NCBI RefSeq assembly: GCF_003945345.1
Contig: NZ_AP019308.1
Coordinates: 2,728,001 to 2,792,000, forward strand
From: Paenibacillus baekrokdamisoli
GTDB lineage: Bacteria > Bacillota > Bacilli > Paenibacillales > Paenibacillaceae
Direction: 5' to 3'
DNA: 64,000 nt
Part shown: positions 1 to 64,000 of the stretch, in pieces
Layout: each line of letters opens with the position of its first letter
How positions within the stretch are numbered: position 1 is the first letter of the stretch
The notes under the pieces: model-generated
Seen by the model: the letters and a program-made list of their open reading frames with translations, nothing else
The model's database searches: none
Told to the model about the DNA's origin: nothing
Made by a program: the position numbers and the translations under genes

Positions 1-695
1 TGAAAAACAGACATAATCTGGGCTGACATTTGTGAATCCAGCTCTGCAGTCGGTTCATCTGCAAGAAGAAGACGCGGTCTATGGGCGATTGACTTTGCAA
101 TTGCGACACGCTGCTGTTCACCACCTGATAGCTCGAAAGGACGATGATGCATCCGTTTGGACAATCCGACTAGCTCCAAGCAATGCTCAACGCGAGACTT
201 CCATTCACTCCCAGGTATGCCTGCCATACGAAGAGAAAGCTCAACATTCTCATAGGCGGATAAGAGCGGCATTAGTGCGAATGCTTGAAAAATAAAACCC
301 ATTTTCTTACGACGAACCAATGTACGGTCATCATCACTCATCGTATGGAACGGCAAATCCTGAAAAAAGATATGCCCCTTCGTTGGCTGATCGAGACCGC
401 CTATCATATTTAGCAGCGTTGTCTTCCCAGAACCCGAACGCCCACGCAGCATAACAAGCTGACGCGGCAGAAGTTCCATGTTTATTCCTTTCAGTACGTG
501 CAGCGGTTGTCCTCCAACCTGGAAGGTCCGTTCAACCGATTCCACCGTTAATAGGGGATGTCGGTCTATCTTCTCTTCCACAATCATCTCATCCAAAACC
601 TTTGATTCAGTGCTGATTGGGTCTTCGACAGCTGCTGCAACCTCTCGATTGCGTCTCCACCATGTCATACTCGTATCCGAGGCCCCCTTTCCCAT
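1..695 (-). CDS. ABC transporter ATP-binding protein (MacB/LolD-like), 3' end outside window
   Basis: The minus strand is open from an ATG at 695 to the window edge (231 codons seen), so the C-terminus is missing. The translation carries Walker A (GRSGSGKTT), the ABC signature LSGGEQQRVAIAKS and Walker B LLLADEPTAELD, with an intact Q-loop (FIFQAFAL). Spacing and motifs resemble the MacB/LolD class, whose ATPases power FtsX-like permeases that act on lipids, peptides or periplasmic/extracytoplasmic proteins. The ABC domain starts only near residue 48. The first ~47 residues are charged and have no family counterpart I recognise, so a later start is possible, for example the in-frame ATG at 668. 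The Shine-Dalgarno before 695 is weak, while AAAGGGGG lies about 15 nt before 668. The partner permease would lie beyond position 1. Substrate unknown. Confidence 0.85.
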   Translation of the reverse strand, partial: MGKGASDTSMTWWRRNREVAAAVEDPISTESKVLDEMIVEEKIDRHPLLTVESVERTFQVGGQPLHVLKGINMELLPRQLVMLRGRSGSGKTTLLNMIGGLDQPTKGHIFFQDLPFHTMSDDDRTLVRRKKMGFIFQAFALMPLLSAYENVELSLRMAGIPGSEWKSRVEHCLELVGLSKRMHHRPFELSGGEQQRVAIAKSIAHRPRLLLADEPTAELDSQMSAQIMSVF

Positions 696-787
696 TAGAA
701 AACTTTAATCTTCTATATAACGTATAGACGGAGCTCAGTAGCAAAAAGTTACGGAAAACAGCCAGTAAAAGTTAAATATTTGATAAA

Positions 788-841
788 GAGGCATCTATTC
801 CTCGAATCGGATAGTTATTCCGATCAATTTACAGATGCCTC
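788..841 (-). terminator. Terminator of the chemoreceptor gene
   Basis: GAGGCATCT (788-796) and AGATGCCTC (833-841) form a perfect 9-bp stem. An inner arm pair ATCGGA/TCCGAT makes a second, nested stem. On the minus strand it lies 10 nt after the stop of the chemoreceptor gene and is followed by TTTATC, so it most likely ends that transcript. Confidence 0.75.
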
Positions 842-850
842 CATATAGAA

Positions 851-2641
851 TTAAATTTTAAATGTAGCTACCGACTTATCTAACCCCTCCACAATCGTAT
901 GCAAATGCTCAGCGGATTTAGCAATATCCTCCATTAATATCAACTGCTCTTTCGTTGCTCCTGCGACACTTTGTGTGTTGATCAGACTCTTTTTGGCAGT
1001 ATCCGCGGATTGCTCCATCGTTGCACTAACCTCCTCTGAGCTAGCAGACATCTGCTCTGTAATCGCAGAATTATCGTGGATTTGGCCTGCGATATTCTGG
1101 ATGGATTGACGAATCTGTGTGAAGCTTTCGTTGACTTGAGTCATCATTTCTCCACCTTGAGCAACTTCCCCCAAAGTAGCAGCCATGACGTTAGATGCGT
1201 CAGACATATCATTTCTCGTAGAGATTACTAATTGATTGATGACATCCGCAGATTCAAGAGATTGCGTCGCTAATTTCCGAATTTCTGCAGCTACAACAGC
1301 AAAACCTCGTCCATGTTCACCCGCTCGCGCTGCTTCAATTGAAGCATTCAATGACAGGATGTTCGTTTGATTCGAGAAATTCGTTATATTAGCCGCAATG
1401 GAGCCAATTTCATTCGAGCGCTCATGAAGCTGGTTCACAATTCCCGACAATTGACCCATCATGTTTCTAATTCCCGCCAGTTGGGTACTAAGCTGATCCA
1501 GCTGGGTCTGACCGTGCTCCGAATCATGTGATGTTCGCAAGGAAGAATCCGAAATGGAAGAGGTATTCTCTGCAATCCGCCCTATCCCGACCGCCATCTC
1601 TTCAATGGCGCGAGCCGTTTCCTCAGCTGCACGAGACTGAATCTCCATACACTCGTTCACTTGATTAATCTCCTCCGATACTTGTGCAGCCGAAATGGCT
1701 GACTGCTGGGAGGTCGTATTCATCTGCTCGGATGCTCCACTGACCTGCTGGGCATGCTCTGAAATCGTAACGATTAGGTTCCTTAAGTTCTTTATCATTG
1801 TTTCGAGAGCTTGGCTTATCATACCGAATTCATCATTGCCATGTTTCCGGAATGGTTGCTCTCTTAAATCGCCTTGTGAGACGGAATTCGTCAATTGCAG
1901 GACATATTTTGCCGCTCTTGAGAGGTTACGGATGATGAAATATCCGATGATGACCATGAGCAATGAACAACCAGCAACGCCAAATAGGCTGGATTCTTGA
2001 AACGTTGACGCCTCTTTTTTGATTCTCTCTACTTCATTATTTGCGTGCTCATCCAGAATTTCTCCAATGACATTAATTCCGCCTCGAGCATTCTCAAATT
2101 CTGCGTTTAGTTTAGGGTCATAGAAAATTGGACTGCCATCCGTTATAGATTTATTTGCGAGAGCAAGCCATTGAGGAAATGTCTCATGGAATTTATCGAC
2201 AATCATAAGAATAGTTTGGTTGTCATCCTTCTTCGATAATTGCTGCAGTCCATTTGCTTTAACAATTGCAACAGCTTGTTCGATTCTGTCTGTTGCTTGC
2301 TTCGCATTATCGCTCATTTCTGCTTTTAGCTTCTTCTTGGTTTGCTCATCGAGCGACTTATCCTTGAGTGATTGGAATGCGGTTAAGGATTGATACAGAT
2401 CGCGATCTGCATTAAGGACGAGGGTATTCACTTGATTCGTCGTTAAGAACAACGATTTTGACATCGTGTTTATTGCCGAATCATAGACAAACATCCAATA
2501 GAACGTCGACCCCAAATAGAGTGTGATAGGAAAAGCAATTAATAAAATTAGTTTTGTACGAAGAGTCAGGGAACGCTTTTTCTTCAACATACTCATCATC
2601 CTTTTGACGTCGATTTTAGGTAGTAACACAGAGGTCACCAT
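851..2641 (-). CDS. Methyl-accepting chemotaxis protein
   Basis: A 596-residue transmembrane chemoreceptor. A first membrane segment (about 30-52) is followed by an extracytoplasmic region of ~160 residues with helical, charged composition (four-helix-bundle type sensor). A second membrane segment (about 217-240), a HAMP linker and the long cytoplasmic coiled-coil signalling domain come next. The hairpin tip that contacts CheA/CheW is evident as [20 protein letters not shown]. The ligand is unknown. The gene is monocistronic: a terminator follows it and the upstream gene is separated by ~215 nt containing a dispersed repeat. Start choice is uncertain. AGGAG abuts the ATG at 2641, while ATG 2590 (MLKKKRS) has AAGGA 8 nt upstream and would give a 579-residue protein. 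Confidence 0.93.
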
Positions 2642-2735
2642 CTCCTATATATCGTAAGAAAAATCAAAAAAAAGTAGGGTGAGCAGCTATTATGTATTTT
2701 TTTAAACTTCTCCTGACTGACTTTATAAAATCATA

Positions 2736-2835
2736 CAAGAAGAAACGGCTTACGCCGTCCTTGGCGGTGAAGCAAGTTTCTTCCCTCTGAAATATAAGCA
2801 AAGTATAGAGGACGCTTATACTTTCTTATATTTTG
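2736..2835. repeat. Dispersed ~100-nt intergenic repeat, copy 1
   Basis: First of three near-identical copies in the window (others at 34649-34748 and about 60059-60156). All are in the same orientation and each lies directly after the end of a minus-strand gene. Read on the minus strand it folds into two hairpins: ATAAG-A-AAGTATA pairing with TATACTT-TG-CTTAT, then GAAGAAAC pairing with GTTTCTTC around an inner GC-rich stem with loop CCAAGGA. The invariant block CCCTCTGAAA joins them on the plus strand. There is no ORF. It could be a non-autonomous mobile element, a REP-like sequence, or a structured RNA. Confidence 0.85.
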
Positions 2836-2858
2836 AAAAAGCCTCTAGAAGAGGGGCT
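2836..2858 (-). terminator. Terminator of the ABC-2 exporter operon
   Basis: The minus strand reads AGCCCCTCT-TCT-AGAGGCT followed by TTTTT. The hairpin overlaps the stop codon of the last permease gene (2857-2859) and ends the exporter operon just before repeat copy 1. Confidence 0.7.
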
Positions 2859-3687
2859 AACTGCGCATAGCTAGGGTATTCCCAGAAGTATATCGTCGCA
2901 AGCCTGCATGGAAGAGAAGTACGCCAATAAATCCCAAAAGACCAGTAAATCCTATTGCTCCCAGGGCGAATAAAAGATCAAAATCCTTCAAAAGTCCAAT
3001 GGGCAAGTAGCTTATAAAGCCTGCTGGAACCACTGTAAATAACAAGAGTCGGGCAATTCCCCTGAATATATCCGTTGGATAGGTGGTAAGCGCAAGGAAG
3101 CCATTAAAAATCTGCTGTGAAATACCTTCTGCGTTACCGATAAAGAAGGCGCAACAGCCAGCAATAATCATAATAGCCATAAATAAGGCTCCACTTATGA
3201 GAAGACTAAGGATGAATAATAAGGCCCCCGTTAACGAATGATCCCCAACCCATGCATAAACGACCAAACCAAAAATGAAATCTCCAACAGCAGTAAGCGA
3301 CATACGACTAGCCATCACGTTTAGCAGCACTGGCTTGGGCTGAGACAAATATACGTCTAGCTGTCCACCTGCGACAATGGTTGCAATTCGATGGAAGTTT
3401 CCGAACAAGACATTAGCCCAGCCAAAGCCTCCTGCCCCAATTGCCCACAGCATCATCACATCATGAAGCTCCCAATTATTGACGATTGAAAAACGATGGA
3501 AGAATAAACTCCAGAAAAATAACCACATGAAGTTGTTGATAAACATCATCCCCGCCATGAGCAAAAAGCTAATTCTGTATTCCATAATCGAAGCCAAATT
3601 AACCTTCCAGCATGTCAGAAGAAACTGGATCGTTCCCAAGGCTGAATGCCCAGCTTTGCGTTTATTACCTCTAGCCACCGTTGACAT
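2857..3687 (-). CDS. ABC-2 type transporter permease (DUF990-like), second subunit
   Basis: A 276-residue polytopic membrane protein with about six hydrophobic segments. A cytoplasmic amino end is followed by the segment FLLMAGMMFINNFMWLFFWS and the conserved region with NVLFGNFHRIATIVAGGQLDVYLSQP, which is typical of the ABC-2/DUF990 permeases that pair with a large-tailed ATPase. It overlaps the upstream permease gene by 17 nt (start ATG at 3687), so the two are translationally linked and probably form a heterodimeric channel. The operon is ATPase, permease 1, permease 2. The substrate cannot be read from sequence; an exporter role is inferred from the family. Confidence 0.88.
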   Translation of the reverse strand: MSTVARGNKRKAGHSALGTIQFLLTCWKVNLASIMEYRISFLLMAGMMFINNFMWLFFWSLFFHRFSIVNNWELHDVMMLWAIGAGGFGWANVLFGNFHRIATIVAGGQLDVYLSQPKPVLLNVMASRMSLTAVGDFIFGLVVYAWVGDHSLTGALLFILSLLISGALFMAIMIIAGCCAFFIGNAEGISQQIFNGFLALTTYPTDIFRGIARLLLFTVVPAGFISYLPIGLLKDFDLLFALGAIGFTGLLGFIGVLLFHAGLRRYTSGNTLAMRS

Positions 3688-4489
3688 GAAGCTTCGCCAC
3701 TCCTCGCCTATAAATAATCATAACTGCCGCGCTTAGTAAAACTAACCACACCGCTTGAATGAGAAATTGCTGAAGAATAGGCGCTTGATCATAATTAACT
3801 GCGGTACGTGCAGGAAAGTAAAGTACTGCTTGAAAGGGCAGCCATGCACAGATACGCTGCAGCCAATCCGGCATAAAGTCTAACGGCAGCAGCATGCCGC
3901 CAACTGTAAATTGCAGCTTTTGCAAGACGAATTCCATCCCGCGTGTCTCTTCTACCCAGAAAGCACATAACGCTACAGTGGCATTAAGCAGGAAGCCAAT
4001 TGTCAACGCACCAAGACTCAACATGAAGAGTCCCATCCACCCATAACCGAACGCAGGTGCTCCAACAAATACCCAAGCAATTGCACTTCCTACAATTAAA
4101 TGAACGAGGAAACGAAAGTACGCTTCCGACATATAAGAAACATAATGATAACCGACATAGGACAAGGGCCTGATTAATCTCACCGCAATATCACCGTTCT
4201 TCACCTCTTCTTCAATCCGGATGCATATGTGCGGCGCCGCCATTGTTAGCGCTTCTGTAAAAACAAGATACCAGACGATTTGCTTTAATGTTAAGCCTGC
4301 AATTACTTTTGTAGCATCGCCCTCATAAGCAGCTGACCATAACTGAACGAATACAAAGAGGATGAGGAGTAGAAAAGATGCACGAACGATGAAATCTGTC
4401 TTATAAGCAAGCTGCTGACGCAAAGTTATTCGCCAAATCGCCCCGACTTTGAGCCCTTTTACGGACCAATTCATGAATGGCGTTATCAT
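3671..4489 (-). CDS. ABC-2 type transporter permease (DUF990-like), first subunit
   Basis: A 272-residue membrane protein with six predicted hydrophobic segments, beginning with TDFIVRASFLLLILFVFVQLW. The stretch IRIEEEVKNGDIAVRLIRPLSYVGYH is the conserved cytoplasmic element of this permease family (seen also, diverged, in the downstream gene). The start ATG overlaps the ATPase stop codon as ATGA, showing tight coupling. Together with the ATPase and the downstream permease it makes a complete ABC exporter. Specificity unknown. Confidence 0.88.
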   Translation of the reverse strand: MITPFMNWSVKGLKVGAIWRITLRQQLAYKTDFIVRASFLLLILFVFVQLWSAAYEGDATKVIAGLTLKQIVWYLVFTEALTMAAPHICIRIEEEVKNGDIAVRLIRPLSYVGYHYVSYMSEAYFRFLVHLIVGSAIAWVFVGAPAFGYGWMGLFMLSLGALTIGFLLNATVALCAFWVEETRGMEFVLQKLQFTVGGMLLPLDFMPDWLQRICAWLPFQAVLYFPARTAVNYDQAPILQQFLIQAVWLVLLSAAVMIIYRRGVAKLHVNGG

Positions 4490-5487
4490 GGAGCGATCCC
4501 CCTTTGCATGCCATATATATATTTAATGATTTCTTCCATTGGTGGGTCTTCGACTGTTACATCATCAAACCGAAGCCGGCCAATTAATGCACTTAATACA
4601 GTCTCAATACCCGTTGTCTTCAAGTCAACCGTCAGCTTAACTCTTCTTCCTTCCACGGATGCAATTTCCATTCCCGCAACTTGAGGCAGGTCAAAGACCG
4701 CATTGCCTTCAGGTAGAGTTAACGTTAATGTTTTGCGGTTCATCACTTCTCGCCTTAACCTTTCAACCGGGGTATCAAGCAAAATCCCTCCATGATGAAT
4801 AACAACTGCACGATTGCATAGTTCCTCCATATCACCTGCATCATGAGAAGTTAAAAACACCGTCGTTCCATCATTACGATTCAATTCGCGAATAAGCTCA
4901 CGAATTCGCTGCTTTACAACAACATCGAGGCCAATTGTCGGCTCATCTAGGAACAAGAGTCGTGGTCTGTGCAAGAAAGAAGCCGCAATTTCACATCTCA
5001 TTCTCTCCCCAAGGGAAAGCTTACGAACTGGCGTGTGGAGGTAGGGACCGAGCTCAAACCTCTCAATTAGATCCTCTCTTCTAGTCAAATAGTCGTTACG
5101 TTTTAGCTCATAAATTCGGCTAATCAAATCAAAGGAATCAATCGGCGGCAGATGATACCATAGTTGAGATTTCTGTCCGAATACAGCTCCAATCTTATAG
5201 GCAAGCTTAGTTCGCTCCAGCCAGGGGGTGTAACCAAGAACTTTTGCCTCTCCAGAGGTCGGGTGCAGGATGCCTGTAAGCATCTTGATGGTTGTTGATT
5301 TGCCTGCCCCATTCGGTCCGAGAAAAGCAACCATCTCCCCAGCTTCCACCGTTAAGTTAATATCCCGAACCGCTAATTTCTCTTCCCACTCCGGCCTCAA
5401 AAGGGATTTGAAGCTCCCTGACAATCCTGCCGACTTCCTTTTTACGATAAAATTCTTACACAAGTCCCTGGTCTGCAGTGCGATCAT
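4486..5487 (-). CDS. ABC transporter ATP-binding protein of the exporter (NatA-like)
   Basis: A 333-residue ATPase with Walker A GPNGAGKST, signature LSLGERMRCEIAAS (a common variant of LSGGQ), Walker B LLFLDEPTIGLD and the H-loop in TVFLTSHD. The first 45 residues contain the KRKSAGLSGSFKSLLRP insertion typical of the ATPases paired with DUF990 permeases, and ~90 residues follow the nucleotide-binding core as a small C-terminal domain. First gene of a three-gene operon. Its 150-nt leader contains a ykkC-family aptamer and an overlapping terminator, so expression is most likely controlled by a small ligand at the level of transcription elongation. The start ATG is preceded by GGGGGGAGCATCAGG. 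Confidence 0.93.
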   Translation of the reverse strand: MIALQTRDLCKNFIVKRKSAGLSGSFKSLLRPEWEEKLAVRDINLTVEAGEMVAFLGPNGAGKSTTIKMLTGILHPTSGEAKVLGYTPWLERTKLAYKIGAVFGQKSQLWYHLPPIDSFDLISRIYELKRNDYLTRREDLIERFELGPYLHTPVRKLSLGERMRCEIAASFLHRPRLLFLDEPTIGLDVVVKQRIRELIRELNRNDGTTVFLTSHDAGDMEELCNRAVVIHHGGILLDTPVERLRREVMNRKTLTLTLPEGNAVFDLPQVAGMEIASVEGRRVKLTVDLKTTGIETVLSALIGRLRFDDVTVEDPPMEEIIKYIYGMQRGIAP

Positions 5488-5530
5488 CCTGATGCTCCCC
5501 CTTCTCTTTCACTCTGCTCTGGTAACGAAT

Positions 5531-5584
5531 AAAAGACCCTCGGCTAGACCCGCCTTTGAAGGCGGAACTTGCCGAAGGTCTTTT
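5531..5584 (-). terminator. Riboswitch expression-platform terminator
   Basis: On the minus strand AAAAGACCTTCGGC (5584-5571) pairs with GCCGAGGGTCTTTT (5544-5531). An inner stem CCGCCTT/AAAGGCGG tops it, and TTTTAT follows. The 5' arm is also the conserved 3' part of the aptamer and the inner stem contains the 3' strand of P1, so aptamer folding and termination exclude each other. That predicts a ligand-activated (ON) switch. Confidence 0.85.
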
Positions 5585-5664
5585 ATCCCTACGGTGTTGC
5601 AAGACGTATTGTCCTATGCCGATTTCGCTCGGTTCGCAATTTAGCGACCCTAGAAACCCTTCCG
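5563..5664 (-). ncRNA. ykkC-family riboswitch aptamer (subtype 2-like: ppGpp or PRPP class most likely)
   Basis: Read on the minus strand the ~102-nt aptamer has, in order, CGGAA (5' strand of P1), CTAGGGTCGC, GCGAACCGAGCGA, ACACCGTAGGGATAAAAG, then ACC, GGCAAG and TTCCG, which closes P1 perfectly with CGGAA. These blocks match my memory of the ykkC core (CUAGGG, CCGAG, ACACC, GGGA-AAAAG). The 3' end (AAAAGACC, GGCAAGUU) is closest to the PRPP class. ABC transporter genes of the natA type are, as I recall, associated with the ppGpp class. The guanidine-I class has a different 3' block (CCCGGGAGA), so guanidine is less likely. A promoter precedes it and a terminator overlaps it. Confidence 0.8.
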
Positions 5665-5675
5665 ATTAATGTAAC

Positions 5676-5704
5676 ATTCTACCATCGTATTCACAGATTG
5701 ACAA
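5676..5704 (-). promoter_or_regulatory. SigA-type promoter of the riboswitch-exporter operon
   Basis: On the minus strand TTGTCA (5704-5699) and TAGAAT (5681-5676) are separated by 17 nt. Transcription would start about 5 nt before the aptamer's P1 strand, as expected for a riboswitch leader. Confidence 0.7.
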
Positions 5705-5904
5705 GAACTTGTTTGGAACTTTTTTTGGAATATGTTGGAATAAGCTTTATTATCATTTAAACTCCCTTTCGATTCCTATCTAGGCTGTATATAAAAGATT
5801 CTCCATCATTGTCACTCATAGATTCTATTTGTTGAATATGCTAGTCTATGTAGCGATATTATTCTTTATTACCTCATGAGCTAAAATTGAAGCATTCACA
5901 CAGT
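5705..5904. other. AT-rich intergenic stretch without recognisable features
   Basis: Between the exporter promoter and the pyr operon terminator I see only AT-rich sequence on both strands. There is no ORF with a ribosome binding site, no clear hairpin and no repeat. Confidence 0.6.
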
Positions 5905-5943
5905 AAAAAAAGCAGCACTTGGAAAGCTCTCCAAGTGCTGCTT
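5905..5943 (-). terminator. Terminator of the pyr operon
   Basis: AAGCAGCACTTGG (5910-5922) and CCAAGTGCTGCTT (5931-5943) form a perfect 13-bp stem, followed on the minus strand by a run of seven T. It lies 25 nt after the pyrE stop. Confidence 0.95.
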
Positions 5944-5968
5944 CTCTCTTTTACCTGCTATACCTAGC

Positions 5969-6616
5969 TTATAGACCAAAGGCTTGTGGATTCTCACGCC
6001 ATGCTTGCAAAACAGCGATATCACTCGTCTGCACAGTCCCATTCTCTGCGGCTACCTCAATAAGCGATGAATAATTAGAAAGCGTCTGCAGCTCCACATT
6101 CTCCGCTGCAAACGCATCTGTAGCGATTTTGAACTGGTAGGTGAAGATAGCTACGACGCCCTGTACCTCACAGCCAGCTTCTCTGACAGCTAGCGCAGCT
6201 TTCAGCGAGCTTCCGCCCGTTGAGATAAGATCCTCGATCAGGACAACCTTTTGACCTGACTTGAAAAACCCTTCAATTTGGTTCGTTTTACCATGTCCTT
6301 TGGCTTTATCACGAACATACAGCATAGGCAGATTCAGCTTTTGCGCCACCCATGCCGCATGCGGAATACCGCCTGTTGCGATACCTGCTACTGCCTCACA
6401 ATCGGGGTAACGATCGCGGATAATAGCCGCGAATCCTTCCGCAATCATCTCACGAATAGCGGGATACGACATCGTTAAACGATTATCGCAATAGATGGGA
6501 GATTTCATCCCTGAAGTCCATGTGAAAGGATCGTTAGGTCGAAGAGCGACCGCATTAATTTCGAGTAAGCCTTTAGCGATTTCACGTGGAAGTTGCTCCA
6601 AATTAGATGTCGACAT
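5969..6616 (-). CDS. pyrE: Orotate phosphoribosyltransferase
   Basis: 215 residues, the usual length. Converts orotate and PRPP into OMP, the fifth step of UMP synthesis. The PRPP-binding signature is VVLIEDLISTGGSSLKAA and the flexible-loop region carries the expected basic residues (VRDKAKGHGKTNQIEG). It is the last gene of the operon. The start ATG (6616) lies one base after the pyrF stop and its Shine-Dalgarno AAGGAG is inside the end of pyrF, so the two are coupled. A strong terminator follows. Confidence 0.97.
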   Translation of the reverse strand: MSTSNLEQLPREIAKGLLEINAVALRPNDPFTWTSGMKSPIYCDNRLTMSYPAIREMIAEGFAAIIRDRYPDCEAVAGIATGGIPHAAWVAQKLNLPMLYVRDKAKGHGKTNQIEGFFKSGQKVVLIEDLISTGGSSLKAALAVREAGCEVQGVVAIFTYQFKIATDAFAAENVELQTLSNYSSLIEVAAENGTVQTSDIAVLQAWRENPQAFGL

Positions 6617-6617
6617 A

Positions 6618-7352
6618 CTAAACCAGCTCCTTAATAATGGCTTCTAGCGCTGCTCGCGGATCTGCTGCAGCTGTAAGCGGACGTCCAATGACCATGTAAT
6701 CCGTTCCTTGCTTTAACGCCTCACTTGGCGTCATAATGCGCGATTGATCATTAAGTGCAGCACCTGCTGGCCTTATGCCAGGTGTAATAGTTTTAAAGTC
6801 ATTCCCACAGGCTGCTTTAATGATCTGTACCTCCTGAGGTGAAGCAACAACGCCACCCAAACCAGCTTGCTTAGCAAGTTTGGCATAACGAACAACAGCT
6901 TCCTCAACTGAACCGCTTAAGCCAATCTCAGTGTTTAGTACAGATTGACTTGTGCTTGTTAGCTGAGTGACCGCAATCACTAAAGGTCGCTTCAAGCTGC
7001 TATCCCCAGAAAGTGCTGCCTCAACGCCCTCCAAGGCAGCCTCCATCATCTGAATGCCTCCGGCCGCATGAACATTGAATACATCGACACCAAGCTTTGT
7101 AACGCTGTTCGAGCCACCCTTGACCGTATTCGGAATATCATGCATCTTCAGGTCAAGAAACACCTTATAGCCGCGTTCCTTAAGTCCTGCAACGAAGCTA
7201 GGACCCGCTGCATAAAACAGCTGCATGCCTACTTTCATATAACATGGAATGCCTTCCAAGCTTCGTACCAGCGCTTCCGCAGCAGCAGCGTCGGGGTAAT
7301 CAAGAGCCACCATAACGCGGCCAGCCGCTTCAATCTCATTCCGTTTCATCAT
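6618..7352 (-). CDS. pyrF: Orotidine 5'-phosphate decarboxylase
   Basis: Decarboxylates OMP to UMP. The catalytic DxKxxD motif is seen in DLKMHDIPNTV, and the phosphate-binding end in TPGIRP and GRPLTAA. I start it at the ATG at 7352 (MMKRNEIEAAGR), which has AGGAGGG 6 nt upstream and gives 244 residues, the family length. The open frame runs 45 codons further upstream, to 7487, but that part is encoded by the repeated carB-pyrF spacer and is unlikely to be translated. Confidence 0.96.
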   Translation of the reverse strand: MMKRNEIEAAGRVMVALDYPDAAAAEALVRSLEGIPCYMKVGMQLFYAAGPSFVAGLKERGYKVFLDLKMHDIPNTVKGGSNSVTKLGVDVFNVHAAGGIQMMEAALEGVEAALSGDSSLKRPLVIAVTQLTSTSQSVLNTEIGLSGSVEEAVVRYAKLAKQAGLGGVVASPQEVQIIKAACGNDFKTITPGIRPAGAALNDQSRIMTPSEALKQGTDYMVIGRPLTAAADPRAALEAIIKELV

Positions 7353-7610
7353 TGGGAACCCTCCTAAAGAGTTTATTGCGACTACATGGAACACTTCTCG
7401 ACTAGCAATAAACTCACTTCGGAAGCTTAAGCTGAGTTTATTGCAATAACCTACTTGGATAACTTCTTCGATTAGCAATAAACTCACTTCTGAAGCTTAT
7501 GCTGAGTTTATTGCGACTACACTACCGTACAAGATGGTTATCGCATAGCGAAAGCCTGCTTGTAGGCAGGCTTTCGTGACCAGTTAGGTCATTAAATGAA
7601 AAGTATAAGG
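7353..7610 (-). repeat. carB-pyrF spacer with a chain of alternating inverted repeats
   Basis: The spacer holds two tandem units (7369-7433 and 7434-7503) and the beginning of a third (7504-7522). Each opens with GAGTTTATTGC, and each full unit has GCAATAAACTC about 26-31 nt further on. Five arms therefore alternate in orientation, at 7369-7379, 7405-7415, 7434-7444, 7475-7485 and 7504-7514. Any arm can pair with the neighbour on either side, so the mRNA can adopt mutually exclusive hairpins. The segment ACTTC-GAAGCTTA-GCT is repeated between arms. The units are imperfect copies (65 and 70 nt), so the array is not a CRISPR. Confidence 0.9.
7549..7576 (-). other. Stable hairpin downstream of carB
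   Basis: CGAAAGCCTGC (7549-7559) and GCAGGCTTTCG (7566-7576) form a perfect 11-bp stem with a 6-nt loop, 34 nt after the carB stop. No T-run follows on the minus strand. It is more likely an mRNA processing or stability element, or a partial terminator, than a full terminator. Confidence 0.7.
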
Positions 7611-10600
7611 TTACTTCTTCAGCAGAACCGGCATAGCGCGCGAGGAGAAGTTTATCGTTTCAAGCATGGTAAGCAAAGCGCGCACCGTATCGAGCGATGT
7701 CATACATACGACGCCGTTCTCAACTGCTTCACGACGGATACGGAAGCCATCACGTTCAGGTGTTTTGCCCTTGGTCAACGTATTCACAACGAAATGTGCT
7801 TGACCATCACGGATGAGATCCAGAATATTCGGTGAGCCCTCGCTTAACTTATTGACGCGTTTCACACGCAAACCTGCCTCTTCAAGCGAGGTAGCCGTGC
7901 CGCCCGTTGCAATAATGTTATAACCAAGCTCATAGAAACCGCGCAATATTTCAAGCGCTTCTGGTTTATCCTTGTCCGCTACCGTAGCAATAATTGAGCC
8001 TGTTGGCGGAATCCGCATACCAGCACCGACTAAACCTTTGTATAGAGCTTTCGCATATTGGTGGTCACGGCCCATGACTTCACCAGTCGATTTCATCTCT
8101 GGTGTAAGAGTAGGATCCACTCGGCGCAGCTTCGCAAATGAGAATACCGGTACTTTTACCGATACCATATCATCCTCTGGCCATAGACCTTCTGTATAAC
8201 CTAGATCGGCAAGCTTTGTTCCAAGAATAGCTTGTGTCGCCAAGTTAGCCATCGGAATATTCGTAACTTTACTTAAGAAAGGAACCGTACGCGATGAACG
8301 CGGATTAACTTCAATAACGTAGACTTCATCTTGGAAGATAACGAATTGGATGTTAACTAGTCCAACAACCTTCAATGCCTTCGCGATTTTGATCGTAATA
8401 TCAATCATTTGCTGCTTCCATTTATCCGACAACGATTGCGGCGGATAGACAGCAATCGAATCACCGGAATGTACCCCTGCGCGCTCAACATGCTCCATGA
8501 TGCCTGGTATAAGAACCGTCTCACCATCGCAGATCGCATCGACTTCAGCTTCTATGCCAAGCATGTAGCGGTCAATCAATACCGGATGTTCCGGATTAAT
8601 TTTGACCGCCTGAACCATGTAAGTCAGCAGTTCCTCATCGGAATAGACAATCTCCATGGCACGACCACCAAGAACATAAGAGGGTCTTACAAGCACCGGA
8701 TAGCCAAGGCCTTGTGCCGTTTCGACCGCAGCGTCGACTGTTGTAACCGTTTTGCCTTCCGGCTGACGGATATCAAGCTTGCGGAGCAAGGCTTCAAATT
8801 TCTTCCGGTCTTCCGCTTCGTCAATACTCTCAAGGCTTGAACCGAGAATACGAACGCCTGCTTTTGTCAATGGTGCAGCAAGATTGATTGCAGTTTGTCC
8901 ACCGAACTGAACGATAACGCCAATCGGATTCTCTTGCTCAATAACGTTCATAACATCCTCGAAGAATAACGGCTCGAAGTATAGACGATCCGAAGTACTA
9001 AAGTCCGTTGATACGGTTTCTGGATTGTTATTAATGATAACCGCTTCATAGCCAGCTTTCTGAATCGCCCATACCGCATGAACAGTGGAGTAATCGAATT
9101 CAATCCCTTGGCCGATACGAATCGGACCAGAGCCCAGAACAAGTACCTTCTCTTTTGTTGTCTCAAGAACTTCATTCTCAACTTCATAAGTCGAGTAGTA
9201 ATAAGGTGTTGTTGCTTCAAATTCTGCTGCACAGGTATCAACCATTTTGTAAACCGGTGTCAAGCCGCGCTCTTTGCGCAAGCTGCGAATTTCATTCTCA
9301 TCGATAAGTGTTTTGTGATTGCCTTCTTTGCGGATTTCAGCGATCGAACGGTCAGAGAATCCTTTACGCTTAGCAGCATAGAGAAGCTCTTCAGACAATT
9401 CGGAAGCAGCGCGAAGCTCATCTTCAAAATGGATGATTCCTTCAATTTTATCAAGGAACCACCAATCGATTTTCGTGAGATCCTGAATATCTTGAAGCTT
9501 GTAGCCACGACGGAATGCTTCCGCCACAAGGAACATCCGCTCATCATCTGGCTTTTCCAGACGCGAACGAAGAATCTCATCATTTAGATCGCTTGCATCC
9601 TTCAGATGGATACGGTGAGCACCAATTTCTAGGGAGCGAACTGCTTTATGAATCGATTCCTCGAACGTACGGCCGATGGCCATAACTTCGCCGGTCGCTT
9701 TCATTTGTGTTCCTAGCTTACGGTTAGCAGAAAGGAATTTATCAAACGGCCAACGTGGAATTTTGGAAACGATATAATCCAGTGTTGGCTCGAAGCATGC
9801 ATAGGTTTGTCCTGTTACCGGGTTGACGATTTCATCTAATGTGTAGCCCACTGCAATTTTGGCAGCCATCTTAGCAATCGGATAACCCGTAGCTTTGGAG
9901 GCAAGTGCCGACGAGCGGCTGACACGCGGATTCACTTCGATAACATAGTATTGGTAGCTGAATGGATCAAGCGCGAATTGAACATTACATCCGCCTTCGA
10001 TGTTCAGAGCACGGATAATTTTCAGTGATGCTGAGCGCAGCATTTGATACTCACGATCGGATAGCGTCTGACTCGGTGCAACAACGATGGAATCGCCAGT
10101 ATGAACGCCCACCGGATCGAAGTTCTCCATGTTACAAACAACGATACAGCTATCATTCGAATCGCGCATAACTTCATACTCGACTTCTTTCATGCCGGCA
10201 ATCGACTTCTCAATCAAGCATTGGCTGATCGGGCTGTAACGAATACCGGATGCGACTGTCTCTAGAAGTTCAACTTCATTGACACAAATACCGCCGCCCG
10301 TTCCACCAAGCGTATAAGCAGGGCGAACGATGATCGGGTAACCAATTTCATTTGCAAAATCAACCGCTGCGTCTACAGTGGTGACGATAACGCTATCTGG
10401 TACTGGCTGCTCAAGTTCACGCATAAGGTCGCGGAACAAGTCGCGATCCTCCGCTTTCTCAATCGCTGTCAGCTGTGTTCCTAGCAGCTTCACATTCTCG
10501 CGCTCGAGCACGCCTGCACGCGCTAGTTCTACCGCCATGTTAAGGCCAGTCTGTCCGCCAAGCGTCGGAAGCAAACCATCCGGACGCTCTTGACGAATGA

Positions 10601-10829
10601 TTTGTGTAACAAATTCAAGCGTGATTGGCTCGATGTACACTTTATCTGCCATATTCGTATCCGTCATAATTGTTGCCGGGTTACTGTTGATGAGAACTAC
10701 CTCATAACCCTCTTCTCTAAGCGCTTGGCAAGCTTGTGTTCCGGCGTAGTCGAACTCTGCCGCCTGTCCGATGACAATTGGACCGGACCCGATAACGAGT
10801 ATTTTCTTTAGTTCATTATTTCTGGGCAT
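7611..10829 (-). CDS. carB: Carbamoyl-phosphate synthase large subunit
   Basis: 1072 residues, the usual length. Two homologous halves each contain an ATP-grasp domain. The first starts at [27 protein letters not shown], the second near residue 550 with [20 protein letters not shown]-terminal methylglyoxal-synthase-like regulatory domain (from about 930, [20 protein letters not shown]) follows. It makes carbamoyl phosphate from bicarbonate, ammonia supplied by CarA, and two ATP. The start overlaps the end of carA by 14 nt and has GGGGAG 7 nt upstream. Lying in the pyr operon it serves pyrimidine synthesis. Confidence 0.98.
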
Positions 10830-11961
10830 ACTGCAGCTCCCCTCTCAGTGATTCCGCAAGTTGAGCCTGACGCGGTTTCTGTGGATGATTTCTCTTATGC
10901 TGACGAATCATTTCTAGGAATTGATCAAACAGATAGCTGGAATCGTAAGGCCCTGGAGCAGCTTCAGGGTGATATTGAACCGAGAAAGCTGGGTATTCGG
11001 TATGCTTCAAGCCTTCGATAGTCCGATCGTTGTTGTTGATATGTGTAACGGCAAGCTTCGTACCCTTTACAGATTCCTCAAGAACCGTATAGCCATGGTT
11101 TTGAGAAGTAATGTAACAGCGGTTGGTTTCCAGTTCTTTAACCGGATGATTCCCACCGCGGTGACCAAACTTCAGCTTAGAGGTATCAGCACCGCAAGCT
11201 AGCGCGAATAATTGATGGCCAAGGCAGATGCCGAAGATTGGATATTCGCCAAGCAGCTCTTTAATCATCGTAACGGCGTGAGGAACATCCTTCGGATCCC
11301 CAGGGCCATTGGACAGCTGTATGCCATCCGGCTTCAAACGTCGAATTTCTTCTGCTGTTGTGTCTTGTGGCACAACGACAACATCACAGCCGCGTTTAGT
11401 AAGCTCGCGCAGAATGCCGCTCTTCGCGCCGAAATCCACCAAAACAATTCGTTCCTTTTCGCCAGGACTTGAGAAAATGCTTTTGGTGGAAGTGCGAGCT
11501 ACTTGATCTCGCATAAGCGGTGTTGCTCCAAGACGTTCTTGAAGCTCTTCGATACGCTCCGAGCCCGTAGTGAGAATCCCCTTCATCGTACCATGGTGAC
11601 GAAGAATACGAGTTAACATGCGAGTATCGATCTCGCTGATTCCGATAATGCCATATTCCTTCAGCAAACGGTCAAGTGTATATTCAGCACGCCAGTTGCT
11701 AGGCACCGGCTCATGTCTACGAACGACAAACCCTTGAATGGACGGGCTAATGGATTCGAAGTCATCACGCGTAATCCCATAGTTTCCGATAAGCGGGTAG
11801 GTCATGGTTACGATCTGTCCACAGTAAGAAGGGTCAGATAATACCTCCTGGTAGCCCGTAATTCCAGTATTAAACACGACTTCACCAGCCGACTGTCCTT
11901 CAGCGCCAAAGCCAAGGCCTTTGAACAACGTGCCATCTTCAAGTAACAATCTCGCTTGCAT
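10816..11961 (-). CDS. carA: Carbamoyl-phosphate synthase small (glutaminase) subunit
   Basis: 381 residues. An N-terminal small-subunit domain ([31 protein letters not shown]) is followed by a class I glutamine amidotransferase domain. Its nucleophile Cys is in [14 protein letters not shown] and its His/Glu in [11 protein letters not shown]. It delivers ammonia to CarB. The start is taken at ATG 11961 because GAGGAG lies 9 nt before it. An in-frame TTG at 11970 directly abuts that Shine-Dalgarno and is unlikely. Confidence 0.97.
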
Positions 11962-12016
11962 CTGTGTCAACTCCTCAAAGTTTTTCGCGTCATCCTAACG
12001 TTAGCAGCATCCGCAA

Positions 12017-12054
12017 GCGGAAAACGACCTCGAAAGCATACGCTCGTTTTCCGC
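12017..12054 (-). other. Hairpin in the pyrC-carA spacer
   Basis: GCGGAAAACGA (12017-12027) and TCGTTTTCCGC (12044-12054) form a perfect 11-bp stem with a 16-nt loop inside the ~130-nt gap between pyrC and carA. There is no T-run on either side, so it is a candidate mRNA stability or processing element within the operon. Confidence 0.65.
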
Positions 12055-12092
12055 GTCTTTCTAACCTCATTAGCCTCTGCTACGTTTCGGCC

Positions 12093-13385
12093 TTACAGCT
12101 CCGACCAAACGATGGAGCCATCTACCATCGTCCATACTGGCCAACCATATAATTTCCAACCGCCAAACGGCGTGTTTTTCCCTTTTGATGCGAATAACTC
12201 AGGAGCTACTTCACGCTCAGTCTCGATATCAACGACCGTAATATCTGCTGGAGCACCTACGGCCAGTTTACCACTCGACAATCCGAACACGCGAGCAGGA
12301 TCTAATGTCATACGTTGAAGTAGGAAGCCAAGCGTCCATTTACCCGTTTGTACGAACTTCGTGTACAGGAGTGGGAAAGCCGTCTCGAAGCCAACGATTC
12401 CAAATGGTGCTAGCTGTACCCCACGCGCCTTTTCTTCTGCGCTATGCGGTGCATGATCAGTGACGATCATATCAAGTGTGCCATCCTCAAGTCCTTCGAT
12501 GACGGCCTGCACGTCGCGAGGCGTACGCAGAGGGGGGTTCATTTTCCAATTGGCATCGTCAAGTCCTGGAATATCCTCGTCTGATAAGAGCAAGTGATGT
12601 GGACATACCTCAGCAGTCACCTTAACTCCGATGGATTTTGCCAACCGGATGAGCCGCACAGACTGTTCTGTACTAACGTGGCAGACGTGATAATGAACGC
12701 CTGTTGCCTCAGCTAGTAGAACATCACGACCGACATGAATCGCTTCGGATTCATTCGGGATTCCTTTCAGGCCATGCTTCTGAGCGAACTTACCTTCTGA
12801 AGCCCATGCACCCTCAACCAGCGTATCATCTTCACAATGTGCGATAACAGGCATTCCCATGGAAGCGGCCAACTGCATCGCATTCTTCATCATTTGTGCG
12901 TTCTGAACACCGACGCCATCATCAGTGAACCCAATAGCTCCGGCTTCTTTTAAGGCTGCAAAATCAGTCAGCTCACGACCAAGCTCATTCTTCGTAATTG
13001 ACGCATAAGGCAATACTTTTACAATGCCTTCCGTTGCCGCTTTGTCCAGAATGTACTTGACCGTTTCCGGTTTGTCCGTTACTGGACGTGTGTTTGGCAT
13101 ACAAGCGATTGTCGTAAAGCCGCCTCGCGCAGCAGAACGTGTTCCACTTGCGATATCTTCTTTATATTCAAAGCCCGGCTCGCGCAGATGAACGTGCATA
13201 TCAATAAATCCTGCGGAGATAAGCTTGCTTTGCGCATCCACTATATCATGTCCTGCTGTATCTGGAGTTCCTTCCGCACTATCAACAATCGCGGCGATAA
13301 CCCCATTCTCTATCCGGATATGCTTACCTTCAACTTGACCTGTGCTCTCATTCCATACCTGTCCATTCAATATCCATACTGACAT
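12093..13385 (-). CDS. pyrC: Dihydroorotase
   Basis: 430 residues of the class I, Bacillus-type family. Cyclises N-carbamoyl-aspartate to dihydroorotate. Zinc ligands are in DMHVHLREPG and DHAPHS, and the substrate-binding region is in CMPNTRPVTD. Third enzyme gene after pyrR in the operon. AAGGAG lies upstream of the start at the usual distance. No dihydroorotate dehydrogenase gene (pyrD/pyrK) is present between carB and pyrF, where Bacillus subtilis has pyrK and pyrD; it must be encoded elsewhere. Confidence 0.97.
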   Translation of the reverse strand: MSVWILNGQVWNESTGQVEGKHIRIENGVIAAIVDSAEGTPDTAGHDIVDAQSKLISAGFIDMHVHLREPGFEYKEDIASGTRSAARGGFTTIACMPNTRPVTDKPETVKYILDKAATEGIVKVLPYASITKNELGRELTDFAALKEAGAIGFTDDGVGVQNAQMMKNAMQLAASMGMPVIAHCEDDTLVEGAWASEGKFAQKHGLKGIPNESEAIHVGRDVLLAEATGVHYHVCHVSTEQSVRLIRLAKSIGVKVTAEVCPHHLLLSDEDIPGLDDANWKMNPPLRTPRDVQAVIEGLEDGTLDMIVTDHAPHSAEEKARGVQLAPFGIVGFETAFPLLYTKFVQTGKWTLGFLLQRMTLDPARVFGLSSGKLAVGAPADITVVDIETEREVAPELFASKGKNTPFGGWKLYGWPVWTMVDGSIVWSEL

Positions 13386-13435
13386 GTTATTCAGATCTCC
13401 TTCCGGCTCTTTGGGACGTTTTATTTCGGGTTTGT

Positions 13436-14335
13436 CTACCCTAGTGCACGTTCAATGACGGCCATCCGAATCGGTACACCGTTTTGCATTTGTGTAAAAA
13501 TACGCGATTGTGGATGCTCCACCAGCTCGTCGTCGATCTCCACATTACGATTAATTGGTGCTGGGTGCATGATGATCGCATGAGGCGCAATTTGTTTCGC
13601 TCGTTCCATGGTCAACCCGTATTGCTCGCGATAGTCCTCAGCGGATTTGATCATGCCATTCTCATGGCGCTCCAGCTGTACACGAAGCATCATAATGACA
13701 TCCGATTGCAGTGCTTCTTCTATGGATATATAGGACACATCTAGATCAGCCGCTCTCATGTTCTGCGGGGCACAAAAGCGTAAATTGACACCGAACTTCT
13801 GCAGAGCATAGAAATTAGATCTTGCGACACGACTATGCATCACGTCGCCGATAATAGTAACTGTCAGTCCTCTCAGTTCACCGAACTGCTTGCGCATCGT
13901 ATAAAGGTCGAGAAGTGCTTGCGTTGGATGTTCGTTGTTCCCGTCTCCGGCATTGATGAGCGGCACTTTAATTTGAGTCGCGATTTCCGCAAGAACCCCA
14001 ATTGGCTTTAACCGAATAACTCCTGCGTCAATTCCCATTGACTCGAGCGTGCGAACCGTATCATAAATCGACTCGCCCTTCTGCACACTGGATACAGCAG
14101 CAGAGAAGTTCAAGACTTCAGTACCGAGTCTTTTCTCTGCTACTTCAAAGGAAAATCTCGTCCGTGTACTATTCTCAAAAAACATGTTAGCTACAAATTT
14201 GCCCTGCTGGACAGGCTCCACCTTATTCGGATTTGCTTCCCAGAAAGCTGCACGGTCCAAGATGGATTGAATTTCTTCTTTGCTTAGTTCCTTCAATCCG
14301 AGCAAACTCCGCTGTTTGAGCATCGTAGTTGTCAT
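13436..14335 (-). CDS. pyrB: Aspartate carbamoyltransferase catalytic subunit
   Basis: 299 residues. Condenses carbamoyl phosphate with aspartate. The carbamoyl-phosphate site STRTR is seen in FENSTRTRFSFEVAEKRLG, and MHPAPINRNVEI is near the C-terminus. No regulatory subunit gene (pyrI) is nearby, as in other Bacillales. It follows pyrR by 16 nt, without a pyrP permease or second attenuator between. Confidence 0.98.
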   Translation of the reverse strand: MTTTMLKQRSLLGLKELSKEEIQSILDRAAFWEANPNKVEPVQQGKFVANMFFENSTRTRFSFEVAEKRLGTEVLNFSAAVSSVQKGESIYDTVRTLESMGIDAGVIRLKPIGVLAEIATQIKVPLINAGDGNNEHPTQALLDLYTMRKQFGELRGLTVTIIGDVMHSRVARSNFYALQKFGVNLRFCAPQNMRAADLDVSYISIEEALQSDVIMMLRVQLERHENGMIKSAEDYREQYGLTMERAKQIAPHAIIMHPAPINRNVEIDDELVEHPQSRIFTQMQNGVPIRMAVIERALG

Positions 14336-14351
14336 CCCAAGCTTGCCCCCT

Positions 14352-14987
<636 letters not shown>

Positions 14988-15084
14988 TTATGTGAATTGC
15001 CTGTTTAGCGTAGGGCAAGCCCACTTGCGCGCTCAGCGCTAGCGGAGAATGTCCATTCCAAGCAATTCGATTCAACTATTCACG

Positions 15085-15110
15085 CTACCTTGACAGCCTC
15101 TCTGGACTGA
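15085..15110 (-). promoter_or_regulatory. PyrR RNA-binding loop (anti-antiterminator)
   Basis: The minus strand reads TCAGTCCAGAGAGGCTG followed by TCAAGG, the conserved PyrR recognition sequence of Bacillales pyr leaders (CAGUCCAGAGAGGCU). It lies 30-50 nt after the promoter. PyrR-UMP bound here would stabilise this hairpin and let the terminator at 14948-14979 form. Confidence 0.92.
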
Positions 15111-15138
15111 GTTAAAGGTACTGCTATTCATCATAGGA

Positions 15139-15167
15139 ATTATCCCACGTTCGACAAATGATGTCAA
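15139..15167 (-). promoter_or_regulatory. SigA-type promoter of the pyr operon
   Basis: On the minus strand TTGACA (15167-15162) and GATAAT (15144-15139) are separated by 17 nt. It gives a leader of about 230 nt before pyrR. Confidence 0.88.
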
Positions 15168-15226
15168 GTCTCAAAGGACATTTCAGATGGCTAGCAATGT
15201 GAAGGTTAATTATCTAAAACGCAATA

Positions 15227-16462
15227 TTATAGACTTAATTTACGAATGCGTTCTACTGCTATTTCCGTATTTTCACGGCTGCCGAATGCGGTTAATCGGA
15301 AGTAGCCTTGACCGCTTTGTCCGAATCCTACACCAGGAGTACCCACAATATGCGCTTCCGATAATAATTTGTCGAAGAATGCCCATGAATCAAGACCGTT
15401 TGGCGTTTTCAACCAAATGTAAGGGGCGTTCACGCCGCCGAATACTTCAAGTCCAAGCGAAGATAAGCCTTCGCGAATAATGCGAGCGTTCGTCATGTAG
15501 TATTCTACAATAGAAGCAATTTGCTTTTTGCCTTCCGGTGAGTAAATCGCAGCAGCACCACGTTGAGTTACATAAGAAACACCGTTAAATTTGGTTGTAT
15601 GACGGCGATTCCATAGATCGTTAACCAGCAGGATATTGCCATTCGCATCTTTACCTTTTAACTCGCGAGGAACAACTGTATACGCACAGCGAACACCTGT
15701 AAAGCCAGCTGTTTTGGAGAAGCTGCGGAATTCAATGGCAACTTCCTTTGCACCTTCGATTTCATAAATGCTTCGCGGCACATCTTCCTCTTGAATGAAA
15801 GCTTCGTAAGCCGAATCGTACAGAATGATACAATCATTAGCTTTGGCATAATCCACCCAACGCTTAAGTTCTGCTTTCGACAACGTCATACCCGTTGGAT
15901 TGTTCGGATAGCACAAGTAAATAAGATCCACTTTGCGATCCGGTAAGCTTGGAATAAAATCATTCTCCGCGCTAGTTGGCAAATAAACGATTTTCTCATA
16001 TTGCTTTGTTTCTGGATTGAATGCACCTGAACGGCCTGCCATTACATTTGTATCGACATAAACCGGATAAACCGGATCCTGTACCGCAACAATCGAATCT
16101 TGGCTGAAAATTTCTTGAATATTACCTACATCACATTTGGAACCATCGCTCAAAAAAACTTCATTCGTACCGATCTCGATGCCACGAGCTTTGTAGTCAT
16201 TCTCAATGATGGCTTGAATTAAAAAATCATAGCCTTGCTCCGGACCGTAACCACGGAAGCTCCCTGGACTTGCGAGCTCGTCCACTGCAGCATGCATCGC
16301 TTGGATAACTGCTTCTGGAAGGCCGCGTGTTACATCACCAATACCAAGGCTGATGATTTGCGCATCTGGGTTTTCTTGAGTAAATTTTGTGCGGCGTTTC
16401 GCAATTTCAGAGAAAAGGTAGCTGCCCTGAAGCTCCGTATAGTTGTGATTAATGTTAGTCAT
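15227..16462 (-). CDS. dapL: LL-diaminopimelate aminotransferase
   Basis: 411 residues, a fold-type I PLP enzyme. The PLP lysine is in [28 protein letters not shown] and [15 protein letters not shown] are hallmarks of the DapL subgroup. It converts tetrahydrodipicolinate directly to LL-DAP, bypassing the succinylase/acetylase steps, and so supplies lysine and meso-DAP for the wall (MurE in this window has the meso-DAP motif). It sits between rluD and pyrR, genes that are adjacent in Bacillus subtilis. RBS AAGGTGAGAG precedes the start; no terminator is visible before the pyr promoter. Confidence 0.95.
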
Positions 16463-16567
16463 TTGAATTCACTCTCACCTTTCCATACATACATTTGATT
16501 AAATCATAGCGTATTGGAACGGCTGAGCAGTATAAAGGATATGGCTAAAAGTTTGCACTATTCAGCA

Positions 16568-17539
16568 CTAACGAACTCGCAATATGGTTAGCTCATGCTC
16601 GAGATCAGCAGGAATTGGCGCTTCGAATTCCAAATATTCACCTGTACGAGGATGATTGAATCCGAGAATAGCTGCGTGAAGAGCTTGCCCCTTAAGTGCA
16701 ATGGTTCTGCTCTTGGTACGTCCATACACAGGGTCACCAGCAAGCGGATGTCCGATGTACTTCATATGAACACGGATCTGATGTGTTCGTCCGGTTTCGA
16801 GCTGCAGCTCAACAAGCGTATAATCACCAAACCGCTCAAGCACGGCAAAATGGGTAACCGCTCTTTTGCTGCCGCGCTCGATAACGGTAAACATTTTACG
16901 ATCATTCGGATCACGACCGATTGGAGCATCTATCGTGCCATGCTCATGAGGTAAATTCCCATGAACAAGCGCAATATATTTGCGTGTAACCGTATGTGCC
17001 TTGAGCTGACCGGCAAGCGAGCCATGAGCAAGATCATTCTTGGCTGCCATGAGAAGACCTGATGTGTCTTTATCAATTCGGTGAACGATTCCTGGTCTCA
17101 TCACACCATTAATCCCGGATAAGTCCTGGCAATGATACATGAGTGCATTCACGATTGTACCAGAAGGATGACCTGGTGCAGGATGCACAACCATGCCCCG
17201 TGGTTTATTCATCACAATGACATCGCTGTCCTCATAAGCAATATCAAGCTCAATGGCCTCGGGTACAATTACAGCTGCTTCAGGTTCTGGTATAACAACC
17301 GTCAGCTGATCAGCGGCGTTAAGCTTGTAGTTCGGTTTGACCTGCTGCCCGTTGACTAGGACTGCCCCGGTTCTAATCCAATCTTGCACCTGCGTTCTTG
17401 AGATGGAGTCATTCTCCATGCTTTCCGTTACATATTTATCAAGCCGTTCACCTGCCTCGGTCTCACCGACGACAAATTCTAAAGGCTCTTCATTAAATAG
17501 ACTGCTGTCCGTCATGCTCGCTTTGTTTGTTTCGTTCAT
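16568..17539 (-). CDS. 23S rRNA pseudouridine synthase, RluA/RluD family
   Basis: 323 residues from ATG 17539. An N-terminal S4 domain (RLDKYVTESM...ISRTQVQDWIRTGAVLVNGQ) is followed by the catalytic domain with HRIDKDTSGLLMAAK, whose Asp is the catalytic residue, and RTHQIRVHM. The family modifies uridines in 23S rRNA; the Bacillus neighbour of lspA is ylyB. The start is chosen for ACGGAG 6 nt upstream; it overlaps lspA by 47 nt. An ATG six codons earlier (17557) has no such site. Confidence 0.94.
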   Translation of the reverse strand: MNETNKASMTDSSLFNEEPLEFVVGETEAGERLDKYVTESMENDSISRTQVQDWIRTGAVLVNGQQVKPNYKLNAADQLTVVIPEPEAAVIVPEAIELDIAYEDSDVIVMNKPRGMVVHPAPGHPSGTIVNALMYHCQDLSGINGVMRPGIVHRIDKDTSGLLMAAKNDLAHGSLAGQLKAHTVTRKYIALVHGNLPHEHGTIDAPIGRDPNDRKMFTVIERGSKRAVTHFAVLERFGDYTLVELQLETGRTHQIRVHMKYIGHPLAGDPVYGRTKSRTIALKGQALHAAILGFNHPRTGEYLEFEAPIPADLEHELTILRVR

Positions 17540-18023
17540 TTGAATCTCCGTTCTCATTTTTCATTGACAAAATCGCATCGAGTAAAATCAAACCGACGCC
17601 GCATACGATGCCCGAATCTGCTAAATTGAATATAGGAAATACATAACTGCCAAACGTGAATTGTAAAAAGTCTACGACCTGTCCATACAATGCCCGATCC
17701 AAGAAATTACCAAATGCTCCACCAAGAACTAGTCCAAGACCAGTAAGTAGCAAGGCTTTACCGGAGTTGCGATTTTTCACCATGTACCACACAATTCCCG
17801 CCACGACTAGCAATGTTATGGTAATAAATAACAGGGTCTGCTCCTGCAAAATACCGAAGGCGGCTCCTTTATTATGATGCAAAGTAATAATAAAGAAATG
17901 ATTGCCAAGCACATGGATTTGCTCATCGATAGCCACATAATTGACTATCACTTTTTTAGTTACATAATCAATAACAAATACAAATAAAGCAATCCAATAA
18001 TAATAATATTTCACTTTTAACAT
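17493..18023 (-). CDS. lspA: Lipoprotein signal peptidase (signal peptidase II)
   Basis: 176 residues with four membrane segments. The two catalytic aspartates are seen in GNFLDRALYGQVVDF and FNLADSGIVCG. It cleaves signal peptides of prolipoproteins, such as MetQ and the DUF4349 lipoprotein here. The open frame extends 29 codons upstream but the family start is MLKVKYYYYW. GAGGGGG sits only 1 nt before ATG 18023 and 10 nt before an in-frame GTG at 18014, so GTG 18014 may be the true start. Confidence 0.95.
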   Translation of the reverse strand: MLKVKYYYYWIALFVFVIDYVTKKVIVNYVAIDEQIHVLGNHFFIITLHHNKGAAFGILQEQTLLFITITLLVVAGIVWYMVKNRNSGKALLLTGLGLVLGGAFGNFLDRALYGQVVDFLQFTFGSYVFPIFNLADSGIVCGVGLILLDAILSMKNENGDSNERNKQSEHDGQQSI

Positions 18024-18257
18024 GCCCCCTCGTCCCAAACATTGTAGCATATTCATCCAATGCACACTAGCGAATCCTACAGGAATGGATGGCACTACCA
18101 TTGTGCCCATCGATGCCCTTTCGTAAAATCAGGGCCATAAGCATAAGCTAACTTCAGTAAGAAGAATAGGCTGCCGATACATGTTAGCCACAGCGTATCC
18201 AGTACGTAACGTTCAATAACTGTCACCTTGCATCATAAGAAAAGAGGTCTCATTATT
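18024..18257. other. Divergent intergenic region lspA / yteA-like gene
   Basis: 234 nt between two divergently transcribed genes; it should contain both promoters. I find no convincing -35/-10 pair, hairpin or repeat in it. Confidence 0.5.
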
Positions 18258-18974
18258 ATGACGAATCTAACAGCCAAACAACTACGCTCACTGCGCAGCA
18301 AGCTTGAAGCCGAACGGACGACCACAGAGCAGCGCCTTACGAACAGTGAGCACTATGGCCTAGCTAATTCACTGAAAGAGGAAACAGGTGAGCTTTCTCT
18401 TATTGATAATCATCCTGGAGATGTTGCTACAGAAATGTACGAGCGCGAGAAGGATATCGCCTTACATGAGCAGGAGGAATTTCGTCTAGCCCGGATCGAA
18501 GATGCATTAACCGCCATGGATAACGGCGTTTATGGACTTTGCCGCACATGCGGCGAGCCCATCCCTTACCAGCGGCTAAAAGCCCTACCTGATTCTGTAT
18601 TCTGCGTAGAGCATGCACCAAGACAAGAGGTTTCCGACCGCAGACCAGTTGAGGAAACTTTCCTCGCCCCCCCTTTCGGTCGATCAAGCCTCGATGAGCA
18701 AGAAGGCTATAATGGCTTCGACGGTGAAGATGCATGGCAAATTGTGGAGAGCTGGGGGAATTCCGATTCACCTGCCATGTCTGAGAATAGACAAGTCGAA
18801 TCTTATGAACATATTGGGATAGAAGCCGATGAGGCCGATGGATATGTCGAGCCTCTCGAGAGCTTCCTCGCCACAGATATTACAGGCAAGCATGTCATGG
18901 TCATTCGCAATCGTGAGTATTATGAATACATGGACGATCAAGAAGGCGATCATGATCTGGAGCCGCTACAGTAG
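18258..18974 (+). CDS. TraR/DksA-type zinc-finger protein, YteA-like sporulation family
   Basis: 238 residues, one of very few plus-strand genes. An N-terminal helical part (LTAKQLRSLRSKLEAERTT) is followed by the DksA-like coiled coil (about 55-85). The zinc finger is CRTCGEPIPYQRLKALPDSVFCVEHA, where the last ligand pair is CxxH, as in YteA. The acidic C-terminal half (110-238) includes a TDITGKHVMVIRNREYYEYMD ending like YteA. The start is ATG 18258, with AAGAGG 10 nt upstream; a TTG at 18228 is in frame but has no RBS. In B. subtilis a related gene also sits between ileS and lspA. Role in sporulation is inferred from the family name only. Confidence 0.88.
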   Translation: MTNLTAKQLRSLRSKLEAERTTTEQRLTNSEHYGLANSLKEETGELSLIDNHPGDVATEMYEREKDIALHEQEEFRLARIEDALTAMDNGVYGLCRTCGEPIPYQRLKALPDSVFCVEHAPRQEVSDRRPVEETFLAPPFGRSSLDEQEGYNGFDGEDAWQIVESWGNSDSPAMSENRQVESYEHIGIEADEADGYVEPLESFLATDITGKHVMVIRNREYYEYMDDQEGDHDLEPLQ

Positions 18975-19034
18975 AAGCAATCGGCAATCGACAATCGGCC
19001 CATTCCGAAAGTATAAATGCCAGTTAATTATGCT

Positions 19035-19370
19035 CTAGTACGTCTTGCCTTCAAGCTGATGCTGAACGATACGGACAATATCTGCTATGTAATCACCGAC
19101 GATCGGAAGATTAAGTGCTCCTAACAGCTGCAGGATATAAAGAATAGTTGCCGCAAAAAAGGTAAATCCCAGCGCGATTCCTACGCCGCGCGCTAAGCCT
19201 GCAAGTACATTTCGCCAGATAAGTGAAAAAGGATGGTTGAGCAGACGGACATATTCCGCTACCTCAGATCGTTCTAACAGCACGGTAACCTTGTCGAGCT
19301 TATTTTCAAGTGCATCGATTGATGAATGCACGATATCCGAACCTTTTTTATCCTTGGTTATGTTGATCAC
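19035..19370 (-). CDS. DUF5665 family small membrane protein
   Basis: 111 residues. The N-terminal half is soluble and amphipathic (SSIDALENKLDKVTVLLERSEVAEYVRLL). A glycine-rich membrane hairpin follows (about 57-80 and 84-100, GIALGFTFFAATILYILQLLG). It matches the DUF5665 family as I know it; function unknown. It lies between ileS and the convergent yteA-like gene. The annotated GTG start directly abuts AAAGGA. The perfect anti-SD match AAGGAG-TGATC would better place an ATA codon (19361) as start, so the N-terminus is uncertain by three residues. Confidence 0.82.
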   Translation of the reverse strand: MINITKDKKGSDIVHSSIDALENKLDKVTVLLERSEVAEYVRLLNHPFSLIWRNVLAGLARGVGIALGFTFFAATILYILQLLGALNLPIVGDYIADIVRIVQHQLEGKTY

Positions 19371-19404
19371 TCCTTTCCTGGAATGAAGCAGCCTAATTCA
19401 CAAA

Positions 19405-19470
19405 TAACAACGCCTAAGCATACTACCGAAGCGGCATTGCCGCTCGCCGTGTAGAATTCGCTTAGGCGTT
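19405..19470 (-). terminator. Terminator-like hairpin after ileS
   Basis: AACGCCTAAGC (19409-19419) pairs with GCTTAGGCGTT (19460-19470) around an inner GCGGCA/TGCCGC stem. On the minus strand it is followed by GTTATTTG, a weak T-tract. It lies 31 nt after the ileS stop. Confidence 0.75.
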
Positions 19471-19501
19471 CGTTATCTGCTGCTATTTAATTACTATACC
19501 C

Positions 19502-22500
19502 TTATCCAATAATTCGGATTCCAATTTCTTTCTCTCCAAGCTGGACCCTCTCCATACCTTCTTGCACACCATATTCGACTTTGCTTAACAGTACGTTCTC
19601 GAACAAGACCACTTCAAATGCTTGAAGAGCTTTAAGAAGTTCTGCATCGACATCCAGTAAGAGATGAATCCGCTTCTCGATCGGCAGATCCAGCTTCTTA
19701 CGTGTATCTTGAACCGCACGAATGACTTCACGGACATAACCTTCCTGCTCTAGCTCAGGCGTAATGTCGGTGTTGATGGCAACCGTGAGACCATAACCTG
19801 AAGCGGAAGCAAAGCCTGACTTCGCCTGTTTCTCAACGAGAAGCTCCTCAACCGATATTGTAAGAGACTCCCCTTCAGCTGTTACGAATTGCAGCTGTCC
19901 GTTCTGGACAACTTCCTTCGTCTGTTCAGGCGCAAGTGACTTCAAGTAATTCTGGATAGGCCCAACTTCTTTGCCGTACTTCTTGCCAGCTACCTTCAAA
20001 TTGAGCTTGAAGGTAAAATCAACGAATCCACTGTCTCCGCTTGCGATCGTGATAGCTTTGACATTGATTTCATCTTGAATGATTGCCTCGTAGTCGGACA
20101 AATCAAACTCACGGTCAAGAGCTACAATTAACTCCGAGAGTGGTTGACGAGTCTTGATACCCGTTTCGTTGCGCACGTTGCGTGCAAGCTCAACAATTTG
20201 TCTTGCTGTTTCCATATCACGCTCAAGTGTCTCATCAATCACAGCTTCATCAACCACTGGGTAGTCGGCTAAGTGAACACTAGTAGAACCGCCTAAGTTG
20301 TTGTAGACATCATCCGCTAGCAAAGGTGCGAATGGTGCGATAAGACGGGAAAGCGTGAGGAGTACTTGTCGTAACGTCCCATATGCATCCAGCTTATCAT
20401 CCGTTAACCCGCTGCCCCAGAAACGGTCACGAGAGCGGCGGATATACCAGTTACTCAGCTCATCGACAAAGGTCTCGATCCATTTTGCCGCATTCAGGAA
20501 GTCATTTCCTTCAAGCGCTTTGTTCACTTGGCGGATCAGGCTGTTCTGACGTGAAATAATCCAGCGATCCATCTTGTTAGCCGATACTCGCTCAGGCTGA
20601 GCGGCAGGATCATAACCATCGATCGATGCATATAACGCGAAGAAAGCATGGGTATTCACAATCGTATCAATCACTTTGGATTTGGCTTCACCCACAATAC
20701 TGCGGGAGAATCGTTTACTGTTCCAAGGCGCGCTATCTGCAAGCAATGCCCAACGGAATGCATCGGTACCATATTCGTTGATGATCTCCCAAGGGTCAAT
20801 AACATTCCCTTTGGATTTAGACATTTTCTGCCCATTCTCATCTAAAATATGTCCCGTGGAAATGACTGCTTTATAAGGAGCTTTTCCATTATACAGGGTG
20901 GAAACAGCAAGTAAGCTGAAGAACCAGCCGCGTGTCTGATCGATTCCTTCACAGATCATATTTGCTGGATATTGCTCAGCAAATTTCTCTTGATTCTCAA
21001 ACGGCTGATGGTATTGCGCGAATGGCATTGAACCGCTATCGAACCATACATCAATAACTTCTGATGTCCGTGTCATTACGCCACCTTCACAATGCGAACA
21101 ATGAAGCTTCACTTCATCCACATAGGGCTTATGCAGCTCAATGTCTGGTGAGATCGGCTCAATCGAACGAGCAACTAGGTCAGCCCTGCTTCCTGGTGAA
21201 TGTTGTCCACCACAGCTGTCACATACCCAGACGTTAAGCGGTGTTCCCCAATAGCGGTTACGGCTGATATTCCAGTCCACCAAATCCTCTAGGAACTTGC
21301 CGAAGCGCCCTTCACGGATATGTCCAGGGTACCAGTCGACTTTACTGTTGTTGGCGATAAGCTGATCCTTAATGGCCGTTGTCTCGATAAACCAGCTTTC
21401 TGTCGCATAATAGATAAGCGGTGATTTACAGCGCCAGCAGAAAGGATAACTATGCTCGTAACGCTCCTTGGAGAAAAGCAGCGTACGCTCGCTCAGCATT
21501 TTCACGATATCGATATCGCAATCCTTCACGAAACGACCAGCTAGATCGGTAATTTCATCCAGATACCGTCCTGCATTATCTATTACATTCAAGAAGCTAA
21601 CGTTATTCTGACGAGCGACTTTATAGTCATCCTCTCCATGAGCTGGCGCGATATGAACGATACCCGTACCACTTGTATCACTAACAAAGTCACCCGGAAT
21701 GATGAAATGACCATTCTCGATCGCTACATAACCAAACGGCGGCTCGTATTTAAGTCCAACAAGCTCGGAGCCTTTTACCGTCGACAGAATCTCATAATCA
21801 CTTTTCATTACTTTTTCTACAAGGCCAGCTGCTACGATGTAGATTTCACTATCTTTACTTACGCGAGCATAATCAAGCTGTGGATTGACTGCCAATGCCA
21901 CGTTAGCTGGAAGCGTCCAAGGTGTTGTTGTCCAAGCCAGAACGAATTCATTCTTATCAACAAGCTTGAACTTCACAGTTGCACTTAGGTCCTTAACATC
22001 CTCATAGCCTTGTGCGACTTCATGCGAGCTGAGTGTCGTTTGGCAGCATGGACAGTAAGGGCTGACACGATGACCGCGGTAGAGCAAACCTTTGCCATGG
22101 ATGGTGGATAAGATATGCCAGACGCTCTCGATGTAGTTATTGTTTAATGTGATATAAGGATCATCCATATTCGTCCAATAGGCGATTGCCTCGGTTAGCT
22201 CTCTCCATTGACGCTCATATTCGAAGACACTATCCTTACATTTGGTGATAAATTTCTCGATGCCATAATTCTCAATATCCTGTTTGCCAGAGATACCAAG
22301 CTGCTTCTCAACACCAAGCTCTACCGGAAGACCGTGTGTATCCCAGCCTGCTTTGCGGATTACACGAAAGCCGGACATCGTTTTGTAACGGCCGATAAAA
22401 TCCTTAATAACACGGCCGAGCACATGTCCGATATGTGGAGCGCCATTTGCAGTTGGCGGTCCTTCATAGAAGACAAAATTCGGTTTCCCCTCGCGGTTGT

Positions 22501-22594
22501 CAATCGACTGCTTAAATGTATCTTCCGTTCTCCACTTCTCCAATACCCGCATTTCGCGGTTCCTTGCGCGTTCCTTCACATCAATGCGCTGCAT
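19502..22594 (-). CDS. ileS: Isoleucyl-tRNA synthetase (group 2-like)
   Basis: 1030 residues, longer than the ~920 of the common bacterial group 1 enzyme. The class I signatures are HIGH (in GPPTANGAPHIGHVLGR) and KMSKS (QKMSKSKGNVIDPWEI). The CP1 editing domain lies at ~200-400. A CxxC zinc site appears at CPCCQ, and a long anticodon-binding region ends in a DUF5915-like C-terminal part. The GPPTANG form and the length point to the eukaryote-like group 2 (IleS2), which is associated with low mupirocin sensitivity; that is an inference. Expression is controlled by the T-box leader upstream. RBS AAGGGAG. Confidence 0.96.
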   Translation of the reverse strand: MQRIDVKERARNREMRVLEKWRTEDTFKQSIDNREGKPNFVFYEGPPTANGAPHIGHVLGRVIKDFIGRYKTMSGFRVIRKAGWDTHGLPVELGVEKQLGISGKQDIENYGIEKFITKCKDSVFEYERQWRELTEAIAYWTNMDDPYITLNNNYIESVWHILSTIHGKGLLYRGHRVSPYCPCCQTTLSSHEVAQGYEDVKDLSATVKFKLVDKNEFVLAWTTTPWTLPANVALAVNPQLDYARVSKDSEIYIVAAGLVEKVMKSDYEILSTVKGSELVGLKYEPPFGYVAIENGHFIIPGDFVSDTSGTGIVHIAPAHGEDDYKVARQNNVSFLNVIDNAGRYLDEITDLAGRFVKDCDIDIVKMLSERTLLFSKERYEHSYPFCWRCKSPLIYYATESWFIETTAIKDQLIANNSKVDWYPGHIREGRFGKFLEDLVDWNISRNRYWGTPLNVWVCDSCGGQHSPGSRADLVARSIEPISPDIELHKPYVDEVKLHCSHCEGGVMTRTSEVIDVWFDSGSMPFAQYHQPFENQEKFAEQYPANMICEGIDQTRGWFFSLLAVSTLYNGKAPYKAVISTGHILDENGQKMSKSKGNVIDPWEIINEYGTDAFRWALLADSAPWNSKRFSRSIVGEAKSKVIDTIVNTHAFFALYASIDGYDPAAQPERVSANKMDRWIISRQNSLIRQVNKALEGNDFLNAAKWIETFVDELSNWYIRRSRDRFWGSGLTDDKLDAYGTLRQVLLTLSRLIAPFAPLLADDVYNNLGGSTSVHLADYPVVDEAVIDETLERDMETARQIVELARNVRNETGIKTRQPLSELIVALDREFDLSDYEAIIQDEINVKAITIASGDSGFVDFTFKLNLKVAGKKYGKEVGPIQNYLKSLAPEQTKEVVQNGQLQFVTAEGESLTISVEELLVEKQAKSGFASASGYGLTVAINTDITPELEQEGYVREVIRAVQDTRKKLDLPIEKRIHLLLDVDAELLKALQAFEVVLFENVLLSKVEYGVQEGMERVQLGEKEIGIRIIG

Positions 22595-22630
22595 AATCAG
22601 TCAACTCCCTTAATGGATAATAGAAAAACA

Positions 22631-22999
22631 AAAAAAGCCCCGCCCCCAAAAAGGGACGAGACTAGCTCGCGTTACCACCCTTGTTCCAAGAACGTTGTGC
22701 AGTAGATGAAGCTCTCAAGGGAAAGCTTATCTAGGGCGCACCGTTGCATGGCACCTTAGTCACGAATGTTATCATTCGCGTTCCTGTTAACGGTGGACTT
22801 CCGGCGGCACTTAGTACACTCGGATTAGAGCACGACACAGCTTGCATAGCGCTCGATCAACCAAATGGTTCAGCTCCGCTTCTCAGAGAGGATATTCCGC
22901 GAACGTTCATACACCGATTCTCAGCAAATCATCGGCTCTCTGGGGTATGAATCAATTGGCGTACTCGTTCTCGTCAACGAATTCGTTTTGATTATTATG
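22631..22999 (-). ncRNA. Isoleucine T-box riboswitch leader of ileS
   Basis: The conserved T-box sequence AAGGGTGGTAACGCGAG is at 22682-22666 on the minus strand. It is followed by a terminator stem GTCTCGTCCC/GGGGGCGGGGC (22662-22637) and a T-run (22636-22631). Upstream, stem I contains the AGTA motif (GAACGAGTACG), CAGAGAG, and a specifier region GAATATCC with the isoleucine codon ATC at 22893-22891. Uncharged tRNA-Ile would pair at specifier and T-box, form the antiterminator and let ileS be transcribed. Confidence 0.95.
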
Positions 23000-23005
23000 A
23001 TTACA

Positions 23006-23034
23006 TTTATACGCGCTTCGTAATCAATTGTCAA
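23006..23034 (-). promoter_or_regulatory. SigA-type promoter of ileS
   Basis: On the minus strand TTGACA (23034-23029), 17-nt spacer, TATAAA (23011-23006), just upstream of the T-box stem I. Confidence 0.85.
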
Positions 23035-23049
23035 TCCATCACAGAAGAC

Positions 23050-23547
23050 TTAGGATTCACGAGCTAGCTCGTTCGATATCCGGCCTCCGCCTTCAAGCGA
23101 ATCCCAGCCTTCATGACTAAGCAGTTCCAGCTGTGCTTCAACGAGATTACGGAAACGAGCTCGGTAAATCGAGGCTTGTTTCTTAAGCTCTTCAACTTCG
23201 AGTGCAACTTTACGGGATTTGGAGAGCGATTCATTTATGATGCGATCCGCATTCTTCTCCGCTTCTTTAAGAATGAGCTGTGCTTCCTTCTTCGCATTGC
23301 TCTTCAAATCATCGGCCGCTTCCTGAGCGACTATGATGGTTTTGCTAAGCGTTTCTTCAATGCTCGAGAAATGGTTCAGCTTTTCTTGAAGCGAGAGCGC
23401 CTGATTCTGCATCTCTTTATTCTCACGAATGAGCGCTTCGTAATCTTTAATAACTTGATCTAGAAATTCGTTAACTTCATCCTCATCATAACCGCGAAGA
23501 CGTCTACCAAATTCCTTATTATGTATGTCCAATGGCGTAAGCGGCAC
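23050..23547 (-). CDS. divIVA: Cell-division/polarity protein DivIVA
   Basis: 165 residues. The N-terminal membrane-targeting domain begins PLTPLDIHNKEFGRRLRGYDEDEVNEFLDQVIKDY, the hallmark of the family. A long coiled coil follows (about 30-140). It marks negatively curved membranes at septa and poles. The open frame extends 18 codons upstream, but AGGAGG lies 7-8 nt before a GTG at 23547, giving the family N-terminus (fMet)PLTPLDIHN. It lies at the 3' end of the ylm/sepF block. Confidence 0.95.
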   Translation of the reverse strand: MPLTPLDIHNKEFGRRLRGYDEDEVNEFLDQVIKDYEALIRENKEMQNQALSLQEKLNHFSSIEETLSKTIIVAQEAADDLKSNAKKEAQLILKEAEKNADRIINESLSKSRKVALEVEELKKQASIYRARFRNLVEAQLELLSHEGWDSLEGGGRISNELARES

Positions 23548-23707
23548 TGGCGCACCTCCTAAAAGTTTTCCGAATGAAAACTCACTTCGCTTCGGAAGCA
23601 CGGTTATTCGTTATCGAAGAAGCTTTGCACATGCAAACCGACATCGTAAGCAAGGAACCGAGTTTACCATATCATTCGACAAGCACGGCTATAATCCTGC
23701 ATAACCA

Positions 23708-24490
23708 TTAGATAAATTTACCGACTTTAAGACGAATTCTGCCTTTTTTTGAAACACCTTCCACTGTAAGCACTTTGAAGCGTCCAAGACCCTGCATGGA
23801 CACAACGTCGCCTTCTTTGAGTGACGCAGAAGGATCTTCTTCCACTTTCCAGTTCACACGGCAGCGTCCTGCTCGAATAGGATCAACAATCTTGGCCCGA
23901 CTTACCCGGTATACATCACTCGCAATCCCATCCAGACGTAAAGAGGCAACAGACAAGCCGAGCTCATCTATTGCTGATATTACAGGCTGCAGCTCTTGGA
24001 GTGGAATGATATCCGTCAGAACACTGGCACGATGGACCTGGCGAAGTTGAATATTAATATAGTCTGCAATCTCTTCTGCCGCAAGACAATGAGCAAAGTC
24101 CTCATGGATATGCAGGTCACCTACTCGATCTCTCTTGATACCAAGCCCCAGCAGGGCGCCTAAATAGTCACCATGATCTAGCTCAAGATGCCCTTGCGTT
24201 CCGCTTGTTACTTTAATAAGAGCTATACCCTCCGGCTCATCATCAAGCATACGATAATCGGGAGCTACGATAGCGCGCTTACGTTCTGCTCCCTCGTAGC
24301 CACCAAACAGCTTTACTTGAACCTCTGGCCGCCGATTCGCTAGACTGATCAAAATATCTGCTTGCCTCGGATCAAGGAAATCCGTGCGTTTGAGCTCATG
24401 TGCAAAAGCCGCACGTTCGATCCATTCGGTTGCGCGATCAACGAACGGCTTTTCATCCGGATGAAAATGTACGTAAAGTTCAGGTTTCAT
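23708..24490 (-). CDS. ylmH: S4-domain RNA-binding protein YlmH
   Basis: 260 residues. The N-terminal two thirds is the YlmH-specific domain (FLDPRQADILISLANRRPEV, GHLELDHGDYLGALLGLGIKRDRVGD). The S4 RNA-binding domain lies at about 180-245 (LRLDGIASDVYRVSRAKIVDPIRAGRCRVNWK). YlmH is known to bind ribosomes/tRNA-bearing 50S subunits and lies beside division genes across Firmicutes. The start overlaps the ylmG stop by one base (TGATG) without a strong RBS, implying translational coupling. Confidence 0.94.
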   Translation of the reverse strand: MKPELYVHFHPDEKPFVDRATEWIERAAFAHELKRTDFLDPRQADILISLANRRPEVQVKLFGGYEGAERKRAIVAPDYRMLDDEPEGIALIKVTSGTQGHLELDHGDYLGALLGLGIKRDRVGDLHIHEDFAHCLAAEEIADYINIQLRQVHRASVLTDIIPLQELQPVISAIDELGLSVASLRLDGIASDVYRVSRAKIVDPIRAGRCRVNWKVEEDPSASLKEGDVVSMQGLGRFKVLTVEGVSKKGRIRLKVGKFI

Positions 24491-24759
24491 CAGATGAACA
24501 AATGCACGATGAAATCAATGCCTCTTGCTACGTAACGAAGTGCAATCAAGGCAACGATTGGAGATATATCCAGCATACCGCCAATAGGTGGTATGATTCG
24601 TCGGAACGGTGACAAATAAGGTTCAACGATTTTGCCAAGAAGTTCTCCTACAAAGCTCTCGCGCACGCTTGGTAGCCAAGACAATAGTACATAGCCCAGA
24701 ATTAGATAAGTGTAGATCGTAGTTAACGTGCTAATGATGGTCGATACAGAATCAGTCAA
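24490..24759 (-). CDS. ylmG: YggT/YlmG family membrane protein
   Basis: 89 residues with two membrane segments (about 6-25 and 62-80) flanking a conserved motif region LGKIVEPYLSPFRRIIPPIGGMLDISPIVALI. Family linked to division and, in plastids, to membrane-protein assembly. The start is TTG at 24759, with AGGTGA 7 nt upstream. It lies between sepF and ylmH, 7 nt after sepF. Confidence 0.93.
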   Translation of the reverse strand: MTDSVSTIISTLTTIYTYLILGYVLLSWLPSVRESFVGELLGKIVEPYLSPFRRIIPPIGGMLDISPIVALIALRYVARGIDFIVHLFI

Positions 24760-24766
24760 TTCAAGG

Positions 24767-25219
24767 TCACCTCATTTTTTTGTAATCATGCTCCTCAGTC
24801 AGCATTTCCGATATTGCCCCTTGAATTTCAACCGTGTCTGGTGTGCACAGAAAAATATTTGCTCCAAGCTTTGAAATGCTCCCATTTAGAGCATAAACGG
24901 TTCCGCTTAAAAAGTCGACAATACGAACCGCTTGATCTGTCCGAACCCGCTGTAGGTTCACAACAACTGAACGGCGTGACCTTAAATGGTCCGCAATCTC
25001 CTGTGCTTCATCATACGAACGCGGCTCATTCAATATAACCCGGACATTTTTTTGAGAATGAATACTGACGACGTTGTTTCCCTTCGTATTTTGTTTACGT
25101 GCTTCGAAAGGAGAAGTTTCAATCTCTTGCTCGTCATGATGTTCCAATCTTTCACGTTCTACAATTTCCTCTTCTTCCTGCAGCCCAAGAAAGTTCATGA
25201 ATTTGTTCATCACACTCAT
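24767..25219 (-). CDS. sepF: Cell-division protein SepF
   Basis: 150 residues. An N-terminal amphipathic membrane-binding helix ([14 protein letters not shown]), an acidic linker (15-60) and the conserved SepF domain ([34 protein letters not shown]...[25 protein letters not shown]). It polymerises into rings, tethers FtsZ to the membrane and acts alongside FtsA. RBS AGGAGG 8 nt before the ATG at 25219. Confidence 0.97.
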
Positions 25220-25293
25220 TGTCTATACCTCCTAAAAGTTATTTTAAGCATTAACTCAATTCGGAAGATGTGCCCTGTCATCTCTGGTTGGTT

Positions 25294-26004
25294 CTAGCTT
25301 TTCCCAACGAGTACAGTACCCAATCTAAGCCAGGTAGCACCCTCTTCAACCGCGACTTCAAAGTCACCTGACATGCCCATCGACAATTCGGTTACCGGTT
25401 TGCGAAGCAAGGCGTGGGTATTCAATTCATCGCGCAGTTGTCGTAATCCTCGGAAGACAGGACGAGATTGCTCTGCCTCACCCTCTAATGGTGCCATTGT
25501 CATGAGACCGATCGGATCGATATGAGTCATGTTCGCAAGCTCTCGTGCAAACCCATGCAGCTCTTCAGGAGCCAGCCCATGCTTACTATCCTCACCAGAG
25601 ACATTCAACTGAATAAAACACGGTACAACGATGCCAAGCTGCTCGGCTCGCCGTTCAATGGCTTGTGCTAACGATAGCCTGTCCAAAGAATGAATGTATG
25701 TAAACTTTCCAATGACGTCTTTGACTTTGTTGGTTTGAAGGGAACCGATAAAATGCCATATTGCCTCTGCGTCGCTTCCATTCTCACTATGCTTCCCAGA
25801 TATAGCATTCCACTTCGCCTCAGCATCTTGCCAACGATTCTCGCCCAAATGAACGAGTCCAGCTTGCAAAACATGCTCCGTTTGTTCTATACCCACATAT
25901 TTGGTCACTGCAATCAGTTTGATCTCCTGACGATCTCTGCCGCTCAGGCGACAGGTCTCAGCTAACCGCTGCTCAACCGTATCTATCCGCTCCATTAAAG
26001 TCAC
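25294..26004 (-). CDS. ylmE: PLP homeostasis protein, YggS/YlmE family
   Basis: 236 residues. A single-domain alanine-racemase-like barrel that binds PLP without catalysis; the PLP lysine is in LIAVTKYVG and the phosphate site is near STELSMGMSGDFEVA. The start is GTG 26004, overlapping the pgeF stop as GTGA, with AAGGAG 10 nt upstream. The open frame extends 36 codons further into pgeF, but that part is not family-like. Confidence 0.95.
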   Translation of the reverse strand: MTLMERIDTVEQRLAETCRLSGRDRQEIKLIAVTKYVGIEQTEHVLQAGLVHLGENRWQDAEAKWNAISGKHSENGSDAEAIWHFIGSLQTNKVKDVIGKFTYIHSLDRLSLAQAIERRAEQLGIVVPCFIQLNVSGEDSKHGLAPEELHGFARELANMTHIDPIGLMTMAPLEGEAEQSRPVFRGLRQLRDELNTHALLRKPVTELSMGMSGDFEVAVEEGATWLRLGTVLVGKS

Positions 26005-26876
26005 TCGTTTAGTTCTCCTTTTTTCATCCCGATCCAGCTGGACATTCGTCCAGTTGCTCCGCCTTCTAGTCGATGTGAGAAGAAGACATCTGTCGAACAA
26101 CCTGTACACCACTGTGTTATTTCGATATGCATCGGCAAAATTCCTGCTTTTATCATAATCTGTCGGTTCAATTCTTTCAAGTTTATCCTCGCTTTTCCTG
26201 CTTGGGTTGGATTAATGATTGTTGAAAGGGTAGTTCGCTGTTCAAATTGTGACAACTCCAGCTCTTGGATAAGCGGCTTCACTAGTTTAAGCACCGTTTC
26301 GTCCACCTCATAACAGCATACCCCAATAGAAGGTCCGATTGCCGCCTGGATATCTCCCGCTAGGCAGCCATAGCTGCTTTGCATGGTTTCTACGGTTAGA
26401 CGTGCGATCTCGAGAACCGTGCCTTTCCAGCCCGCATGAGCCAGTCCAATAACATCTTTCTTTGGATCAAAGAAATATAAGGGCACGCAGTCTGCATAGA
26501 ACGACGTCAAAAGAACATCCTTCTCATTGGTCACAAGTGCATCGGAATCACCTATGGCTGTTAGACGGCTCAGGCGGCCTTTGCCCCGGTCATTAGCCGT
26601 CACTACATGGACATGACAGCCATGTACCTGCTCCCCGCATGTCCATGCCTCGAAGGGCCAATCTAACGCGTGAGCGAGCAAATCCCTGTTATGAACAACC
26701 GCTTCGGAATCGTCTCCGACATGCAGGCCCATATTAAGCGAGGACCACGGCGCTTCACTTGTTCCACCCAATCGACTCGTGAATCCAGCGCTCAGACCTT
26801 CGTTATGCTCCATCCATTCTGACAATAAAAAAAGCGAAGGCATCTTCGCTGAATCGTTACGTTTAAATGGTTCCAT
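26001..26876 (-). CDS. pgeF: Peptidoglycan editing factor PgeF / YfiH-type (laccase-domain) protein
   Basis: 291 residues of the DUF152 family. Metal-binding/catalytic residues are seen in ADCVPLYFFDPK (Cys) and GLAHAGWKGTV (His). Members act as purine nucleoside phosphorylase/adenosine deaminase-like enzymes or as an editing factor removing L-Ser from UDP-MurNAc. Its position inside a division and wall gene block favours the latter in vivo role, but sequence cannot decide. RBS GAGGTGA. Coupled to ylmE by GTGA. Confidence 0.94.
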   Translation of the reverse strand: MEPFKRNDSAKMPSLFLLSEWMEHNEGLSAGFTSRLGGTSEAPWSSLNMGLHVGDDSEAVVHNRDLLAHALDWPFEAWTCGEQVHGCHVHVVTANDRGKGRLSRLTAIGDSDALVTNEKDVLLTSFYADCVPLYFFDPKKDVIGLAHAGWKGTVLEIARLTVETMQSSYGCLAGDIQAAIGPSIGVCCYEVDETVLKLVKPLIQELELSQFEQRTTLSTIINPTQAGKARINLKELNRQIMIKAGILPMHIEITQWCTGCSTDVFFSHRLEGGATGRMSSWIGMKKGELNE

Positions 26877-26965
26877 CCACTACTCACCTCATTCCTAGTC
26901 TACCATAGCAGATACTAACCTCGCGAGTGGTGTTATCTAGACACACGCAAGGTTAGCATTCACGC

Positions 26966-27244
26966 TTAACGGGCCTGCACATCGTCCTCTTCATTTCTGT
27001 AAACTTTGGCGGCTTCATCAATGCGGACCAATACAACATCCGTTCCAATCTTTACAATATTGCGCCATGGAATGATCACATCAGTCCCGCCCCCGAACAA
27101 TCCAAAAAACTTCGTATTGTTCGGAACAACGATCGAATCAATTCTTCCTTGCCGCAAATCCAGCTCCAAATCACTGACTTGGCCCAGCTTGCGGCCATCT
27201 ACAATGTTAATAACATCCTTCGTTTGAAAGTCGGATATTTTCAC
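26966..27244 (-). CDS. ylmC: PRC-barrel protein, YlmC/YmxH family
   Basis: 92 residues. A single PRC-barrel: KISDFQTKDVINIVDGRKLGQVSDLELDLRQGRIDSIVVPN, then the FGLFGGGTDVIIPWRNIVKIG motif typical of YlmC/YmxH sporulation-associated proteins. The start is GTG 27244 (VKISDF), with a moderate GGTGAG site 6 nt upstream. An open frame to 27352 exists but has no RBS and would add an unrelated basic leader. Confidence 0.9.
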   Translation of the reverse strand: MKISDFQTKDVINIVDGRKLGQVSDLELDLRQGRIDSIVVPNNTKFFGLFGGGTDVIIPWRNIVKIGTDVVLVRIDEAAKVYRNEEDDVQAR

Positions 27245-27365
27245 TTTACGCTCACCACGTTTCCGCAAAGGATTTCGTCCATTCGCTTGTATTACTACTA
27301 TATGTTCGACATGGGCAAAATGTCCTGCTCGCTTAGGGAAAATGTGAGGCAAGTGACCAATTCAA

Positions 27366-27395
27366 ATAAAAAAAACGGCGCGAGGTGCGCCGTTT
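27366..27395 (-). terminator. Terminator of sigG
   Basis: On the minus strand ACGGCGC (27393-27387) pairs with GCGCCGT (27381-27375) over a 5-nt loop, followed by a run of eight T. The stem overlaps the sigG stop codon. Confidence 0.93.
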
Positions 27396-28176
27396 ACGTT
27401 TTTACATGCTTTTGCATTTGTTGGATAGCGGATTTCTCCAGCCGTGAAACCTGTGCTTGTGAGATGCCGATTTCATCAGCGACCTCCATTTGAGTCTTTC
27501 CTTCAAAGAAGCGCATCGACAAAATCATTTTTTCACGGGCATTTAATTTATGCATCGCTTCTCTTAGGGCGATTTCTTCGATCCACGATACATCCTTGTT
27601 CTTATCATCACTAATCTGGTCCATCACATAAATCGGGTCGCCCCCATCGTGATAAATCGGTTCGAACAATGATACCGGGTCCTGAATGGCATCGAGTGCA
27701 AAAACGACATCCTCTTTGGGAACATTTAAGGCTTCGGAAATTTCGAAAATAGTGGGCTCCCTTGAGTTCTTATTCGTTAAAGCATCTCGTACTTGCAGCG
27801 CTTTGTACGCGATATCCCGTAAACTGCGCGAGACACGAATCGGGTTGTTATCCCGCAGGTAGCGGCGAATTTCACCGATGATCATCGGCACCGCATAGGT
27901 GGAGAATTTCACATTTTGACTAAGATCGAAATTGTCGATTGCCTTCATGAGGCCGATGCATCCGACTTGGAACAGATCATCTACGAATTCGCCACGATTG
28001 TTGAAACGTTGAATGACACTGAGCACTAGCCTTAGGTTGCCGTTGACCAATTTCTCTCTTGCTGCCCATTCGTTTTGTGTTTGCAATGCCGTAAAAAGCT
28101 CACGCATTTCAGCATTGGTCAGGACAGGCAGTTTCGCGGTATCCACTCCACAAATCTCAACTTTGTTTCGGGTCAA
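27394..28176 (-). CDS. sigG: RNA polymerase sigma-G factor (late forespore)
   Basis: 260 residues, nearly identical in layout to B. subtilis SigG. It begins TRNKVEICGVDTAKLPVLTN. Region 2 follows (GNLRLVLSVIQRFNNRGEFVDDLFQVGCIGLMKAIDNFD...FSTYAVPMIIGEIRR), then region 3 and region 4 with the helix-turn-helix KTQMEVADEIGISQAQVSRLEKSA. It directs late forespore genes. The start is TTG, preceded by GGGAGG. In B. subtilis it directly follows sigE; here the genes are ~6.6 kb apart, so sigG has its own promoter region (28177-28250). Confidence 0.98.
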   Translation of the reverse strand: MTRNKVEICGVDTAKLPVLTNAEMRELFTALQTQNEWAAREKLVNGNLRLVLSVIQRFNNRGEFVDDLFQVGCIGLMKAIDNFDLSQNVKFSTYAVPMIIGEIRRYLRDNNPIRVSRSLRDIAYKALQVRDALTNKNSREPTIFEISEALNVPKEDVVFALDAIQDPVSLFEPIYHDGGDPIYVMDQISDDKNKDVSWIEEIALREAMHKLNAREKMILSMRFFEGKTQMEVADEIGISQAQVSRLEKSAIQQMQKHVKT

Positions 28177-28245
28177 CGATGATTACCTCCCAAGGAGAAA
28201 CATTAATGTACAGTATCTCCCCGGTACCCCAATTTATTCCCCTCG

Positions 28246-28286
28246 GACAAACAAACAGGCCTCGAATTTTTCGAAGGCCTGTTTGT
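28246..28286 (-). terminator. Terminator of the Ytr-like operon
   Basis: ACAAACAGGCCTCGA (28251-28265) pairs with TCGAAGGCCTGTTTGT (28271-28286), with one bulged base, five nt after the stop of the last gene. The minus strand continues TTGTCCG, so the T-tract is poor but the stem is very strong. Confidence 0.75.
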
Positions 28287-28290
28287 TTAC

Positions 28291-29520
28291 TCACCTATTC
28301 AATACTTGCAAGTTATATACATTTAATTTACTTAAATGTTCCTTTTCCGCACCTGTTGTGCCTTTTAATGCGACTGAACCCTTATAAACAACCTTTCCTG
28401 AACCTAAATCCACAATAATCATTCGTTTTGCATTTTGCTTTTTGACTAGCACATACAGATTCCGGGTATCTACATTCATGGAACTGATTGAATCAGCTTG
28501 CAGATCTTTAAGAGAAAGAACAATTTCAGGCTCCGACCTACGTCCCTCCAGATTATACTTCTGAATATGGATTCCTTCGCTGGAGGAAGCTGTCTGGATC
28601 AGTCGTTCTCCTGTATTAAAATAATCCACATTATTTTTATTGGATGGCTCGGTTAACGGGAAAGGAATGACCTCTTCCTTGCCAGTTCTCAAGTCATACG
28701 ACACAAAACTGTTGTCTACCGTTGTACTTTCATACGAGTTCTCCGAGGTGACTTTTATTTTATTGGTACGAAGTTGAAAGACCATCCGTTCATTTGGTTT
28801 TATCAGATTTGTATCGTTAACGAGGGCGAATTGTAATTCCTGGCTCCCACCCAACTTATTATCGGTTCCTGCTATGCGGTCATCCACAAGCTTCTCCTCA
28901 GCCAGATCAATGGAACAGATATGAAGCTCTAAACTTAATCTATTGTTAGAGTCATTCTTATTTCGTTTGTTGTTTTGTGTAATGATCTTCAGCTGATTGT
29001 CTACTAGCTGAACATCTTGAACGTTTACCCATAGATAATCGCTAGACTTTGGAACATCTAGTTCGAATGATTTGGTTTGATTATTCTCTTTATCCAGTAT
29101 CCAGACCTTAAGGCCAAAGGAATAATTCTGGAGAATTTCATGGTATGTAGATCGAATATCAGAGTAGACCAATACCTGTTTATCCTCATAAAATCCGGCT
29201 ATATTCTCCTTCCCTCTCATGAAATTACGATGATCACTTACTAACTTATCGATTTGCTCCCTTCCAATTATATGGGGTGATAATTTTGTGAGATACGGCC
29301 GTTCACTGTCATATGTACTACCATTCTCGTCAATTACGACTTGGCCAGTGGAATAATTGTAGGACCCTAGAAGAATCACATGAGATGCTTCCTTCTCATC
29401 CCCTTCAAGCTTCATCAATTGAAAGTTCGGCAAAGGATTTGTCAACGTCTGAATGTAGAAAGTACCCATACTAATGATGATTAAGGCAACAAGCACAATG
29501 GATATCCAATATCGCTTCAT
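28291..29520 (-). CDS. Uncharacterised membrane-anchored protein linked to the Ytr-like ABC operon
   Basis: 409 residues. One N-terminal membrane segment (about 5-25) without a lipobox Cys is followed by a large extracytoplasmic domain. That domain is rich in beta-strand and short repeated-looking turns (FYEDKQVLVYSDIRS, SSMNVDTRNLYVLVKKQNAKR, IIVDLGSGKVVYKG), which may suggest a propeller-like fold. I do not recognise a family. It is the last gene of an operon with a GntR regulator, an ABC ATPase and a membrane protein, 12 nt after the latter, so it probably works with that transporter, perhaps as an extracellular sensor or substrate-handling subunit (inference). Confidence 0.85.
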   Translation of the reverse strand: MKRYWISIVLVALIIISMGTFYIQTLTNPLPNFQLMKLEGDEKEASHVILLGSYNYSTGQVVIDENGSTYDSERPYLTKLSPHIIGREQIDKLVSDHRNFMRGKENIAGFYEDKQVLVYSDIRSTYHEILQNYSFGLKVWILDKENNQTKSFELDVPKSSDYLWVNVQDVQLVDNQLKIITQNNKRNKNDSNNRLSLELHICSIDLAEEKLVDDRIAGTDNKLGGSQELQFALVNDTNLIKPNERMVFQLRTNKIKVTSENSYESTTVDNSFVSYDLRTGKEEVIPFPLTEPSNKNNVDYFNTGERLIQTASSSEGIHIQKYNLEGRRSEPEIVLSLKDLQADSISSMNVDTRNLYVLVKKQNAKRMIIVDLGSGKVVYKGSVALKGTTGAEKEHLSKLNVYNLQVLNR

Positions 29521-29532
29521 TTTTTCATCCTC

Positions 29533-30372
29533 CTAAACCGTTACCTTGTTCTTTACTAAATAGAGACCGAGCCAAGCGGACAGTAAGCCGATGACTAGTG
29601 CGAGAATCAATTCCATACTAGCAAGCTCTACGGGGTATAAGTACGATTTCATTTGATTGGCTAAGGTAAAGAGCGGAATCAGCATGATCAGACCAATGAC
29701 TAGCAAATAAAGAAGACCTGCAAGGAATCCCTTTAGACGATAGCTCCGCTCAAGAAGAATGACAGTAAAGATGATAATGACAAACGTTAAGCCCAAACCA
29801 TAGATAAGCATGAAGTCGATAAAGTTATTAGGGGTCAATATAAGAAACGGCGGATAATAATGAATTAGTTCAAGTATGGTCATAGGCTCTGAGAGACCAC
29901 TTGGAATCATCCAGTCATATATCAGCTTCTCGATAGGTAAGATCACTAATTGAAAAGCTACGAGGCCAAAAACGAGAAGCATAATAGCAGTAAGCTTAGC
30001 CAAATAGATATTCCGCCTAGCTGTCGGTATCATTAGAAGCCGATAGATAAATGAATTCTTGCCCATCCATTCCCGATACCAAATGAAAACCGTATAAAGG
30101 AGCAGTGCCGCAGCACTAAGAGCTATCGGAGCAATGAACCAAAAACTAGTATCCATTAGCAGGTTATAAAAACTATGCGAGCCGTACTTGATAATATATT
30201 GTGCATCTGTAAGCAGCTCCGTTTCCATGTCCCGATTTCTTGCATTCATATAAGCACGTGCTTGAAAAAATACACCTGCGCCTTGCGTTAGAACTGTAAT
30301 CACGAACAAAGCCGCGTACAGCTTCCAGAAACGACTAATTTCCATGTGAACAAGCTTTACAAATCGGTTCAT
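29533..30372 (-). CDS. ABC transporter membrane subunit of the Ytr-like operon
   Basis: 279 residues, with about six membrane segments and an N-terminal soluble helix (MNRFVKLVHMEISRFWK) typical of ABC-2-like permeases. A large loop between segments 1 and 2 contains ARNRDMETELLTDAQYIIKYG. The start overlaps the ATPase stop as ATGA. It forms the membrane part for the adjacent ATPase. Related to YtrC/YtrD-type proteins by context, but sequence similarity cannot be confirmed here. Only one membrane gene is present, so the protein may homodimerise. Confidence 0.85.
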   Translation of the reverse strand: MNRFVKLVHMEISRFWKLYAALFVITVLTQGAGVFFQARAYMNARNRDMETELLTDAQYIIKYGSHSFYNLLMDTSFWFIAPIALSAAALLLYTVFIWYREWMGKNSFIYRLLMIPTARRNIYLAKLTAIMLLVFGLVAFQLVILPIEKLIYDWMIPSGLSEPMTILELIHYYPPFLILTPNNFIDFMLIYGLGLTFVIIIFTVILLERSYRLKGFLAGLLYLLVIGLIMLIPLFTLANQMKSYLYPVELASMELILALVIGLLSAWLGLYLVKNKVTV

Positions 30373-31058
30373 GCCTGGTACACCTCTCTCATGACATCCA
30401 TGACGGATTTTCCTTCTTCTAGGCGGACTTCCTCACAGTTGAACTCTCTGGAAACTACACCTTGGTTAATAAGTACAACCTTATCAATCAGATGCTCAAT
30501 ATCGTTAATCTCATGTGTCGTAATAATAACACCACGCTCTTCAATCAAATGACTCGTAAATACAGACGCGATCTGTTCCCTGCTGAATATATCAATTCCG
30601 GAGAAGGGCTCATCCATCAGTACGTAATCTGCATCGACAGACAAGCCAAGCAGCAGGTTAAGCTTTGCCGCGTTACCTTTGGACAACTCCCCTACTCGGT
30701 CCTTCACATCCAGCTTGAAAAAGGCTGCCATTTCATCCGCTCGCTTCTGGTTCCAGCAGCTATAGAAATCCTTCATAAACAGCATACAGTTCGCAATCGT
30801 CATACTAGGCGGCATCGTAATAGCATCCGGGATAAATGTAACTTTTTCATAAGTAAGATTACTCAGCCTCTGTCCGTCTATGAGAATCTCACCACTTGTA
30901 ATCGGGGTCAGTCCCATGATTGCTTTTAGAATGGTCGATTTCCCGACACCATTAATACCGATTAGACAAGTAATCTGCCCTTTCTCAGCGGTAAAGGAAA
31001 TGCCATCCAGCACTCTCTTACGGCCGAATTTCTTCGTAATTTGTTTGGCTTCGATCAT
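30369..31058 (-). CDS. ABC transporter ATP-binding protein, YtrB-like
   Basis: 229 residues. Walker A GINGVGKST, a degenerate signature LSKGNAAKLNLLLGL, Walker B YVLMDEPFSGID and a switch His in VIITTHEI. The short length and degenerate signature are typical of the GntR-linked YtrB/BcrA-like ATPases that respond to cell-wall stress or export peptides. First transporter gene after the GntR repressor gene (15 nt gap). RBS GGGGGTGG. Confidence 0.93.
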   Translation of the reverse strand: MIEAKQITKKFGRKRVLDGISFTAEKGQITCLIGINGVGKSTILKAIMGLTPITSGEILIDGQRLSNLTYEKVTFIPDAITMPPSMTIANCMLFMKDFYSCWNQKRADEMAAFFKLDVKDRVGELSKGNAAKLNLLLGLSVDADYVLMDEPFSGIDIFSREQIASVFTSHLIEERGVIITTHEINDIEHLIDKVVLINQGVVSREFNCEEVRLEEGKSVMDVMREVYQA

Positions 31059-31073
31059 GACTCTGCCACCCCC

Positions 31074-31472
31074 CTAATCCTTCGAACATTCCGTCACATA
31101 TTTGTTCTTCACAATGGTTAACAGCTCGTCCACCGGTACATTGATCTTGCGAATCGATGCCACGAATGCATCCACCGCATCGCTAATTAACTCTTCTCGG
31201 ATCAAGCTCAGCACCTGAGCATCACTTGTAATCCGGCTTGGGGAATTTCCTTCCGTAATAATCAATCCCTGTTCCTCCATTTCTTTATAGGCCTTCTGAG
31301 CAGTGTTAGGGTTAATCTTGAATAACCCAGCCACCTCTCTTCGAGAAGGGATCACCTGTCCAGCCTCCAGCTTGCCCGTTGCGATTTCCTCTTTAAAATA
31401 GCGGACAACCTGGAGATAGACAGGATCGCGGTTGTTAAAGCTCAAGCTAAGCGGTCCGTCTCCAATGTTCAT
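31074..31472 (-). CDS. GntR-family transcriptional regulator, YtrA subfamily
   Basis: 132 residues, the short YtrA architecture. A winged helix-turn-helix (about 15-80, PVYLQVVRYFKEEIATGKLEAGQVIPSRREVAGLFKINPNTAQKAYKEMEEQGLI) and a ~45-residue dimerisation tail without ligand domain. First gene of the four-gene operon. A perfect palindrome overlaps the promoter just upstream, so it most likely represses its own operon and is released under an envelope or antibiotic signal (as known for YtrA). RBS GGAGTTGG. Confidence 0.95.
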   Translation of the reverse strand: MNIGDGPLSLSFNNRDPVYLQVVRYFKEEIATGKLEAGQVIPSRREVAGLFKINPNTAQKAYKEMEEQGLIITEGNSPSRITSDAQVLSLIREELISDAVDAFVASIRKINVPVDELLTIVKNKYVTECSKD

Positions 31473-31526
31473 GCTTCATCCAACTCCGTTCCAAGTGTGT
31501 GTACTACTTGGTTCATACACTATATC

Positions 31527-31558
31527 TGTACTATATGCATAGTACACTTCTTTGTCAA
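31527..31558 (-). promoter_or_regulatory. Promoter and palindromic operator of the Ytr-like operon
   Basis: On the minus strand TTGACA (31558-31553), a 17-nt spacer and TATAGT (31535-31530). The inverted repeat TGTACTAT-N4-ATAGTACA (31546-31527) covers the end of the spacer and the -10 box, the position expected for a repressor site. A weaker second inverted repeat, GTGTA-N12-TACAC, follows downstream near 31499-31520. Confidence 0.85.
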
Positions 31559-31613
31559 CTGTCAGCTTGAAGCCCAAACACTCTTCATCCAACAAATTCA
31601 TCCCGTTGAACAC

Positions 31614-31652
31614 GAAAAAGGCGCTTATCACCCATGTAGGAGATAAGCGCCT
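31614..31652 (-). terminator. Terminator of metNIQ
   Basis: AGGCGCTTATC (31619-31629) and GATAAGCGCCT (31642-31652) form a perfect 11-bp stem followed on the minus strand by TTTTT; 23 nt after the metQ stop. Confidence 0.95.
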
Positions 31653-31674
31653 CTTCATCTATTCATGAAAATTG

Positions 31675-32505
31675 TTATTTAAAAGCGGGAACGATCGCGC
31701 CTTTATATTTGTCCTCAATGAACTTCTTCACTTCTGGCGATTGCAGTGTTTTGATCAACGTTTGAATCGCTTCGGAATCCTTGTTATCCGGACGGGCAAC
31801 GAGGATATTAACATAAGGGGAATCAGGACCTTCTATGAACAGGGCATCCTTCGTCGGCACTAGACCGGCTTCAAGTGCGTAGTTCGTGTTGATCAGGGCA
31901 AGATCGACCTCGTCAAGTACTCGTGGCAGTGTCGCTGCTTCTACTTCTGTAATATCAAGTTTTTTCGGATTTTCCGTTATATCAGCCACCGTGCCCGCAA
32001 CACCAACGCCGTCCTTCAGCTTGATCAGGTTATTTGCAGCCATCAGCGCTAATGCTCGGCCACCATTGGACGGGTCATTGGGAATAACGACCTTGGCGCC
32101 TTCCTTCAGCTCATTGATTGACTTCACTTTCTTGGAATAGGCGCCAAAGGGCTCGATGTGAACGCCTCCCACATTAACGAGGTTGTAGCCTTTATCCTTA
32201 TTGAATTGTTCAAGGTACGGAATATGTTGAAAAAAGTTAGCATCGAGCTCTTTCTCATAGAGCTGTGTATTCGGCTGAACAAAATCGTTGAATGGAACGA
32301 TTTCCAGATTAATGCCTTTTTCTTTCAGAATCGGTTTGATTTCTTCCAAAATTTCTGCATGAGGTACCGGGGTCGCTCCGACTTTCAACGTAACTTCTTT
32401 CGTCCCCTCATTCCCTGTTGTATTGCTCTTCTCCTTGCTGCTACCGCAAGCGGTTAGGACCACAGCAAGGACAATCGTTAGTAAAATCAAACTCCATTTT
32501 TTCAT
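31675..32505 (-). CDS. metQ: Methionine ABC transporter substrate-binding lipoprotein
   Basis: 276 residues of the NlpA/MetQ family. A lipoprotein signal peptide ends at the lipobox LTACGSS (Cys ~20). The mature part starts after a Gly/Ser/Asn linker and contains VGATPVPHAEILEEIKPILKEKG and DANFFQHIPYLEQFNKDKGYNLV, both typical of methionine-binding MetQ. It is processed by LspA, encoded in this window. Last gene of metN-metI-metQ, 43 nt after metI. Confidence 0.94.
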   Translation of the reverse strand: MKKWSLILLTIVLAVVLTACGSSKEKSNTTGNEGTKEVTLKVGATPVPHAEILEEIKPILKEKGINLEIVPFNDFVQPNTQLYEKELDANFFQHIPYLEQFNKDKGYNLVNVGGVHIEPFGAYSKKVKSINELKEGAKVVIPNDPSNGGRALALMAANNLIKLKDGVGVAGTVADITENPKKLDITEVEAATLPRVLDEVDLALINTNYALEAGLVPTKDALFIEGPDSPYVNILVARPDNKDSEAIQTLIKTLQSPEVKKFIEDKYKGAIVPAFK

Positions 32506-32548
32506 TGCAATTCCTCCGTTTGTAGGTTTACTATGTGATTGCCTGCTT

Positions 32549-33208
32549 TTATTTTCGGCTAAAACGACGAACTAACAGGTCTCCAGCCGTCTGCAGGATT
32601 TGAACCAGTACAATGAGCAGTACAACTGTGACGAGCATAACATCGGTCTGAAACCGCTGATAACCATAACGGAGTGCTAAATCTCCGAGGCCGCCGCCGC
32701 CGATAACTCCAGACATCGCCGTGTACGATACTAGCGTGACCGCCGTTATCGTCACCGCAGCCAACAATCCCGGACGCGCTTCCCGAAGCAATACACGCTG
32801 TACGATATCCCACTTTGAAGCTCCCATTGCTTGCGCCGCTTCGATGACGCCTTTATCCACCTCGCGGAGCGAGGTTTCCACAAGCCTCGCAAAGAACGGA
32901 GCAGCTGCAACGACGAGCGGCGGTATCGAACCTTCTACGCCAAGCGTCGTTCCCGTAATCCATTTGGTAACCGGCATGATCATAATCATCAGAATTACAA
33001 ACGGCACGGAACGAAGCACATTGATAATAACAGATAGAATCATATAAATAATCGGTTGTTCAAGAAGTTGTCTGCGCGAAGTCAGAAACAAGATTACACC
33101 GAGTATTAAACCGAAAATAATTGTAAAAATAAGCGAGGAGGCCATCATGGACAATGTATCCTTCGTCGCTGTCCATATCTCTGTCCATCTAACGTTCTCG
33201 AAAGTCAT
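32549..33208 (-). CDS. metI: Methionine ABC transporter permease
   Basis: 219 residues with five membrane segments. The permease EAA loop is seen as GVIEAAQAMGASKWDIVQRVLLREARPG, with the MetI-specific RSVPFVILMIMIMP. The start ATG overlaps the metN stop (ATGA). Confidence 0.95.
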   Translation of the reverse strand: MTFENVRWTEIWTATKDTLSMMASSLIFTIIFGLILGVILFLTSRRQLLEQPIIYMILSVIINVLRSVPFVILMIMIMPVTKWITGTTLGVEGSIPPLVVAAAPFFARLVETSLREVDKGVIEAAQAMGASKWDIVQRVLLREARPGLLAAVTITAVTLVSYTAMSGVIGGGGLGDLALRYGYQRFQTDVMLVTVVLLIVLVQILQTAGDLLVRRFSRK

Positions 33209-34209
33209 GTCAGTTCCCCCACATCCAGTCCTTCGCCGCGCAACACAGCGATAACTTTATCAACCTCGGATCCGCTTCCAATCAATTCGATAACGAGCTG
33301 GCCGTAGGGCGTACCCTTCATTCTTGATACGATTCCCTGAAGTATCGTGAATTGGATAGATGTCGCTTTGACCGCATTATAAAGGATCGGCTCATAAGTC
33401 AAATCCCCGACATAATTCAATCGTACGAGCTTTCCTTTACGAACTCCGACCAGTTCACGGGGATCGAACGAATCAGCAACCTGGCTTACAAAATCCAACG
33501 TCACAGCATGCTCCGGCTTCAAAAACACCTTCAATACCTCACCCATCTCAACGACCTCGCCTTGATCGATAACCGCAACACGGTCGCAAATGGAGCGGAT
33601 AACATGCATTTCATGCGTAATTAACAGAATCGTAATGCCTAGCTTCTGATTAATATCGACCAATAGCGCTAGTATAGAATTCGTTGTCTGCGGATCCAAA
33701 GCTGAAGTCGCTTCATCACATAATAGTACGTCTGGGTTATTGGCAAGGGCTCTTGCGATGCCCACCCGCTGTTTCTGGCCGCCCGACAGCTGCGATGGAT
33801 ATTTGTCCGCATGATCTGTAAGACCGACAAGCTGGAGTAATTCATCCACTCTATGATTGATTTCCTTCTTCCCAAGCTTTGCAAGGCGAAGAGGGAACGC
33901 GATATTTTCTCGAACGGTCGCAAGGCTCAGTAAATTGAAATGTTGAAAAATCATTCCGATTCGCCTTCGTTGGTTCTGCAGCTGGCCGGGTGAAAGGGTT
34001 GTCAATTCCGCGCCTCCGACCTTGACGGAGCCGGTTGTCGGACGCTCCAGTAAGTTCACACACCTTAGCAAGGTGCTTTTTCCCGCGCCTGAATGCCCGA
34101 TTATACCGAATATTTCGCCCTTATTCACAGTCAAATTAATATTCCTAATCGCTTCGACTGAAACCGAGCCGGACCGGTATGCTTTGCTAATGTTCACGAG
34201 CTCAATCAG
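33205..34209 (-). CDS. metN: Methionine ABC transporter ATP-binding protein, probable CTG start
   Basis: 334 residues. Walker A GHSGAGKST, signature LSGGQKQRVGIARAL, Walker B DVLLCDEATSALDP, and a C-terminal NIL/ACT-like regulatory domain (~250-334) that binds methionine for feedback inhibition. In homologues the protein begins Met-Ile-Glu-Leu; here that Met is a CTG codon at 34209, placed 8 nt after a perfect AGGAGG. In-frame ATG (34260) and TTG (34269) codons upstream have no RBS and would add an unrelated leader. I therefore prefer CTG, but an annotation pipeline would probably pick one of the upstream codons. No S-box or methionine T-box is visible in the leader. Confidence 0.93.
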   Translation of the reverse strand: MIELVNISKAYRSGSVSVEAIRNINLTVNKGEIFGIIGHSGAGKSTLLRCVNLLERPTTGSVKVGGAELTTLSPGQLQNQRRRIGMIFQHFNLLSLATVRENIAFPLRLAKLGKKEINHRVDELLQLVGLTDHADKYPSQLSGGQKQRVGIARALANNPDVLLCDEATSALDPQTTNSILALLVDINQKLGITILLITHEMHVIRSICDRVAVIDQGEVVEMGEVLKVFLKPEHAVTLDFVSQVADSFDPRELVGVRKGKLVRLNYVGDLTYEPILYNAVKATSIQFTILQGIVSRMKGTPYGQLVIELIGSGSEVDKVIAVLRGEGLDVGELT

Positions 34210-34347
34210 TTGTATGACCTCCTGCTGGGTTATCGCACTCCACTTGAGTAGAATACCCATTATTGTCAAAATGACTTCGTATCGTTAATCCTTCTATACT
34301 TTTCCATAGTATTCCTAGTGCAAAAGTCAGAAGTATGAGCAAAGGCT

Positions 34348-34376
34348 ATTATAACGAACGCTAGTTCATCTGTCAC
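34348..34376 (-). promoter_or_regulatory. SigA-type promoter of metNIQ
   Basis: On the minus strand GTGACA (34376-34371), 17-nt spacer, TATAAT (34353-34348). The leader to metN is about 130 nt, with no recognised riboswitch. Confidence 0.75.
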
Positions 34377-34459
34377 TGGAAATAATTGCTGAGTGTAATA
34401 ATTGCTGAGAGAAACATTCCTACACTCTTTTTGCTGAGGCATTTGTCTGCTAAACACAT

Positions 34460-34490
34460 TGAATAACGTTATTGGATGATGCACAAAATA
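34460..34490 (+). promoter_or_regulatory. Sigma-G-like promoter for the small plus-strand ORF
   Basis: TGAATA (34460-34465), an 18-nt spacer and CAAAATA (34484-34490) resemble the forespore sigma-G consensus (-35 TGAATA, -10 CATAATA) with one mismatch. The small ORF starts 34 nt downstream. Prediction from consensus only. Confidence 0.4.
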
Positions 34491-34523
34491 TGTCCCATAA
34501 GAACGAGAGGAGGGTTTATCGAG

Positions 34524-34619
34524 ATGTCTAAACAGCAAGGACAAGGCAATAAGAACACAACAACGAACAGGTCCAATAAAAAAAGCAAGAGCACAAGCGG
34601 CGGAGAAAGTGAAAAATAA
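34524..34619 (+). CDS. 31-residue hydrophilic peptide, possible small spore protein
   Basis: ATG 34524 follows GAGGAGGG by 8-9 nt, one of the strongest ribosome binding sites in the window. The peptide is MSKQQGQGNKNTTTNRSNKK and then SKSTSGGESEK; it is made almost only of K, S, T, N, Q and G, like small acid-soluble or forespore proteins. A sigma-G-like promoter lies upstream. I recognise no family. It is isolated on the plus strand between metN and sigE. Confidence 0.6.
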   Translation: MSKQQGQGNKNTTTNRSNKKSKSTSGGESEK

Positions 34620-34648
34620 CTGTCGAAATTGTAACTGAACCGCATAAC

Positions 34649-34748
34649 CAAGAAGAAACGGCTAACGCCGTCCTTGGCGGCGAAGCAAGTTTCTTCCCTC
34701 TGAAATATAAGCAAAGCATAAAGGAAACTTATACTTTCTTATATTTGC
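34649..34748. repeat. Dispersed ~100-nt intergenic repeat, copy 2
   Basis: Differs from copy 1 at only about ten positions over 100 nt, and is in the same orientation. It abuts the sigE terminator on its downstream side. The GAAGAAAC/GTTTCTTC outer stem and the CGCCG/CGGCG inner stem with loop CCAAGGA are intact. One difference, A-U to G-U in the second hairpin, preserves pairing on the minus strand. Confidence 0.85.
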
Positions 34749-34786
34749 AAAAAGCCCGCATTCCTGTAAATAAGGAATGCGGGCTT
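34749..34786 (-). terminator. Terminator of spoIIGA-sigE
   Basis: AAGCCCGCATTCC (34752-34764) and GGAATGCGGGCTT (34774-34786) form a perfect 13-bp stem followed by TTTTT on the minus strand; 32 nt after the sigE stop. Confidence 0.95.
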
Positions 34787-34818
34787 CTCGTTTGTCATGT
34801 CTATCCAATAATCCGTCA

Positions 34819-35541
34819 TTATACCATCTTGTTAAATTCCTTGCGCAGACGCTTGATGATGCGCTTCTCCAATCGGGAGATGTAGGATTGAGAAATACCA
34901 AGCAAATCTGCCACATCTTTCTGAGTCTTTTCTTCACCATCCGCAAGGCCAAAGCGCAGCTCCATAATAATGCGCTCTCTTTCCGTTAACTTATCCAGTG
35001 CTTTATGAAGCAGCTTGCGATCCACCTGCTCCTCAATGTTGCGGTAGATCGTATCATTCTCTGTGCCCAGCACATCAGACAGCAGCAGCTCATTGCCATC
35101 CCAATCGATATTTAACGGCTCGTCGAAGGATACTTCTGTCCTCGTCTTATTGTTACGGCGTAGATACATAAGGATCTCATTCTCGATACAACGAGAAGCG
35201 TACGTAGCCAATTTAATCTTCTTCTCTGGATCAAAAGTATTAACGGCTTTAATAAGCCCAATTGCACCAATGGATACCAAATCCTCGATATGGATACCCG
35301 TATTTTCAAACTTACGAGCAATGTAAACCACCAGTCTCAAGTTACGCTCAATAAGCATCGCGCGTATCGCCGTATCACCAGAAGGAAGCTTATCTAGCAG
35401 GTACTCCTCTTCTTCACGTGTTAACGGGGGCGGCAGCGCCTCACTTCCACCGATATAATAAATTTCCTCGCTCTTTAATCCGAATAAAAACAAAACCCGA
35501 TAATAATATAACTGCAGGACTAATTTCCATTTGACGAGCAT
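34819..35541 (-). CDS. sigE: RNA polymerase sigma-E factor (mother cell), pro-form
   Basis: 240 residues, the length of B. subtilis pro-sigma-E. The first ~27-29 residues ([20 protein letters not shown]...) form the hydrophobic pro-sequence that is cut by SpoIIGA. Regions 2 ([63 protein letters not shown]) and 4 ([23 protein letters not shown]) are intact. The start overlaps the end of spoIIGA by 22 nt. It drives early mother-cell transcription. Confidence 0.98.
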
Positions 35542-36527
35542 GCTGCCCCATCCCTTCCCGAAGAACTGTGAATTGAATCGATCGTGATGCTTCGATTTTG
35601 TAGAAGTGACGGATGGATGATCGCTTGATACGTCCCATCTGTGACTAATTTGCCGGCATCTAGACCAATAAGTACTTTGCGTGTTTCGAATCGCTCTCCC
35701 TCCCGGTCAACAATGACCAGGTCAGGCTTAATCGCAAGCATGAATTGTGCACCTCTGTTTACGCCACGGTAGGGAACTAGCCGAAGGCGGTCCTGCCAAA
35801 TAAAGGAATCCTCTTCAGTCATATTCGCAAGCAGCTTATCAACCTGTGATTCACGGATTTTGTCTATCCACGAAGGCGGAAGCACATCCTGCCATACGCA
35901 AGCCTCCATAACCATAACCGGCGTGCGAGTAAGCGGTTCATATAATTGATTGCCCGTATCAATGAGACCTCTACAGGAATATTCACAATCACCAATTCTG
36001 ACTATCACCTCCGCAAGATGATTGCGAACAAGATCACGTTCCCGACGTTGAGTCATCACTGACCGATAGATATAATAACCGACGCAGCTGAAGCTGAAAA
36101 CGAATAACATAGTGAACTTGAGCATGAAAATGGGTTTGCTGCCATTTACTGATATTACCGTGTCCCACAACTCATTAGATCCATTCATTAATAAATAATG
36201 AAAGCCTAATACAGCACCAGCGGCAGCAAAATTGACGCCATAAAACGCGCCAATATGACGTACAAAATGCTGAATGCTGCCAAATCCAAAGGCTGTGAAC
36301 AGCATAATGATAGACAGTAGGACCTTGATCACTAGGGTAAACATAAATGATAGTGGCGGGAAGATGATCAGCACTGCATAAAGTGAGCCAATAAAAGCTG
36401 CTAGTAATACACGCCACCATTTTGCACGGATACTACGAACCCATGCTGTAAGAAGTAGATTGGAACCATCAATGAGCAGATTTACCATGAATAAGACATC
36501 AATATAAACTGCATCCAGCGCTTTCAC
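35520..36527 (-). CDS. spoIIGA: Sporulation sigma-E factor-processing protease SpoIIGA
   Basis: 335 residues. Five membrane segments (about 5-160) are followed by a cytoplasmic aspartic-protease-like domain with the active-site motif [16 protein letters not shown] (one Asp per monomer, acting as dimer). It matures pro-sigma-E on a signal from the forespore (SpoIIR). The GTG at 36527 is merged with the Shine-Dalgarno AGGAAGGTGA; initiation a few codons later (for example CTG 36518) is possible. Co-transcribed with sigE. Confidence 0.95.
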
Positions 36528-36594
36528 CTTCCTGCCGCATTTCCCAATCTAGGACGCCCTCCAGCTGCTTAGCGAGGATCAGCGGCTTGTGTCT

Positions 36595-36628
36595 AGTATA
36601 GTTAAAGCCTATTACAATGTCTGTCTAA
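36595..36628 (-). promoter_or_regulatory. Putative Spo0A-type spoIIG promoter with 22-nt spacer
   Basis: On the minus strand TTAGAC (36628-36623) and TATACT (36600-36595) are 22 nt apart, the unusual spacing known for the Spo0A-activated spoIIG promoter of B. subtilis. TTTTGTCGAT (plus strand, 36652-36661) resembles a Spo0A box (TGTCGAA). Both are consensus-based guesses. Confidence 0.4.
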
Positions 36629-36734
36629 ACATGCCGTCAGCAGCGATCTTTTTTTGTCGATGCCTCGTGCTGGACAAGCAAACGATAGACGTGAAGTGCA
36701 TAGCCCAAGCTGTAAGGAAAAGGAAAGAGAACGG

Positions 36735-36770
36735 CAAAAAAACCGCATTCCGATAGATCGGAATGCGGTT
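36735..36770 (-). terminator. Terminator of ftsAZ
   Basis: AACCGCATTCCGAT (36741-36754) and ATCGGAATGCGGTT (36757-36770) form a perfect 14-bp stem, with seven T following on the minus strand; 27 nt after the ftsZ stop. It separates the dcw cluster from spoIIGA. Confidence 0.96.
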
Positions 36771-36796
36771 TAGTTACCTTACTGATTTCCTACTAT

Positions 36797-37921
36797 TTAA
36801 CGATCATTTCGCTTGTTGCGAAGAAATGCCGGAATATCAAGCTGATCGCTTGAAACCGTATTCCCGAAAGGCTTAGGCCCCGTACCAGCGCTAGATGTTG
36901 TTTGACGCGATTCAGAAGCCTTTTCTTCCACCTGTCCACTAACTGGCTTGCGGAAAGCTGCATTACTGCGGTGTTCAAATCCTGTAGCAATAACCGTAAC
37001 TTTAATTTCTTCCTTCAAGTTATCGTCAATGCTGGCACCAAAGATCATATTAACATCTGGATCCGATGCAGAGATGACAATTTCAGCAGCTTCATTCACT
37101 TCATAAAGGGACAGGTTAGAACCACCTGTAATATTCATGATAATACCGCGTGCACCATCAATTGATGTTTCTAGCAGCGGGCTTTGAATCGCTTTGCGAG
37201 CCGCTTCAGCTGCGCGATTCTCTCCAGTAGCGTTACCAATACCCATAAGGGCAGATCCGCGCTCTGTCATGATTGTCTTCACATCAGCAAAGTCCAAGTT
37301 AATGAGGCCTGGTACAGCGATCAAGTCAGAGATACCTTGAACGGCTTGTTTCAGCACATTATCCGCTTCGCGGAACGCTTCGAGCATAGGTGTTTTTTTG
37401 TCGACGATCTCTAGCAAGCGATCATTAGGAATGACGATCAATGTATCTACTTTTTCTTTCAATGCTTCGATACCAAGCTCTGCTTGTCCAGAACGCTTAC
37501 GGCCTTCAAATGTAAATGGACGCGTTACGACACCTACTGTCAATGCGCCGCATTCACGAGCAATTTCAGCAATTACTGGAGCCGCACCTGTACCAGTTCC
37601 TCCGCCCATACCCGCTGTTACAAACACCATGTCTGCGCCTTTAAGCGCGTTCATCACCGTTTCACGTGACTCTTCAGCCGCTTTTTTCCCTACTTCCGGA
37701 TTAGCTCCGGCACCAAGACCGCGCGTCAGTTTATCGCCGATTTGCAGCTTTTGCTCAGAATGAGCCATGTGAAGTGCCTGTGCATCCGTGTTCACCGTAA
37801 TAAACTCGACACCTTTAACACCGTTCTCGATCATCCGGTTAACCGCATTGCTGCCGCCGCCGCCAACGCCAATAACCTTAATTTGCGCCAGCTGCTCCAT
37901 CTCAAAATCGAATTCCAACAT
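36797..37921 (-). CDS. ftsZ: Cell-division GTPase FtsZ
   Basis: 374 residues from ATG 37921 ([30 protein letters not shown]); GGGGGA lies 9 nt upstream. The tubulin signature GGGTGTG is in [18 protein letters not shown], and the T7 loop in [12 protein letters not shown] variable linker (about 318-355) precedes the conserved C-terminal peptide ([12 protein letters not shown]) that binds FtsA and SepF. Polymerises into the Z-ring. It follows ftsA by 17 nt. Confidence 0.98.
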
Positions 37922-37938
37922 GCTGTTATATCCCCCGA

Positions 37939-39180
37939 TCAAATAAATTCGCTAAACATATTTTTTAATCTTTCAAACAGTCCGGGCTTGGAGGTTGAAG
38001 CTGTTCCTGCTTTCCGGCTGGTACTTTTCTTAGGCACTGAAACGGAGCGATTACGCATGTACTTGGAAACATATTGAATCATCCCAACACCGCTTGTGAA
38101 AGCTGGATCGCGTACACCGATATAATCGGGCACTGCAATTCGTACGGTAGATTCAAGCTCATGCTGCGCGAGTGCGAGCGTTCCAGGCATCGTGACAGAA
38201 CCACCCGTTAGTACATAACCATTAACCTTCTCCCCGTAACCAAGACGATGTACCTCTTGATGAATGAGGTGGAAGATCTCCTGCATCCGAGGTTCAATAA
38301 TGTTGGTCAAATCAACCTGTGAGAATTCTTTCTCAACATTACTGCCCATTCGCATGACTTTGAATCTTTGATCCTCTGCTGCGTCTTCAATAAGCGCACA
38401 GCCAAACTTTTGCTTAATTTTCTCCGCTTGCTCCGTTTGAGTACGTAACCCATAGGAAATATCGCTAGTTACATATTCGCCGCCAACAGGCAATGTCGAT
38501 GTCGCGACAATGCTGCCTTGTTCAAAGACGGCAATCGTACAGGAACCTGCGCCGATATCTACAAGTACAGTTCCCATCATTTTCTCATCTTTAGAAAGAG
38601 CCATTTGGCCCGAAGCCAGAGACATTAAGATAACGCCAGCAATTCGCAGATTCGCTTTTTCAATACACCGGACTAAATTATGAATTGCTGTTTTTGCCCC
38701 AGTGACGATCGTCGTTTCCACTTCAAGCCGAACACCAATCATGCCTCGTGGGTCTGAAATCCCTTCCAAACCATCCACGAGATACTGCTTCGGAACGAGG
38801 TCAATAATCTCCCGTTCCGGAGGAAGCGCAACTACCTTCGCTGCCTGTAGAACACGTTCAATATCTTCCTCGCCGATTTCTCGGTCTTCGTTAGAAACAG
38901 CCACAACGCCATGATTAGTCTGTAGTCCGATATGATTGCCTTGTATACCCACATAAACGTCGCTTATTTGAATGCCAACCATACGCTCCGCATGATCCAC
39001 CGCGTTACGAATAGACTGCACGGTTTGGTCGATATCAACGATTGCTCCCTTGCGGATTCCTTCCGAGTCGGCAGATCCAACTCCAATAATATTAATGACT
39101 CCGTTATTCACTTCGCCAATAATAACACGAACCTTGGATGTACCGATGTCCAAACTGACGATGATGTCGTTGCTGCTCAA
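37939..39180 (-). CDS. ftsA: Cell-division protein FtsA
   Basis: 413 residues from a TTG at 39180, which has CGGAGGTG 7 nt upstream and gives the family N-terminus [22 protein letters not shown]. Actin-like ATPase with the 1C domain and nucleotide motifs ([27 protein letters not shown]). The C-terminal amphipathic helix ([13 protein letters not shown]) anchors FtsZ to the membrane. The ATG at 39204 belongs to an upstream extension without RBS. Confidence 0.97.
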
Positions 39181-39249
39181 CCCTTGGCACCTCCGTTTCA
39201 ACATTATTAAGGTACAATCTTCAAATATGTATCCAAGCTCATCCCTACT

Positions 39250-39278
39250 TAATTCAACGCAGTCCCTATTTTCCCTCT
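39250..39278 (-). promoter_or_regulatory. Sigma-H-like promoter of ftsAZ
   Basis: On the minus strand AGAGGGAAA (39278-39270), an 11-nt spacer and GTTGAATTA (39258-39250) fit the sigma-H consensus RnAGGAWWW-N11-12-RnnGAATWW with one mismatch. B. subtilis ftsAZ has a sigma-H promoter that raises FtsZ at the onset of sporulation, so the location is meaningful. Confidence 0.5.
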
Positions 39279-39313
39279 TTTTTCAACAATATTTTTAAGA
39301 ATGTTCTATGTCT

Positions 39314-39339
39314 CCAAATGCTGTAAATACAGCATTTGG
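39314..39339. other. Hairpin between divIB and ftsA
   Basis: CCAAATGCTGT (39314-39324) and ACAGCATTTGG (39329-39339) form a perfect 11-bp stem with a 4-nt loop. No T-run follows on the minus strand; it may attenuate read-through from divIB into ftsA. The rest of the 231-nt gap holds the sigma-H-like promoter. Confidence 0.7.
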
Positions 39340-39411
39340 CTCTCGTCTGTAAGTGAAAAATGAAAGAATAGTAAATAATCTACATATTTAAAATACTAAC
39401 ACTCTTTTAGT

Positions 39412-40176
39412 CTATTGAGTAGTGTCTTTTTGCTCGGTATTGGTATTTTCTGTACTAGGCGGCACAAAAGGAGCATATTTATCTGCCAAAAGCATAGTTA
39501 TAAGTCCAGGCTCCTGTGTTTCGATGACCGCATTAAGCGTTGCTACCTTTTCTGGCAGCAGTGAAACAGCGGTAATCACCTCGAAACGCGTGCGTGTATA
39601 AATTTTAATGCGATCCTTATATGATTCCGAAGCGGATGGAATAATTTCTGAGAAATCAGAAAGTGACTCCGCTGAAATGGTGCCTAGCTGCTTACATAGC
39701 TCTATCTTGACCGGATCATCTGTTTTCCAGCCTGAAAGAATCGGTTTATCAATTACATTATCCTTCCCTGCTGGGAGACCTGTCCCATTGGACAGAATGG
39801 CTGTAATTTCACCCTTGGTAGAAACTTCATAGGCAACGGTAGGCAGCTCCTGAACGATAATTCGTACATGACCTGGGAAGGACTTCATTACCTCAACCTT
39901 ATCTATCCCTTTTAGCGCCTTTATTCTAGCTTCAATCTTCTTAGCAGAGGTGCCGAAATAAGCATCTCCCACTGTTACCCCGGATATCTTCTGAATGTCT
40001 GCAACCTTCATATATCGCTGACCTTCCACGGTAACAGAAGATATTTTGCTAATGGAAGAGTTGAGGAACAGCACGCATAAGATAACGATAAACAAAAGGA
40101 AGAGCACAATCAGCAGCTTTTTACCGCCTCTCCGCCTTTTAACAGGCTCCCGCAGCACAGGCATCTTGTCTGACAT
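39412..40176 (-). CDS. divIB: Cell-division protein DivIB/FtsQ
   Basis: 254 residues. A basic cytoplasmic tail (EPVKRRRGGKK), one membrane segment (about 19-38) and an extracytoplasmic POTRA domain (ISSVTVEGQRYMKVADIQKISGVTVGDAYFGTS). The beta domain follows, then a disordered Thr/Glu-rich end. Part of the FtsL-DivIC-DivIB complex that activates septal PBP2B/FtsW. Confidence 0.94.
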   Translation of the reverse strand: MSDKMPVLREPVKRRRGGKKLLIVLFLLFIVILCVLFLNSSISKISSVTVEGQRYMKVADIQKISGVTVGDAYFGTSAKKIEARIKALKGIDKVEVMKSFPGHVRIIVQELPTVAYEVSTKGEITAILSNGTGLPAGKDNVIDKPILSGWKTDDPVKIELCKQLGTISAESLSDFSEIIPSASESYKDRIKIYTRTRFEVITAVSLLPEKVATLNAVIETQEPGLITMLLADKYAPFVPPSTENTNTEQKDTTQ

Positions 40177-40199
40177 GACTTGTCCCCTCTTCGCGCAAA

Positions 40200-40245
40200 C
40201 GTAAAACGGCTGGTTCCTGTTTCTTCACAGTCCATGCCGTTTACG
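40200..40245 (-). other. Hairpin between murA and divIB
   Basis: CGTAAAACGGC (40200-40210) pairs with GCCGTTTACG (40236-40245), with one bulge, over a 25-nt loop in the 113-nt gap. No T-tract follows; a candidate mRNA processing or attenuation element. Confidence 0.55.
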
Positions 40246-40289
40246 ATTATAATATCGATTCATTGATGAGAGTTATTGAATTCTGATCG

Positions 40290-41552
40290 TTAAGGCAACG
40301 GTGACAGCCGGGAAATGCGCGCCCCCAGACGAGTAAACATCGTCTCGATTCGGTCATATCCACGATCAATATGGTGAACCTGCTCCACAACCGTTCTGCC
40401 TTGTGCAGCTAAGCCTGCAATAACAAGAGCAGCACCTGCTCGCAGATCCGTCGCTTCGACAGTCGCTCCATATAGTCTGGATACTCCACGGACAACAGCG
40501 GCGTTCAGATCCACGCGAATATCAGAGCCCATTCGGGAGAGCTCATCGACATGCTTGAAGCGCCCTTCGAATATGGTTTCCTTCATCACGCTGACCCCAT
40601 CGGCTAATGCTAGCAATACCATGACTTGAGACTGCAAATCAGTTGGGAATGCGGGATACGGCGAAGTAACAATTCGATCAATCGCCTTAGGCCTGCTTGC
40701 GCAGCCGACCTTAATTATATCACCGTCCACCGTAATTTGAACACCTGCACGTCTAAGCACATGGATCAGAGAGGTCAGATGGGACGGGTTCGTATTTTGC
40801 AAAGTAACTTGACCGCGTGTTGCGGCAGCGGCAACCATAACGGTACCGGTTACGATTCGGTCTGGAATAACTTGATAACGGCTAGGAGATAGCTTCTCCA
40901 CGCCTTCAATCGTTATCGTATCTGTTCCAGCACCAATGATCTTCGCACCCATGCTGCATAAAAAACGCTGTAAGTCTTGAATCTCCGGTTCTCTAGCCGC
41001 ATTCGTGATGGTCGTGAAACCATCCGCAAGCACAGCGGCCATCATAATATTCTCCGTCGCACCAACGCTAGGGAAATCCAAATGAACCTCTGCACCTTTA
41101 AGTCGCTTTGCAAAGCAGGAAATCCGACTGCCTTCTTCTTGAATTTGTGCTCCGAGCGCCATCAAGCCACGAAGATGCAAATCAATCTTTCTCTCTCCGA
41201 TTGCGCAGCCACCAGGCTGATAAATCGTTACTTCGCCAAACCGCGCTAGAAGTGGACCCATTAAAAAAATGGAGGATCGCATCTGACGCATAAGCGCCTC
41301 TGGGACATGCGAGGAATGAGCGCTCGATGTATCAAGCAGCACCGTTTCTTCGTTATGTTCCGCCCGGCAGCCTAATTCGCGTAAAATGTTCAGCATGACA
41401 TCGATATCAAGCAATTTAGGCACATGATCGATTGTCACTTTTCCTTCAACTAGCATACTTGCAGCCAAAATCGGCAAAGCAGCATTTTTCGCGCCTTGGA
41501 TAACAATGGTTCCTGAGAGGGGTTTCCCGCCTTCAATCACCAATTTGTCCAA
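40290..41552 (-). CDS. murA: UDP-N-acetylglucosamine 1-carboxyvinyltransferase
   Basis: 420 residues. Transfers enolpyruvate to UDP-GlcNAc, the first committed step of peptidoglycan synthesis. The N-terminal GTIVIQGAKNAALPILAASML and the catalytic, fosfomycin-reactive Cys in PGGCAIGERKIDLHLRG are present. The start is TTG, with CGGAGGTGA upstream. It lies inside the dcw cluster, between murB and divIB, unlike B. subtilis, where murAA maps elsewhere. Confidence 0.97.
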   Translation of the reverse strand: MDKLVIEGGKPLSGTIVIQGAKNAALPILAASMLVEGKVTIDHVPKLLDIDVMLNILRELGCRAEHNEETVLLDTSSAHSSHVPEALMRQMRSSIFLMGPLLARFGEVTIYQPGGCAIGERKIDLHLRGLMALGAQIQEEGSRISCFAKRLKGAEVHLDFPSVGATENIMMAAVLADGFTTITNAAREPEIQDLQRFLCSMGAKIIGAGTDTITIEGVEKLSPSRYQVIPDRIVTGTVMVAAAATRGQVTLQNTNPSHLTSLIHVLRRAGVQITVDGDIIKVGCASRPKAIDRIVTSPYPAFPTDLQSQVMVLLALADGVSVMKETIFEGRFKHVDELSRMGSDIRVDLNAAVVRGVSRLYGATVEATDLRAGAALVIAGLAAQGRTVVEQVHHIDRGYDRIETMFTRLGARISRLSPLP

Positions 41553-41567
41553 TGTATCACCTCCGAA

Positions 41568-42473
41568 TTACCGCTCACCCACGACTAAAACCTCCGGCAC
41601 CAGTTCTACTCCAAACTGCTCTTTAATGGTGCTTCGGATCGTTGCCATTAGGGTGAGGACGTCTTCAGCCGTCGCTTGCCCAGTATTAACAATGAAATTA
41701 GCATGCTGTGTCGAGACTTCGGCTCCTCCATGGCGCATTCCTTTCAGTCCCGCTTCTTGAATCAACCTTGCGGCAAAATCTTTGGGCGGATTACGGAAGA
41801 CACTTCCTGCACTTGCCATCTGGAGAGGTTGTGTAAGGAGACGACGCTCTTTGTTAGCAGCCATTGTGGCTAGTATTGATTTGCGGTCGCCTTGCTCCAG
41901 CTCCAGAGTGACGCTCACAACAATGCCAGGGCGCTCATGAAGAATGGAATGACGGTAAGAGAAACCCATCTCTTCAATTCCATAGCTTACTAATTCTCCT
42001 GTTTCCAGTACAATGTCAGCTGATTTGAATATACGTGACACATCCGACCCGAGAGCGCCGGCATTCATATAGACGGCTCCGCCGACCGAACCTGGAATTC
42101 CCCCTGCAAACTCCAATCCGGTCAATCCTTCTCTGCCTGATAGAACAGACAGTTTAATCAAGGAAAAAGCGGCACCCGCAGTAACGAGCGTGCCATCAAA
42201 TCGCGCACAATCGAATTCATCGCCCGGCTGAATAACAACACCACGAATTCCTTTATCGCTGACGAGCATATTGGAGCCGCGTCCGAGATTCATCCATTGC
42301 ATCTCGTGCTTATGGAGCAGCTTAACGACCGATATGAGCTGATCTTTGGTTTGCGGAATGATGAGTACGTCTGCTGGTCCACCGATTTTCCATGTTGTAT
42401 ATTCAGAGAGTGATCGGCCCAGCATGACGTTTCCTGCATCGGTCTGTTTCAACTCCGCCAAAAAAGCTTTCAT
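41568..42473 (-). CDS. murB: UDP-N-acetylenolpyruvoylglucosamine reductase
   Basis: 301 residues. FAD-dependent reduction of the MurA product to UDP-MurNAc. The FAD-binding NLGRGSNMLVSDKGIRGVV, the active-site region GSVFRNPP and EEMGFSYRHSIL are present (type II MurB, Gram-positive). RBS AAAGGAGG. 15 nt before murA. Confidence 0.97.
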   Translation of the reverse strand: MKAFLAELKQTDAGNVMLGRSLSEYTTWKIGGPADVLIIPQTKDQLISVVKLLHKHEMQWMNLGRGSNMLVSDKGIRGVVIQPGDEFDCARFDGTLVTAGAAFSLIKLSVLSGREGLTGLEFAGGIPGSVGGAVYMNAGALGSDVSRIFKSADIVLETGELVSYGIEEMGFSYRHSILHERPGIVVSVTLELEQGDRKSILATMAANKERRLLTQPLQMASAGSVFRNPPKDFAARLIQEAGLKGMRHGGAEVSTQHANFIVNTGQATAEDVLTLMATIRSTIKEQFGVELVPEVLVVGER

Positions 42474-42496
42474 CTGTCGTACCTCCTTTGTGCTTT

Positions 42497-42632
42497 GGCG
42501 ATTGAAAACCTAGTGCTGCATCTACCCAGCGCCTGCTTCTAATTGCTTATGCGCTACGTGATGGGCCCGCCGGGTGACGGTCACGATTATGAGGTATACT
42601 ATGCCCTCCAGCACTGGTGTGTGACAATCGCC
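42497..42632. repeat. Multi-hairpin inverted-repeat element between murG and murB
   Basis: GGCGATTG (42497-42504) and CAATCGCC (42625-42632) close the element, and AGTGCTG (42512-42518) with CAGCACT (42609-42615) continues the stem. Inside are three further hairpins: AGCGC/GCGCT (42528-42555), CGTGA/TCACG with an inner CCC-GCC-GGG loop, and GAGG/CCTC near 42590-42608. The whole resembles a branched structured RNA or a small non-autonomous element. No supported ORF. It is transcribed within the mur cluster. Confidence 0.75.
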
Positions 42633-42643
42633 TATATGACAAG

Positions 42644-43759
42644 CTATCTTTTGCTTTTATTCATCAATGTGATAAGTTCTGTTGTAATCAACGATGCGGA
42701 TTGCGGCATGCCTAGCTTGCGCGCATTCTTCTTCATCTCGGAAAGTCGCGCATTACTATTCATAATAGCGCTGATCCGACCAAAAAGCACTTCTCCGGTA
42801 ACTTCACGTTCCGTAATCATTTCTGCCGCTCCCGCATCAACCAAGCTCCGTGCATTCGCTTCCTGATGGTTATTCGTCACATTCGGCGATGGAATAAGGA
42901 TGGATGGAATGCCAAGCGCGGTAAGCTCAGCAAGCGATGAAGCTCCAGAACGTCCCACAACAAGCTCGGAAGCTGCGAGCACCTCAGGCATATTATGCAA
43001 ATAGGGCAGCACTTGAAGAGAAGTCGGCAGGCTCTTCATGGCCTGATTCATTCGCTCCTTTGTCTGCTCATAGTAGCTTTCTCCAGTTACAAAGACAAAA
43101 TGGACCTCTGGCAGCCGATTCAGCAAAGGCACCATGTCCACCATCGCATCATTAATAGCCTTGGCCCCTCTGCTGCCCCCAACCATGAGTACAATTCGGC
43201 TTCCAGCAGGCAGCCCCAGCGAACCAAAACCTTTTTCCTTGCTCGCATGAATAACAGGTGTTGCACATGGATTTCCCGTATAAACGGCATGCTTGGATCG
43301 CTTGAACTGCGGCAGCGAATCCTTGAAGCTGACAGCTACGCAATCTGCGTAACGTGTAAGAAATTGGTTCGTTAATCCCGAGACTGCATTTTGTTCATGG
43401 ATGAGCGTTGGAATGCCAAGCTTTGCTGCTGCATAGACAACAGGACCGCATACATAACCGCCTGTACCCACGACAACATCAGGTTTAAATTCCCTTAGAA
43501 GCTGTTTAGACCGTCGTACGCCTTTAAGAAAGCGCATGACGGTCTTGATGTTATCAAGAGATAGCTTTCGTTTGAATCCCGTAATTTCAACGGATTCAAA
43601 AGGGATGTTCTGAGCCGGAACGATCCGGCTCTCAAGCCCTTTGGGCGAGCCGATATAAAGAATGGAAGAGCCCGGTATCTCAGCGAGCACTTGTTTACCA
43701 ACTGCAAGGGCGGGATAAATATGACCGCCCGTTCCGCCACCGGTCAATACGATACGCAT
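42644..43759 (-). CDS. murG: Undecaprenyldiphospho-muramoylpentapeptide beta-N-acetylglucosaminyltransferase
   Basis: 371 residues from ATG 43759 (MRIVLTGGGTGGHIYPALAVG), with GAGGTGA 7 nt upstream. GT28 glycosyltransferase making lipid II from lipid I. The donor-site motif GRSGASSLAELTALGIPSILIPSPNVTNNHQ is intact. An open frame 15 codons upstream overlaps the end of spoVE and lacks an RBS. Confidence 0.97.
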   Translation of the reverse strand: MRIVLTGGGTGGHIYPALAVGKQVLAEIPGSSILYIGSPKGLESRIVPAQNIPFESVEITGFKRKLSLDNIKTVMRFLKGVRRSKQLLREFKPDVVVGTGGYVCGPVVYAAAKLGIPTLIHEQNAVSGLTNQFLTRYADCVAVSFKDSLPQFKRSKHAVYTGNPCATPVIHASKEKGFGSLGLPAGSRIVLMVGGSRGAKAINDAMVDMVPLLNRLPEVHFVFVTGESYYEQTKERMNQAMKSLPTSLQVLPYLHNMPEVLAASELVVGRSGASSLAELTALGIPSILIPSPNVTNNHQEANARSLVDAGAAEMITEREVTGEVLFGRISAIMNSNARLSEMKKNARKLGMPQSASLITTELITLMNKSKR

Positions 43760-43766
43760 ATGAAAG

Positions 43767-44864
43767 TCACCTCGAATAACGCGATATATTAAGTAATATG
43801 CCAAGTGATGTTAAGAGCAGCGTTAAGGATGAGCCACCATAACTGACCAAAGGCAATGTGATACCTGTTACCGGCATCATGCCGATAACTACTCCAATAT
43901 TAATAAATACTTGAACCGCCACAATGCCGACGATACCAACTGCAAGCAGGCTTCCGAACGTATCCGGAGCAGCAATTGCTGTACGCATCCCCCGCCAGAC
44001 CAAGATGCCGAATAATAGAATGATTGACAGACCACCAATAAAGCCTAGCTCTTCCGCTACAATTGAAAAGATAAAATCTGTTTGCGGCTCCGGCAGGTAG
44101 TTGAATTTTTGCCGGCTCATTCCTAGTCCCAGCCCTACCAAGCCTCCAGGTCCAATCGCGTACAAGGACTGGATGATTTGATAACCGGAGCCAAGGGGAT
44201 CCGACCACGGATCAAGGAATGCTGTTATTCGCAGCATGCGATATGGAGCAGCAATGATAAGGCCAATTAGACCAGCGACGCCTACCATCGCAAGGGAGCC
44301 CAAATGAGCGAGCCTCGCCCCAGAGGTGTAGATGACAATAAGCGAAGCGCCAACCATAACAGCGCCTGAACCCAGATCCGGCTGCATCATAATCAGGCCA
44401 AAAGCCAAACCAAGAATACCAAGCGGCGGCAGCAATCCTTTGGTAAAAATCGTGACGGCCTGCTGCTTCTCAGAAAGCAGCTTGGCAAGAAACATGACCA
44501 TAGCCAGCTTCATGAATTCAGAGGGCTGAATCCCGAAGGAGCTGATTCCAAGCCAGCTTCGAGCTCCCCCGCGTACAACCCCAATACCTGGAATCAGCAC
44601 GCAGACAAGTAAGCCAAAACAGATAAACAGCCCTAGCTTAGACCACTTTTTCCAAATCCAATAGTCTGCGTTCATCGTGACGAACATAGCGCCAATGCCA
44701 AGGGCAGCAAAAAGCATTTGCCTTTTCACATAGTAAAATTTGTCGCCAAATTCGTGAAAGGCGAGCACCGCACTCGCACTGTACACCATCACAAGACCTA
44801 TGGCGAGTATAAATAATATCGATACAATCATCCACACATCCGGGGCAGATCTGGCCTTAGCCAT
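43767..44864 (-). CDS. spoVE: SEDS-family peptidoglycan glycosyltransferase SpoVE/FtsW
   Basis: 365 residues, with about ten membrane segments. The SEDS signatures PDLGSGAVMV (catalytic Asp region), LGSGYQIIQSLYAIGPGGLVGLGLG and MPVTGITLPLVSYGGSS are present. It polymerises lipid II with a partner class B PBP (PbpB or SpoVD, both encoded upstream). Position between murD and murG equals that of B. subtilis spoVE; whether it serves vegetative septation, spore cortex, or both cannot be told. RBS AAGAGGTG. Confidence 0.95.
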   Translation of the reverse strand: MAKARSAPDVWMIVSILFILAIGLVMVYSASAVLAFHEFGDKFYYVKRQMLFAALGIGAMFVTMNADYWIWKKWSKLGLFICFGLLVCVLIPGIGVVRGGARSWLGISSFGIQPSEFMKLAMVMFLAKLLSEKQQAVTIFTKGLLPPLGILGLAFGLIMMQPDLGSGAVMVGASLIVIYTSGARLAHLGSLAMVGVAGLIGLIIAAPYRMLRITAFLDPWSDPLGSGYQIIQSLYAIGPGGLVGLGLGMSRQKFNYLPEPQTDFIFSIVAEELGFIGGLSIILLFGILVWRGMRTAIAAPDTFGSLLAVGIVGIVAVQVFINIGVVIGMMPVTGITLPLVSYGGSSLTLLLTSLGILLNISRYSR

Positions 44865-44887
44865 AGCGCAAACACCTCTTGCCTGAG

Positions 44888-44912
44888 TAAGTAGGGACGA
44901 GCCCCCTACTTA
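44888..44912 (-). other. Short hairpin at the murD stop
   Basis: TAAGTAGGG (44888-44896) and CCCTACTTA (44904-44912) form a perfect 9-bp stem with a 7-nt loop that includes the murD stop codon. No T-run follows. Possibly a translational or mRNA stability element. Confidence 0.6.
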
Positions 44913-46346
44913 CAACTTATGCGCCGATTGTTTAAAAATGCGCCCCCGTTGCTCGTAGGATTTGAACATATCCCAACTTGCACATGCTGGAGAAAGAAGA
45001 ACGATATCTCCGGGCTTGGCGATGGAGGCAGCTTCCCGCACTGCAAGCTGCAGTGCGTGTTCGGCGTCCTCCTCAGGTTCGACTATTCTGATATCAGTTA
45101 AACCTGCAAGCTCGGCAACACGGGCAATTTTGTTGCGTGTTTCACCGAGTGCAACTACCGCCTTCAGCTGATCACGGAAATGCGGCAGCAGCTCCATATA
45201 ATCAGAACCACGGTCAAGTCCACCTGCAATGAGGATGATGTTGCCAGCGAAAGAACGCAGAGCAATAATCGTTGCAGTCGGATTAGTAGCCTTGGAGTTA
45301 TTGTAGTAGGTGACTCCATCATGCTCACAGACATACTCCAAGCGATGCTCAACGCCCTTAAACTCACGTAGAGGCGCTGCAAGAGACTCTAGATCAACTC
45401 CAACAGCTAAGCAAGCTCCGATTGCTGCAAGCGCGTTTGCTGCATTGTGGCGGCCAGGTATGCCAAGCTCACTGACTGGCAGTATGGAATGAGTGATCCC
45501 CTCACGATCACGCCATACAATATAGCGTTCTTCTTCGTCAGTCGGCGCAGACAAGTCCTCTGGGAATGGCGGCTCGATACAGATCCCGTAGGCAAGCGGC
45601 TTCGTTGTCGAGAAGGGAAGGATGGATGCCTTGATCATTCCACTTTCCATCATTGCCAAGCAAACCGAATCATCCGCGTTCAGTACAGCCGTATCTTCAT
45701 CAGTCTGATTCGCAAAAAGGTTCGCTTTGGAAGCTATGTAATCATCCATTCCACCATGGTAGTCCAAGTGCGTCTCTACTACATTTAAAAGCAGGGATAC
45801 TCGTGGACGGAATTGCTGCGTACCTTTCAGCTGAAAACTACTGAGTTCAGCTACGATCCATTGATCCGCCGATGCTGTTTGAGCTGCTTCACACAGCGGC
45901 GTGCCTATATTACCTGCTAAGATTGGATTGCAATGAGCTGCTTCAAGCAGGTCGCCGATCCATGTTGTCGTAGTCGTCTTACCATTGGACCCTGTAATAC
46001 CAATAATCGGCGCAGGGGACAGCAGATACGCTACCTCTACCTCTGTAACGACATCAAGTCCTAATTCAACTGCTTGCCGTACAGGCGGTGAAGTATAGGG
46101 AATTCCCGGATTTTTCACAACAAGTGATGTTTCTTCCGTTATTAATCCATCCGGATGACCTCCGCATATAACAGAAACGCCCAAAGCGTCCAATTCGTCC
46201 GCTTCGGGGCATAAATGACGTTCCTTTTGATCATTGACGGTGACGATCGCACCTAGCTTGTGAAACAGCTTCGCGACGCTGACGCCGCTTTTGGCTAGTC
46301 CCAGCACGACGACATGCTGGTTTTTGTATTGTGATGGGTGTTTCAT
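44910..46346 (-). CDS. murD: UDP-N-acetylmuramoyl-L-alanine:D-glutamate ligase
   Basis: 478 residues. Mur ligase with ATP loop GITGSNGKTTTTTWIGDLL and the NNSKATNPTATIIALRSF motif of the substrate-binding region. Adds D-Glu to UDP-MurNAc-L-Ala. Upstream AAAGGA; 45 nt after mraY. No frameshifts. Confidence 0.97.
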   Translation of the reverse strand: MKHPSQYKNQHVVVLGLAKSGVSVAKLFHKLGAIVTVNDQKERHLCPEADELDALGVSVICGGHPDGLITEETSLVVKNPGIPYTSPPVRQAVELGLDVVTEVEVAYLLSPAPIIGITGSNGKTTTTTWIGDLLEAAHCNPILAGNIGTPLCEAAQTASADQWIVAELSSFQLKGTQQFRPRVSLLLNVVETHLDYHGGMDDYIASKANLFANQTDEDTAVLNADDSVCLAMMESGMIKASILPFSTTKPLAYGICIEPPFPEDLSAPTDEEERYIVWRDREGITHSILPVSELGIPGRHNAANALAAIGACLAVGVDLESLAAPLREFKGVEHRLEYVCEHDGVTYYNNSKATNPTATIIALRSFAGNIILIAGGLDRGSDYMELLPHFRDQLKAVVALGETRNKIARVAELAGLTDIRIVEPEEDAEHALQLAVREAASIAKPGDIVLLSPACASWDMFKSYEQRGRIFKQSAHKL

Positions 46347-46391
46347 AAGGTTAGATCCTTTCTTTCCTTAAATAGTGGCCTATCTAATCGT

Positions 46392-47348
46392 TTAGCGGCC
46401 AAGGACTAAGCCGAGCCCTGCGAAGATTAGGCCGATGAACCAGAATGTCGTGACAACGCGCCATTCGGACCAGCCGGAGAGCTCGAAGTGATGATGAATC
46501 GGGCTCATTTTGAAGATACGTTTGCCTCTTAGCTTGAAGGAGCCTACTTGCAGGATGACCGAGAACATCTCTAAGACGAATATGCCGCCAATAAGGATGA
46601 GCAGTAGTTCTGTTTTGGTTAATATTGCTACAGCCGCCATACCTCCGCCAATGCCTAGGGAGCCCGTATCGCCCATGAATACTTTTGCTGGATGCGCATT
46701 GAAGACTAGGAATCCTAGCATGCCACCAATCATAGCAGCTGAGAATATAGCGGATTCATGCTCGCTTGCATGCATGGCAAGGATAGCGAAGGCTCCGAAC
46801 GCAATTGCGCCAGATCCAGCTAACAGTCCGTCAACGCCATCGGTGAAATTAACCGCATTGGTCGTAGCGAACAAGATGATCACCACGAACGGATAGTAGA
46901 ACCAACCCATATCGAAGGATACGGATGTTCCCGGAATCCCGATTGCGGTACTGTGATGATTCTGATAGAGCAATATACAAATGATAACGGAAAAAACGAG
47001 TTGTCCGAACAGCTTTTGACGAGCGGTCAGTCCGAGCGAACGTTTGAATACGATTTTGATATAATCATCTAGAAATCCAACAAGACCAAATCCGAGTGAA
47101 GCGATCAACAGCACCCAGAATTCAGGCGTTTTATCCGAAAATTTAAGAAAGGCTAATAAGGCCGCAAGCATGATGATAATACCGCCCATCGTTGGCGTGC
47201 CTGTCTTCTTCAAATGGCTTTGCGGGCCATCCGTACGTATTTGTTGACCAAATTTAAGTCTTCTTAGCAGCGGGATGAACAAAGGTCCAATCAGAACCGC
47301 TAGTAAGAATGATGCGCCAATTGTTAATAGTATGACCTTCATGTCCAT
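46392..47348 (-). CDS. mraY: Phospho-N-acetylmuramoyl-pentapeptide-transferase
   Basis: 318 residues from ATG 47348, which aligns with the family start (MDMKVILLTIG) and follows GGGTGA. Ten membrane segments. Conserved FGQQIRTDGPQSHLKKTGTPTMGG, the catalytic Asp cluster FLDDYIKI and NFTDGVDGLLAGSG, and HHHFELSGWSEWRVV. Makes lipid I. Confidence 0.97.
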   Translation of the reverse strand: MDMKVILLTIGASFLLAVLIGPLFIPLLRRLKFGQQIRTDGPQSHLKKTGTPTMGGIIIMLAALLAFLKFSDKTPEFWVLLIASLGFGLVGFLDDYIKIVFKRSLGLTARQKLFGQLVFSVIICILLYQNHHSTAIGIPGTSVSFDMGWFYYPFVVIILFATTNAVNFTDGVDGLLAGSGAIAFGAFAILAMHASEHESAIFSAAMIGGMLGFLVFNAHPAKVFMGDTGSLGIGGGMAAVAILTKTELLLILIGGIFVLEMFSVILQVGSFKLRGKRIFKMSPIHHHFELSGWSEWRVVTTFWFIGLIFAGLGLVLGR

Positions 47349-47360
47349 TTCTCTCACCCT

Positions 47361-48803
47361 TTATACGCGCTGCAGTGCATGGATGATTTCTTCCATGCGC
47401 ATGGAGCGCGATCCTTTCACAAGCACGAGATCCTCCGGAGCAACCTTTGCCCGAAGCCACTCGATGAGTTCGTTTTTATTTTGAAAAGCTTTGACAGCTG
47501 CATCCTCTGCCTGATTCGCTGAGTGAGCAGAAGCATCCGTCCCGTCTTTCTTAAACTGTGTCTGTGCAGCTGAAGCAGTATGCTCCGAAAGAGAACCAAA
47601 TGTTACCACCGCCTCTGCTTTAGCCGGCGTAATATATCTACCAATCTCCTCGTGAAGCTGTACCTCCTGAGGGCCAAGCTCCTTCATATCGCCAAGAACG
47701 ATCCACCTGCGCCGGTACCCGGTTAACTGAGCGACAAGATCAACCGCTGCGCGTACAGCCGTTGGATTCGCATTGTAAGCATCGTTAAGCAGCATCGCTC
47801 CATTATACGCACGAAGCGGTTCGATGCGCATCCCAGTAAGCCGAAGCCCATTAAACCCTGCACGAATTTGTGCCGCCGGAACGCCCAAGCGTTTGGCTGC
47901 GCCAATGGCAGCAAGCGCGTTGGATACATTATGATGACCAGGAACTGGCAGCTTCAATTGGGAAAGCTGATCATCCTGCTCTACATCAAAGGAAGCGGAT
48001 AAAGCATCCCCTTCCAAATTAATCGCTGTCCAATCGCTTCCCTCTTGCAGCCCGAAGGTTTGAATATCTATCGCTCGGTCAATCTTCAGATCTTGAATAC
48101 CGCTCCGCAGCAGCGGCTCGTCACCATTGATTAAGAGCAGTCCTCCCGCACGCAGGCCAGAGGCAATCTCCAGCTTCGCTTTAGCAATTCCCTCACGAGA
48201 ACCAAGCTGCAGCATGTGGGCATCCCCGATGTTCGTAATAATCGCTATATCCGGCTGCCCGATCCCCGTCAGCAGCTCGATCTCTCCGAAGCCGCTCATT
48301 CCCATTTCGAGCACCACAACTTCCACCGTTTCATCGAGCTGAAGGACCGTTAATGGTAGTCCAATGTGGTTGTTTAAGTTACCTTCTGTTTTATGGACAC
48401 GAAAAAATCCGGAGAGCACCGACGCCACCATATCCTTCGTCGTTGTTTTGCCGTTGCTTCCCGTAATTCCAATCACGCGTAAGTTCAGCTCTTCACGATA
48501 AGCTGCTGCTAGCTGCTGTAAGGCAGCTAGTGTATCATCCACAAGAATAAGAGGCGCATTCGCAAGCGCCTCTCCTACTGGATGGTCTGATTGCCAAAGC
48601 AGCGCAGCAGCCCCATCCTCCAGCACCTTTGCACCAAACGCATGACCGTCAAAGTTCCCCCCAATAATTGGAATAAACAACTGCCCTGGCTGGACTCTCC
48701 GGGAGTCTGTCGTAATGCCCACTATCGTTCTATCCGCATGTTTATCATTCAATAACGTCCCGCCGCACATGCCCGCAACAGCGCCTATCGTTCGTTTTAT
48801 CAC
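47361..48803 (-). CDS. murF: UDP-N-acetylmuramoyl-tripeptide:D-alanyl-D-alanine ligase
   Basis: 480 residues. Mur ligase with GITGSNGKTTTKDMVASVL and LLNDAYNANPTAVRAAV. Adds D-Ala-D-Ala. The start is GTG, overlapping the murE stop by one base (TAGTG), with AAGGAG 9 nt upstream. The C-terminal domain contains an alanine/glutamine-rich insertion (SEHTASAAQTQFKKDGTDASAHSAN region) longer than in most homologues I know. Confidence 0.97.
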   Translation of the reverse strand: MIKRTIGAVAGMCGGTLLNDKHADRTIVGITTDSRRVQPGQLFIPIIGGNFDGHAFGAKVLEDGAAALLWQSDHPVGEALANAPLILVDDTLAALQQLAAAYREELNLRVIGITGSNGKTTTKDMVASVLSGFFRVHKTEGNLNNHIGLPLTVLQLDETVEVVVLEMGMSGFGEIELLTGIGQPDIAIITNIGDAHMLQLGSREGIAKAKLEIASGLRAGGLLLINGDEPLLRSGIQDLKIDRAIDIQTFGLQEGSDWTAINLEGDALSASFDVEQDDQLSQLKLPVPGHHNVSNALAAIGAAKRLGVPAAQIRAGFNGLRLTGMRIEPLRAYNGAMLLNDAYNANPTAVRAAVDLVAQLTGYRRRWIVLGDMKELGPQEVQLHEEIGRYITPAKAEAVVTFGSLSEHTASAAQTQFKKDGTDASAHSANQAEDAAVKAFQNKNELIEWLRAKVAPEDLVLVKGSRSMRMEEIIHALQRV

Positions 48804-50287
48804 TATAAAATACTCCTTATCGCTTCTTTCGCCACTTCGCGGTCATCAAAATGATACGTGGCACCGCCAATTAGTTGATAGGTTTCATGACCTTTTCCCG
48901 CAATTAATACTACATCGTTAGGGCTGGCCATTTCAACCGCTTTTTGAATAGCTGCTCGACGATCTGGAAGCATCTGGTATTGAGACTTCGGGATACCATT
49001 CTCGATAAGACCTGCTTCAATATCGAGCAGAATGCGATCAGGGTCCTCTGTTCTGGGATTATCTGAAGTAATGATCGCATAATCTGCATAGTGAGCAGCA
49101 ATCTTGCCCATGATCGGTCGTTTCGTCCGGTCACGATCCCCACCACAGCCGAATACACAAATAATGCGGCCAACCGCATACTCCTTGACTGCACGCAGCA
49201 CGTTCTCCAGACCATCTGGCGAATGCGCATAGTCAACGATAACTGAGAAAGGCTGACCTGCTATGACCGATTCCACTCTTCCCGGAACACCTGGCAAAGC
49301 TTCCAGACTCGCTTTAATTTGCTCCAACGGAATTTGTTCGATAAGTGCTGCACTAATCGCAGCCAATGCATTATAGACATTGAATTTACCAGTCATCTGA
49401 AGCGTTATATCAGTAGAACCTCTAAATGTATCTAAGTGAAAACTCGTACCCTGTGCCGTTATATGAATGCTAGTTGCCCGCACATCTGCTTCATTATCCA
49501 CACCATAGGTCAGCACCTCTGCAGAGGTAACCCCAGCATAAGCAGCTGATGCTGCATCATCTGCGTTCAATACCGCATAAGAGCGATCTTCCTGTGAGGA
49601 TGCATATTCATTCCCAAGACGAGAAAAAAGCAACCCTTTTGCGGCTGCATAATTTTCCATTGTACCGTGGTAATCCAAATGATCCTGCGTCAGATTCGTA
49701 AAAATCGCCGTCCGATATCGACAGCCCTTTACTCGTCCCTGCTCAAGGGCGTGGGAGGAAACCTCCATCGCGCAGAAATCCGTCCCTGCCTCTACCATCG
49801 CTGCAAGATGACGCTGCAAATCAAGCGCCTCTGGCGTCGTTCCAGACATCGGAACAGATTGATCTGCATAGCGCATCTCGACCGTTCCAATAACGCCTGG
49901 CCGGAAACCGGCATCCTTGAGGATCCGTTCAATCAAATACGTTGTAGTTGTCTTGCCATTCGTACCTGTGATGCCAATCAGCTTCAATTTCTGGCTGGGC
50001 TTTGCAAAATAATAATCAGCAATTACAGCCATTGCAAGGCGTGAATCCTTCACAATTAGTTGAGGCACATCCAGGTCAAGCTGTCTTTCTACTACCATAG
50101 CCTTCGCACCGTTTGCAAGAGCCTTCGGCGCAAAGGTATGTCCATCCACCGTGTGACCTGGCAAAGCTATAAACAAGTCGCCTTGCGACACTTTACGAGA
50201 ATCAATCTGAATGCCATCAATTTGGGTTTCTTCATCTCCTAAAAGACGTGCCGTTGTCAGCAATGAGGCAAGTTGTTTTAGTCGCAT
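48803..50287 (-). CDS. murE: UDP-N-acetylmuramoyl-tripeptide synthetase, meso-DAP type
   Basis: 494 residues. GITGTNGKTTTTYLIERIL (ATP loop), DYAHSPDGLENVL, and the specificity motif DNPRTEDP, which marks meso-diaminopimelate-adding MurE. Consistent with dapL in the same window. RBS AGGAGG. 46 nt after spoVD. Confidence 0.98.
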   Translation of the reverse strand: MRLKQLASLLTTARLLGDEETQIDGIQIDSRKVSQGDLFIALPGHTVDGHTFAPKALANGAKAMVVERQLDLDVPQLIVKDSRLAMAVIADYYFAKPSQKLKLIGITGTNGKTTTTYLIERILKDAGFRPGVIGTVEMRYADQSVPMSGTTPEALDLQRHLAAMVEAGTDFCAMEVSSHALEQGRVKGCRYRTAIFTNLTQDHLDYHGTMENYAAAKGLLFSRLGNEYASSQEDRSYAVLNADDAASAAYAGVTSAEVLTYGVDNEADVRATSIHITAQGTSFHLDTFRGSTDITLQMTGKFNVYNALAAISAALIEQIPLEQIKASLEALPGVPGRVESVIAGQPFSVIVDYAHSPDGLENVLRAVKEYAVGRIICVFGCGGDRDRTKRPIMGKIAAHYADYAIITSDNPRTEDPDRILLDIEAGLIENGIPKSQYQMLPDRRAAIQKAVEMASPNDVVLIAGKGHETYQLIGGATYHFDDREVAKEAIRSIL

Positions 50288-50333
50288 CGTTAAGTCCTCC
50301 TGATATTATTCGACTTTCCTTCTATTATTATAG

Positions 50334-52274
50334 TCAAGGATGGTCGCTTTCATCATCATCTTTACCCAAATAAATACGTATCGTTGAGCCGCGGTTGACT
50401 CGTGTTCCGGCAGCTGGTGACTGACGAATAACGGTATCTCCGCTTCCAGCAGAAGCGAGATTGAAGTTCATGTTTAGATCCTCATAAAGATCAGATACGG
50501 TCTTTCCTACGATATTCGGTACTGTTACAATCGGGATTTCACCATACTTATATTCCTTTGTCATCTGGTCTTTACGTGGCTTTATTCCCATGTAAGGGAG
50601 TGCATCTGCCAAAATATTATGGACAATCGGTGCAGCAACAACGCCTCCGAATTGAATACCTTGTGGATTATCAACCGCTACATAAACGACAATCTTTGGA
50701 TCATCCGCTGGGGCAAAACCGATAAACGAGACAATATGCTCATTGGGAGAGTACCGGCCGTTGATAACCTTTTGTGCTGTACCCGTCTTCCCACCAACTC
50801 GATAACCGTCTATAAAAGCATTCCTACCTGTTCCTTTGGCGACAACACTTTCGAGCGCCTCGCGAACCTGCTTACTTGTATTCTCTGAGATCACCTTCCG
50901 CACAACCTCTGGCTTAACCGAGTCCACAATCTCACCTGTTAAGGGATTTACCCAATCCTTAGCAACGTGAGGCTTATAGAGTGTGCCCCCATTAATAGCT
51001 GCTGAGACTGCTGTGATTTGCTGAATAGGTGTAACGGATACGCCTTGACCAAATGCCGTGGTAGCTAGTTCAACAGGTCCTACCTGACTCATCTTGAACA
51101 TGATCCCATTCTCTTCGCCGCCCAGGTCAATCCCTGTCTTCGTTCCAAATCCAAAGTTCTTGATATAACCAAACAGCTTATCTTTGCCTAATCGATTACC
51201 CAATGTTACAAACCCTGGATTGCATGAATTCTGCACGACCTCCAGGAAGGACTGGCTTCCATGTCCGCCCTTCTTCCAGCAGCGAAGACGAGCACCGCCA
51301 ATTTCAATAAATCCAGGGTCGAAGAAAGAATCATTCTTCAAGTCCACCTTTTTCTCTTCAAGCGCAGCAGCTAACGTTATAATCTTAAATGTCGATCCAG
51401 GCTCATATGTCATCCATATCGGTAGATTACGATTATACACTTGAGAATCTACATCTCGGTATTTATCCGGCTGATAGCTTGGCCGACTTGCCATACCTAG
51501 AATCTCGCCATTAGTCGGATCCATCGCGATTGCAATAATATTATCCGCTTGAAACTTCACCATGGCCTGATCAAGCTCGCGCTCCATGATCGCTTGAACT
51601 TGCTTATCAAGCGTAAGCTCTAAATTGAGCCCATCCTTTGGCTTTAAATACGTATCGGATGAGCCTGGCATTTGCCTTCCCTTCGCATCCGATAGAAAGG
51701 AGATATTCCCATTAATCCCTTCAAGCAAATCATTATATTTGGCTTCTATGCCCGTTAAGCCTTGATTGTCAATGCCGGTGAAGCCCAGTACATGGGAGGC
51801 AAAGGTTCCTAGCGGATAGTAACGTTTATTATCCTCCGCAACAACGATTCCAGGCAGACTCAGGTCACGAATCTGCTGCGCTTTCTCTGTTGTAATTTTC
51901 CGTCCACCTGGCTGTATACGTACGATCAACTGTTTCTTCTTAATCGTGGTATACACATTATCTTCTGAAATCCCCAATACTTTTGCTACTTGTGATGCTG
52001 TTACCCTCGCATCCTTAATCTGGGCCGGAATGGCCATGATCGTCGGGGAACTTATATTATACGCAAGCTTCTCGCCGTTTCGGTCCATGATTTCGCCGCG
52101 CTTGGCAGAGAATGGAATTTCGCGACGCCAGGAATTCTCCGCTTTGGCGGTTAGCTCCGGTCCATGCCATAGCTGTACATAACTAAGACGGATTGCAAGC
52201 AGCGAGAACGCAACAACGGCAATGATTAAAGCAGAGAAAAGACGTCGCCGTACAGTAACATTTGATACTTTCAC
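50334..52274 (-). CDS. spoVD: Class B penicillin-binding protein with one PASTA domain (SpoVD-type)
   Basis: 646 residues. Membrane segment (12-31), dimerisation domain with RGEIMDRNGEKLAYN, transpeptidase with Ser294 in STFK, SCN (350-352) and KTGT (496-499), and a single C-terminal PASTA domain (about 585-640). Second PBP gene after pbpB, directly before murE, as for B. subtilis spoVD, the cortex transpeptidase. Start GTG, with GGAGGGG upstream. The preceding 123-nt gap probably carries its own promoter, but none is convincing. Confidence 0.94.
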   Translation of the reverse strand: MKVSNVTVRRRLFSALIIAVVAFSLLAIRLSYVQLWHGPELTAKAENSWRREIPFSAKRGEIMDRNGEKLAYNISSPTIMAIPAQIKDARVTASQVAKVLGISEDNVYTTIKKKQLIVRIQPGGRKITTEKAQQIRDLSLPGIVVAEDNKRYYPLGTFASHVLGFTGIDNQGLTGIEAKYNDLLEGINGNISFLSDAKGRQMPGSSDTYLKPKDGLNLELTLDKQVQAIMERELDQAMVKFQADNIIAIAMDPTNGEILGMASRPSYQPDKYRDVDSQVYNRNLPIWMTYEPGSTFKIITLAAALEEKKVDLKNDSFFDPGFIEIGGARLRCWKKGGHGSQSFLEVVQNSCNPGFVTLGNRLGKDKLFGYIKNFGFGTKTGIDLGGEENGIMFKMSQVGPVELATTAFGQGVSVTPIQQITAVSAAINGGTLYKPHVAKDWVNPLTGEIVDSVKPEVVRKVISENTSKQVREALESVVAKGTGRNAFIDGYRVGGKTGTAQKVINGRYSPNEHIVSFIGFAPADDPKIVVYVAVDNPQGIQFGGVVAAPIVHNILADALPYMGIKPRKDQMTKEYKYGEIPIVTVPNIVGKTVSDLYEDLNMNFNLASAGSGDTVIRQSPAAGTRVNRGSTIRIYLGKDDDESDHP

Positions 52275-52397
52275 CTCAGCATCCCCTCCGAAAGGCTCGT
52301 AAACGGGAAATTTCGTCCATCCGTTTCTTAATCCAAGCCTATTCGGAAAGAAAAAAGGTTAGAACAAGCTATCTGTCTTGTCCTATCGTCTGTTCAG

Positions 52398-54578
52398 CTA
52401 CTTTTTCCCGCTCTCATTAACGGTTTCCGTCGTCTGCAGCTCAGCATCCGGCGGGGCAAGCATAAGCTTGAGTACGTTCTCTCCATTCTGCTTAGCCAAA
52501 ATTTGTGAGGATACAAAGCCTTCTCCGACTGTATAGCAGCGCATTTGCAGGATCGAACAAATCTCTAGCGCATCACGAAGCGATAGCCCCTTCATGTTCG
52601 GGATCGGGAGCTTGCTCCGTTCCTCTGTCAGTAGATAAACACGCTGAGCCGGAGCTACCGCCGTCCCAGCCTTCGGTATTTGCTGCAGCACCTTACTGCC
52701 TTTACCTACGACCTCATATGCGAGAGCCCTAGATTTGAGCTGCGCTTGCGCTTGATTCAAGCTCTGATCTGCCAAATCTGGAACAGTTACCGTTTGTCCC
52801 TTTGGCTGTGCCTCACTAACGGTTGTAACCACTGGACTCACGCCCATATGACGCAAACTTTGCAATACGATCTGTTTGAAGACTGGGGCTGCAACAGTAC
52901 CACCGCCTGCGAACTTATCGTTCGGTTCATCAACAACGACATAAACAACAATCTTGGGATTACCCACTGGTGCAAATCCGATAAACGAAACGACGTATTT
53001 ATCACTGGAGTAGCCTTTACCTTTTACAACCTTCTGGGCTGTCCCGGTTTTACCTGCTACACGGTAACCTTCAATATAAGCATTCTTCCCCGTGCCGATC
53101 TTCTGATCAGAAACGACCTGTTCCAAATATTCATCCACCTGTTTCGCTGATTTCTCAGATATCACCTGACGGACAACGACTGGTTTCGTCACGGTCACCT
53201 TCTTCGTCACTGGATCTTCTATTTCTTTCACTAGGTGAGGTACCAGCAGTTTGCCGCCATTAGCAACCGCTGCAACGGCTGCAACCTGTTGAATCGGCGT
53301 AACTAGTACCTTACCTTGTCCGAAAGCAGCTGTTGCAACCTCTGTGGCATAGGTAGGGTTAACAACACCTGCTAACTCGCCATTAAGCTCGATACCTGTT
53401 TTTTGACTAAAGCCAAACTTCTTAATATAGTCCATCAAACGGTCTGCCTTCAACATCTCATAGCCAAGCTTGACGAAAGCGACGTTACTTGAACGCTTCA
53501 AGCCCTCTAGATAGGTTATCGTCCCCCATCCTGCACGATTATGATCGTGAATCGGGCTACCAGCGATTTTAATAACCCCAGACTGATATTTAGCTTCTGG
53601 ATCAAACAGACCTTCTTGAACGGCACCGGCAAGTGTAACAATCTTGAAGGTCGAACCTGGTTCATATAAAGATTTGATCGAATGGTCATAAAAGTCCACA
53701 GGAGCAGCTTTCCAATATTCATTCGGATTAAAATCCGGCAAATTTGCCATGCCGAGAATTTCCATCGTCTGCGGATCTGCCGCAATGGCCGTGATGCTCT
53801 TCGGCTGATATTTCACATAGGCTTCTTTAATAGCCTCTTCAAGATAATGCTGAATCTCCATATCAATGGTCAGCTTGATGTTGTCACCGTCGTGAGAAGG
53901 TTTAAAGCTGACTGTCCCGTTCTCGAGAATAACACCATTGCCGTCCTTCTGATATTTAATCTCGCCTTCTTCACCTGTTAACTGCTTGTTCAGAGAGGCT
54001 TCTAGACCCATAATCGGCTTGCCATCTCTATTTAAGTAACCAAGTATATGAGAGGCCAAATTATTATTAGGATAATAGCGTTTCGTATCTGTAGTTAAGA
54101 AAATGCCATTGTCCTTCTCACCCGTTTGCTTTTCAAGTTCATCCTTGAATCTCTCTAACCGATCGGCAACGGATTTGTCGATTTTATACCCTTCTTTACG
54201 CACTTCTCGTTGATCAAAATAGTTGCCGTCTTTATTCTTTGCTTCAATAAGACTTCTAATTTCCGCTTCCGGCTTGCCTAACACGAGATGAAGCTTGCTA
54301 ACAATAACAGCTTCAAGATTCAGCTTATGTATGACCTTTGGCTTCACAATTACAGTGTAAGCCGCGACATCCATGGCTAGAACTGCACCATCACGATCCT
54401 CAATCGTACCCCGTACAGGAAACAGCTTCTCTGATTTGGACCAAACCTCTCGCGCTTTCTCCGACCAGAAGTCGGCGTTAACGACTTGAACCCAATAGAT
54501 TCGGCCTACTAAAACAACAAAAAGGAGGGTGATAAGCCCTCCAACCAATAACGTGCGTAATTTTATCCGTTTTGTCAT
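52398..54578 (-). CDS. pbpB: Class B penicillin-binding protein with two PASTA domains (PBP2B-type)
   Basis: 726 residues. Membrane segment (10-30), VRGTIEDRDGAVLAM in the dimerisation domain, transpeptidase with Ser309 in STFK, SSN (363-365) and KTGT (510-513), then two PASTA domains (about 595-660 and 660-715) ahead of a Glu/Thr-rich tail. Septal cross-linking enzyme that works with FtsW, FtsL and DivIB. It lies 10 nt after ftsL. Confidence 0.94.
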   Translation of the reverse strand: MTKRIKLRTLLVGGLITLLFVVLVGRIYWVQVVNADFWSEKAREVWSKSEKLFPVRGTIEDRDGAVLAMDVAAYTVIVKPKVIHKLNLEAVIVSKLHLVLGKPEAEIRSLIEAKNKDGNYFDQREVRKEGYKIDKSVADRLERFKDELEKQTGEKDNGIFLTTDTKRYYPNNNLASHILGYLNRDGKPIMGLEASLNKQLTGEEGEIKYQKDGNGVILENGTVSFKPSHDGDNIKLTIDMEIQHYLEEAIKEAYVKYQPKSITAIAADPQTMEILGMANLPDFNPNEYWKAAPVDFYDHSIKSLYEPGSTFKIVTLAGAVQEGLFDPEAKYQSGVIKIAGSPIHDHNRAGWGTITYLEGLKRSSNVAFVKLGYEMLKADRLMDYIKKFGFSQKTGIELNGELAGVVNPTYATEVATAAFGQGKVLVTPIQQVAAVAAVANGGKLLVPHLVKEIEDPVTKKVTVTKPVVVRQVISEKSAKQVDEYLEQVVSDQKIGTGKNAYIEGYRVAGKTGTAQKVVKGKGYSSDKYVVSFIGFAPVGNPKIVVYVVVDEPNDKFAGGGTVAAPVFKQIVLQSLRHMGVSPVVTTVSEAQPKGQTVTVPDLADQSLNQAQAQLKSRALAYEVVGKGSKVLQQIPKAGTAVAPAQRVYLLTEERSKLPIPNMKGLSLRDALEICSILQMRCYTVGEGFVSSQILAKQNGENVLKLMLAPPDAELQTTETVNESGKK

Positions 54579-54588
54579 CGTCCCTCAC

Positions 54589-54996
54589 CTATTCCTTATT
54601 CATTGCGGTTGCGGTCTCTTTGGGTCCCGTTCCCACTTTAATAGGTCCATTCGGAGCTGCGCCATATCCATCTCCTTCAGCTGCCTTCTTGATATAATCC
54701 GGGTTGCTTTTCAGAGCCACTTGCTTCTTAAGCTCAACCATATCAAATTGCATTTGAGCTTGCTGTTTCGTTAATTGTTTGATCTGTAGATCCATTTGAT
54801 AGATTTGGGCATAACGGAAAATAATCACGCCCGCCACAAGAACACAGACCAATATTGTGAACATGTACAACAGTTTTTCTTGCATGGGCAATGTCTTTCT
54901 TTTAACTACAACTGTTCTTGTCTCGCGGAACGCTTGCTTCTGCTGCTCCGGCTTTCGCTTGGGCTGTAAAGCTAGATTACCATTCACATATGCCAT
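54589..54996 (-). CDS. ftsL: Cell-division protein FtsL
   Basis: 135 residues. A basic N-terminal tail (QPKRKPEQQKQAFRETRTVVVKRK), a membrane segment (about 44-63), then a leucine-zipper-like coiled coil (IYQMDLQIKQLTKQQAQMQFDMVELKKQ). Positional equivalent of ftsL between rsmH and pbpB; sequence conservation in this family is low, so identity rests partly on context. Confidence 0.88.
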   Translation of the reverse strand: MAYVNGNLALQPKRKPEQQKQAFRETRTVVVKRKTLPMQEKLLYMFTILVCVLVAGVIIFRYAQIYQMDLQIKQLTKQQAQMQFDMVELKKQVALKSNPDYIKKAAEGDGYGAAPNGPIKVGTGPKETATAMNKE

Positions 54997-55054
54997 TATG
55001 TCTCTTCTTCCCTTCTGCTTCTTAAATGTTGGCCTCTATCTTGAAAAATATTAT

Positions 55055-55987
55055 CTACAGTTTCTCTGCGACTCTTAGCTTCGCTGAACGTGCTCTTGGA
55101 TTAAGTGCAAGCTCTTCTTCACTTGGAGCAATTGGCTTGCGGTTGACCAATTTCAATCGACCATTCCCGCCGCATACACATAATGGAAAGTCTGTCGGGC
55201 AGGTGCATTTTTCAACAAATTTTGCAAACAACTGCTTACAAATCCGGTCTTCTAGTGAGTGAAAGGTAATAACCGATGCTCTTCCGCCAGATTTCAACAC
55301 ATTTATCGTCTGCTCTAGTCCTTCTTCTTCCGCACCCAGCTCATCATTGACCGCAATTCGCAAGGCTTGGAATGTCCGTTTGGCCGGATGAGGCCCTGTA
55401 CGCCGAGTTGCGGCAGGTATGCCGGATTTGATCAGCTCTACAAGTTCACCCGTCGTCTCAATCGGCTTCTCCTCGCGTGCTTGTACGATTTTACGAGCAA
55501 TTTGCCGTGCAAAGCGTTCTTCGCCATAATTCGTAAGAATCCGCGCAATTTCTCGATCATCCCATGTGTTCACGATATCATTGGCTGTCAGCATGCTATC
55601 CTGATCCATACGCATATCAAGCGGAGCATCATGATTGTAGCTGAATCCACGGTCTGCCTCGTCAAGCTGCGGGCTTGAAACACCAAGATCAAACAACACG
55701 CCGTCTACGGCTTGTATACCAAGATCATGTAAGACATTCTCTAAATAACGAAAATTACTTTTTACCAATGTGACTTGCGGCATATAGGCTGCCAAGCGAA
55801 TACGTGCATGATCGAGAGCCCAATCGTCTTGATCAAGCGCAATAAGACGCCCACCCTCGCTAAGTCTTGATGCAATTAGCTCACTATGACCTGCGCCACC
55901 TAATGTGCAATCGACATAGATACCTCCCGGCTTAATAGCCAGTCCGTCTACGGCTTCTTCCTTGAGCACTGTTACATGTTGAAACAA
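55055..55987 (-). CDS. rsmH: 16S rRNA (cytosine(1402)-N4)-methyltransferase
   Basis: 310 residues. SAM-binding region [52 protein letters not shown] and [14 protein letters not shown], plus the [13 protein letters not shown] cysteine loop near the end. Methylates C1402 in the ribosomal decoding site. The start is a TTG (55987), with GGAGG 8 nt upstream. Confidence 0.97.
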
Positions 55988-56044
55988 GTTGTAGCCCTCC
56001 CGGCTCTAAGGTCGCCTCTGCAATTACCGATTAAGGCCAGCGAT

Positions 56045-56482
56045 CTAGAAATTAAAATCAAAATCCACAAGCTTCTCTGCGATATCATTAAATGTCTCTT
56101 CGGATTGTTTGAAGTAACCTTCCCAAATCTGTTTGCTCCATATTTCGACTCGATTGGAAACACCAAGCACGATACAATCCTTGTCCAGCTTCGCATAGTC
56201 GCATAAGTTATTCGGTAAGTTTACCCTTCCCTGTTTATCCAGCTCGCATTCGGTTGCCCCGGAGAAGAAAAAACGGGAGAAGGCTCGAGCGTCCGACTTC
56301 ATCATTGGCAGCGACTTCAACTTCTGCTCCAATACGCTCCACTCACTCATCGGATAAACAAACAAACAGTTATCAAGGCCACGGGTGACAATGAATTGAT
56401 CGCCAAGCTGGTCACGGAATTTGGCTGGAATAATAATACGGCCCTTATCATCAATGCTATGCTGATATTCACCCATAAACAT
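56045..56482 (-). CDS. mraZ: Transcriptional regulator MraZ
   Basis: 145 residues with two AbrB-like SpoVT domains, each containing the DXXXR signature ([18 protein letters not shown] and [17 protein letters not shown]). First gene of the dcw cluster. MraZ binds the repeats in its own promoter (seen at 56511-56536) and represses mraZ and rsmH. The start ATG is preceded by GAGGTGGAG. Confidence 0.97.
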
Positions 56483-56510
56483 TCGGCCGCTCCACCTCTT
56501 TCTCCTATAT

Positions 56511-56536
56511 CACCACTTAGCCCCACTTTTCACCAC
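56511..56536 (-). promoter_or_regulatory. MraZ operator: three GTGG-type repeats
   Basis: On the minus strand GTGGTG (56536-56531), GTGGGG (56526-56521) and GTGGTG (56516-56511) occur at exactly 10-nt spacing upstream of mraZ, matching the known MraZ-binding box arrangement. Confidence 0.9.
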
Positions 56537-56706
56537 TAAGGTTGATGTATTCGCCACATAAAATGTAATTCCTGCTCCATTAGAATAATTTCAAAAATAT
56601 TTCACGGAATTAATCTTGTTACACTTTTGAAACTTTTACCTTACAACGATCGTGTAAACTGAAACCAATACACTCCGGGCGTTAACGAATGAAGGAGCTA
56701 ATAGTA

Positions 56707-56958
56707 GTGATGAATACCATTTGTGATAAGAAAATAGAGCTGCTGCGTCCTGTTGAGCAATTGTGTTACCAAGTCGCGCATTATCTGCTTGGTAATGCTT
56801 CTGAAGCCGCTGCGGCAAGTGAAAGTGCCCTTATCGAGCTGTTTCGATCTCGATTGTTCGTGGAAGGCACGGAGGATGAGAGAAAGCGACTAGCCAAAGA
56901 GGCCGCTATCCGTAATGCCATGCGACGTGCATGCATCAATCAAATACCTTTGCATTAA
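56707..56958 (+). CDS. Small protein resembling sigma-70 region 2
   Basis: 83 residues from GTG 56707 (AAGGAG 9 nt upstream; ATG 56710 is the next codon). The stretch LCYQVAHYLLGNASEAAAASESALIELFRSRLF resembles the region 2 helices of ECF sigma factors (YRLAYRLLGD-EAED-QETF-L), but there is no region 4. It is a conserved-looking single-domain protein of unknown function, or a decayed sigma factor, convergent to the extended sigma gene. I would not assign a function. Confidence 0.65.
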   Translation: MMNTICDKKIELLRPVEQLCYQVAHYLLGNASEAAAASESALIELFRSRLFVEGTEDERKRLAKEAAIRNAMRRACINQIPLH

Positions 56959-56988
56959 GCGCTGAACGATCGTTCCCCTAAGCGCAAC

Positions 56989-57017
56989 AAAAAGAGCAGG
57001 CGCCACTGCGCCTGCTC
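56989..57017 (-). terminator. Terminator of the extended sigma factor gene
   Basis: GAGCAGGCGC (56994-57003) and GCGCCTGCTC (57008-57017) form a perfect 10-bp stem; TTTTTG follows on the minus strand. It lies between the convergent small ORF and the sigma gene. Confidence 0.93.
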
Positions 57018-57075
57018 GAGTACTCCTAATCGTTTTACTACTCTGATCTAACTCCACCCTATACATCTGCTAAGC

Positions 57076-58716
57076 TTAATGAGGGTACCGCCAAAGAATG
57101 GTTGTAAGCCGTTTTTTTTCAGTATCAGCTGGCAACGACAGTTTACCCCTGCGTTCCAAATACTCCAATACAGCAAAAATAAGTGTTGCACCATCACCGA
57201 TTGCTTTGTACACGATTTCTTTATCCGATATGAAAGACGGTGCGTCCCTTCTCCATATGGCTGTCATGTCCTCATAGATTTGGTCCAGCTTTTTTTTGAA
57301 ATCTATGTCGCAAAATACTCGATCTAATATCAGGTGCAGCGCCTCATGTTGTGCAGCGTTAAAAAATGGAACAAGACACACCGGTTTACTACCATCCATT
57401 GACACAAAGCCCTTTTCAACAAGCCTTGCTATGATGAGCTTATCGTACTCGTTGTGAGATTCCCCGCTTTCAATAAGATCAACGACTCTTGCCATGTCCG
57501 CAATATCGGACACATCGAAGTCTCTCCATGTCATCCCAGACCACCACGATTCAATCTGAAGTCCGCCATAATAGTCACTGTTACGCGATTTGATGCCATT
57601 TGTGGCATATTTTCGGACAATCTCGTGGTTGGGTAGACGCTTTCGATACTCTTCTTCGCTATATACAATTGAAGCAGCTACTATATACTTCCCGCCGTCT
57701 TTTCTTTCATCAGGCTGATAGCGGGCATAATACGCCGTATCCTTCACTTGGTAATACTGCTGAAAGATTGCATAAGGTAATAACGCCCACAGAAGAAAGG
57801 TATCGTTCAAGTCCGATCCGTGAAAACCAAGACTGCGGATTTCACTCAGATTATCGGCCACACATGCACAGATTTCTTCCGCAAGCTCCTCTGCCTTGGA
57901 TTTAATATAATCGGTTTCAGCAGACAAGCTCACCATCGTTTCAATGATGAAGTTCGTCCGGTACTTCCCTTTCCCCTTTTGCAACACCAAGTCCGACTTC
58001 TCTAGCTTCTGAATTTCATCTTCTACGAATGCGCTAGCAGTCCCAATCTTACGGGCGATATCTTCAATACTCAGAGCCTTCTCATAGATCGCAACGCAAA
58101 TGTTCGCCGTTAATAAGGAATTGAAATAGCAGTTCGGTTCATTATTCGGGCCCGGTGACCCACTGTGACCGACCATCATCCTCACAGGATTAAAACTTAA
58201 GTTATCGACGGTTTGTTCCATCTTCATGGCCTCCTTCAGCTTCTTACGCACTTCAAAGAGATGCCACTTTACAGTCCCTGCAGCAATCTGCAAACGTTCA
58301 GCTATCTGCTCCACACTTTTTCTCTCATAGTAGTATTGGACCGTAATATCCCGGTGGAGGCGCGACAAATAAGCAACCTCCTGCCTTAGCCCTAGCAGCA
58401 TATGGTCTGTCTCTTCTGTGAGAATCTCGGCTTTCTCGTCAAGCAGCGAATGCATGTGATCGATATCCACATTGCTCCAGTGGCGTTTCTCTCTGGCTAG
58501 ATAATTGCTCCATGTATAACAGCAGATTGTGTGAACCCATGCGTCCATGTTATCTACCTGTCTGCCGGTACCAAGGGACCGATACAAAGCCAGCGATATC
58601 TCCTGAGACAGATCCTTTGCATTTTGTTCATGTGAGGTTTTTGATAGTGCAAAGCCGAATATTTTCTTCGAATAGACTTGTAAATGTGACTCAGAAAGCA
58701 GGTTGTGTGCAGTCAT
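57076..58716 (-). CDS. ECF-like RNA polymerase sigma factor with large C-terminal extension
   Basis: 546 residues, about three times a normal ECF sigma. Region 2 is at about 8-85 (KDLSQEISLALYRSLG, DAWVHTICCYTWSNYLAREK), and region 4 at 116-165 with the helix-turn-helix KSVEQIAERLQIAAGTVKWHLFEVRKKL. After a linker, residues ~199-260 look like a MarR/ArsR-type winged helix (LSIEDIARKIGTASAFVEDEIQKLEKSDLVLQ...). Residues ~265-546 form a helical domain I cannot assign (SWWSGMTWRDFDVSDIADMARVVDLI). No anti-sigma gene is adjacent, so the extension may provide the control. RBS AAAGGGG. Monocistronic. Confidence 0.85.
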   Translation of the reverse strand: MTAHNLLSESHLQVYSKKIFGFALSKTSHEQNAKDLSQEISLALYRSLGTGRQVDNMDAWVHTICCYTWSNYLAREKRHWSNVDIDHMHSLLDEKAEILTEETDHMLLGLRQEVAYLSRLHRDITVQYYYERKSVEQIAERLQIAAGTVKWHLFEVRKKLKEAMKMEQTVDNLSFNPVRMMVGHSGSPGPNNEPNCYFNSLLTANICVAIYEKALSIEDIARKIGTASAFVEDEIQKLEKSDLVLQKGKGKYRTNFIIETMVSLSAETDYIKSKAEELAEEICACVADNLSEIRSLGFHGSDLNDTFLLWALLPYAIFQQYYQVKDTAYYARYQPDERKDGGKYIVAASIVYSEEEYRKRLPNHEIVRKYATNGIKSRNSDYYGGLQIESWWSGMTWRDFDVSDIADMARVVDLIESGESHNEYDKLIIARLVEKGFVSMDGSKPVCLVPFFNAAQHEALHLILDRVFCDIDFKKKLDQIYEDMTAIWRRDAPSFISDKEIVYKAIGDGATLIFAVLEYLERRGKLSLPADTEKKRLTTILWRYPH

Positions 58717-58823
58717 GTGGTGACCCCTTTGACAGTGGTATGCTATATAAGTAGCCGAAACGGTGCATCGGTTGGTATTTTGAGAAAATATTTATTCTCC
58801 TTTATTGGGTCTATTCCCTTCTT

Positions 58824-58878
58824 AGTAAAAAAAGAGCTGCCGCCATCAGACCATTGAAGGCCAGCGGTACAGCTCTTT
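58824..58878 (-). terminator. Terminator of the DUF4349 lipoprotein gene
   Basis: AAAGAGCTG (58831-58839) pairs with CAGCTCTTT (58870-58878); an inner imperfect CCGCC/GGCGG-type stem lies between. A run of seven T follows on the minus strand. Confidence 0.9.
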
Positions 58879-58898
58879 ATTCGATCCTTATATCATGA

Positions 58899-59975
58899 TT
58901 ACAATTTGTCATCATCTGTCGGAGGGGTGGGTTCTGCTGAATCTTGCGCTTCTCGTTCAGCGATTTTCTCATCCACTTGGACTTTAGAAGCGATGTTCGA
59001 TTTTCCTCGACGGTTACTGCGGTAAGCCCAATACACCGGAATCCCGATAACAACCAACAGAAGCAGAACAGGCAAAGCGCCAGCGATGAAGATAAACACG
59101 CCTTGGATGAAAGCATAGACAACATTCGCACTACCTGACAGCGCATTCTGCAAGCTCTGCAGAAAACCCGTTTTTTCTTCCTTAACTACTGGAACTTCAG
59201 TGACCGTTTGTTGATACATACGCAGTTCGATTGTGGAGTACGCTACATTTTTGTCCAAATAACGCATTCTTCCCTTAATTCGTTCGATCTCCGTCTGAAC
59301 ATCACCAAGCTCATTGGAGATTTTCAGCAATTCATCTGTTTTTACTGCTTTCTCCATAAAAGATAATAACCGCGCCTCCACGACTTGCCTTGCTTTCATC
59401 CGCGATTCGAGATCCACATACTCTTCTGTAACATCCGTTCCTTCGATACTGCTTTCATAGCTTGAGCCTTTAAGCTTCTCTAGCGCAGTTAAGAAAGAAT
59501 CAAAACCCGATGAAGGAACTTTAATTGTATAAGTACCACCCAGCTCAGCCGAGGTTTTCTTATCATCAAACTTGAGCAGATATCCGCCAGAAAGATGAAT
59601 AATATTCTTCAGCAGTGTTTGCGCCTTTGCATAGTCATCTACCTGCATAGCCACGTTAGAGCGGTAAATCAGCTTGCGGTTCATACCAGCATCATCAGCT
59701 ATGGAAGGATCGGTTTCACTCGCACCAAAGCTTGCTCCCGCTGCAGCTTCCGGCGATTCAGTGGCCGTATTACTTTTTGAATCTGCTTTGCTCTCGGATG
59801 CTACACTTCCCTCAGCTTTGCTAGTAGTCGCCAAATCAGCGCTTGAGTTGCTCTTGCTGTTCTCATTACTAGCCGCCGAGCAACCCGACGCTACAATAAG
59901 CGTGAATATGATCATCATAGCAGCAAGTATTTTTACTCCTTTAACCCCTCTAACACCCTTCTGAACCTCTTCCAT
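58899..59975 (-). CDS. DUF4349 domain-containing lipoprotein
   Basis: 358 residues from ATG 59975, with GGGGG upstream. A lipoprotein signal peptide ends in LIVASGCSAAS. A Ser/Lys/Ala-rich linker, then the DUF4349 domain (RKLIYRSNVAMQVDDYAKAQTLLKNIIHLSGGYLL, SRMKARQVVEARLLSFMEKA, IKGRMRYLDKNVAYSTIELRM) with a coiled-coil section. A C-terminal membrane segment (about 290-315) and a charged cytoplasmic tail follow. It is thus anchored at both ends. Function of the family is unknown; cleaved by LspA. Confidence 0.93.
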   Translation of the reverse strand: MEEVQKGVRGVKGVKILAAMMIIFTLIVASGCSAASNENSKSNSSADLATTSKAEGSVASESKADSKSNTATESPEAAAGASFGASETDPSIADDAGMNRKLIYRSNVAMQVDDYAKAQTLLKNIIHLSGGYLLKFDDKKTSAELGGTYTIKVPSSGFDSFLTALEKLKGSSYESSIEGTDVTEEYVDLESRMKARQVVEARLLSFMEKAVKTDELLKISNELGDVQTEIERIKGRMRYLDKNVAYSTIELRMYQQTVTEVPVVKEEKTGFLQSLQNALSGSANVVYAFIQGVFIFIAGALPVLLLLVVIGIPVYWAYRSNRRGKSNIASKVQVDEKIAEREAQDSAEPTPPTDDDKL

Positions 59976-60058
59976 ACGACAACCCCCTATATTTATTTGG
60001 TTGGTACACCCTACTATACGAGATGCCGTTGGAAGATGTTGCAAATTAACCCAGTAAA

Positions 60059-60156
60059 CAAAAAGAAACGTCTACGCCGTCCTTGGTGGCGAAGCAAATT
60101 TCTTCCCTCTGAAAAATAAGCAAAGTATGGAGAAAACTTATACTTTCTTATTTTTT
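60059..60156. repeat. Dispersed ~100-nt intergenic repeat, copy 3
   Basis: The most diverged of the three copies. It keeps GCCGTCCTTGG, TTTCTTCCCTCTGAAA, AATAAGCAAAGTAT and ACTTATACTTTCTTAT and the same orientation, and it abuts the ahcY terminator. The outer stem is shortened to AAGAAA/TTTCTT, while the AAGTAT/ATACTT hairpin is retained. Confidence 0.8.
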
Positions 60157-60162
60157 AAGCAA

Positions 60163-60213
60163 AGAACCGCTTGAACGGATTTCCAAGAAAGAAATCCAGC
60201 TCCAAGCGGTTCT
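60163..60213 (-). terminator. Terminator of ahcY
   Basis: AGAACCGCTTG (60163-60173) and CAAGCGGTTCT (60203-60213) form a perfect 11-bp stem with an inner GGATTTC/GAAATCC stem. Few T follow on the minus strand. It lies 13 nt after the ahcY stop. Confidence 0.8.
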
Positions 60214-60225
60214 ATGGATAAACGT

Positions 60226-61497
60226 TTATTCGTGTTCTGCCCAGCTTTGGAGATAGCTCTTCTGTTCTTCAGAAAGCTTATCGATCCCAATACCCAGTGC
60301 TTCTAGCTTGAAACGGGCAACCTGTTCATCAAGCTCATAAGGAACGTTAACGACTTTGCCGTCAATTTCATTATAATGATCATTCACATATTTAAGCGAC
60401 ATGGCTTGCAAAGCGAACGTCATATCCATAATCTCTGCTGGATGTCCGTCTCCCGCTGCCAGATTAACAAGACGGCCTTCTGCAAGCAGGTAGATGCTGC
60501 GTCCGTCTTTAAGCAGATACTCTTCAATGTTACGACGAACAGTACGTTTGCTCGAGGATAATGCTTCAAGCTCCGGTTTGTTCACTTCGATATCAAAATG
60601 ACCAGCATTGCACAAAATAGCGCCATTCTTCATCACTTCATAGTGCTCGCCACGAATAACATCGCGATTACCCGTCACTGTAACGAAGAATTCACCCACT
60701 TTTGCAGCTTCGCTCATCGGCAGTACAGTGAATCCATCCATATAAGCCTCAACAGCACGGATGCTGTCGATCTCCGTCACGACAACGTTCGCGCCGAGTC
60801 CCTTCGCCCGCATCGCAACTCCTTTACCGCACCAGCCGTAGCCGACAACAACGACTGTTTTCCCAGCAACAACAAGGTTAGTCGTGCGATTAATGCCGTC
60901 CCATACCGATTGTCCTGTTCCATAACGATTATCGAATAAATATTTACAGAATGCATCGTTAACGGCAACCATTGGGAATTTCAGCGAACCGTCCTTCTCC
61001 ATCGCTTTCAGACGAAGAATACCTGTTGTTGTCTCTTCAGCACCGCCACGAATTTGGGCCATTAAGTCTGGACGCTCTGCATGCAGGATAGAAACCAAAT
61101 CGCCGCCATCATCAATAATTAGGTCTGGCTTAGTTTCCAGCGCTTTTACAAGAAGTTCTTTATATTCCTTAGGCTCCGGATTGTACTTAGCAAACACGGT
61201 AATTCCATCTTCAACCAGGGCTGCACAAACATCATCCTGCGTAGACAACGGGTTACTTCCAGTAATCGTAACCTCAGCGCCTCCAGCTTGAACGACCTTG
61301 GCAAGGTAAGCCGTTTTGGCTTCCAAGTGAAGAGAAATCGCCACCTTCAAACCTTTGAAAGGCTGCTCTTTCTCGAATTGCTCACGAATACGATTCAATA
61401 CCGGCATATGTGCCGCTACCCATTCAATCTTCAAATGTCCTTCAGGCGCGAGCGCCATATCCGTTACGATGCTTGTTTCTTTCGCATTAATAGCCAT
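60226..61497 (-). CDS. ahcY: Adenosylhomocysteinase
   Basis: 423 residues. Hydrolyses S-adenosylhomocysteine to homocysteine and adenosine. The NAD-binding motif VVVGYGWCGKGVAMRAKGLGANVVVTE and the catalytic region VNDAFCKYLFDNRYGTGQS are present; YELDEQVARFKLEALGI is at the C-terminus. 18 nt downstream of bshC without a promoter between, so probably co-transcribed. Many Firmicutes use the MTAN/LuxS route instead; the choice here links to methionine recycling (metNIQ is in the same window). Confidence 0.97.
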   Translation of the reverse strand: MAINAKETSIVTDMALAPEGHLKIEWVAAHMPVLNRIREQFEKEQPFKGLKVAISLHLEAKTAYLAKVVQAGGAEVTITGSNPLSTQDDVCAALVEDGITVFAKYNPEPKEYKELLVKALETKPDLIIDDGGDLVSILHAERPDLMAQIRGGAEETTTGILRLKAMEKDGSLKFPMVAVNDAFCKYLFDNRYGTGQSVWDGINRTTNLVVAGKTVVVVGYGWCGKGVAMRAKGLGANVVVTEIDSIRAVEAYMDGFTVLPMSEAAKVGEFFVTVTGNRDVIRGEHYEVMKNGAILCNAGHFDIEVNKPELEALSSSKRTVRRNIEEYLLKDGRSIYLLAEGRLVNLAAGDGHPAEIMDMTFALQAMSLKYVNDHYNEIDGKVVNVPYELDEQVARFKLEALGIGIDKLSEEQKSYLQSWAEHE

Positions 61498-61515
61498 TTC
61501 TATTCAGCAACCTCT

Positions 61516-63165
61516 CTATAAATAAATGATTCTATGACTGCCTAGACAATCAAAGGGAACTTCTAGCAGCCGATCCAGCCAAGAACGACCAAATCGATTC
61601 CAAAATACAGTGACATTAACTACACGTTCCTGCGGTTTGCCATCCGGCCATATCGATACTGCGATACGGTCCAATTGACGAAGCGAGGCGTCGAACTGCC
61701 TCGCATGGGCTTCCTTCGTACGTGTCTGGAGAAACGCGATCTGATCCATAATTTTCTGCTTATTGGTCTCACTCAATGCGGATAATCCGCCTTCAACCGT
61801 TGCGACCAGATCCATGATAGGTTGATACAGCTCAGCGAACTGCTGCTTCACCTCATCAAACCGAGCTTCAATATTATAACGATCCTGCCCATTAAGCCAA
61901 GCTTCCTTATATTCCGCAAATCGGTTTACAACATTCTCAAATGTTAATTCATATTTCATCATATGCTTGGTAACTGCTGCTTCGACCAAGGTAAACGACA
62001 TACGTGGGACAATAATCGGCATCTGCATATCAAAAGAGCGAAATGCTGCTCCTGTTAACGCCCAATAGGCAATTTCTCCTGGACCGAGCACAGCTGCAAG
62101 AACAGGCAGAACATAGTCCTGCATCAATGGGCGAGTAAGCACATTGTTGCTGAGTCGTTCTGGCGATTCGTTAGCGATACGCAGCAGCTCCTCTTTTTCC
62201 CAGGCAACCGTTCCTTTCCGATTCTCAAATCGACCATCGCGTTTGTAAAGCAAGGTACGCTCTCCAACTGCACTGCCTTGATCATCTTGAAAAAGAAATA
62301 CATTCGCACTCCCTGTCACGACATCCGCTTGAGGTACGAAGCCAAGTTCACGGATATGATCTGCGCCACATTGATAAGCTTCTTCAAGCTCATCATTACG
62401 TTCGATCATTCGCTTGAACAGGGGTCCTTCCAGCTTGCGAAGCGCCGGATCGTCCGAATCCATAAGAACAAGTCCCTGCTTACCAAATAGCCACCCCATC
62501 GTATAAGCGAACCATTCAGATAAGTTATCGGAGAGCTTGGCAAAGGAAGTCAAAGATGCTATCAAATCACGCTTGTATTCACTGTCAGGCAAGGTTTCGC
62601 CTAACTTTTTGACAGCTTCCAGCATAGCTTCCTGCTGCAGCTTCGTGCGACTGACCGATGTACGATTTCCTTTCGGACGCTCTATAGCAATCTTGACGAG
62701 CTGATTCTCTTGATTCACGATCAGGGTATGATTCGCTTCATCCCAATCATGATCTTCTCCTGCAATCCAGAACAAGGGGATAACGATCTGTCCGGTCAAC
62801 TCGGCTGCATGCCTTGCAGCAGCAATAACCGAAATGGCTTTATGTATAACGAGAAGCGGTCCTGTCCAAAGCCCTGCCTGTTGACCGCCCACAACTACTG
62901 GAGCTCCATTGCCAATGGCTTCAATGGCCAATTTCACTTCATCGCTGTCATTAAAACGTTGATTGTACCGGGTTAGCGTCGTTGCCAATTGTTCTGCAGA
63001 AACACGATTAGCCGATTGATCCTTTAGCCATTGTGCCCTTCGCTTCCAATCCGTGTCTTCCGCCGGATGGCTGCCAAATAGTGACTCCACCTCGGGCCGA
63101 GTTCGTCTTACATATGCCTCGGTAATCGGCTGACCGAAAGGTAGCTGAACCGATTCGATTTCCAT
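61516..63165 (-). CDS. bshC: Bacillithiol biosynthesis cysteine-adding enzyme
   Basis: 549 residues from ATG 63165 (MEIESVQLPFGQPITEAYV); a GTG at 63189 is in frame but begins a non-family leader. A Rossmann-like N-terminal part contains VVVGGQQAGLWTGPLLVIHKAISVI and FWIAGEDHDWDEANH, and a long coiled coil follows in the C-terminal half (YKEAWLNGQDRYNIEARFDEVKQQFAEL). It adds cysteine to GlcN-malate in bacillithiol synthesis. First gene of a bshC-ahcY unit. Confidence 0.95.
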   Translation of the reverse strand: MEIESVQLPFGQPITEAYVRRTRPEVESLFGSHPAEDTDWKRRAQWLKDQSANRVSAEQLATTLTRYNQRFNDSDEVKLAIEAIGNGAPVVVGGQQAGLWTGPLLVIHKAISVIAAARHAAELTGQIVIPLFWIAGEDHDWDEANHTLIVNQENQLVKIAIERPKGNRTSVSRTKLQQEAMLEAVKKLGETLPDSEYKRDLIASLTSFAKLSDNLSEWFAYTMGWLFGKQGLVLMDSDDPALRKLEGPLFKRMIERNDELEEAYQCGADHIRELGFVPQADVVTGSANVFLFQDDQGSAVGERTLLYKRDGRFENRKGTVAWEKEELLRIANESPERLSNNVLTRPLMQDYVLPVLAAVLGPGEIAYWALTGAAFRSFDMQMPIIVPRMSFTLVEAAVTKHMMKYELTFENVVNRFAEYKEAWLNGQDRYNIEARFDEVKQQFAELYQPIMDLVATVEGGLSALSETNKQKIMDQIAFLQTRTKEAHARQFDASLRQLDRIAVSIWPDGKPQERVVNVTVFWNRFGRSWLDRLLEVPFDCLGSHRIIYL

Positions 63166-63265
63166 GTACAGTCTCAACCTTTCATTCACATGGGATAACT
63201 TTATATAACAATAGGAAAGAATAGATAACCGTTTTTTTCATTGTACACAACCTAAAGCACACCGT

Positions 63266-63301
63266 CAAAAAAAATCGCCTTCCTTTAAGCGGAAGACGAT
63301 T
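63266..63301 (-). terminator. Terminator of the DUF3397 gene
   Basis: AATCGCCTTCC (63273-63283) and GGAAGACGATT (63291-63301) pair with one G-U-type mismatch; eight T follow on the minus strand. It separates DUF3397 from bshC. Confidence 0.88.
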
Positions 63302-63329
63302 AGCGTATAATACTCTAAAGGATCATTAT

Positions 63330-63728
63330 CTATACAGTGAACAAGCTTCTTCCAATGCCAATAAACATCAGAATGACATAAAAGAGTCCCATAACAAAAA
63401 ATCCAACTCGCCAGATGACCATTGTAATGCGCTTTACGTTGATCATGCCTTTCTCCCTGTACTGAACGTTGCCGAGGAGCCCCGCTCCAAGTAGAAATAC
63501 AAGCAATATCCCATACAATCCAAAGGAACTATTGAAAAGGCGATCAAACAACACAGCGACGCAGCCAATAAGCAGGGCCGTCGTCACATCCATTGCTGTA
63601 CGGAAAGCCTTCTTCCGATCACCGGTGTAAGCTCCAAAACCAAAATATATAAGTAGAAAAGGAACAATCGGAATGACGGCCAGAAACGCATAGACATGTT
63701 TAATACTTTCCCAAATCCACAGCATCAC
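63330..63728 (-). CDS. DUF3397 family membrane protein
   Basis: 132 residues with four membrane segments (about 10-32, 45-65, 70-88, 105-126); the KKAFRTAMDVTTALLIGCVAVLF stretch is typical of DUF3397, which in Bacillus lies beside bshC/panE as here. Function unknown. It follows the panE-like gene by 20 nt. Confidence 0.88.
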   Translation of the reverse strand: MMLWIWESIKHVYAFLAVIPIVPFLLIYFGFGAYTGDRKKAFRTAMDVTTALLIGCVAVLFDRLFNSSFGLYGILLVFLLGAGLLGNVQYREKGMINVKRITMVIWRVGFFVMGLFYVILMFIGIGRSLFTV

Positions 63729-63748
63729 AGTCCGCTCCTCTCGCTACC

Positions 63749-64000
63749 TCATATTACTAACGATTTAATTAAGATGGTCATAGCATCATTCAGTGGCGAG
63801 GGTTTGTTCAATCGCTTGGCAAGTGCCGATATTCCACCATTGATCCACTCAACTTCAGTAGATCGTCCTGCTGACACGTCCCGAAGCATGGATGATTCAT
63901 TGCCAGCCGTTTGTATACAAATGGTAAGTAAACGTTCCCAAGAATTTTCAGAATCCTGCATACCTGCTGCCCTTAAAACCGACTCGCTCTCTGCATGAAG
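63749..64000 (-). CDS. panE: 2-dehydropantoate 2-reductase (ketopantoate reductase), C-terminal end only
   Basis: The minus strand is open from the window edge to the stop at 63749; 83 residues are visible. SSMLRDVSAGRSTEVEWINGGISALAKRLNKPSPLNDAM is the conserved C-terminal helical domain of PanE/ApbA reductases (catalytic Lys region lies outside the window). PanE makes pantoate for coenzyme A. Start and N-terminal Rossmann domain are not in the window. Confidence 0.85.
   Translation of the reverse strand, partial: LHAESESVLRAAGMQDSENSWERLLTICIQTAGNESSMLRDVSAGRSTEVEWINGGISALAKRLNKPSPLNDAMTILIKSLVI

Follow-up and report, generated by a model that had tools for sequence, protein, structure and literature searches.

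A probable (p)ppGpp riboswitch of ykkC subtype 2a upstream of an ABC-2 exporter operon in Paenibacillus baekrokdamisoli

Which ligand is sensed by a ykkC-family leader whose core and downstream genes had seemed to point to different classes? The leader precedes an exporter operon of Paenibacillus baekrokdamisoli, within the window analysed here (the whole stretch of 64,000 nucleotides, contig NZ_AP019308.1, positions 2,728,001 to 2,792,000). A sequence-only reading had described a promoter, a ykkC aptamer and an overlapping terminator at 5531..5704, and had left two options, namely ppGpp with an unusual core or PRPP (or another nucleotide) controlling an exporter. Sherlock et al. (2018) reportedly described the ppGpp riboswitch as ykkC subtype 2a. 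By analogy with published members of this subtype, the window leader is very probably a (p)ppGpp riboswitch working as a transcriptional ON switch.

On the minus strand (5704-5528), a promoter-like site, a ykkC-family aptamer and a strong hairpin follow one another in this order, and natA and two PF06182 permease genes come next (Table 1). The promoter scan, the core blocks, the score of covariance model R2 and folding confirmed the architecture that had been read from the letters. The promoter score is weak by itself (2 sites of such score compared with an average of 1.1 in shuffles); judged by eye, a similar promoter pair occupies the same place in many relatives' leaders. The terminal helix is named P1 in the ppGpp papers and P0 in the PRPP papers. 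A second terminator-like hairpin (5943-5910), which the scan flagged on the plus strand and which has a T run after it on the minus strand, separates the pyr genes from the leader. Elsewhere on the minus strand of the window, Rfam 15 placed a T-box leader (22649-22986, 103.2 bits) and, upstream of the pyr genes, a PyrR binding site (14947-15122, 56.5 bits against a gathering score of 54).

Table 1. Positions of leader and exporter features in the window
Feature	Position	Strand	Observation
Promoter-like site TTGTCA-17 nt-TAGAAT, extended -10	5676..5704	-	10/12 consensus matches, TG before the -10
ykkC-family aptamer, predicted ppGpp type (subtype 2a)	5564..5667	-	R2 73.1 bits; R1 110.9 bits, but R1 was trained on it
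Terminal helix, 5' strand GGAA, paired to 5567-5564	5660..5663	-	GGAA/UUCC invariant in 19/19
P2a, 5' strand GGTTTC, partner GAAATC 5626-5621	5653..5658	-	100% of cells paired; one pair UA to CG in 4/19
CCGAGCG block; C where guanidine-I has A and subtype 2 a pyrimidine	5626..5632	-	C invariant in 19/19
ACACC; first C is the counterpart of the C pairing the guanine of ppGpp	5593..5597	-	Invariant in 19/19; role according to the accessible text of PMC6031431 and PMC10687018
P4 hairpin CCGUAGG/CCUUCGG around GAUAAAAGA; U, not G, at the position-96 equivalent	5572..5594	-	Position placed by rule
Intrinsic-terminator-like hairpin, 5' arm being the aptamer 3' end	5529..5586	-	-38.9 kcal/mol alone
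natA, ABC-type ATPase, 333 aa	4486..5487	-	PF00005
ABC-2 permease 1, 272 aa	3671..4489	-	PF06182
ABC-2 permease 2, 276 aa	2857..3687	-	PF06182

Core blocks CUAGGG, CCGAGCG, ACACC and GGGAUAAAAG were all found in the leader, in agreement with the family pattern of CUAGGG, CCGAGNG, ACAC and AUAAAAG in a helical frame. A search of the 7.26-Mb genome with R2 returned the aptamer at 73.1 bits (E 5.4e-15), and its earlier placement in the ykkC family was thus upheld by both blocks and score. Training of R2 used 42 gene-labelled ppGpp-type leaders, a set free of natA loci and of members of the window's family, in an alignment aided by model R1, which was itself trained on 19 aligned leaders including that of the window. 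The sole other R2 match in the genome at E <= 0.001 was the Guanidine-I RNA (33.4 bits). R1 matched 170 of 398 genomes sampled from the phylum, and a search at the DNA level recovered the leader from 27 of 59 genomes; both counts include the genome of origin. According to the accessible text of PMC6031431, position 49 tells guanidine-I (A) from subtype 2 (pyrimidine); we infer that its equivalent is the C of CCGAGCG, a pyrimidine and not an A in 19 of 19 leaders.

The core was nearly invariant in the 19-leader alignment, and the P2 loop varied in length from a few to about 50 letters. The proposed helices were paired in 94.9% of cells (91.3% in shuffles) with a covariation score of 0.129 (0.074 in shuffles), values reached by 0 of 500 shuffles in either case, and 17 cells were altered on both sides, compared with 5.8 in shuffles. 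Weaker signals came from the count of doubly changed pairs (5 compared with 3.3, 28 of 500 shuffles as high) and from further pair types (14 compared with 12.8, 157 of 500 as high). The both-side changes were located in P2a, P2b and P3, while the terminal helix, which subtype 2a adds from the conserved ends, is uninformative on covariation because GGAA/UUCC never varies (19 of 19). The pair just outside it was C-G in 20, T-A in 5, T-T in 1 and G-G in 1 of the 27 leaders, window included. The leader folded far more stably than its shuffles (z -5.59), mostly owing to the terminator-like hairpin.

As far as the accessible parts of PMC5912903 and PMC6031431 go, G96 is kept in more than 97% of PRPP aptamers and absent from ppGpp aptamers, swapping it switches the ligand, and the genes reported downstream are those of branched-chain amino acids, glutamate synthase and natA for subtype 2a and of purines for 2b. 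For 101 family matches, downstream genes were found and clustered, the clusters being named by Pfam on one representative each, and the position-96 equivalent was placed as the third letter before the GG closing P4, a rule calibrated on primers printed in the available portion of PMC6031431. G stood there in 36 of 36 purine-gene leaders, in 1 of 41 amino-acid-gene leaders (L102, ilvB) and in 0 of 6 natA leaders, window included; 5 of the 41 and 2 of the 6 loci came from a pattern scan favouring one 3' block, and the counts without them are 1 of 36 and 0 of 4. Before other genes (n = 18), 8 were G, 9 were not and 1 was not placed. T (U) occupied the position in all 27 leaders (window and 26 relatives). 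The window aptamer has U in place of the G that marks subtype 2b, and it combines a kept C75 with the absence of G96, the pair of marks given for subtype 2a in the available text of PMC6031431 and PMC5912903.

The 3' block (ACAC to end) agrees with this. In a nearest-neighbour test that labelled 76 of 77 loci correctly on leave-one-out (one error, L105), the window had five amino-acid-type neighbours out of five, grouping with leaders before ilv, glt, leuA and liv genes. Purine-gene (PRPP-type) leaders typically read AAAAGCCCAGGCGGGUAGGUUUC here, the window AAAAGACCUUCGGCAAGUUCC, so that the earlier view of the block as nearest to the PRPP class had to be abandoned. With it went the supposed conflict between core and gene, because the 3' block groups with amino-acid-type leaders, and both this block and position 96 agree with a ppGpp-type gene context. 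By eye, P4 is laid out like that of the Sulfobacillus leaders before ilvC (L094, L095); a Sulfobacillus acidophilus ppGpp riboswitch has been crystallised with ppGpp, according to the accessible part of PMC10112252. A scan of the genome contigs with a 3' block ascribed to a crystallised ppGpp aptamer gave no match, and a second scan with the block read from L036 gave 8 stretches.

Some leaders of the survey carried G at the position-96 equivalent yet preceded no purine gene: L102 (ilvB), L125 (binding-protein-dependent permease), L150 and L049 (SNF symporter), which are possible class exceptions. PRPP-type leaders L131 and L133 precede a gene for a PnrA-like (Bmp) binding protein (Pfam on the L133 copy), ppGpp-type leaders L108 and L136 precede a 396-aa protein (no Pfam match in the L136 copy), and L127 holds two PRPP-type aptamers close by (301-398 and 1184-1282), one before purC and the other before a 690-aa gene.

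Scored over its whole length, the window aptamer reached 73.1 bits with R2 (ppGpp-type) and 71.7 with R3 (PRPP-type), 1.4 apart, whereas most members outside the lineage separate by at least 10 bits. R3 was trained on 35 gene-labelled PRPP-type loci, and the R2 and R3 alignments were both fitted to R1; alignment A3 also contained L038 and L049 (before SNF-type symporters), counted as 'other' in the position-96 tally. Among loci unseen in training, natA loci L050, L057 and L099 scored 14.6 to 16.2 bits toward R2, and PRPP-type loci L089, L127, L131, L133 and L145 scored 11.6 to 20.3 bits toward R3. The 26 relatives divided into 19 leaning to R2 and 7 leaning to R3, and natA locus L097 leaned to R3 by 0.7. 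A column-by-column total placed the window at +10.4 toward the amino-acid type, the lowest and median values of that group being 10.6 and 37.7 and the highest purine-type value 5.6; the part from ACACC to the end contributed +9.9, and the part before ACACC was neutral (+0.5). R2 and R3 were dropped as a basis for the class call, the window being nearly tied though most other members separate. Because of this near tie, the class was called from the 3' block and position 96, the region in which published work likewise places ligand specificity (PMC5912903 and PMC6031431, in their accessible text). Of the suggested ppGpp aptamer with an unusual core, the unusual part survives in the position of the whole aptamer at the lower margin of the ppGpp-type group (73.1 against 71.7; +10.4), while a PRPP-like 3' block does not. 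To judge from these comparisons, the window lineage appears to be a divergent member of the ppGpp class.

The genes downstream had been read as an exporter fitting the ppGpp class, and both points hold: the operon encodes a natA-type ATPase (PF00005) and two PF06182 permeases, and natA is among the published subtype 2a contexts. R1 matches and an orthologous permease (at least 49% identity) coincided without exception: 27 of the 59 genomes, that of origin included, had both, and the other 32 lacked an R1 match and had a best permease relative of 38%. NatA and both permeases lay 3' of the RNA in all 20 neighbourhoods fetched, out of 26 other RNA-bearing genomes. In distant genomes, natA came after ppGpp-type leaders at L099 (with both permeases), L050 (with one permease) and L057; among named Paenibacillus loci, all three genes followed at L097 and, as far as gene calling showed, permease 1 at L093. 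R2 matches in two genomes without a permease ortholog were a PRPP-type RNA in tandem with a purine riboswitch (G033) and a Guanidine-I RNA (G028), and the four weak second R2 matches fetched from permease-bearing genomes were Guanidine-I. The exporter was the sole ppGpp-type target found in its own genome. In a PDB sequence search, NatA was similar to many ABC ATPases (best ABCA3 and 4yer), and permease 2 had no match at E up to 1.

It is highly improbable that a PRPP riboswitch (subtype 2b) controls the exporter. The R3 score, 1.4 bits under that of R2, would allow it, and pyrE, which together with pyrF lies upstream of the RNA in 16 of the 20 neighbourhoods, has a product that uses PRPP, but the window is without the G96 of all 36 purine-gene leaders, its 3' block goes five out of five with the other class, and Rfam 15 found no purine riboswitch beside the leader, whereas L089, L115, L124 and L209 have one. 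The guanine-PRPP riboswitch tandem is a published arrangement, and in an Rfam control L089, L115 and L124, which have PRPP-type letters, carried a purine riboswitch directly upstream in three of three cases (L089, before a phosphoribosyltransferase gene, is among the 'other' genes of the position-96 tally). As a pointer to PRPP the upstream pyr genes were set aside, since the terminator-like hairpin at 5943-5910 intervenes and the core is without G96. The chance of a Guanidine-I riboswitch is negligible: no other ykkC-family model appeared when Rfam was run permissively, but its 19.2 bits are far under the gathering score of 63 (RF00442), the CCGAGNG block has C and not A, and the same genome holds a separate Guanidine-I match of 80.9 bits (L001, 3100454-3100557).

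A ykkC scaffold retuned to another nucleotide, such as a subtype 2c-like (d)NDP or pppGpp only, seems quite improbable. It would account for the P4 core peculiar to the lineage (26 of 26 leaders read CCUUCGG or CCUCCGG) and for the lineage's place between the R2 and R3 model groups, and for a clostridial natA aptamer an approximately tenfold preference for pppGpp is given in the accessible text of PMC12373219; yet the guanine-reading C is kept in 19 of 19 leaders, and, in comparisons of ppGpp-type with PRPP-type sequences, the distant natA leaders sit well within the ppGpp-type group. That the lineage is a retuned sub-class (for example pppGpp-preferring) tying the onset of the stringent response to export of some compound is an unlikely proposition, and assignment to the (p)ppGpp class of subtype 2a is preferred.

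Rfam 15 gave no ykkC match at gathering score for the window leader. The sequence-only reading had been prepared to give way if no ykkC-family model hit the leader; Rfam 15 indeed offered none at gathering score, while R2 matched at 73.1 bits. Refutation by way of Rfam would have misfired, because the ppGpp-type loci tried (L003, L036, L047, L050 and L061) likewise got no ykkC match at gathering score, five out of five. Rfam 15 seems to be without coverage of the ppGpp subtype, and automatic annotation misses the window leader. Two PRPP-type aptamers in tandem with a purine riboswitch, L124:304-409 (77.2 bits) and L209:2009-2112 (67.6 bits), pass the Guanidine-I gathering score, and PRPP RNAs can therefore be misnamed guanidine riboswitches. 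In one relative (L211), a pair of Guanidine-I riboswitches lies back to back, one at 2004-2104 (-) and the other at 2261-2387 (+).

The 5' arm of the terminator-like hairpin is the aptamer's own 3' end, AUAAAAGACCUUCGGC...UUCC, as had been recognised from the sequence, and the leader holds two mutually exclusive hairpins. Of the eight letters in AAAAGACC, six or more find a pairing partner in the terminator arm in 24 of 27 leaders. The full leader folded at -64.8 kcal/mol with the terminator and at -39.8 with the aptamer forced; given this greater stability of the terminator form, the aptamer would have to win by folding first and by binding ligand. The terminator pattern scan of the window did not flag the hairpin at 5529..5586, probably owing to its short T run. 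This run, TTTTATTCGTT, is weaker than in most relatives, and termination may for that reason be leakier in the window leader.

In the proposed mechanism, the 3' part of the ligand-free aptamer (P4 3' strand, linker and terminal-helix 3' strand) would pair with 5544-5529, and RNA polymerase would stop before natA. During starvation (p)ppGpp would rise and its guanine would be paired by the C of the ACACC block; P4 and the terminal helix would then hold, locking away the terminator 5' arm, and natA and both permeases would be expressed (transcriptional ON switch). The ppGpp and PRPP classes are both ON switches with read-through upon binding, as stated in the available sections of PMC6031431, and by analogy with these published members the window switch would work in the same direction.

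The leader thereby gains a likely ligand class, and in related bacteria a little-studied exporter family would be linked with the starvation signal; as RNA and exporter occur so strictly together, a simple knock-out could test a role of the exporter in starvation. A search of open-licence PMC papers found none pairing 'ppGpp riboswitch' with Paenibacillus. The aptamer class, the ON mechanism and the natA association are already in print (PMC5912903, PMC6031431 and PMC12373219, in their accessible parts), and what is added here is the class assignment, the strict RNA-exporter co-occurrence and the Rfam gap.

With the ppGpp riboswitch of subtype 2a, as described in the accessible text of PMC5912903, PMC7266159 and PMC10112252, the window leader shares the core blocks, the terminal helix, the absence of G96, the overlapping terminator and natA downstream; it differs in its lineage-specific P4 (CCGUAGG/CCUUCGG) and in a whole-aptamer score at the group's lower margin, and its ligand is predicted. 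The overall fold and most core letters are also shared with the PRPP riboswitch, subtype 2b (PMC5912903 and PMC6031431, as far as available), from which the leader departs in being without G96 and in having the 3' block and gene context of the ppGpp class. The natA aptamer of a Clostridiales bacterium (PMC12373219, accessible part) is, like the window leader, a ppGpp-class aptamer before natA; its roughly tenfold preference for pppGpp was measured, and it is likened to the window leader by description.
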